Under the pieces are notes generated by a model that did no database searches, was not told where the DNA came from, and worked only from the letters and a program-made list of their open reading frames with translations. Positions 1 through 32,414 of a stretch of DNA of 32,414 nucleotides are shown in pieces. How positions within the stretch are numbered: the stretch's first letter is position 1; each line of letters starts with the position of its first letter. Source of the stretch: Caulobacter sp. (lineage in GTDB: Bacteria > Pseudomonadota > Alphaproteobacteria > Caulobacterales > Caulobacteraceae); NCBI GenBank assembly GCA_030652755.1, contig JAUSPV010000194.1:1-32414 (forward strand), written 5' to 3'. The position numbers were made by a program, and so were the translations under genes.

Positions 1-395
1 TCACGCCGGAGTTCCGCAACCGCCTGGACGCCGTGGTCGCCTTCAAGCCGCTGACGCAGGAGATCATCCGCCAGGTGGTGCAGAAGTTCGTCATCCAGCT
101 CGAAGCCCAGCTGGCCGACCGCAACGTCACCATCGAAACGACCGACGAGGCGGCCGACTGGCTGGCCAAGAACGGCTTCGACGAGCTCTATGGCGCCCGG
201 CCCCTGGCCCGGGTCATCCAGGAGCACATCAAGAAGCCGCTGGCCGACGACATCCTGTTCGGCAAGCTGGCCAAGGGCGGCCACGTCAAGGTCGTGCTCC
301 GCGACGGCAAGATCGCCTTCGATTTCGACATCGACGGCGCCGGCCCGCGCGAACCGGGCGCTCCGGAAATCGAGGAGCCCGCGCTCGCGGAATAG
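1..395 (+). CDS. clpA: ATP-dependent Clp protease ATP-binding subunit ClpA, C-terminal part (5' truncated by window edge)
   Basis: Frame open from nt 3: TPEFRNRLDAVVAFKPLTQEII...GFDELYGARPLARVIQEHIKKPLADDILFGKL, the typical Hsp100/ClpA D2-small domain C-terminus. Confidence 0.93.
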   Translation, partial: TPEFRNRLDAVVAFKPLTQEIIRQVVQKFVIQLEAQLADRNVTIETTDEAADWLAKNGFDELYGARPLARVIQEHIKKPLADDILFGKLAKGGHVKVVLRDGKIAFDFDIDGAGPREPGAPEIEEPALAE

Positions 396-479
396 GCGCG
401 GCCTAGATCGGGTAAACCGCGCTGCAACAGGCCTGGCCTGACAGTCCTCGCCGCGAGCCAATCGTGGCGAGGACGTCGG

Positions 480-2576
<2,097 letters not shown>

Positions 2577-2703
2577 TCGCCTTGGAGTGAGGCCCCACCC
2601 CGAGCGCCGATGCCAGGGTCAGGCCCTCGATGCGCCTTCCCTGGCACATCGGGGCGCTCGCGGAATGGTGGACAAAATGGGAACAACCGGTTAGGTTGCC
2701 CCC

Positions 2704-3222
2704 ATGACGTCCTTCCCGTTCGATACGCTCGGCGCTTCGAAACAGCTTCGCGGAGCGGGCATGCCGGAAGGCATGGCCGAGGCGGTGGTGTCGGTGTTCC
2801 AGCACGCGGCCATGACGCCGGACTTCAGCCATCTGGCGACGAAGGCCGACCTCGACGTCGTCAAGGCGGAGATGGCGACGAAGGCCGATCTCGACGCCGT
2901 CAAAGCGGAGATGGCGACGAAGGCGGATCTCAAAGCCGTCCGGGCGGAGATGGCCACGAAAGCCGATCTCAACGCCGTCCGGGCGGACATGGCGACGAAG
3001 GCCGATCTCGACGCCGTCCGGGCGGAGATGGCGACGAAGGCGGACATTGCCGACATGGCCACCAAGGCGGATCTCTCCGAACTTCGCCTCGCGGCGAAGG
3101 CCGACCTGCTCGAGCTGGAGGTCCGGATCATGGAGCGAATGCGCCAGCAGGGCTGGGCGCTGATGGGCGGGATGACGGTGCTGCTGGCTGTATCGACGGC
3201 CATCGGCAGGCTCATCGGCTGA
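2704..3222 (+). CDS. Repeat-containing coiled-coil protein with C-terminal TM anchor (DUF1640/CCDC90-like head, MATKADL repeats)
   Basis: ORF 172 aa; N-terminal FDTLGASKQLRGAGMPEGMAEAVVSVF; tandem MATKADLDAVKAE units; C-terminal hydrophobic GWALMGGMTVLLAVSTAIGRLIG. Confidence 0.75.
   Translation: MTSFPFDTLGASKQLRGAGMPEGMAEAVVSVFQHAAMTPDFSHLATKADLDVVKAEMATKADLDAVKAEMATKADLKAVRAEMATKADLNAVRADMATKADLDAVRAEMATKADIADMATKADLSELRLAAKADLLELEVRIMERMRQQGWALMGGMTVLLAVSTAIGRLIG
2833..3120 (+). repeat. In-frame coding tandem repeat: five 39-bp units, then 27-bp and 33-bp units and a degenerate unit
   Basis: ATG/CTG-GCGACGAAGGCCGATCTC... repeat starts at 2833, 2872, 2911, 2950, 2989, 3028, 3055. Confidence 0.9.
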
Positions 3223-3300
3223 CCTTCGATTGGCCCGGAACGGGGGTTGCGTCCGGGGGCGTCGCGGCCCGATGCTGCGGACCAGCCTCCGGAGAGCCCC

Positions 3301-4248
3301 ATGAAGTACCGCAAACTCGGCGCGAGCGATCTCGACGTCTCTGAAATCTCCCTCGGCTCCTGGCTGACCTACGGCGTCGGCGTCGAGGCGGACAACGCCC
3401 GGGCCTGCGTGGACCGCGCCTTTGAGCTGGGGATCAACTTCATCGACACGGCCAACGTCTATGGCCGAGGCTCGGCCGAGACCGTGCTGGGCGAGACGCT
3501 CGCCGGCCGGCCGCGCGACAGCTACATCCTGGCCACCAAGCTGTGGGGCGACATGGGCGGCGGCGACAAGGGTCTGTCCCGCGCCCAGGTCCACAAGCAG
3601 ATCGACGCCTCGCTGGCGCGCCTGAGAACCGACTACGTCGACCTCTACCAGTGCCACCGCTACGACCCCGACACGCCGCTGGAAGAGACCCTGGAGGCGC
3701 TGAGCGAGATCGTCCGCGCCGGCAAGGCGCGCTGGATCGGCTTCAGCGAATGGGCCCCTGAGCAGATCGAGGCCGCCTTCGCCATTCCCGGCGTGGAGCG
3801 GTTCGTCTCCAGCCAGCCGCAGTACTCGATCCTGTGGCGACGGCCGGAGAAGGCGGTGATCCCGATCTGCGCCGCCAACGGCGTCTCGCAGATCGTCTGG
3901 TCGCCGCTGGCCCAGGGCGTCCTTTCCGGCAAGTACGATCCCGACAGCGCCCCGCCGGCCGACTCGCGCGCCGCCAGCGACAGCATGTCGGGCGCCATCG
4001 GCGGCTGGATGCGCCGCGAGGTGCTGGAGGCCGTCCAGCAGATGAAGCCGATCGCCGCCGAGGCCGGCTGCACCCTGGCGCAGTTCGCGCTGGCCTGGGT
4101 GCTGCGCGAGCCGAATGTCGCCTCGGCCATCGTCGGCGCCAGCCGTCCCTCGCAGCTGGACGACAACGCCGCCGCCGTTGATCTCAAGATCGACCCGGCG
4201 CTGTTCGCCAGGGCCGAGGCGATCGCCGACGCCATCCCGCGCCGTTAG
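3301..4248 (+). CDS. Aldo/keto reductase family protein (potassium channel beta-subunit-like)
   Basis: MKYRKLGASDLDVSEISLGSWLTYG...GINFIDTANVYGRGSAETVLGE...DYVDLYQCHRYDPDTPLEETLEAL. Confidence 0.9.
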   Translation: MKYRKLGASDLDVSEISLGSWLTYGVGVEADNARACVDRAFELGINFIDTANVYGRGSAETVLGETLAGRPRDSYILATKLWGDMGGGDKGLSRAQVHKQIDASLARLRTDYVDLYQCHRYDPDTPLEETLEALSEIVRAGKARWIGFSEWAPEQIEAAFAIPGVERFVSSQPQYSILWRRPEKAVIPICAANGVSQIVWSPLAQGVLSGKYDPDSAPPADSRAASDSMSGAIGGWMRREVLEAVQQMKPIAAEAGCTLAQFALAWVLREPNVASAIVGASRPSQLDDNAAAVDLKIDPALFARAEAIADAIPRR

Positions 4249-4703
4249 CCGGCGAGAAGCGCCGCCTTCGCCAGATCCTTCGGTCGTCCGAACAGGCGGA
4301 ACAGGTCGATCTGCGCCTGACGGTCCGGGGTGTTTACCGTGATGCCGGCGAGACAGGTGGCCACAACCGCGGGAATCGCCACCGGCGTCCAGCGACCCGC
4401 CTGCATGAGCAGCAGATCCCCCATCACCTCGACCCGGCCTTCGCGGAAGGCATAGCCGGAGAAGCGGGAGCGGAAGACCTCGCCGCTGGTCGGCGCGTAG
4501 GCTCGGTCGCGCCAGGCGTCCCATGCCGTCTCCAGCGTCGCCGCCCCGGCCGCCGTGGTCATGATGTCGAGATCGGGACAGTCGGCGACCGGCGCGCCGG
4601 CGATCATCATCGCGGCGCTGCCGATCACGCACCAGGGCTCGGAAAGGCCGGACAGCGCCGGATCAAGCTCGGCCAGCAGCCGCTCGAGATCGGCGAGCGT
4701 CAC
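4245..4703 (-). CDS. Nucleotidyltransferase-fold protein (possible AbiEii/MNT-like)
   Basis: GTG start overlapping upstream stop (GTGA); CVIGSAAMMIAG...CPDLDIMTT resembles the GS...DxD nucleotidyltransferase motif. Confidence 0.55.
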   Translation of the reverse strand: MTLADLERLLAELDPALSGLSEPWCVIGSAAMMIAGAPVADCPDLDIMTTAAGAATLETAWDAWRDRAYAPTSGEVFRSRFSGYAFREGRVEVMGDLLLMQAGRWTPVAIPAVVATCLAGITVNTPDRQAQIDLFRLFGRPKDLAKAALLAG

Positions 4704-5137
4704 GTTTCCAGCGCCGCCGAGATCTGTGCGGCCAGGGCCTTGAGCTCCTCGACGTCGGCCATGCCCTCGGCGTGGCGGCCCAGGGCCACGCCCTCCCAGC
4801 GGGGGATGATGTGGACGTGCAGGTGGAACACGGTCTGGCCGGCCGGGGCGCCGTTGAACTGGGTGACCACGATGCCGTCGGGCTTCAGCGCCGCGTTCAC
4901 GGCGCGGGCCACCTTCTGCACCCCGCCGATCACCCGGCCCAGGGTCTTGGGTTCGGCGTCAAGCAGGTTGCGGGCCTTCGAGGTCTTTGAGACGACCAGC
5001 ACATGGCCCTTGGCCTGCGGGAAGACGTCCATGAAGGCCAGGATCTCCGCGTCCTCGTAGACCTTCACCGCGGGCATCTCGCCGCGCACGATCTTCGCGA
5101 AGATGTTGCCGTCGTCGTAGGCGCCGTCGAGGCTCAT
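4700..5137 (-). CDS. HIT family protein
   Basis: MSLDGAYDDGNIFAKIVRGEMPAVKVYEDAEILAFMDVFPQAKGHVLVVSK; HIT triad HLHVHIIPRW. Confidence 0.93.
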   Translation of the reverse strand: MSLDGAYDDGNIFAKIVRGEMPAVKVYEDAEILAFMDVFPQAKGHVLVVSKTSKARNLLDAEPKTLGRVIGGVQKVARAVNAALKPDGIVVTQFNGAPAGQTVFHLHVHIIPRWEGVALGRHAEGMADVEELKALAAQISAALET

Positions 5138-5209
5138 GGCCGGTCTCCGTTGGGTGCTGCCTGCTCCTACCCCAGGCGGAGTGGAGCGCAAGCCCCGCAG
5201 GGCGTCGCC

Positions 5210-6376
5210 CTACCCCGCCCGGAACGGCGAATACTCCTCCGCCAGCCAGTCCATCTCCTGCCGCACGGCCGTCCGCTCCTGGTCCAGATAGCGGCGCACC
5301 GGCTCGCGCAGGGCCGGATCTGCGATCCAGTGGGCGCTGTAGACCTCGGCCGGCAGGTAGCCGCGGGCGATCTTGTGCTGGCCCTGGGCGCCGGCCTCGA
5401 CGCGCGGCAGGCCCAGCCGGATCGCGTGCTCGATGGCCTGGTAGTAGCAGAGCTCGAAATGCAGGAAGGGGATGGGCTCGACACAGCCCCAGTTGCGGCC
5501 GAACAGGCAGTCGCCGCCGATCAGGTTCAGGGCTCCGGCCACCCAGCGGCCGTCCTTGCGGGCCATGACCAGCAGCACCTGGTCGGCCATCCGCGCGCCC
5601 AGCATCGAGAAGAAGGCGCGGTTCAGGTAGGGCTGGCCCCACTTGCGGCCGCCGGTGTCCTGGTAGAAGTCGTAGAAGGCGTCCCAGTGCGCCTCGGTCA
5701 GGTCCGCGCCGGTCAGGGCGACGATCTCGTCGACGGCCGCCTGCGCATCGCGCCGTTCGCGCCGGATGGTCTTGCGCCGACCCGACGACAGGGCGGCCAG
5801 GAAGTCCTCGAACGTCCCGTAGCGGGTGTTGAACCAGTGGTACTGCTGGTCCTGCCTTGGCAGCAGACCGGCGCCGGTCAGGAACCGCCAGTCCTCGCGA
5901 TCGGGGAAGGTCACGTGCAGGCCCGAGGCGCCCAGCCGCTCGCACAGGGTCAGGGCGCCGCCGAGCAGGGTCCGGCGGCCCTCGTCCGGGTCGATGTCCG
6001 GCCGCACCAGCAGCCGCGGCCCGGTCACCGGCGAGAAGGGGGCGGCGCACTGGAGCTTGGGATAGTACCGCCCCCCTGCCCGCTCGTAGGCGTCCGCCCA
6101 GGACCAGTCGAAAACGTATTCCCCCTGGCTGTGCGACTTCAGATAGAGCGGCATGACCGCCGCGACGCGACCGGCCTCGTCCTCGACGCTCAGGTGATGC
6201 GGCGCCCAGCCGGTGCGGTCGCCGACGCTGCCCGACTGTTCCAGCGCGTCCAGGAAGTCGAAGGCGACGAAGGGGTTGTAACCCGCGCCCGACGGCGCGC
6301 AGGCGTCCCAGTCCGCCCGCTCAAGCTCGGCGATACGGCGGTGGATGCGAACGGCGGGCTTGAGGAGGGTGTTCAC
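5210..6376 (-). CDS. GNAT/FemAB-like N-acetyltransferase (DUF482/COG3146 family)
   Basis: GTG start VNTLLKPAVRIHRRIAELERADWDACAPSGAGYNPFVAFDFLDALEQSGSV...VEAGAQGQHKIARGYLP; start inferred. Confidence 0.8.
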   Translation of the reverse strand: MNTLLKPAVRIHRRIAELERADWDACAPSGAGYNPFVAFDFLDALEQSGSVGDRTGWAPHHLSVEDEAGRVAAVMPLYLKSHSQGEYVFDWSWADAYERAGGRYYPKLQCAAPFSPVTGPRLLVRPDIDPDEGRRTLLGGALTLCERLGASGLHVTFPDREDWRFLTGAGLLPRQDQQYHWFNTRYGTFEDFLAALSSGRRKTIRRERRDAQAAVDEIVALTGADLTEAHWDAFYDFYQDTGGRKWGQPYLNRAFFSMLGARMADQVLLVMARKDGRWVAGALNLIGGDCLFGRNWGCVEPIPFLHFELCYYQAIEHAIRLGLPRVEAGAQGQHKIARGYLPAEVYSAHWIADPALREPVRRYLDQERTAVRQEMDWLAEEYSPFRAG

Positions 6377-6429
6377 GGCAAGGCCAAGATAGGCGGCGTT
6401 GTCGCCGGGGCAAACGGGTAACCCGGTCC

Positions 6430-6507
6430 GGGGACATGTACCGTCTTCGGTACGTGTCCCCTGCGGCTTTGCAGCGGCGGGGGACACGCACTGAAGTGCA
6501 TGTCCCC
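6430..6507. repeat. Two tandem GGGACA...TGTCCC hairpins (REP-like)
   Basis: 6430-6461 ggggacatgtaccgtcttcggtacgtgtcccc and 6480-6507 ggggacacgcactgaagtgcatgtcccc; each a near-perfect palindrome. Confidence 0.75.
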
Positions 6508-6516
6508 GATCATGGA

Positions 6517-7290
6517 TTAGGCCTCGAACCCTTCGAAGATCACGTTGTCGACGTGCGGGCGCAGGCGTTCGACCTCCTCGGCGGAGCGAACGGTCCAGGC
6601 GACGACCGGCATCCCGTTGGCGCGGAGGGCCTCGGACCTTTCCCAAGGCAGCATGCCGCGTTCCAGCGACAGGAAGTCCGGGCGCGCGATCTCGAGCTGC
6701 TCGAGGCTGGCCATCGACTGGCGGATCTCCGGCGACAGGTGCCTGGCGTTGTCGTCGTTCCACCGGTAGCTGTTGAGACCGCGCAGGATCTGCGGGTGGT
6801 GATCGGCGAACCAGGCGTGGCTGTAGGGGTTGAAGCCGATCACGCAGGTCGGGCCGTTGTGGTCGAGCAACACTTCGCTGACCCGCTTTTCCAGGGGGCC
6901 GACCTCGCCGAAGGGCGTCTTGAGTTCAATATGGACCATGGCGCGGTGGCCGACCTCGACCAGCACCTCGGCCAGGGTGGGAATGCCCTCGTCGGTGTCC
7001 TTCAGGCGCAGGTCGCGCAGGTCGTGGAGCGATCGGTCCGACAGACGTCCCTCGACGCCGGTCATGCGCTCCAGCTGGTGGTCGTGGAAGACCACGGCTT
7101 CACCGTCGGCGGTGATCTGGACGTCCAGCTCGACGCCATAGCCGCGAGCGCAGGCGGCATGGAAGGCGCCCAGCGAGTTCTCCGGCGCCCCGTCCGGCGT
7201 CCAGAGGCCCCTGTGGGCGATGGATGGTCCGAAGAGAAGCTCCCAGGCTTCTCCGAACGCGCTCGGCTCCGGACGGGCTTTCGGCTTCAT
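6517..7290 (-). CDS. Glycerophosphodiester phosphodiesterase family protein
   Basis: IAHRGLWTPDGAPENSLGAFHAACARGYGVELDVQITADGEAVVFHDHQLERMTG, the GDPD catalytic signature. Confidence 0.92.
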   Translation of the reverse strand: MKPKARPEPSAFGEAWELLFGPSIAHRGLWTPDGAPENSLGAFHAACARGYGVELDVQITADGEAVVFHDHQLERMTGVEGRLSDRSLHDLRDLRLKDTDEGIPTLAEVLVEVGHRAMVHIELKTPFGEVGPLEKRVSEVLLDHNGPTCVIGFNPYSHAWFADHHPQILRGLNSYRWNDDNARHLSPEIRQSMASLEQLEIARPDFLSLERGMLPWERSEALRANGMPVVAWTVRSAEEVERLRPHVDNVIFEGFEA

Positions 7291-7751
7291 CAGCTGATCT
7301 CCACCACGGCATCGACCTCGACCGCGAAGTTGCGCGGCAGGCGGTAGACGCCGACCGCCGATCGGGCGTGGCGCCCCGCGTCGCCAAAGGCCTCGACCAT
7401 GACGTCGGAGCAGCCGTTGACGACGCTGGGGATGTCGAAGAAGTCAGGGCCGGCCTGGACGAAGCCGCCCAGCTTGACCACCCGGACCACGCGGTCGAGG
7501 TCGCCATCGCAGGCGGCCCGCATCTGGGCCAGCAGATTGATCCCGCACAGGCGCGCGGCGCGTTGCGCCGTCTCCATGTCGACCTCCACCCCGACGACGC
7601 CGGTGACGCCGCCCGAGGCGTCCAGCGACACCTGGCCGGAAATGTGGACGAGATTGCCGGTGCGCACGAACGGCACATAGTTGGCGATGGGGGCGACCGG
7701 ACTGGGCAGGGTGATCCCGGCGGCGGCGAGGCGTTGTTCGACCTTGGACAT
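7290..7751 (-). CDS. RidA/YjgF family protein
   Basis: MSKVEQRLAAAGITLPSPVAPIANYVPFVRTGNLVHISGQVSLDA...RAARLCGINLLAQMRAACDGDLDRVVRVVKLGGFV. Confidence 0.9.
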   Translation of the reverse strand: MSKVEQRLAAAGITLPSPVAPIANYVPFVRTGNLVHISGQVSLDASGGVTGVVGVEVDMETAQRAARLCGINLLAQMRAACDGDLDRVVRVVKLGGFVQAGPDFFDIPSVVNGCSDVMVEAFGDAGRHARSAVGVYRLPRNFAVEVDAVVEIS

Positions 7752-7795
7752 GCCGCGCTTCTAGCCCGCGCCGGCGATGGACGGAAGCGGACGCG

Positions 7796-7826
7796 AAAAA
7801 GGCCCGGGTTCGAAAACCCGGGCCTT
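7796..7826 (-). terminator. Rho-independent terminator of the phasin gene
   Basis: Minus strand reads aaggcccgggttttcgaacccgggcctttttc: 11-bp stem, TTCG loop, T-tract. Confidence 0.85.
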
Positions 7827-7879
7827 CACGCGAACTTGACCGGCAGTCTGGGGGGAGAGGGGCCGGCCGGCTCGAATGC

Positions 7880-8314
7880 CTACTTCGCGGCTTGCAGCTT
7901 TTCGACGGTCGCGGTGACGCGTTCGTTGAGCGGCTTCACCGAGTCCTTGACCGAAGCGGCGACGACTTCGCCCATCTTCGAGGCTTCGGCGAGGTAGCCT
8001 TCCATCGCGGCCTTGACCCAGGCGGTCTGCAGCTCGACGGCTTCCTGCACGCTCTTGGCGCCGGCCAGCGCCTTGGCGGCGGCGACCTGGTCTTCCATGG
8101 ACTTCTTGGAGAAGGCCATGACCTGCGCGCCGAGGGCTTCGGCGCCCTTGGTGGCGGCGGTGACCGAAGCGACGACGGCTTCGAGGTTCTTCTTGGAGTA
8201 GGTGTTCACTTCGTTGAGGGTCGCGAGCGACTTCTCGACGTTGTCCTTGAACGCCTGGTTGCCGGCGGTGGTGAACTGCTCGACGGTGTTCTTCAGGGTA
8301 TCGGCGGTGGCCAT
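7880..8314 (-). CDS. Phasin family protein (PHA granule-associated)
   Basis: MATADTLKNTVEQFTTAGNQAFKDNVEKSLATLNEVNTYSKKNLEAVVASVTAATKGAEALGAQVMAFSKKSMEDQVAAAKALAGAKSVQEAVELQTAWVK. Confidence 0.9.
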   Translation of the reverse strand: MATADTLKNTVEQFTTAGNQAFKDNVEKSLATLNEVNTYSKKNLEAVVASVTAATKGAEALGAQVMAFSKKSMEDQVAAAKALAGAKSVQEAVELQTAWVKAAMEGYLAEASKMGEVVAASVKDSVKPLNERVTATVEKLQAAK

Positions 8315-8406
8315 CGGTAGTCTCCTTGTGGGGGTCGGGGGAGGACCGGGAGATGAAGGGATGAAGCCACGAATCCATCGCCGCTTCTGGAGTGTGTTGT
8401 CTCATG

Positions 8407-8446
8407 CTGCACTGCAGCAGTCAACGACTTTTTGTGCACTGCACAA
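8407..8446. promoter_or_regulatory. Pair of PhaR-like operators upstream of the phasin gene
   Basis: 8407-8417 CTGC-ACT-GCAG and 8432-8446 TTGTGC-ACT-GCACAA; TGCN3GCA cores, centres 27 bp apart. Confidence 0.6.
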
Positions 8447-8627
8447 TAACCGTCCCGTGACACCGCAGGCCGCGCCCGGCGCCCGCGCCGCGACCACCCG
8501 CCGCAACCCCGGACGGGTTCGCTCAACAGTTGTTTACTTTGGCGAAAGACGCCAGCATGCATGCTAGATAGGCAGCCCGAGGGGACCTTCGGGGGCGTCC
8601 CGTTTCAGCTTTTTCGACGGACGAAGC

Positions 8628-9953
8628 ATGCTCAAGCTAGCCCGCCGCGCCTATCTCGCACTCGCCCTGTTCGCCAGCCTGGCGGCCGTCCTTGTCGCGC
8701 CCGGCCTCGCGCAGGCCCAGGTCCCCTACCTGTCCCTCCCGGCCAGCGAGCCCAAGTACGCGGCGATCGTGGTCGACGCCAACACCGGCGAGGTCCTGTA
8801 CGCCAAGCGCGCCGACAGTCCGCGCTATCCCGCCTCGATCACCAAGGTCATGACCATGTACCTGGTCATGGAGGCGATGTCCGAAGGCCGGGTGAAGCCG
8901 ACCGACATGGTCACCATCTCCGCCCGCGCCGCTTCGCAGCCGCCGACCAAGCTGGGCGTGGCCGCCGGAGACCAGGTCAGCGTCGATGACGCCCTCAAGG
9001 CGCTGGCCACCCGCTCGGCCAACGACATGGCCGTGGCCCTGGCCGAGCATATCGGCGGCACGGAACAACGCTTCGCCGCCCTGATGACCCTGCGCGGCCA
9101 GGAGTTGGGCATGAGCAACACGCGGTTCATGAACGCGTCCGGCCTCCCCGACAGCCGCCAGATCTCCAGCGCCCGCGACATCGCCATCATGTCGCGCGCC
9201 GTGATGCGCGATTTCCCGCAGTATTACGGCTACTTCAGCATCAAGTCCTTCACCTTCCGGGGACGGCTGATCACGGGCCACAACCGTCTGATGGGCCAGT
9301 TCGCCGGCATGGACGGCCTCAAGACCGGCTACATCAACGCCTCGGGCTTCAACCTGGCGGCCTCGGCCGTGCGCGACGGCCGCCGGCTGATCGCGGTGGT
9401 GCTCGGCGGCCGCTCGTCGGCGACGCGCGACGACCATGTCGAGGATCTGCTGCTGACCGGGTTCGACGTGCTCAAGCGCCGCTCGCTCGGCGAGAGCATC
9501 ACGGTCGCCCAATCCATGTTCGAGCCGGTGATCGACGGACCGGTGATCCGTCCGCCGACCGCCATGGGCGACGCCGGCGACACGGGCGGCCTGCGGGTCG
9601 TCCTGACCGACGGCCCTGCTCCGGCCTATCCGATGACGGTGCAGCGCTCGATGGCGCCGATCGCCGATCCGGTCTCCAGACCCGCGCCCGCCCCGAAGGC
9701 GGCGGCGAAGAAGCCGCGCGGCAAGTACGTGGTCCAGGCCGGCGCCTTCAAGTCCAAGGACCAGGCGCGCCAGCAGCTGAAGCTGATCCAGAAGCGGTTC
9801 TCCTCGAGCTTCTCGGACGCAGAGGCCGATATCGGCGGCGCCGTGGGCGGCTATTATCGGGTCCGGTTCGAGGGCATGACCGCCGACGCGGCCCAGACCG
9901 CCTGCAAGACCCTCAAGGCCAAGAAGCAGGCCTGCATGGTCGTCGCGCCGTAA
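8628..9953 (+). CDS. D-alanyl-D-alanine carboxypeptidase (PBP5/6 family) with C-terminal SPOR domain
   Basis: Signal peptide; YPASITKVMTMYLV (SxxK), RSANDMAVALAEHI (SxN), DGLKTGYINASG (KTG); C-terminal KYVVQAGAFKSKDQARQQLKLIQKRF...YRVRF. Confidence 0.93.
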   Translation: MLKLARRAYLALALFASLAAVLVAPGLAQAQVPYLSLPASEPKYAAIVVDANTGEVLYAKRADSPRYPASITKVMTMYLVMEAMSEGRVKPTDMVTISARAASQPPTKLGVAAGDQVSVDDALKALATRSANDMAVALAEHIGGTEQRFAALMTLRGQELGMSNTRFMNASGLPDSRQISSARDIAIMSRAVMRDFPQYYGYFSIKSFTFRGRLITGHNRLMGQFAGMDGLKTGYINASGFNLAASAVRDGRRLIAVVLGGRSSATRDDHVEDLLLTGFDVLKRRSLGESITVAQSMFEPVIDGPVIRPPTAMGDAGDTGGLRVVLTDGPAPAYPMTVQRSMAPIADPVSRPAPAPKAAAKKPRGKYVVQAGAFKSKDQARQQLKLIQKRFSSSFSDAEADIGGAVGGYYRVRFEGMTADAAQTACKTLKAKKQACMVVAP

Positions 9954-9977
9954 GCGCCCCAGCGGCGCCGACTTCGG

Positions 9978-10012
9978 AAGGGCGCGGTTGATGACCGCGC
10001 CCTTTGCGTTTT
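9978..10012 (+). terminator. Rho-independent-type terminator after the D,D-carboxypeptidase
   Basis: aagggcgcggt-tgatg-accgcgcccttt followed by gcgtttt. Confidence 0.75.
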
Positions 10013-10072
10013 GCGAACCGATGCGGGGATCCTCGCCACGCAGGCGAGGCTGACGGGGGTGGGTGCGCCACC

Positions 10073-10495
10073 CTACTTCTTCAGCAGCGTATCCCGCGCC
10101 GCGTTGAGGCGCGCCGCAAGGCCGCTGGTGCCGCCGGCGTCAGGGTGCACGGCGCGGATCAGCCGTCCGTAGGCGGCCTGGATTTCCTCCCGCGAGGCCC
10201 CCTCGCCGACGCCGAGGATCTCACGAGCCTCGGTCAGGGTGGCGTCATCGGGTCCTGGCGACGACCGGGACGCGGCCCCGCGTCCCATGAAGACCAGACC
10301 AACGCCGAGAGCCGACAAGAGAGCGCCGGGGAGATAGCGACCGCTGGCCGCCAGCAGTCCGCCCGCCGCGACAATGGCGCCGCCGACGCTGCCGGCGACG
10401 ATCTTCATCTCGCGCTTCATGAACAGCGGCCGCGCGCGGCGTCCGGCCCAGACGAGCAGGCCGAACAGGACGACGCCGATCAGGATGTAGAGCAT
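10073..10495 (-). CDS. Membrane-anchored DnaJ (J)-domain protein
   Basis: MLYILIGVVLFGLLVWAGRRARP...DDATLTEAREILGVGEGASREEIQAAYGRLIRAVHPDAGGTSGLAARLNAARDTLLKK; HPD motif. Confidence 0.88.
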   Translation of the reverse strand: MLYILIGVVLFGLLVWAGRRARPLFMKREMKIVAGSVGGAIVAAGGLLAASGRYLPGALLSALGVGLVFMGRGAASRSSPGPDDATLTEAREILGVGEGASREEIQAAYGRLIRAVHPDAGGTSGLAARLNAARDTLLKK

Positions 10496-10517
10496 GGCGC
10501 CGCTTGTAGCCCGCCCG

Positions 10518-11360
10518 CTACTCGGCGGCGAGCAATCGTTCGCCGGTCCAGGTCGAGAGCCCCACGGCGTGCAGCAGCGCCCGCAGCTCCTGTCGCGCGG
10601 CGACATGGGTCAGCGACACCGGGATCGGCCGCACCTTGGGCGACAGGTCGGCCACGGTCAGGCCGAAGGGGAACAGCTCGCGGTAGATGACCCGGTCGCG
10701 CAGGCCGGGACCGACGCGGAAACCGACGCGCTTGGCCAGCGCCATCAGGCGGTCATCCACCCGCTTGCGGTTGCGGGCCTCGACGCTGGCCAGGCGGTTG
10801 CGCAGCACCACCCAGTCCAGCGGCGCGCGCTGGCCGGCCAGGGCGCGGGCCTTGCGGGCCTCCCAGACGATCTCCGAATAGAGGCCCGGCTTCTGCAGCT
10901 CCAGGGTCACCGGATCCACGTGGCCCAGCATGTCGAAGTCGACAAAGCTGTCGTTCATCGGGGTGACGACCATGTCGGCGTGGGCGTGGGCGGTGCGCGA
11001 CAGGGCGGTGTTGCCGCCCGGGGTGTCGATGATCACGAACTCGGCGTCCTGGCGGGCGCGGTCGAAGGCCTCGTGAAAGCGCTCGATCTGCTCGGCGTCC
11101 GGCGCCCGGGCCAGGGCGACGCCGTCCTCGGCCGGGTGGCGGGCCAACGGCTGGGGCAGGACAACGCCGTTCGAAGCGCTCCAGAGCTGGCGGTTGGCGA
11201 AGAACCGCCCCGTCGACGACTGGCGCAGGTCGAGGTCGATCACCGCGACCGACGCGCCGCCGTGCAGCAGGCCGGTGGCCAGGTGGACGGCGATCGTCGA
11301 CTTGCCGGCGCCGCCCTTCTCGTTGCCGATGACAATGACATGTGGCTGGGTGGTGGCCAT
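10518..11360 (-). CDS. mipZ: MipZ, ParA/MinD-type ATPase division-site regulator
   Basis: HVIVIGNEKGGAGKSTIAVHLATGLL...VAVIDLDLRQ...IIDTPGGNTALSRTAHAHADMVVTPMNDSFVDFDMLGHVDPVTLEL...VIYRELFPFGLTVADLSP; strongly resembles recalled Caulobacter MipZ. Confidence 0.93.
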   Translation of the reverse strand: MATTQPHVIVIGNEKGGAGKSTIAVHLATGLLHGGASVAVIDLDLRQSSTGRFFANRQLWSASNGVVLPQPLARHPAEDGVALARAPDAEQIERFHEAFDRARQDAEFVIIDTPGGNTALSRTAHAHADMVVTPMNDSFVDFDMLGHVDPVTLELQKPGLYSEIVWEARKARALAGQRAPLDWVVLRNRLASVEARNRKRVDDRLMALAKRVGFRVGPGLRDRVIYRELFPFGLTVADLSPKVRPIPVSLTHVAARQELRALLHAVGLSTWTGERLLAAE

Positions 11361-11372
11361 CTCGTGGTCCCC

Positions 11373-11388
11373 GAATCTGCGCCGACTC
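11373..11388. promoter_or_regulatory. Two GANTC (CcrM) methylation sites in the mipZ upstream region
   Basis: GAATC at 11373-11377 and GACTC at 11384-11388, 13-28 bp upstream of the mipZ ATG. Confidence 0.7.
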
Positions 11389-11502
11389 AGCGTCGGACCT
11401 GAGCCGACGAGACACCCGTATGGTTACCGCTGCAATCGTACCGGGACGATTTGTCCACAGGCGGCTTGTCACAGGGGAAGGCCGCGCGATAAGCCGCGCG
11501 CC

Positions 11503-12363
11503 ATGACACAGACCGCCCTCCCCGTCGTCCGCACCGTCGCCGCGCTGCGCGCCCAGGTCTCCGCCTGGAAGCGCGAGGGTCTGCGCGTGGCCATGGTTCC
11601 GACCATGGGCGCCCTCCACGAGGGGCACCTGTCGCTGGTCCGGCTGGGCAACCAGATGGCCGACCGCACGGTGGCCTCGATCTTCGTCAATCCGGCCCAG
11701 TTCGCGCCGCACGAGGACTTCGACGCCTATCCGCGCGGCGAGGACCGCGACAGCGCCCTGCTGGCCGCCGCCGGCTGCGCGTTGCTGTTCGCGCCGACCG
11801 TGGGTGAGATGTATCCCGACGGCTTCGCGACCACGGTGAACGTCGCCACCGGCGTCTCCGAGCCGCTGGAGGGCGTGTCGCGGCCGCACTTCTTCGGCGG
11901 GGTGGCCACGGTGGTCTCCAAGCTGCTCAATCAGTGCCGGCCGGACGTCGCCATCTTCGGCGAGAAGGACTACCAGCAGCTGCTGGTCATCCGGCGCATG
12001 GCGCGTGACCTCGACCTGGGCGTCGAGATCGTCGGGGGACCGACCAGCCGCGAGGCCGACGACCTGGCCATGTCCTCGCGCAACGCCTACCTGACCCCCG
12101 AGGAACGCGAAGCCGCCGCCGCCCTGCCCGCCGCCATGGCCGCCGCCGTGGGATGGTTGCGCGAGGGACAGGCCGCCGAAGGCGTCGAGGGCCGAGTCAA
12201 GGCGATCCTCGGCGAGGCGGGCTTTGGCAAGATCGACTATGTCGAGGTCCGCGACGGCGAGACGCTGGAGCGGCTGGGCCCGGGGCCGGTGGGCTCCGGC
12301 GCGCGGGTGTTCGTCGCGGCGTGGATGGGGAAGACGCGGTTGATTGATAACTGGGGGGTGTAG
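11503..12363 (+). CDS. panC: Pantoate--beta-alanine ligase
   Basis: VAMVPTMGALHEGHLSLVR...SIFVNPAQFAPHEDFDAYPR...IFGEKDYQQLLVIRRM...MSSRNAYLTPEER. Confidence 0.96.
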   Translation: MTQTALPVVRTVAALRAQVSAWKREGLRVAMVPTMGALHEGHLSLVRLGNQMADRTVASIFVNPAQFAPHEDFDAYPRGEDRDSALLAAAGCALLFAPTVGEMYPDGFATTVNVATGVSEPLEGVSRPHFFGGVATVVSKLLNQCRPDVAIFGEKDYQQLLVIRRMARDLDLGVEIVGGPTSREADDLAMSSRNAYLTPEEREAAAALPAAMAAAVGWLREGQAAEGVEGRVKAILGEAGFGKIDYVEVRDGETLERLGPGPVGSGARVFVAAWMGKTRLIDNWGV

Positions 12364-12368
12364 GCGGT

Positions 12369-12474
12369 GCGTCCTTCGACACGCCGCTTCGCGGCTGCTC
12401 AGGATGACTAGGTTAGACAGCTGACCATCATAGTCATGCTGAGCAGCACCCGCAGGGTGCGTGTCGAAGCACGC
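12369..12474. repeat. REP/BIME-like inverted pair between convergent panC and DUF1489 genes
   Basis: Left arm 12369-12408 gcgtccttcgacacgccgcttcgcggctgctcaggatgac; right arm 12433-12474 gtcatgctgagcagcacccgcagggtgcgtgtcgaagcacgc. Confidence 0.85.
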
Positions 12475-12481
12475 AACGCGA

Positions 12482-12889
12482 TCACCAAGCCCCCAGCTCC
12501 CTGAGCTGCCGCGCCAGATCCTGCGGCACCGCCTCCTCGCCCGCCACCGCCAGGTCCGGCGGGGCGTCGGCGGCCTCGAGGTAGCGCCAGCCCTGGAAGG
12601 CGCGGCGCGGCTGCGGGGCGGTCTCGATGAGGTCGGGCTTCAGGTAGATGCGGCAGGGCTGGGGCCCGCCCTCCTCCGTGACGATCTCGTCGATCGCCTG
12701 GCGGACCAGCACCTGGCCCTTGATCACCCAGTAGAGCGAGCCGCCGTCCAGCAGCTCGGCGGCCCGCTTGGGCGTCTGGCGCGTCGGCGCGACCGAGCGA
12801 TGGCCCTGCGCCGCGCGATGCGCCCGCCAGACCCGCAGGTCCGCGACGCTCTCGATGCCGACACAGAGCTTGATGAGGTGGAGGGGCAT
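12482..12889 (-). CDS. DUF1489 family protein
   Basis: MPLHLIKLCVGIESVADLRVWRAHRAA...RRAAELLDGGSLYWVIKGQVLVRQAIDEI. Confidence 0.85.
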   Translation of the reverse strand: MPLHLIKLCVGIESVADLRVWRAHRAAQGHRSVAPTRQTPKRAAELLDGGSLYWVIKGQVLVRQAIDEIVTEEGGPQPCRIYLKPDLIETAPQPRRAFQGWRYLEAADAPPDLAVAGEEAVPQDLARQLRELGAW

Positions 12890-12905
12890 GGGTGCTGAAT
12901 ATCGA

Positions 12906-13083
12906 TCCGCTCATCCTCGCGGAAGCGAGGACCCAGGCTTTTTTCGATGCAGCCGCTCATCGTGGTGATGGGCGGAGTTCGGGACAGACACCCCGGTGCC
13001 TGTCCCTGTGCGGCCCCACCAATCCCCGACCATGATTGCGTCGGCTGTAAACCTGGGTCCTCGCTTCCGCGAGGATGAGCGGA
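12906..13083. repeat. MITE/BIME-like element with 32-bp perfect inverted arms enclosing a GGGACA hairpin
   Basis: 12906-12937 tccgctcatcctcgcggaagcgaggacccagg is the exact reverse complement of 13052-13083; inner hairpin at 12981-13006 gggacagacaccccggtgcctgtccc. Confidence 0.85.
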
Positions 13084-13084
13084 G

Positions 13085-14977
13085 TTATTGGGGATCGAGG
13101 CGGACCAGCACCACGCCCTCGCTGACCTGCCCGCCGGCCTCGGCGGAGAGCTCGGCGACCACGCCGTCGAACGGCGCGGCCAGGGCGTGCTCCATCTTCA
13201 TGGCTTCCAGCACCAGCAGGGTCTGGCCCCGGGTCACCGTGTCGCCGGCCTTGACCGAGACCGAGACGATCTTGCCGGGCATGGGGGAGAGGATGGCGCC
13301 GTCGGATTCTCCTGCCTCCCCGCCCGCATGCGCCTTCGGACGGCGGAAGGAGAAGGCCTCACCCATCTCGAAGACCACGACCTCGTCATCATCGACAACC
13401 AGCAGGTCCTCGGGAAACAGGTCGACGTCCAGCAGGTCCGTCTCGAAGGCGGTTCCGCCGCACTCGATGGTCATCTTGCGGCGCGGGGCGGCGTTCAGGC
13501 GAAATCCGCTGGCGCCATCGAGAGGTGACCATGGAGTCGGTTCACCATCCCTGGACTGCAGCTCGGCGAGCGCCGTGGCGGCGATGCCGGCGACGACCGC
13601 GGTCGGGCGGCCCTCCCCCAGCAGTCCCTCCAGCCGCGCCTCGATGAAGCCTGTGTCCACGTCTCCCGCCACGAAGTCCGGATGACCGGCGCAGCGGGCG
13701 AGGAAGGCGGCGTTCGTCTTCACAGGCCAGACCTCGACCGAGGCGCAGGCGTCGGCCAGCCGCTCGGCGGCCTCTTCCCGCGTGGCGCCGTGGGCGATCA
13801 GCTTGGCGATCATCGGGTCGTAGAAGGGGCTGACCTCGCCGCCCTCCTCCACCGCGCTGTCCACACGCACCACGTCTTCCGGCAGCCGGAAGTGCGTCAG
13901 CCGCCCCGTGCTCGGCAAAAACCCCGTCGCCGGGTTCTCCGCGTAGAGCCGCGCCTCCATCGCCCAGCCGTCGAGCGTGATCTCGTCCTGGGTCAGCGGC
14001 AGCGGCTCGCCGGACGCCACGCGGAGCTGCCATTCGACCAGGTCCTGGCCGGTGACCATCTCGGTGACCGGGTGTTCGACCTGCAGCCGGGTGTTCATTT
14101 CCATGAACCAGATGCGGTCGGCGCGCAGGCCCTCGCTGGCGTCGGCGATGAACTCGACCGTGCCGGCGCCTTCGTAGCGGACGGCCCTCGCGGCCTTGAC
14201 GGCGGCGTCGCAGACGGCGGTCCGGGTGGCGGCGTCCATGCCCGGGGCCGGGGCCTCCTCGATGACCTTCTGGTGGCGGCGCTGCAGCGAGCAGTCGCGC
14301 TCATAGAGGTGGACGACATTGCCGTGGCTGTCGCCGAACACCTGCACCTCGATGTGGCGCGGGCGGGTGACGTACTTTTCCAGCAGCACCTTGTCGTCGC
14401 CGAAGCTGGCGGCGGCCTCGCGACGGCAGGAGGCGAGCGCGGCGAGGAAGTCGCCCTTCGCCTCGACCTTGCGCATGCCCTTGCCGCCGCCGCCGGCCAC
14501 GGCCTTGATCAGCACGGGATAGCCGATGGCCGCCGCTTCGGTTTCGAGACGGCCTTCGGTCTGGTCGTCGCCGAGATAGCCCGGCGTACAGGGCACGCCG
14601 GCGGCGATCATCAGGCTCTTGGCGGCATCCTTCAGGCCCATGGCGTTGATGGCGGCCGGTGGCGGGCCGACCCAGATCAGGCCCACGTCCTTCACCGCCT
14701 GGGCGAAGGCGGCGTTCTCGCTCAGAAAGCCGTAGCCGGGGTGGATGGCCTGGGCCCCCGTCGCCTTCGCCGCCGCCAGGATCTTCTCGGCGACGAGGTA
14801 GCTCTCCCGCGCCGGGGCCGGGCCGATCAGCACCGCCTCGTCGGCCTCGGCCACGTGCGGGGCCCTGGCGTCTGCTTCCGAATAGACGGCCACCGTCCGC
14901 ACGCCCAGGCGGCGGGCGGTGCGGATGATCCGGCGGGCGATCTCGCCGCGGTTGGCGATGAGCAGGCTTTCGATCAT
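13085..14977 (-). CDS. mccA: Methylcrotonyl-CoA carboxylase biotin-containing (alpha) subunit
   Basis: Biotin carboxylase N-terminus ESLLIANRGEIARRIIRTARRLGVRTVAVYSEAD; C-terminal biotinyl motif LEAMKMEHAL; next to liuC- and mccB-like genes. Confidence 0.88.
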   Translation of the reverse strand: MIESLLIANRGEIARRIIRTARRLGVRTVAVYSEADARAPHVAEADEAVLIGPAPARESYLVAEKILAAAKATGAQAIHPGYGFLSENAAFAQAVKDVGLIWVGPPPAAINAMGLKDAAKSLMIAAGVPCTPGYLGDDQTEGRLETEAAAIGYPVLIKAVAGGGGKGMRKVEAKGDFLAALASCRREAAASFGDDKVLLEKYVTRPRHIEVQVFGDSHGNVVHLYERDCSLQRRHQKVIEEAPAPGMDAATRTAVCDAAVKAARAVRYEGAGTVEFIADASEGLRADRIWFMEMNTRLQVEHPVTEMVTGQDLVEWQLRVASGEPLPLTQDEITLDGWAMEARLYAENPATGFLPSTGRLTHFRLPEDVVRVDSAVEEGGEVSPFYDPMIAKLIAHGATREEAAERLADACASVEVWPVKTNAAFLARCAGHPDFVAGDVDTGFIEARLEGLLGEGRPTAVVAGIAATALAELQSRDGEPTPWSPLDGASGFRLNAAPRRKMTIECGGTAFETDLLDVDLFPEDLLVVDDDEVVVFEMGEAFSFRRPKAHAGGEAGESDGAILSPMPGKIVSVSVKAGDTVTRGQTLLVLEAMKMEHALAAPFDGVVAELSAEAGGQVSEGVVLVRLDPQ

Positions 14978-14987
14978 GCGGCCCGGC

Positions 14988-15827
14988 CTACAGCGCCCAG
15001 CCCGGATTGCGCTTTTCGAGGAAGGCGCGGACGCCCTCCTGCCCTTCCTCGCTGGCGCGGCGGTCGGCGATCAGCCTGGCGGTTTCCTCGAGCAGCTCCT
15101 CGTCGATCGGCACGCCGGCGATGTCGTCGACCAGCGCCTTGGACGCGGCCACGGCGCCCGGCGCGCAGGCCATGATCTCGGTCGACAGGCGCTCCATGGC
15201 GTCGTCCAGATCGGCGGCGGCGGCGACCACCTCATCGACCAGGCCGATCTTCTCGGCGAAGGCGGCGTCGAAGATCCGGCCGGTGGCGAACAGGCTCTTG
15301 GCCCGGCGCGGGCCGATGGCGGCGACGACATGCGGGCTGATCGTCGCGGCGACCAGGCCCAGCTTGACCTCGGAGAAGGCGAACATCGCGTCCGGCGCGG
15401 CGACGGCGTAGTCGCAGGCGGCCACCAGTCCCGCGCCGCCGCCGAAGGCCGGGCCCTCGACCAGGGCGACGGTGAACTGGGGCAGCTCGCGCAGGGCCAG
15501 CAGCATCTCGGCCAGCAGCAGGGCGTCGGCGCGGTTCTCCGACACGGTCCAGTCGGCGGCCGAGCGCATCCACTCCAGGTCCGCCCCGGCGCTGAACGCG
15601 CCGCCGGCCCCGCGCAGGAAGACGATGCGCACGCCGTCGGCGTCCTTCAGCGTGTCGAAATGCTGGCTCAGCGCGGCGATCACCTCGGCGTTGAAGGCGT
15701 TCTTCCTGTCCGGGCGGTTGATCGTGATGACGGCCACGCCCGAGGGGCTGGCGTCGAGCTCGACCAGCGCGCTGAGCGCGTCGGTGTCGGTCAACTCGAC
15801 GAGGGGATCAGCGATGGGATTGGTCAT
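14988..15827 (-). CDS. Enoyl-CoA hydratase/isomerase family protein, likely methylglutaconyl-CoA hydratase
   Basis: GVAVITINRPDRKNAFNAEVIAALSQHFD...GAGGAFSAGADLEWMR...VEGPAFGGGAGLVAACDYAVA; located between mccB and mccA. Confidence 0.87.
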   Translation of the reverse strand: MTNPIADPLVELTDTDALSALVELDASPSGVAVITINRPDRKNAFNAEVIAALSQHFDTLKDADGVRIVFLRGAGGAFSAGADLEWMRSAADWTVSENRADALLLAEMLLALRELPQFTVALVEGPAFGGGAGLVAACDYAVAAPDAMFAFSEVKLGLVAATISPHVVAAIGPRRAKSLFATGRIFDAAFAEKIGLVDEVVAAAADLDDAMERLSTEIMACAPGAVAASKALVDDIAGVPIDEELLEETARLIADRRASEEGQEGVRAFLEKRNPGWAL

Positions 15828-15868
15828 GGGGGCTCCTTCGATAAGGTAGCTATACTCCGAGCCACATC

Positions 15869-16285
15869 GTGATTGTTAGCGGGTTCGGCATGCAAGATCA
15901 GGTCAGGAACGGCTGGGAGGATTTCATCCTGGGCGGCCAGTTCGAAGCGATCCCCGACCCGTTCCTTTTCCGCGGCTCGTTTCGGTTCGCCTATCTGATT
16001 GACGGCTATGAGGTCGCGGGAAGTTTCGAGGCCCTCGCCAAGCTCGCCAACGGGATCGGCCAGGCGGCGGGGCCGGAAGGCCTGTGGTTCGGCGACGCCC
16101 GCACCCTGTGGCTGATCCTGTTCTTCGAGAACCGCCGCTGGAGGCATTTCGGCGATCCGCCGCAAGGTCAGGACGAAATCAGGCTCGATCGGCTGTGCCA
16201 GAAACTGCGCGAGGAGCTGGTGGCGATCGAGCCAGCGGACCGGTCGGCCTTCCTCGCCCCGCTGATCCCGCCGCCTACATCCTGA
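15869..16285 (+). CDS. Conserved-looking hypothetical protein antisense to the mcc cluster (start GTG 15869 or ATG 15890)
   Basis: 138-aa ORF in otherwise non-coding gap between mccB and the hydratase gene; TATACT -10-like element at 15851; overlaps the mccB 3' end by 11 nt. Confidence 0.6.
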
Positions 16286-17885
16286 ACACGCCGAAGGTCG
16301 TCTCCGGCACGGGGGCGTTGAGGCTGGCGGAAATGGCCAGGCCCAGGACGTCGCGGGTCTGGACCGGATCGATGACGCCATCGTCCCACATGCGGGCGGT
16401 GGCGTAGTAGGGGTTGCCCTCGTCCTCGTACTTCTGCCGCACGGGCGCCTTGAAGGCTTCGGCCTCCTCCGGCGTCCATTTGTCGACATCGCGATGCACG
16501 GTGGCCAGGACCGAGGCGGCCTGCTCGCCGCCCATGACGCTGATGCGGCTGTTGGGCCAGGTGAACAGGAAGCGCGGGCTGTAGGCGCGGCCGCACATGC
16601 CGTAGTTGCCGGCCCCGAAGCTGCCGCCGATCAGGACGGTGAACTTGGGCACATTGGCGCTGGCGACGGCGGTGACCATCTTGGCCCCGTCCTTGGCGAT
16701 GCCGCCGGCCTCGTACTTGCCGCCGACCATGAAGCCCGAGATGTTCTGCAGAAACACCAGCGGAATCCGGCGCTTGCAGGCCAGTTCGATGAAATGGGCG
16801 GCCTTCAGGGCGGCCTCGCTGAACAGCACGCCGTTGTTGGCCAGGATGGCGACCGGATAGCCCCAGATGCGGGCGAAGCCGGTGACCAGGGTCGTGCCGT
16901 ACAGCGGCTTGAACTCGTCGAACTCGCTGCCGTCGACGATGCGGGCGATGACCTCGCGCACGTCGTAGGGGGCGCGGACGTCGGCCGGGACGATGCCGTA
17001 GATATCCTTCGGGTCGAACACCGGCGGTTTCGGCTCGCGGACGTCGATGTCCAGCGTCTTGACCGTGTTGAGGTTGCCGACGATCGAGCGGACGATCTCC
17101 AGCGCATGCTCGTCGTTGGCGGCGACATGGTCGACCACGCCGCTGCGCCGGCCGTGGACGTCGGCGCCGCCGAGGTCCGTGGCGGAGATGACCTCGCCCG
17201 TGGCGGCCTTCACCAGCGGCGGACCGGCCAGGAAGATGGTGCCCTGGCTCTCCTCGCCCGCGCCGCGGACGATCACCGTCTCGTCGCTCATGGCCGGCAC
17301 ATAGGCGCCGCCGGCGGTGCAGGAGCCCATGACGCAGGCGATCTGGGCGATGCCCTCGGCGCTCATCCGGGCCTGGTTGTAGAAGATGCGGCCGAAGTGG
17401 TCGCGGTCGGGAAACACCTCGGCCTGGTGGGGCAGGTTCGCGCCGCCGCTGTCGACCAGATAGACGCAAGGCAGACGGTTCTGCAGCGCGATCTCCTGCG
17501 CCCGCAGGTGCTTCTTGACCGTCATCGGGTAGTAGGTGCCGCCCTTCACCGTGGCGTCGTTGGCCACGATCATCACCTCGCGGCCCGACACCCGGCCGAT
17601 GCCGGTGATGATCCCCGCGCCGGGGATGTCGTCCTTGCCGTAGACCTCATGGGCGGCCAGCTGGCCGATCTCCAGGAAGGGCGAGCCGGGGTCCAGCAAC
17701 CGCTCGACCCGCTCGCGTGGAAGCAGCTTGCCCCGGGCCGTGTGGCGCTCGCGGGACCGCTCGTCGCCGCCCAGGGCGGCGCGGGCCACATGCTGGTGAA
17801 GCTCTTCGGCGAGGGCCGTGTTGACCGCAAGATTCTTGCGGAAGGCCTCCGAGTTGGGATCGACGGTCGTGCTCAGCTTCGGCAT
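16275..17885 (-). CDS. mccB: Acyl-CoA carboxylase beta subunit (methylcrotonyl-CoA carboxylase carboxyltransferase)
   Basis: [29 protein letters not shown]...[63 protein letters not shown]...[25 protein letters not shown]. Confidence 0.92.
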
Positions 17886-18013
17886 GGCCGAGGCATAGCG
17901 TGTTCTTTCCGGCGTCGGAAGCAGCCGCGCCTTTCCGCAGGGACGGAAACTGGATTCGCGTCGAGCGCTGAAGGGCGTGTAGCCTTTCCTCGACACGTGG
18001 CGGAGGGGCGACG

Positions 18014-19285
18014 ATGCGGGTTCTGAAGGCTCTGGGAGCGGGTTTGCTGGCGGCTGTCGCGGTCGCCGTCATAATGGGCTTTGGCGCGCTGGAGGGCTGG
18101 GGGCGCAAGCCGTTGGCGCCGTCGGGCGACACCGGCCGCTTCCTCGCCGCCGCCACCGAGACGCTCAAGGCGGAGTCGAAGGGCAACGCGGCTCTGATTC
18201 TGGTGGAGAACGGACAGCCCGCGGGCGAAGTCTTTGTGTCCAAGGGCGCGCCCGTGAACCGCGACACCCAGTTCCAGGTCGCGTCCCTGAGCAAATGGGC
18301 GACGGCCTGGGGGGTCATGACCCTGGTCGAGCAGGGCAGGATCGACCTCGACGCGCCGGTTTCGAAATACCTCACGCGCTGGCGGCTGCCGGCCAGCGAC
18401 TTCGACAACGACATGGTCACCGTCCGGCGGCTGCTGAGCCACACGGCCGGTCTGACCGACGGGCTGGGCTACAACGGATTCGAGCCCGGCGTCCCGGTGC
18501 AGTCCCTGGAAGCGTCGCTGACCAAGGCCGCCGACGCCTCGCCCGGCGCCGACGGCGCGACGAAGGTCGGCCGGGAGCCGGGCCAATGGGACTATTCCGG
18601 CGGCGGCTACACCCTGCTTCAGCTGCTCATCGAAGAGGTCTCCGGCCAGCCCTTCAACAGCTACATGACCCAGGCCGTGTTCGCGCCACTGGGCATGACG
18701 CGGTCGACCTATGTGCTGGACGCCGCGCCGAGCAACCTGGCCGAGTTCCATGACGTCGACGGGTCGCGGGCGATCCACTACCGCTTCACGGCCCTGGCTG
18801 CGGCCTCGCTCTACACCTCCGCCGCCGACATGGCCCGGCTGATCGCCGCCCACAGGCCCGGGCCGAACGGCGAGCCGGCCGGGCGCGGCGTCCTGCGGCC
18901 CGAGACGCTCGCCGCCATGCGCAAGCCTCACGCCCGGCAGTTCGGCGCGGACATCTGGGGCCTTGGCGTGATCCTCTACGCCCCGGTGAAGGGCGACTTC
19001 GTGATCGGCCACGACGGGAGCAATACGCCGGCGATCAACACCACCGCGCGGGTCAACCCGGCCACCGGCGACGGTATCGTGATCCTGGAGTCAGGGAATA
19101 CCCAGCTGGCCTCGGTCCTGGGCGGCGAGTGGGTGTTCTGGAAGACCGGCTATGTGGACACGATTACGGTGCTGCTGGAGGCGAGGGAGACCCTGATGCG
19201 GATCGCCGTCGTCGCCGGCGTGGCCTTTCTGGCGGCCTTCCTCCTGGTCTGGCGAGTGACCCGGCGTCGCGCGGCCTCCCGGTGA
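18014..19285 (+). CDS. Serine hydrolase, class C beta-lactamase-related family
   Basis: [22 protein letters not shown] (SxxK), [21 protein letters not shown] (YxG/N-like), C-terminal TM segment. Confidence 0.88.
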
Positions 19286-19366
19286 CGATCGGCCCCTGTC
19301 GCCGCCGAACGCGGGCCATCGAAACGACTCACCGGCCGCGCTAGCCTGCACCACCGGTGGGGCCCG

Positions 19367-21097
19367 ATGATCGACCGTGAGAACGATACCGCGCTGGAGA
19401 GGCTGTTCGCCCATGAACGGCTGACCGGCGCCGCGCGCTGGTTCTCGCTGCCCGGCGGGTCACATCTCTACGCGGCCGGAGAACCCTCCAACGAGCTGTA
19501 TCTGGTCAAGGCCGGCCGGCTGGGCGCGTTCCGCAAGGAAGAAGGCCAGGAGCGCCAGTTCCTGGGCGTGATCCGGCCCGGCGAGCCGGCCGGGGAGATG
19601 GCGCTGATCGCCGGGGCCCCGCACTCGGGCCAGGTCGTGGCGCTGCGCGACTCCGAGATTCTCGCCCTGTCACGCGAGGACTTCTTCGCCGCGGCCGAGG
19701 CCGATCCGGCGGTGATGACCGAGCTGGCCAGGCTGATGATCCTGCGCATGCGCCAGGCGACCGGCGCGGCGGCCAGTCACGGCGACCCCACGGTGTTCGG
19801 CTTCATTCCGGCCGACAACGGCCGCAAGATCCGGCCGCTGGTCGAGAAGATCGCGCTGTGCATCGCGCGGCTGGGTTACTCGGTGACCGTGGTCGGGGCC
19901 GAGGCGACCCACGCCCCGACCGAATGGTTCTCCAACGTCGAGGCCGACTACGACTACGTCCTCTACGCCGCCGAGTTCGGCGAGATCGCCTGGAAGCCGC
20001 TGGTCGGCCGGCAGGTGGACCGGCTGTTCCGCATCGGCCGCGGCGACCGGCCGCCGCCGACGGTGTTCGAGAGCCACGCGTCCGAACCGCTGCAGGAGCA
20101 GCAGCTGGTCGACCTGATCCTGGTCCAGAAGGCCGACTGCCGACGTCCGACCGGCTCGGCGGCCTGGCTGACCGCCACCGGCGCGGCGCGGCTGTTCCAT
20201 ATCAAGGACGGGCAGCAGGCCGACCTGGAGCGGCTGGCGCGGGTGCTGACCGGACGGTCGGTGGGACTGGTGCTGTCCGGCGGCGGCGCGCGCGCCTATG
20301 CCCACATCGGCGCCATCAAGGCCCTGCGCGAACGGAACGTGCCGGTCGACTTCGTCGGCGGCGCCTCGATGGGGGCGGTGATCGCCGCCGGGGTGGCCAT
20401 GGGCTGGGGCGAGGCGGAGATGGACAGCCGCATCCGCACCGCCTTCGTCGATTCCAGCCCGCTGGACGACATCGCCTTTCCGCTGATCGCCATGACCCTG
20501 GGCGAGAAGGTCCGCCACCGGCTTCGGGACCACTTCGACGAGGTCGACATCGCCGACCTGTGGCTGCCGTTCTTCTGCGTGTCGTCGAACCTGACCACCG
20601 GCGCCTATCACCTGCACCGGGTCGGCGTCCTGCGCACCGCCCTGCGCGCCACCATCGCCCTGCCCGGCGTCATGCCGCCGGCCATCGACGGCAATGACGT
20701 GCTGGTCGACGGCGCGATCATGAAGAACTTCCCGACCGACGTGATGCGGGCCATGCACCTGGGCCCCGTGGTGGGCGTGGACGTGACGCGGGGCCGCAGC
20801 ATCACCGCCGACGACGTCGCCCGCCCCTCCTCCGTCTGGCGCTGGATCCTGTCGGGAGACTGGCGCAAGGGTCCGCCGATCGTGGCGCTGCTGATGCGCA
20901 CCGCCACCGTCTCCACCGGCCGCGAAATCACCGCCTCGCGTCAGGCCACCGACCTGTTGATCCTGCCCAATGTCGAGGGCGTCGACCTGCGCGACTGGAA
21001 AGCCTACGACTCGACCATCGCCATGGGCCACAAGGCGGCGCTGACCTCCCTCGACGCGCTGGAGCACCCGGTGACGGAACTGCGCCGGCGGCGCTAG
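19367..21097 (+). CDS. Patatin-like phospholipase with N-terminal cyclic nucleotide-binding domain (NTE/RssA family)
   Basis: cNMP-like LYAAGEPSNELYLVKAGRLGAF...PGEPAGEMALIAGAPHSGQVVAL; patatin GLVLSGGGARAYAHIGAIKAL, GASMG, VDGAIMKNFP. Confidence 0.92.
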   Translation: MIDRENDTALERLFAHERLTGAARWFSLPGGSHLYAAGEPSNELYLVKAGRLGAFRKEEGQERQFLGVIRPGEPAGEMALIAGAPHSGQVVALRDSEILALSREDFFAAAEADPAVMTELARLMILRMRQATGAAASHGDPTVFGFIPADNGRKIRPLVEKIALCIARLGYSVTVVGAEATHAPTEWFSNVEADYDYVLYAAEFGEIAWKPLVGRQVDRLFRIGRGDRPPPTVFESHASEPLQEQQLVDLILVQKADCRRPTGSAAWLTATGAARLFHIKDGQQADLERLARVLTGRSVGLVLSGGGARAYAHIGAIKALRERNVPVDFVGGASMGAVIAAGVAMGWGEAEMDSRIRTAFVDSSPLDDIAFPLIAMTLGEKVRHRLRDHFDEVDIADLWLPFFCVSSNLTTGAYHLHRVGVLRTALRATIALPGVMPPAIDGNDVLVDGAIMKNFPTDVMRAMHLGPVVGVDVTRGRSITADDVARPSSVWRWILSGDWRKGPPIVALLMRTATVSTGREITASRQATDLLILPNVEGVDLRDWKAYDSTIAMGHKAALTSLDALEHPVTELRRRR

Positions 21098-21867
21098 CGC
21101 CGCGTCGCCACCATGAACAGGCGCGGGAACGGGAACAGGGTCACGCCGTCCTCGCGCGGCGGAAACGCCGCCGCGATCCGCGCCCGGAAGGCGTCCAGGA
21201 AGGCCTCGCGCAGGACAGGGTCGGTCAGGACGTCCAGGTAGGGGCGCAGGGCCGTGCCGCGCATCCACTCGACCACCGGATCATCCCCCTCCAGCGCGTG
21301 CAGATAGGTGGCGGTCCACAGGTCGATCTCGCCGCACAGCGGGGCCAGCCAGCCGTAGTAGTCGTCCATCGAGGGCGTAGGCCGGATCAGTCGCGCCGAC
21401 GCGGTCAGCGCGGCCCAGGGGCCGGCCTCCGCCGTCTCGCGAAGGATGCGGTGGTGCTGCGTCTCGAAGGCCATCGGCATCTGGCAGGCGAAGACTCCGC
21501 CGCGGGCGAGGCTGGCGGCGAGGCGTGGAAACAGCGCCCCGTGATCGGGCAGCCATTGCAGGGCTGCGTTGCTGAACAGCAGATCCGGCGCGACCTCCGG
21601 CGTCCAGGCCTCGACCCCGGCCAGCACCCAATTGACGTCGCCGGCGCGACGGCGGGCGGCGGCCAGCATGTCGGGGCTGGAATCGAGGCCGTGGACCCTG
21701 GCTTCCGGATGCCGGGCCGCCAGCAGCGCGGCGTGCTCGCCGGTTCCGCAGCCGAGGTCCCAGATTTCGTTGAAGTCGCGCGGCGGGATCTGGACCATCA
21801 GGTCCAGGGCGGGACGGTCGCGGTAGGTCTTGTACCGCTCGTAGACGTCGGGATCCCAACTGGGCAT
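21094..21867 (-). CDS. tam: Trans-aconitate 2-methyltransferase (SAM-dependent methyltransferase)
   Basis: WDPDVYERYKTYRDRPALDLMVQIPPRDFNEIWDLGCGTGEHAALLAARHPEARVHGLDSSPDMLAAAR...LLFSNAALQWLPDHGALFPRLAASLARGGVFACQMP. Confidence 0.88.
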   Translation of the reverse strand: MPSWDPDVYERYKTYRDRPALDLMVQIPPRDFNEIWDLGCGTGEHAALLAARHPEARVHGLDSSPDMLAAARRRAGDVNWVLAGVEAWTPEVAPDLLFSNAALQWLPDHGALFPRLAASLARGGVFACQMPMAFETQHHRILRETAEAGPWAALTASARLIRPTPSMDDYYGWLAPLCGEIDLWTATYLHALEGDDPVVEWMRGTALRPYLDVLTDPVLREAFLDAFRARIAAAFPPREDGVTLFPFPRLFMVATRR

Positions 21868-21963
21868 GAACCTCGCCTACACCTGTTTGCACCGGCCGGT
21901 CATCGTGCATTCATGCGCGACCGGTCAAAAGACAGCCACGGCTTTCACGCAAGACACAGGCTC

Positions 21964-22413
21964 ATGAAGACGATCCGCATCCTCGCCGCCCTCGCCGCCG
22001 CCGGCCTGCTCGCCGCCCCCGCCGTCGCCCAGGAGTCGCCAACCATCCAGCCGGGCTGGTGGGAAAGCACCAACACGCTGAACTTCATCATCCGGGACGT
22101 GGATCGCGAGCGTCGCTGCATCACGCCCGCCGACGTCGACAAGGTGATGTCCGGCAGGATCAACCGCCACTACACCTGCACCTACCCGGAAAAGCGGGTC
22201 GAGGGCGGCAAGATGTTCTTCAAGGGCACCTGCGTCGACAAGCGCGGGCGCCAGGTCAATGTGACGGCCACCGGGACCTATTCCCCCACCGCCTTCACCC
22301 TGAACGCCGACCTCTCGGGCAGGGTGGCCGGCGTGCCGGTCTCGGCGCGGGCCAGCACGACCGCCAAACGGCTGGGCGATGTCTGCCCGATGAAGGTCCA
22401 GAAGCTCAAGTGA
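21964..22413 (+). CDS. DUF3617 domain-containing secreted protein
   Basis: Signal peptide MKTIRILAALAAAGLLAAPAVA; PGWWESTNTLNF...RRCITPADVDK...CTYPEKRVEGGKMFFKGTC. Confidence 0.82.
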   Translation: MKTIRILAALAAAGLLAAPAVAQESPTIQPGWWESTNTLNFIIRDVDRERRCITPADVDKVMSGRINRHYTCTYPEKRVEGGKMFFKGTCVDKRGRQVNVTATGTYSPTAFTLNADLSGRVAGVPVSARASTTAKRLGDVCPMKVQKLK

Positions 22414-22463
22414 CCTGAAAAACGCACCTGACGGCAAGTTGTCGCGGCCCACGAAATCGGGGT

Positions 22464-22491
22464 TTGCGACTCGAAAAACCGGACCCATATT
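22464..22491 (+). promoter_or_regulatory. Candidate housekeeping promoter for the micro-ORF
   Basis: TTGCGA (22464-22469), 16-nt spacer, CATATT (22486-22491). Confidence 0.4.
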
Positions 22492-22527
22492 GAAGGTCCT
22501 GTTCAACAGCTGAAAGGAGGTGACCCA

Positions 22528-22599
22528 GTGTCTCATCGTATGAGCCCCCGGTCGCAACGCATGACCTGGTCTTCCGCCAAGGCGGAGGTCAGCGCCTGA
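22528..22599 (+). CDS. Candidate micro-protein VSHRMSPRSQRMTWSSAKAEVSA (23 aa)
   Basis: GTG start 7 nt after AAAGGAGGTGA (near-complete anti-SD complement GAAAGGAGGTGACCC at 22513-22527); TGA stop at 22597. Confidence 0.55.
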   Translation: MSHRMSPRSQRMTWSSAKAEVSA

Positions 22600-22641
22600 T
22601 CAGCGCATAGCGTTCACGCCGCGACCGCGGCAAGACGATGG

Positions 22642-22671
22642 AACGGCCGCCGGGGCGCCCCGGCGGCCGTT
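22642..22671. terminator. Strong bidirectional hairpin (possible terminator)
   Basis: Perfect 30-bp palindrome aacggccgccggggcgccccggcggccgtt; lacks a clear T-tract. Confidence 0.55.
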
Positions 22672-22690
22672 CGCATGTCCGGGGCTGAAC

Positions 22691-23107
22691 TCAGAAGCCC
22701 ACGCAGGCCTGGCGCTGAACCAGCATCACCGACTCCTGGCCGAAGCGCTTGCGGTAGGCGTCGCGGATAGCGTCGAGCCGGGCGTACTCGCCGTCCTCTC
22801 CCGACAGCACGATCAGCACGGCCTTCGACGGCTCGCGGATGATCACGCCGTCATCGCCGCGCCATTGTCCCGCGACCTCCGAGACGGACAGTCCGGCCGG
22901 AAAGCGCGGGGTGATCTCCTCGTCGACGAACCGCGCCCAGTCGGCGTCGGAGACACCAGGCGAGGGGCCGATGTTGCGGCCGAAGTAGAGGTCGACGGTG
23001 GTCCTCGGCGCCAGGCCCGACGGGCAGGCGGCGCGGGCGGTGTCCTCGGTGTTGATGCTGGCGCAGCCGGCGAGCAAGAAGATCAGGCCGACGAGCACCG
23101 GTCGCAT
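22691..23107 (-). CDS. DUF3574 domain-containing lipoprotein
   Basis: Lipobox LIFLLAGCAS; TTVDLYFGRNIGPSPGVSDADWARFVDEEITPRFPAGLSVSEVAGQWR. Confidence 0.83.
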   Translation of the reverse strand: MRPVLVGLIFLLAGCASINTEDTARAACPSGLAPRTTVDLYFGRNIGPSPGVSDADWARFVDEEITPRFPAGLSVSEVAGQWRGDDGVIIREPSKAVLIVLSGEDGEYARLDAIRDAYRKRFGQESVMLVQRQACVGF

Positions 23108-23108
23108 G

Positions 23109-23489
23109 TCAGCGGACCAGTTCGACGGCGACGCCGAGATTGATCCTCGCCCAGGCGCGGTCGGTGGTGAGCGCGGTCGCCCCCAACCGCGCGGCCAGGG
23201 TCAGGCAGGCTCGGTCGCCCAATGACAATCCTGCCGCCGCGGTCGCGGGTCTCAGCAGTCCCGTCTCGATCGCTTGCTCGGCGGTGAAGTCGACGACGGT
23301 GGCGCCCAGACCCGACCAAAGACCTAGGGCCTGTTGCCGGTGGAATCCCTTCTCCATCAGCTTCGTGATGACTTCGGCCACGTTTACCGCAGAGACGCAT
23401 CCGGATCCGAGATGAGCTTCGATCCTGGCGGCACCCGGCTCGTCGAGAAGAAGCGCCAGTACCGCCGAGGCGTCGAGGACGCTATTCAC
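23109..23489 (-). CDS. PIN-domain ribonuclease toxin (VapC family)
   Basis: MNSVLDASAVLALLLDEPGA...LSLGDRACLTLAARLGATALTTDRAW; conserved PIN acidic residues. Confidence 0.9.
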   Translation of the reverse strand: MNSVLDASAVLALLLDEPGAARIEAHLGSGCVSAVNVAEVITKLMEKGFHRQQALGLWSGLGATVVDFTAEQAIETGLLRPATAAAGLSLGDRACLTLAARLGATALTTDRAWARINLGVAVELVR

Positions 23490-23958
23490 GCGCCGCTTCC
23501 GCTCGTCGCTCCGCGATCAGTTCGTCGGCTAGGCTTACGCCTTCCGGCACGAGCTTGCGCAGTTCGTCCTGAATCCGACGAATATGCCGCCTCTGGGAAA
23601 CGACTTCGAACCCTTCGGCCGTCCGACGGAAAATGAGTGCATCGCCGTCGGTGAAGCCGAAGCTTTCGAGAAGCTCAGGAGGCAGTTCCACGGGCGCGGT
23701 CGCGTTGACCGGCGCGAACCACCGACCGTCGTTGAGCGGCTTGGCCCTGACCCCTCCTTCGTCGCCGGCGACTCCAAGCAGGGAGGCAGCCGTCACCTCC
23801 CCCTCGGTTGCGGCTTCGATCCGCTTGGCCAGATCCAGGGAGGGGCGGGATTTACCTTGGGCGATCCTGGAAACCTGGGCGTGAGAAGCCCCGGTCTTGC
23901 GGGCGATTTCAGCGACCGCACCGCGTTTATCCTTCGCAAGTTTGCCGAGCGCGTTCAT
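23482..23958 (-). CDS. HTH (Xre-like) + AbrB/SpoVT-domain antitoxin fusion paired with the PIN toxin
   Basis: AVAEIARKTGASHAQVSRIAQGKSRPSLDLAKRIEAAT (HTH); APVELPPELLESFGFTDGDALIFRRTAEGFEVVS (AbrB-like); tail SLADELIAERRAEAARE; 8-nt overlap with toxin ORF. Confidence 0.8.
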   Translation of the reverse strand: MNALGKLAKDKRGAVAEIARKTGASHAQVSRIAQGKSRPSLDLAKRIEAATEGEVTAASLLGVAGDEGGVRAKPLNDGRWFAPVNATAPVELPPELLESFGFTDGDALIFRRTAEGFEVVSQRRHIRRIQDELRKLVPEGVSLADELIAERRAEAARE

Positions 23959-23994
23959 TTCGAGAGGATACCACACCTTGCATGCCGCGCAAGT

Positions 23995-25152
23995 TTAGCC
24001 CCCGACCAGCTCCCGGCCGATCAGGAAGCGGCGGATCTCGTTGGTCCCCGCGCCGATGTCGTAGAGCTTGGCGTCGCGCAGGTAGCGCTCGACGGGCCAT
24101 TCCCTGGTGTAGCCCGCCCCGCCGAGCGCCTGGATAGCCTCGTTGGCGACCTTCATGGCGTTCTCGCTGGCCAGCAGGATGGCGCCGGCGGCGTCGAAGC
24201 GGGTGGTCTTGCCGGCGTCGCAGGCGCGGGCCACGGCGTAGACGTAGGCGCGGGACGAGTTCAGGGCGACGTACATGTCCGCCACCTTGCCCTGCATCAG
24301 CTGGAACGACCCGATGGCCTTGCCGAACTGCTTGCGGTCGCGGACGTAGGGCAGGACGACGTCGAGGCAGGCCTGCATGATGCCCAGCGGCCCGGCCGAG
24401 AGGACGGCGCGCTCGTAATCGAGGCCGCTCATCAGCACGCCGACGCCGCCGTTCTCCGGGCCCATGATGTTCTCCTCCGGGACCTCGCAGTCCTCGAAGA
24501 CCAGCTCGGCGGTGTCACTGCCGCGCATGCCCATCTTGTCGAGCTTCCTCGAGACGCTGAAGCCCTTCATCCCCTTCTCGATCAGGAAGGCGGTGATGCC
24601 GCGACTGCCCTCGTCCGGGCTGGTCTTGGCGTAGACGACCAGGGTGTCGGCGTGCGGCGCGTTGGTGATCCAGAACTTGGTCCCGTTCAGCACGAAGCGG
24701 TCGCCCCGGCGGTCGGCGCGCAGCTTCATGGACACCACGTCGGAGCCGGAGCCGGCCTCGCTCATGGCCAGCGATCCGACATGCTCGCCGCTGATCAGCT
24801 TGGGCAGGTAGCGGCGCTTCTGATCCGGGGTCGCCCAGCGGCGGATCTGGTTGACGCAGAGATTGGAATGGGCGCCGTAGCTGAGGCCGATCGAGGCCGA
24901 GGCCCGGCTGATCTCCTCCATGGCGATGACATGTTCGAGGTAGCCCAGGCCCAGGCCGCCGAACTCTTCCTCGACGGTGATGCCGTGCAGGCCAAGGTCG
25001 CCCATCTCGGGCCAGAGCTCGCGCGGGAAATGGTTGTCGCGGTCGATGTCGGCCGCCATCGGCGCGATGCGGTCGGCGGCGAAGCGGGCGGTGGTTTCGC
25101 GAATGGCCTCGGCGGTCTCGCCGAGGCCGAAATCCATGGACGGTCCGGTCAT
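23995..25152 (-). CDS. ivd: Acyl-CoA dehydrogenase, likely isovaleryl-CoA dehydrogenase
   Basis: [37 protein letters not shown]...[36 protein letters not shown]...[18 protein letters not shown]...[35 protein letters not shown]. Confidence 0.9.
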
Positions 25153-25281
25153 ACGGGGGGAATTAGCATGCCGAACACGGGTCGGCACGCATGATCATCG
25201 CGGGCGGGCGGACGCAACAGCGCCCCGCGGGCCGCCCGGCCCGCGGGGCGCGCCGGCTCCCCCAAGCCGGCTGCACTGACG

Positions 25282-26745
25282 TCAGGCCTGCGCCCGGTCG
25301 TCGGTCTCCACGTCGTCTTCGTCCTCATCGTCGAACGGTCCGTCGGCCAGGCCATCGAGCCAGCGCCAGGCCGCGAACCCGGCCATCACGATGCCGGTCA
25401 GGCCCGCGCCCCAGCTGATCACCAGCGGGTCCAGCAGGCCCTCGCCGCCATTGGCGTTCAGACCCCAGGCCACGCCCCCGGCGAAAAGCGCCATGCCGCC
25501 GAGGCCGAGGCCGAGTAGCGGCAGGCCCTGGATGCGGGCCGGCTCGGTCGGGGTCTCGAAGGCGAACTCGGCGTTCAGATCCGCCATCTCGTCCTCGCGG
25601 ACCAGACGACGGATGTAGTCCTCATTGACCAGCGGCCGGGTGGCGCCGCCCTGGTGGACAGGCTCGGCGAAGGTCACGTCGAACAGGCCCGGGGCCGATT
25701 CGTTGGCCGGCTCCGGCAGGTCGATGCGGAAGACGTCGTCAAAGGCGGCGTCGACCGAAACCTCGGGCGCCGGGGTCAGGGTGAAGCCGGGGTCGCCGTT
25801 GACGACCGCCAGCATCGGACCGGGCGGCGTCGGCTCGGGCTGCGGCGTCTGGACCGCGGCGACCACAGGCTCGGCGACGGCTTCTGGCTCCGGCTCGGAC
25901 ATCGGCCCGGCGATCGTGACGATCTCGCCCGTATCCTCGGCGATCGGGGAATCCGGCGCGTCTTCCTCGACGACGGGCGGCGGCGCCGGCTCCAGGTCGC
26001 CGATGGCGAACACCGGCGCTTCCGGCTCCGGCGCGGCGACGGGGTCGGGCATCAGTTGTTCAAGGGCGGCGCCCACCCCGGCCGCGGCGATTTCGGTCGC
26101 CAGCGGCGCGGTGTGCGGTTCGACGGGAGGAGCCGTCGGCCGCGGGGCGTTGGTTTCGTCGCGCTCGACCACGACCTTGTCGTCGATGGTCGAGGTCTTC
26201 AGGGCGGTCGGCGTCTCCCGCGGGCTGGCCGCGACGACGTCATAGTCGACCCGGGGGCGCAGCACCGGCGAGGGGGCCGGGATCCAGCCGTTGGCGGGGG
26301 TCAGGAACAGGGTCTTCTCGGCCGACCGGCGGCGGACCAGCGCGTCGATGACGATCCGCTCGCCCTCGAAGTCGGCCTTGCGCCACATCTCCATGGCGCA
26401 GGCGGCCTGCAGCAGCTGGCCCTCGTTGACCCGGCGCAGCACCGAGGAGCGGCGGAAGTTGTCCACGCCGACGTTGAAGGCGAAGCAGCAGAGCGCGTCG
26501 AACTGGTTCTGCGTCAGCGGCGTGTAGCTGTGCTCGTTCACCGCGTGGGCGACGTTGATCAGGTCGTACATCAGCAGGGCTTCGGCGTCGGCCTCCGACA
26601 CCTGCGCGCCCTCGCGGGCGGTCAGGGTGTGGCCGTAGCCGATCGTCCAGCGCCCATCGGGAAGCTGGGCTGCCTTGCGTCGATAGCCTTCGAACGACTT
26701 GATCAGTTCGATGGCGGCGCGTGAGACCTGGTGGCGGGATTTCAT
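25282..26745 (-). CDS. spmX: SpmX: polar GH24 muramidase-like protein with proline/acidic-rich linker and two C-terminal TM helices
   Basis: MKSRHQVSRAAIELIKSFEGYRRKAAQLPDGRWTIGYGHTLTAREGAQVSEADAEALL...LTQNQFDALCCFAFNVG; P/E/D/A-rich linker; TM segments LPLLGLGLGGMALFAGGVAWGL and WGAGLTGIVMAGFAAWRWL. Confidence 0.85.
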   Translation of the reverse strand: MKSRHQVSRAAIELIKSFEGYRRKAAQLPDGRWTIGYGHTLTAREGAQVSEADAEALLMYDLINVAHAVNEHSYTPLTQNQFDALCCFAFNVGVDNFRRSSVLRRVNEGQLLQAACAMEMWRKADFEGERIVIDALVRRRSAEKTLFLTPANGWIPAPSPVLRPRVDYDVVAASPRETPTALKTSTIDDKVVVERDETNAPRPTAPPVEPHTAPLATEIAAAGVGAALEQLMPDPVAAPEPEAPVFAIGDLEPAPPPVVEEDAPDSPIAEDTGEIVTIAGPMSEPEPEAVAEPVVAAVQTPQPEPTPPGPMLAVVNGDPGFTLTPAPEVSVDAAFDDVFRIDLPEPANESAPGLFDVTFAEPVHQGGATRPLVNEDYIRRLVREDEMADLNAEFAFETPTEPARIQGLPLLGLGLGGMALFAGGVAWGLNANGGEGLLDPLVISWGAGLTGIVMAGFAAWRWLDGLADGPFDDEDEDDVETDDRAQA

Positions 26746-26805
26746 CGGCCTGGTGACCCGGAATGAGACAAGTACGGTTGCGTTCCACCTCACTCCCGCA
26801 AGAGG

Positions 26806-26823
26806 GATGCCGAACCGGAGCTG
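26806..26823 (-). promoter_or_regulatory. Candidate sigma-54 (-24/-12) promoter for spmX
   Basis: Minus strand TCGGCATCCCTCTTGCGG: GG-N10-GC with TTGC at -12, ~60 nt upstream of the spmX ATG. Confidence 0.6.
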
Positions 26824-26873
26824 AACTCCCCCTGAACGGGAATGCCCGCGCGATCAGGGCGCCAGTTCGGCGG

Positions 26874-28319
26874 TCAGAGCAGGATGAGGGCGGCCAGTCC
26901 GAGGAACGACAGGAAGCCCATGAAATCGGTCACGAAGGTGACGAAGATCGGCGAGGACACCGCCGGGTCGCGGTCGAGCTTGTCGAGGGCGAGCGGAACG
27001 AGGATCCCGGACAGGGCGGCCATGAACAGGTTGATGACCAGGGCCAGGCCGATGGTCAGGCACAGCATGGGGTCCCGGAAGAACACCCAGGTGGCCAGGC
27101 CCATGATCACGGCCAGCACGCCGCCGTTGACCAGCCCGACCGCCATCTCCCGCAGAATAATGCGTACGGCGTTGGAAGCGTTCAGCTCGCGGCTGGCCAG
27201 CGCCCGCACGGCGACGGCCAGGGTCTGGGTGCCGGCGTTGCCGCCCAGAGACGCCACCACCGGCATCAGGATGGCCAGGGTGACCAGCTTGGCGATCTCG
27301 GCCTGGAAGACGCCGATGACGCTGGCGGCGAGCGCGGCGGTCAGGGTGTTGATGACCAGCCACGGCAGGCGGGAGCGGGCCACGTCCCAGACGCCGGCGT
27401 CGCGGCCGGCGTCGGACACGCCGGCCAGGGCCAGGATATCTTCCTCGCCCTCGTCCTGGATGACGCCGACGATGTCGTCGACGGTGATCTGGCCGACCAG
27501 CCGGCCGCCGGCGTCGACGACCGGCGCGCTGATCAGGTGGTATTTGTTGAAGGTGTAGCCGACCTCTTCCTGGTCCATGTCGACGGTGATCTCGGTCACC
27601 GGCCCCATGATCTCGGCCAGGCTGGTCTCGCGTCCGGCCCGCAGCAGCTGGCTGATCGCCGCCGCGCCAATCGGGCGCCAGGCGGGGTCGACGATGTAGA
27701 CGTCGAAGAACAGCTCCGGCAGGGCGTCGCCGGCGGTGCGGACATGGTCGATGGTCTGACCGACCGTCCAGAACTGCGGCGCGGCCAGCACCTCGCGCTG
27801 CATCAGGCGCCCGGCGGTCTCGTCGTCATAGGCCAGGGTCTGTTCGATGGCCGCGCGATCGGTCTCGTCCATGGCGGCGAGCACCTGGGCGCGCTTCTCG
27901 CCCTCCAGGTCGTCGACGACGTCGGCGGCGTCGTCGGAGTCGAGCTCCTCCAGCGCCCGGGCCAGGGCCGTCGGGGTCACCGTATCGAGCACCTCCTCGC
28001 GCAGGTTCTCGTCCAGTTCCGACAGCACCTCGGCGAGGGTCTCGGAGTCGAGGCAGGGGATGATCTCCTCGCGGTAGTCCGCGTTGAGGAAGCCCATCAG
28101 GTCGGCGACGTCTTCGGAGCGCAGCGCTCCGACCAGCTCGCGCAGCCGCTCGGCGTCGCCGCGATCGGCGGCGTCGATGACCATGTCGACGTATTCGGGA
28201 TTGAGGGCGTAGTCGTCGCCGAGGGCGAGGTCTTCGAGGTCCTCCGGGCGCTCGCCGTCTTCGACGAAGCGCCCGTGGGATTTGCCCCTCTCGTTCAGGT
28301 CGGCGTCTTCCCGGGACAT
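26874..28319 (-). CDS. mgtE: Magnesium transporter MgtE
   Basis: N-domain/CBS pair (RLMQREVLAAPQFWTVGQTIDHVRTAGD...), TM domain MPVVASLGGNAGTQTLAVAVRALASRELN, C-terminal DFMGFLSFLGLAALIL. Confidence 0.95.
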   Translation of the reverse strand: MSREDADLNERGKSHGRFVEDGERPEDLEDLALGDDYALNPEYVDMVIDAADRGDAERLRELVGALRSEDVADLMGFLNADYREEIIPCLDSETLAEVLSELDENLREEVLDTVTPTALARALEELDSDDAADVVDDLEGEKRAQVLAAMDETDRAAIEQTLAYDDETAGRLMQREVLAAPQFWTVGQTIDHVRTAGDALPELFFDVYIVDPAWRPIGAAAISQLLRAGRETSLAEIMGPVTEITVDMDQEEVGYTFNKYHLISAPVVDAGGRLVGQITVDDIVGVIQDEGEEDILALAGVSDAGRDAGVWDVARSRLPWLVINTLTAALAASVIGVFQAEIAKLVTLAILMPVVASLGGNAGTQTLAVAVRALASRELNASNAVRIILREMAVGLVNGGVLAVIMGLATWVFFRDPMLCLTIGLALVINLFMAALSGILVPLALDKLDRDPAVSSPIFVTFVTDFMGFLSFLGLAALILL

Positions 28320-28401
28320 GTCGGGGCCTCCTGTACGAACGGGTTGGTCCTAGAAGACTAGGTCCATTGGTTGGCGTGGTCGAGAGGCGGTGAGGACCCG
28401 C

Positions 28402-28488
28402 CCTGCTACGCCAAGGCTCCGCAGGGGGTCCTGCTTCGCCTGGTCACCTACGTCTTGTCCTGCGAAGCTCCGAGGGAGCAAAGCAGGA
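28402..28488. repeat. Pair of inverted stem/3x3 internal-loop/stem hairpins (REP-like) between tRNA-Leu and mgtE
   Basis: 28402-28425 cctgc-tac-gcc-aa-ggc-tcc-gcagg; 28458-28488 tcctgc-gaa-gctcc-gag-ggagc-aaa-gcagga. Confidence 0.65.
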
Positions 28489-28575
28489 TGGTGCGGTCGA
28501 GAAGACTCGAACTTCCACTCCGGTTAGGGAACAGCGACCTCAACGCTGCGCGTCTACCAATTCCGCCACGACCGC
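28489..28575 (-). tRNA. tRNA-Leu (anticodon GAG), CCA encoded
   Basis: Minus strand gcggtcgtggcggaattggtagacgcgcagcgttgaggtcgctg...gttcgagtcttctcgaccgcacca; anticodon loop ttGAGgt; long variable arm. Confidence 0.95.
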
Positions 28576-28715
28576 CCGTGGTGAGGCGCGGGGGTTAGCA
28601 AAAGCCGGACGCGATGGGAAGGGCCGTGTTGCGAGACGTGTCCGCGGCGGGCCTTTCGTCGCGCGCCGACAAGAGATGTTGGCGGAATCTTCGCGCTCCC
28701 CTAGAAGAACGGCTC

Positions 28716-29696
28716 ATGACGACATTGGCTCCGGGTATCGACGAGGTCCGCGCACGGACCTTCCCCTTTCCGCGCCGCCATTTCCTGTCCGCGCTGGATC
28801 TGAACGTCGTCGAGGCGGGCGCCCTGCTCGATCTCGCCGACACCTTCGTCGACCTCAATCGCCAGACCACCAAGAAGCTGGACCTGCTCAAGGGCCGCAC
28901 CCTGGTGAACATGTTCTTCGAGAACTCCACCCGCACCCAGGCCAGCTTCGAACTGGCCGGCAAGCGGCTGGGCGCCGACACCATGAACATGAGCGTCAAG
29001 ACCTCGTCGGTGGCCAAGGGTGAGACCCTGATCGACACGGCGGTGACTCTGAACGCCATGCGGCCGGACCTGCTGGTCGTGCGCCACGCCTCCTCCGGCG
29101 CCGCCGCCCTGCTGTCCCAGAAGGTCGGCTGCAGCGTGATCAACGCAGGCGACGGCCAGCACGAGCACCCGACGCAGGCGCTGCTGGACGCGCTGTCGAT
29201 GCGGCGGGCGTTCGGCAGTCTGGCGGGCCTGACCGTCGCCATCTGCGGCGACGTGATGCACAGCCGGGTGGCCCGGTCCAACGTCAACATGCTCGGCGTG
29301 CTGGGCGCGGAGGTGCGGCTGGTCGGCCCGCCGACCCTGATGCCGGCCGGCGCCGACCGCTGGGGCGCGACGGTGTTCCATGACCTTGAGAAGGGCATCG
29401 CCGGGGCCGACGTGGTGATGATGCTGCGCCTGCAGGTCGAGCGGATGCAGGGGGCGCTGGTCCCCTCGACCCGCGAGTATTTCCGTTACTGGGGCCTGGA
29501 CCGCGAGAAACTGAAGGCCGCCTCTGACAATGTGAAGGTCATGCACCCCGGTCCGATGAACCGGGGTGTCGAGATCGATTCGGACGTGGCGGACGACCCG
29601 GCGATCAGCCTGATCCAGGATCAGGTCGAGATGGGCGTCGCCGCCCGCATGGCCGTGCTGGCCTCTCTCTCCGCGCGACTGGACAACGACCGATGA
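28716..29696 (+). CDS. pyrB: Aspartate carbamoyltransferase catalytic subunit
   Basis: [26 protein letters not shown]...[23 protein letters not shown]...[12 protein letters not shown]. Confidence 0.97.
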
Positions 29697-30994
29697 GCCG
29701 CGCCCGCCCCTTCGCGTTCAACAACGCCCGGCTTGTCGATCCGGAGACCGGCTACGACGGCCCCGGCGCGGTGGTCGTATCGGGCGGCGTCATCGCCGAC
29801 ATCGCCCGGGGGCGGGACTTCACCGACCTGTCGTCGGATGTCCGGGTGATCGACTGCAACGGCGGCATGCTGGCGCCCGGGCTCGTGGACCTGCGGGTCA
29901 AGACCGGCGAGCCGGGGTCCGAGACCAAGGAAACCCTGCGCTCCGCCGCCCAGGCGGCTGCGGCGGGCGGCGTCACCTCCATCGTCGTGCAGCCCGACAC
30001 CGACCCGGCCGTGGACGATCCCTCGGTCGTCGACTTCATCCTGCGCCGGGCCCAGGACATCGAGAGCTGCCACATCCTGGCCGCCGGGGCGGCGACCAAG
30101 GGTCTGCGCGGCGAGCAGATGGCCGAGATCGGCCTGATGCGCGAGGCCGGCGCCCGCTACATCACCGACGTCGACAGGCCGATCATCGACTCCAAGGTCA
30201 TGCGGCGCATCCTCTCCTATGCCGCGTCGTTCGGCATGGCGCTGGCCCACCGGCCGCAGGATCCCTGGCTCAGCAAGGGCGCCGCCGCCACCGAGGGCGA
30301 GTTCGCGTCCCGCATGGGCCTGCCGTCCGCGCCGGCGGCGTCCGAGCGGATCGGGCTTGAGCGCGATCTGGCGCTCGCCGAGCTGTCCGGCGGCCGGCTG
30401 CTGGTCGACCAGATCACCTGCGGCGCGGCCCTGGAGGCGCTGGCCCGCGCCAAGAGCCGGGGCGTCAACGCCGTGGCCACCGCCTCGATCAACCATCTGA
30501 GCTTCAACGAGCTCGACATCGGCGATTACCGCACCTTCGCCCGGATGGATCCGCCGCTACGGGCCGAGGACGACCGTCAGGCGCTGATCGAGGCGCTGGC
30601 CAGCGGCCTGGTCGACATCGTCGTCTCGGCCCACGCCCCGGCCCCGGCCGAGGACAAACGCCTGCCGTTCGACGAGGCCACGCCCGGCGGGGTCGGGCTG
30701 GAGACCCTGCTGCCGGCCCTGCTGTCGCTGCACCACGACGGCCGCCTGCCGCTGGTCGACCTGATGAGGACCGTGACCCTGGCCCCGGCCCAGTTCCTGG
30801 GCCTGCCGACCGGCCGCCTGGCCTCCGGCGCGCCGGCCGACCTGGTGCTGTGCGACCTGAACGCGCCGGTGATCATCGACGCCGACAGGCTGGTCTCCAA
30901 GTCCAAGAACTCGCCCTTCGACGGCCGTCGCCTGCAGGGCCAGGTCGTGATGACCGTCTGCGGCGGCCGCATCGTCCACCGGCTCGCGGAATAG
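29693..30994 (+). CDS. Dihydroorotase-like protein PyrC' (predicted non-catalytic)
   Basis: Amidohydrolase/DHOase fold [54 protein letters not shown] overlap with pyrB; metal-ligand motifs degenerate. Confidence 0.9.
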
Positions 30995-31121
30995 GCAGGC
31001 GCCGGCGGCCCCACGGGCCCGATTGCGCATGGTCCACGCGCCAGCGATGATCGATTCGGCCAACGCCGCCCGGCGTTGAGCGAGTTCCACAAGAACAACT
31101 TTTGCGGTATCAGGGGCGGAC

Positions 31122-31769
31122 ATGGAAGATCTGGCGCAAACCGTCTGGCTGACGCTCGGGCTGATCGTCGTGGGAGGCTACCTCCTCGGCTCGATCCCGT
31201 TCGGCATGATCGCGACGCGGCTGGGCGGCGCGGGCGACATCCGCAAGATCGGCTCGGGCAACATCGGGGCGACCAACGTCCTGCGTTCCGGCCGCAAGGA
31301 CCTGGCCGCCATCACCCTGATCGGCGACGCCGGCAAGGGCGTGGTCGCGGTGCTGCTGGCCCGCTGGCTGACCAACGACACCGCCGCCATGGTCGCCATC
31401 GCCGGCGGGGCGGCCTTCGTCGGCCACCTGTTCCCGGTCTGGCTGAAGTTCAACGGCGGCAAGGGTGTGGCCACCTTCTATGGCGTGCTGCTTGCGGCGA
31501 TGTGGCCGGTCGGCCTGCTGGCGGCCCTGACCTGGCTGGCGATGGCGGCGCTGTTCCGCATGTCCTCGCTGGCCGCCCTGACCGCCGCCGCCCTGGCCCC
31601 GCTGTTCGCCTTCGCGACCGACCAGCCCTATCCGATGATCCTGCTGTCGGCCTTCATGGCCGTGCTGATCTTCATCAGGCACCACCAGAACATCTCCCGC
31701 CTGCTCAAGGGCCAGGAGCCGAAGATCGGGGCGAAGACGGACGCCGCCCCGACGCCCGGGACGCCGTGA
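31122..31769 (+). CDS. plsY: Glycerol-3-phosphate acyltransferase PlsY
   Basis: GGYLLGSIPFGMIATRLGGAGDIRKIGSGNIGATNVLRSGRK...GDAGKGVVAVLLARWL...FNGGKGVATFYGV. Confidence 0.96.
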   Translation: MEDLAQTVWLTLGLIVVGGYLLGSIPFGMIATRLGGAGDIRKIGSGNIGATNVLRSGRKDLAAITLIGDAGKGVVAVLLARWLTNDTAAMVAIAGGAAFVGHLFPVWLKFNGGKGVATFYGVLLAAMWPVGLLAALTWLAMAALFRMSSLAALTAAALAPLFAFATDQPYPMILLSAFMAVLIFIRHHQNISRLLKGQEPKIGAKTDAAPTPGTP

Positions 31770-32414
31770 CGGCCGCGCCGCCGACCGACGCGGAGCGTCT
31801 GGCCTGGTTGCGGCTGGCCAGGACGCCCAATGTCGGACCGGTGGCGTTCGATCATCTCACGACCCGCTTCGGCTCGGCGCAAGCGGCGCTGGACGCCCTG
31901 CCCCGCCTGGTCCAGCGCGGCGCGGTTCCGCAGCCGCCGTCCGCCGACGACGCCCGGCGCGAGCTGGAGGCCGGCGACCGCCTCGGCGCGCGGCTTATTC
32001 TCTGCCGCGAGTCCGGCTTTCCACCGTTGCTGGCCGCGCTCGACCCGCCGCCGCCGCTGATCTGGGTGCTGGGCGATGCGGCGGTTCTGTCGCGCCCGAC
32101 CGTCGGCGTGGTCGGCGCGCGCGTCGCCTCGGCCGCCGGCCAGCGCTTCGCCCGCGCCCTGGCGCTGGAGCTCGGCAAAGCCGGGCTGGTGGTGGTCTCG
32201 GGCCTGGCGCGCGGCATTGACGGCGCGGCGCACGAAGGGGCGCTGGAGACCGGCACGGTGGCGGTGCTGGGCGGCGGCGTGGGCGACATCTACCCGCCCG
32301 AACACGCCGATCTGCACGCCCGCATCGCCGCGCGCGGCGCCATCGTCTCCGAGAGCCGGCCGGACCATCGCGCCCAGGCCCGCGACTTTCCGCGCCGCAA
32401 CCGGCTGATCAGCG
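31766..32414 (+). CDS. dprA: DNA-processing protein DprA, N-terminal part (3' truncated by window edge)
   Basis: GTG start overlapping plsY stop (GTGA); VGVVGARVASAAGQRFARALALELGKAGLVVVSGLARGIDGAAHEGALETGTVAVLGGGVGDIYPPEHADL...ARDFPRRNRLIS. Confidence 0.95.
   Translation, partial: MTAAPPTDAERLAWLRLARTPNVGPVAFDHLTTRFGSAQAALDALPRLVQRGAVPQPPSADDARRELEAGDRLGARLILCRESGFPPLLAALDPPPPLIWVLGDAAVLSRPTVGVVGARVASAAGQRFARALALELGKAGLVVVSGLARGIDGAAHEGALETGTVAVLGGGVGDIYPPEHADLHARIAARGAIVSESRPDHRAQARDFPRRNRLIS

Follow-up and report, generated by a model that had tools for sequence, protein, structure and literature searches.

In the α/β coiled coils described in 2016, the β-layer motif is [aliphatic]-A-T-K-[polar]-[DE], and DUF1640 proteins carry this motif where their stalk begins (PMC4786415); in the solved structure 5APZ, the register abcdefg-bbb-efgabc was assigned to ITLMQANMATKDDLAR (PMC4786415). 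Among members of this family, MCUR1 is organized as a head, a β-layer neck, a stalk, and a transmembrane segment (PMC6801532, citing Adlakha et al. 2019). MCUR1 has been described as a scaffold, and the yeast proteins Put6/Put7 influence proline metabolism (PMC7519068). The locus described here is located in a 32.4-kb window, which represents an entire contig of a 3.5-Mb draft Caulobacter genome; an initial annotation had stated that motifs of the MATKxD type occur at β-layers, and the published motif, along with the explicit naming of DUF1640, agrees with that statement.

Family membership and anatomy of the repeat protein

The protein encoded by the repeat gene is a Caulobacter membrane-anchored member of the MCUR1/CCDC90 (DUF1640) family. 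The Pfam CCDC90-like model PF07798 matched residues 6–144 with E = 3.8e-6 and 27.3 bits, which is below the curated cut-off of 33.5 and counts against the assignment, while a paralog in the same genome cleared this cut-off (38.2 bits); PF07798 was also found in 9/10 members of the family profile (best E = 4.3e-11). The family profile in turn matched the solved structures 5APZ (E = 2.4e-8), 6H9L (8.6e-5), 6H9M (CCDC90B; 1.5e-4), and 7O92 (2.1e-4); the match to 6H9M aligns with its head, and two helices were modeled for the corresponding part of the window protein. The comparison of hidden Markov models with DUF1640/CCDC90 that had been suggested initially thus supports this family assignment. 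Two other Pfam matches, ATP-grasp_5 and Med28, were dismissed as weak matches to repetitive helix, and an NCBIfam search returned nothing meaningful.

The start codon of the repeat gene is the ATG at 2704 and its stop codon ends at 3222, resulting in a product of 172 residues (Table 1). The gene had initially been placed at 2833–3222; however, position 2833 is an internal CTG preceded by 43 conserved head residues, so that the N-terminal head, which is the best-conserved portion among relatives, had been overlooked. The neck motif, LATKAD at residue 44, follows straight after this head, with a helix starting at residue 47 in both structure models discussed below. At the other end of the protein, the best 19-residue hydropathy window (1.69 at residue 153; maximum spanning residues 153–171) identifies a hydrophobic anchor that is conserved in the orthologs, as expected for the membrane-anchored stalk proposed earlier.

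Table 1. Features of the repeat gene and of the preceding clpA gene, in window coordinates.
Feature	Position	Strand	Evidence
End of clpA, conserved upstream neighbor in Caulobacter	33–395	+	ClpB_D2-small E 3.5e-29; synteny
Whole gene: CCDC90/MCUR1-like (DUF1640) tail-anchored protein, 172 aa	2704–3222	+	ORF; PF07798 match below cut-off; roughly two dozen Caulobacter genomes with orthologs
N-terminal head, residues 1–43, two short helices	2704–2832	+	Single-chain model; family-profile alignment to 6H9M
Putative neck β-layer triplet LAT, residues 44–46	2833–2841	+	Published motif; pre-helix break in both models; fixed spacing in 24 orthologs
Five 13-residue (39-bp) units, xATKADLxxVxAx	2833–3027	+	TRF; motif spacing
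9-residue unit MATKADIAD (nonad)	3028–3054	+	Motif spacing; nonad type solved in 5APZ
11-residue unit MATKADLSELR	3055–3087	+	Motif spacing
Degenerate LAAKAD motif and last helix ahead of membrane	3088–3150	+	Sequence; L011 and L027 (sister orthologs) retain it
C-terminal membrane anchor, residues about 150–172	3151–3219	+	Hydropathy; kept in orthologs

The eight motif copies begin at residues 44, 57, 70, 83, 96, 109, 118, and 129 (window positions 2833, 2872, 2911, 2950, 2989, 3028, 3055, and 3088), and the gaps between successive motifs are therefore 13, 13, 13, 13, 13, 9, and 11 residues, confirming the order of 13-, 9-, and 11-residue units that had been read from the translation; the final motif, LAAKAD, departs from the consensus. 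TRF reported a 39-bp tandem array at 2834–3041 (5.3 copies, 89% matches). The 13-residue repeat is not due to chance, since 56 self-matches were observed at lag 13, whereas 5000 codon shuffles never gave more than 34 at any lag. The description of the 39-bp units as near-identical was too strong, as pairs of units share 30–36 of 39 bases and are similar only. Core positions 7 and 10 of the unit, as well as the ATK motif, are maintained across the window array.

Stalk turnover at a conserved Caulobacter locus

Relatives were retrieved by a scan that used a hand-made family consensus as the query. The repeat gene was detected in 20 of the 37 Caulobacter genomes examined. A location downstream of clpA was found in 24 Caulobacter genomes (including the window genome), with 36–642 bp between the end of clpA and the start of the repeat gene in all of these except the window genome; an opposite-strand HIT-domain gene is usually next after the clpA-linked repeat gene. 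In the window, a gene encoding a MASE1 hybrid histidine kinase (480–2576; 698 aa) separates clpA from the repeat gene.

Across species, the protein retains a conserved head and a conserved anchor, but the intervening stalk is rebuilt from 9-, 11-, and 13-residue units. The distance from the FDTL sequence of the head to the neck is 38 residues in 24/24 orthologs; the distance from the neck to the anchor, on the other hand, ranges from 38 to 145 residues across the same orthologs, and the variability in array length that had been anticipated is therefore lineage-specific when repeat numbers are compared between species. For example, two close relatives in which the neighboring aldo/keto reductase (AKR) is 96–97% identical, L042 and L136, carry quite different arrays, of 9-9-9-11 and of a single 13, respectively. 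Divergence at 4-fold sites was 0.12 from unit to unit, as compared to 0.19–0.21 for the AKR gene between species; the lower divergence of the units is consistent with an expansion around or after the species split.

The window genome also contains a second DUF1640 gene (L135:4578–5258, contig C134), which consists mostly of nonads (MATKSDIAN) and is flanked by genes that we take, from their sequences, to be argF and an Hsp33-like gene; linkage of this paralog to argF is also kept in L008, L009, L013, and L028. Three clpA-linked Caulobacter orthologs (L057, L016, and L017) show 6-residue spacings (LATKAD/MATKADLAN/MATKAE/TATKADLAN), a natural hexad spacing for which earlier work had found no example among coiled coils of this type (PMC4786415). 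Outside Caulobacter, a 13-residue unit was observed in a protein from a gammaproteobacterial MAG (L051), in which MATKADIAVLEAN is mixed with MATKADIAD 9-residue units. A phylum-wide search with the array alone identified no further long 13-residue array in 399 sampled genomes, and 0/112 pattern matches on viral contigs encode a relative. The phage search yielded only two matches to the repeat region, both weak and both in Moraxella phages (Mcat4 and Mcat7; KR093628 and KR093631), one of them annotated as a tail protein; the plasmid search yielded two weak matches.

Evidence for and against β-layers in the 13-residue units

In the repeat region, insertions of 2 or 6 residues interrupt a heptad pattern, as in α/β coiled coils, with A replacing the polar residue at position 5 of the motif. 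The solved 5APZ junction (ITLMQAN-MAT-KDD-LAR) and the window junction (LDAVKAE-MAT-KAD-LDA) have the same layout, so that the 13-residue unit would most likely consist of a β-layer triplet (M-A-T), the positions e-f-g (K-A-D), and a full heptad abcdefg whose a and d positions hold L and V, respectively. By this sequence argument, the 13-residue junctions would share the register of the first Tcar0761 (5APZ) β-layer, and the local register implied by the 13 = 7 + 6 arithmetic of the initial annotation thus has a counterpart in a solved structure.

Among 50 proteins (or frames) from related loci, inter-motif spacings were mainly 9 (n = 74), 11 (n = 43), and 13 (n = 16), with few at 6, 7, 16, 18, and larger values and zero cases at 8, 10, 12, 14, and 15. 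The opening residue of the next motif was large and hydrophobic for 16/16 13-residue units, 72/74 9-residue units, and 8/43 11-residue units; these counts include non-independent units, taken from related proteins, and a comparison of 13- and 11-residue units counted per protein gave a Fisher p of 0.0014. In the 9- and 13-residue units, the first β-layer position thus keeps its large hydrophobic residue, while most 11-residue units lack one there and look like plain hendecad helix. The 11-residue array of L115 showed a peak of hydrophobic periodicity at 3.67 residues per turn, the hendecad expectation, and the window 13-residue array and a nonad array showed almost no hydrophobic power at 3.4–3.9 residues per turn; as single arrays did not reach significance in a permutation control, periodicity serves as support only. 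The 13-residue units of L095 have core residues at positions 7 and 11, as compared to 7 and 10, and may differ from the window type.

A single-chain AF2 model of the window protein showed helices at residues 8–17 and 22–37, followed by a single helix at residues 47–171, with a mean pLDDT of 62.6 (50–62 in the array and about 71–73 at residues 11–30). No helix breaks were present at the MAT triplets of the 13-residue units in this low-confidence model, in contrast to a matched nonad control (L045), modeled with the same sequence set, in which short helices are split at most MAT triplets (pLDDT < 50); both models show a break at the neck, with the helix resuming at residue 47. This contrast between models counts against β-layers in the 13-residue units, and the unbroken helix is contrary, in a weak form, to the initial proposal of a β-layer at each MATK; its weight is tempered because single chains cannot make inter-chain layers and because both models have low confidence.

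On balance, we consider it reasonably probable that β-layers are present in the 13-residue units. A rather unlikely alternative is that a β-layer forms only at the neck LAT, and perhaps in the 9-residue unit, with an uninterrupted helix, strained or partly ordered, running through the 13-residue units at about 26 residues per 7 turns. Such a helix would agree with the window model, helical throughout while the nonad control breaks, and its 3.71 residues per turn fall inside the accessible range (PMC4786415); however, helix geometry suggests that identical 13-residue units would place L7/V10 in the core in every other unit only, and both the near absence of hydrophobic periodicity in the window array and the retention of M or L at the first β-layer position, as in nonads, argue against it. 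β-layers have also been described in the stalks of trimeric autotransporter adhesins (PMC4786415), which might suggest a surface-exposed trimeric fiber or adhesin, but hydropathy indicated no N-terminal signal, the sole strong hydrophobic stretch of the 172-aa ORF being C-terminal, an autotransporter barrel is absent, and a CCDC90B-type head is matrix-facing in mitochondrial MCUR1 (PMC6801532), rendering this explanation highly improbable.

Another explanation concerns the meaning of stalk length only and can be compatible with the β-layer structure favored here; stalk length may be neutral, changing by slippage of the GC-rich 39-bp tandem repeat, and every stalk longer than some minimum would then function equally well. 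While the range of 38–145 residues among close relatives and the detection of the gene in just 20/37 Caulobacter genomes would fit neutral length, the small number of unit-length classes and the retention of positions 7 and 10 and of ATK in the window array indicate a constraint on structure, not on length; we regard neutrality as possible but somewhat doubtful.

Proposed architecture and comparison with described systems

Taken together, these data lead us to favor, with moderate confidence, a cytoplasm-facing, C-tail-anchored, probably trimeric DUF1640/CCDC90 protein with β-layer 13-residue units and a spacer stalk. The C-terminal tail would be anchored probably in the inner membrane with the head facing the cytoplasm, into which the stalk probably projects, since the protein is without a signal peptide; this likely location had been missing from the initial annotation. 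A β-layer neck would couple the helical head to the stalk, which would end in a single membrane helix. We infer that the stalk grew in this species via tandem duplication of the 39-bp unit and that it may serve as a spacer that keeps the conserved head away from the inner membrane, its length shifting by whole units; at 1.5 Å per helical residue and zero for β residues, the lengths of the various stalks would come, as a very rough estimate, to between 5 and 16 nm.

The rule that insertions of 2 or 6 residues into coiled coils produce β-layers is here connected with differences that have arisen naturally at a single orthologous locus. Stalks of 6-, 9-, 11-, and 13-residue units can be compared there, which opens both this rule and the spacer idea to direct testing. 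Bacterial CCDC90-like proteins, which are kin of the mitochondrial calcium-uniporter regulator, also gain a conserved genomic context (clpA, and argF for the paralog) in which to search for function.

While the family and the motif were already known, the 13-residue stalk represents an unusual new variant. Members of PF07798 (MCUR1, CCDC90B, and Put6/Put7; 6H9M) share the FDT...L..G head, the β-layer neck, the coiled-coil stalk, and the C-terminal anchor; however, these relatives combine a single neck motif with a simple coiled coil, whereas the window stalk has up to seven extra motif units, mostly 13 residues apart. The archaeal head-neck-stalk-anchor protein Kcr-0859, which we presume to be the protein in 6H9L, shares a stalk motif of the ATKEDIEALR type but has an 11-residue spacing, with K or E preceding ATK in most units. 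In 7O92, a fragment from Candidatus Giovannonibacteria, the ATK motif likewise repeats at short spacing, but the spacing is 6 residues. Tcar0761 of Thermosinus carboxydivorans (5APZ) shares MATKxD, and its first β-layer comes after a complete heptad, the position occupied by each 13-residue junction; it differs in having nonads rather than 13-mers and a DUF3782-like coiled coil, and a CCDC90 head was not reported there. It is nearly an even possibility, which we put forward tentatively, that the 13-residue α/β coiled coil represents a further natural fiber type beside the nonad, used in Caulobacter as a length-adjustable membrane spacer whose length changes from one sister species to another against a constant head and anchor.
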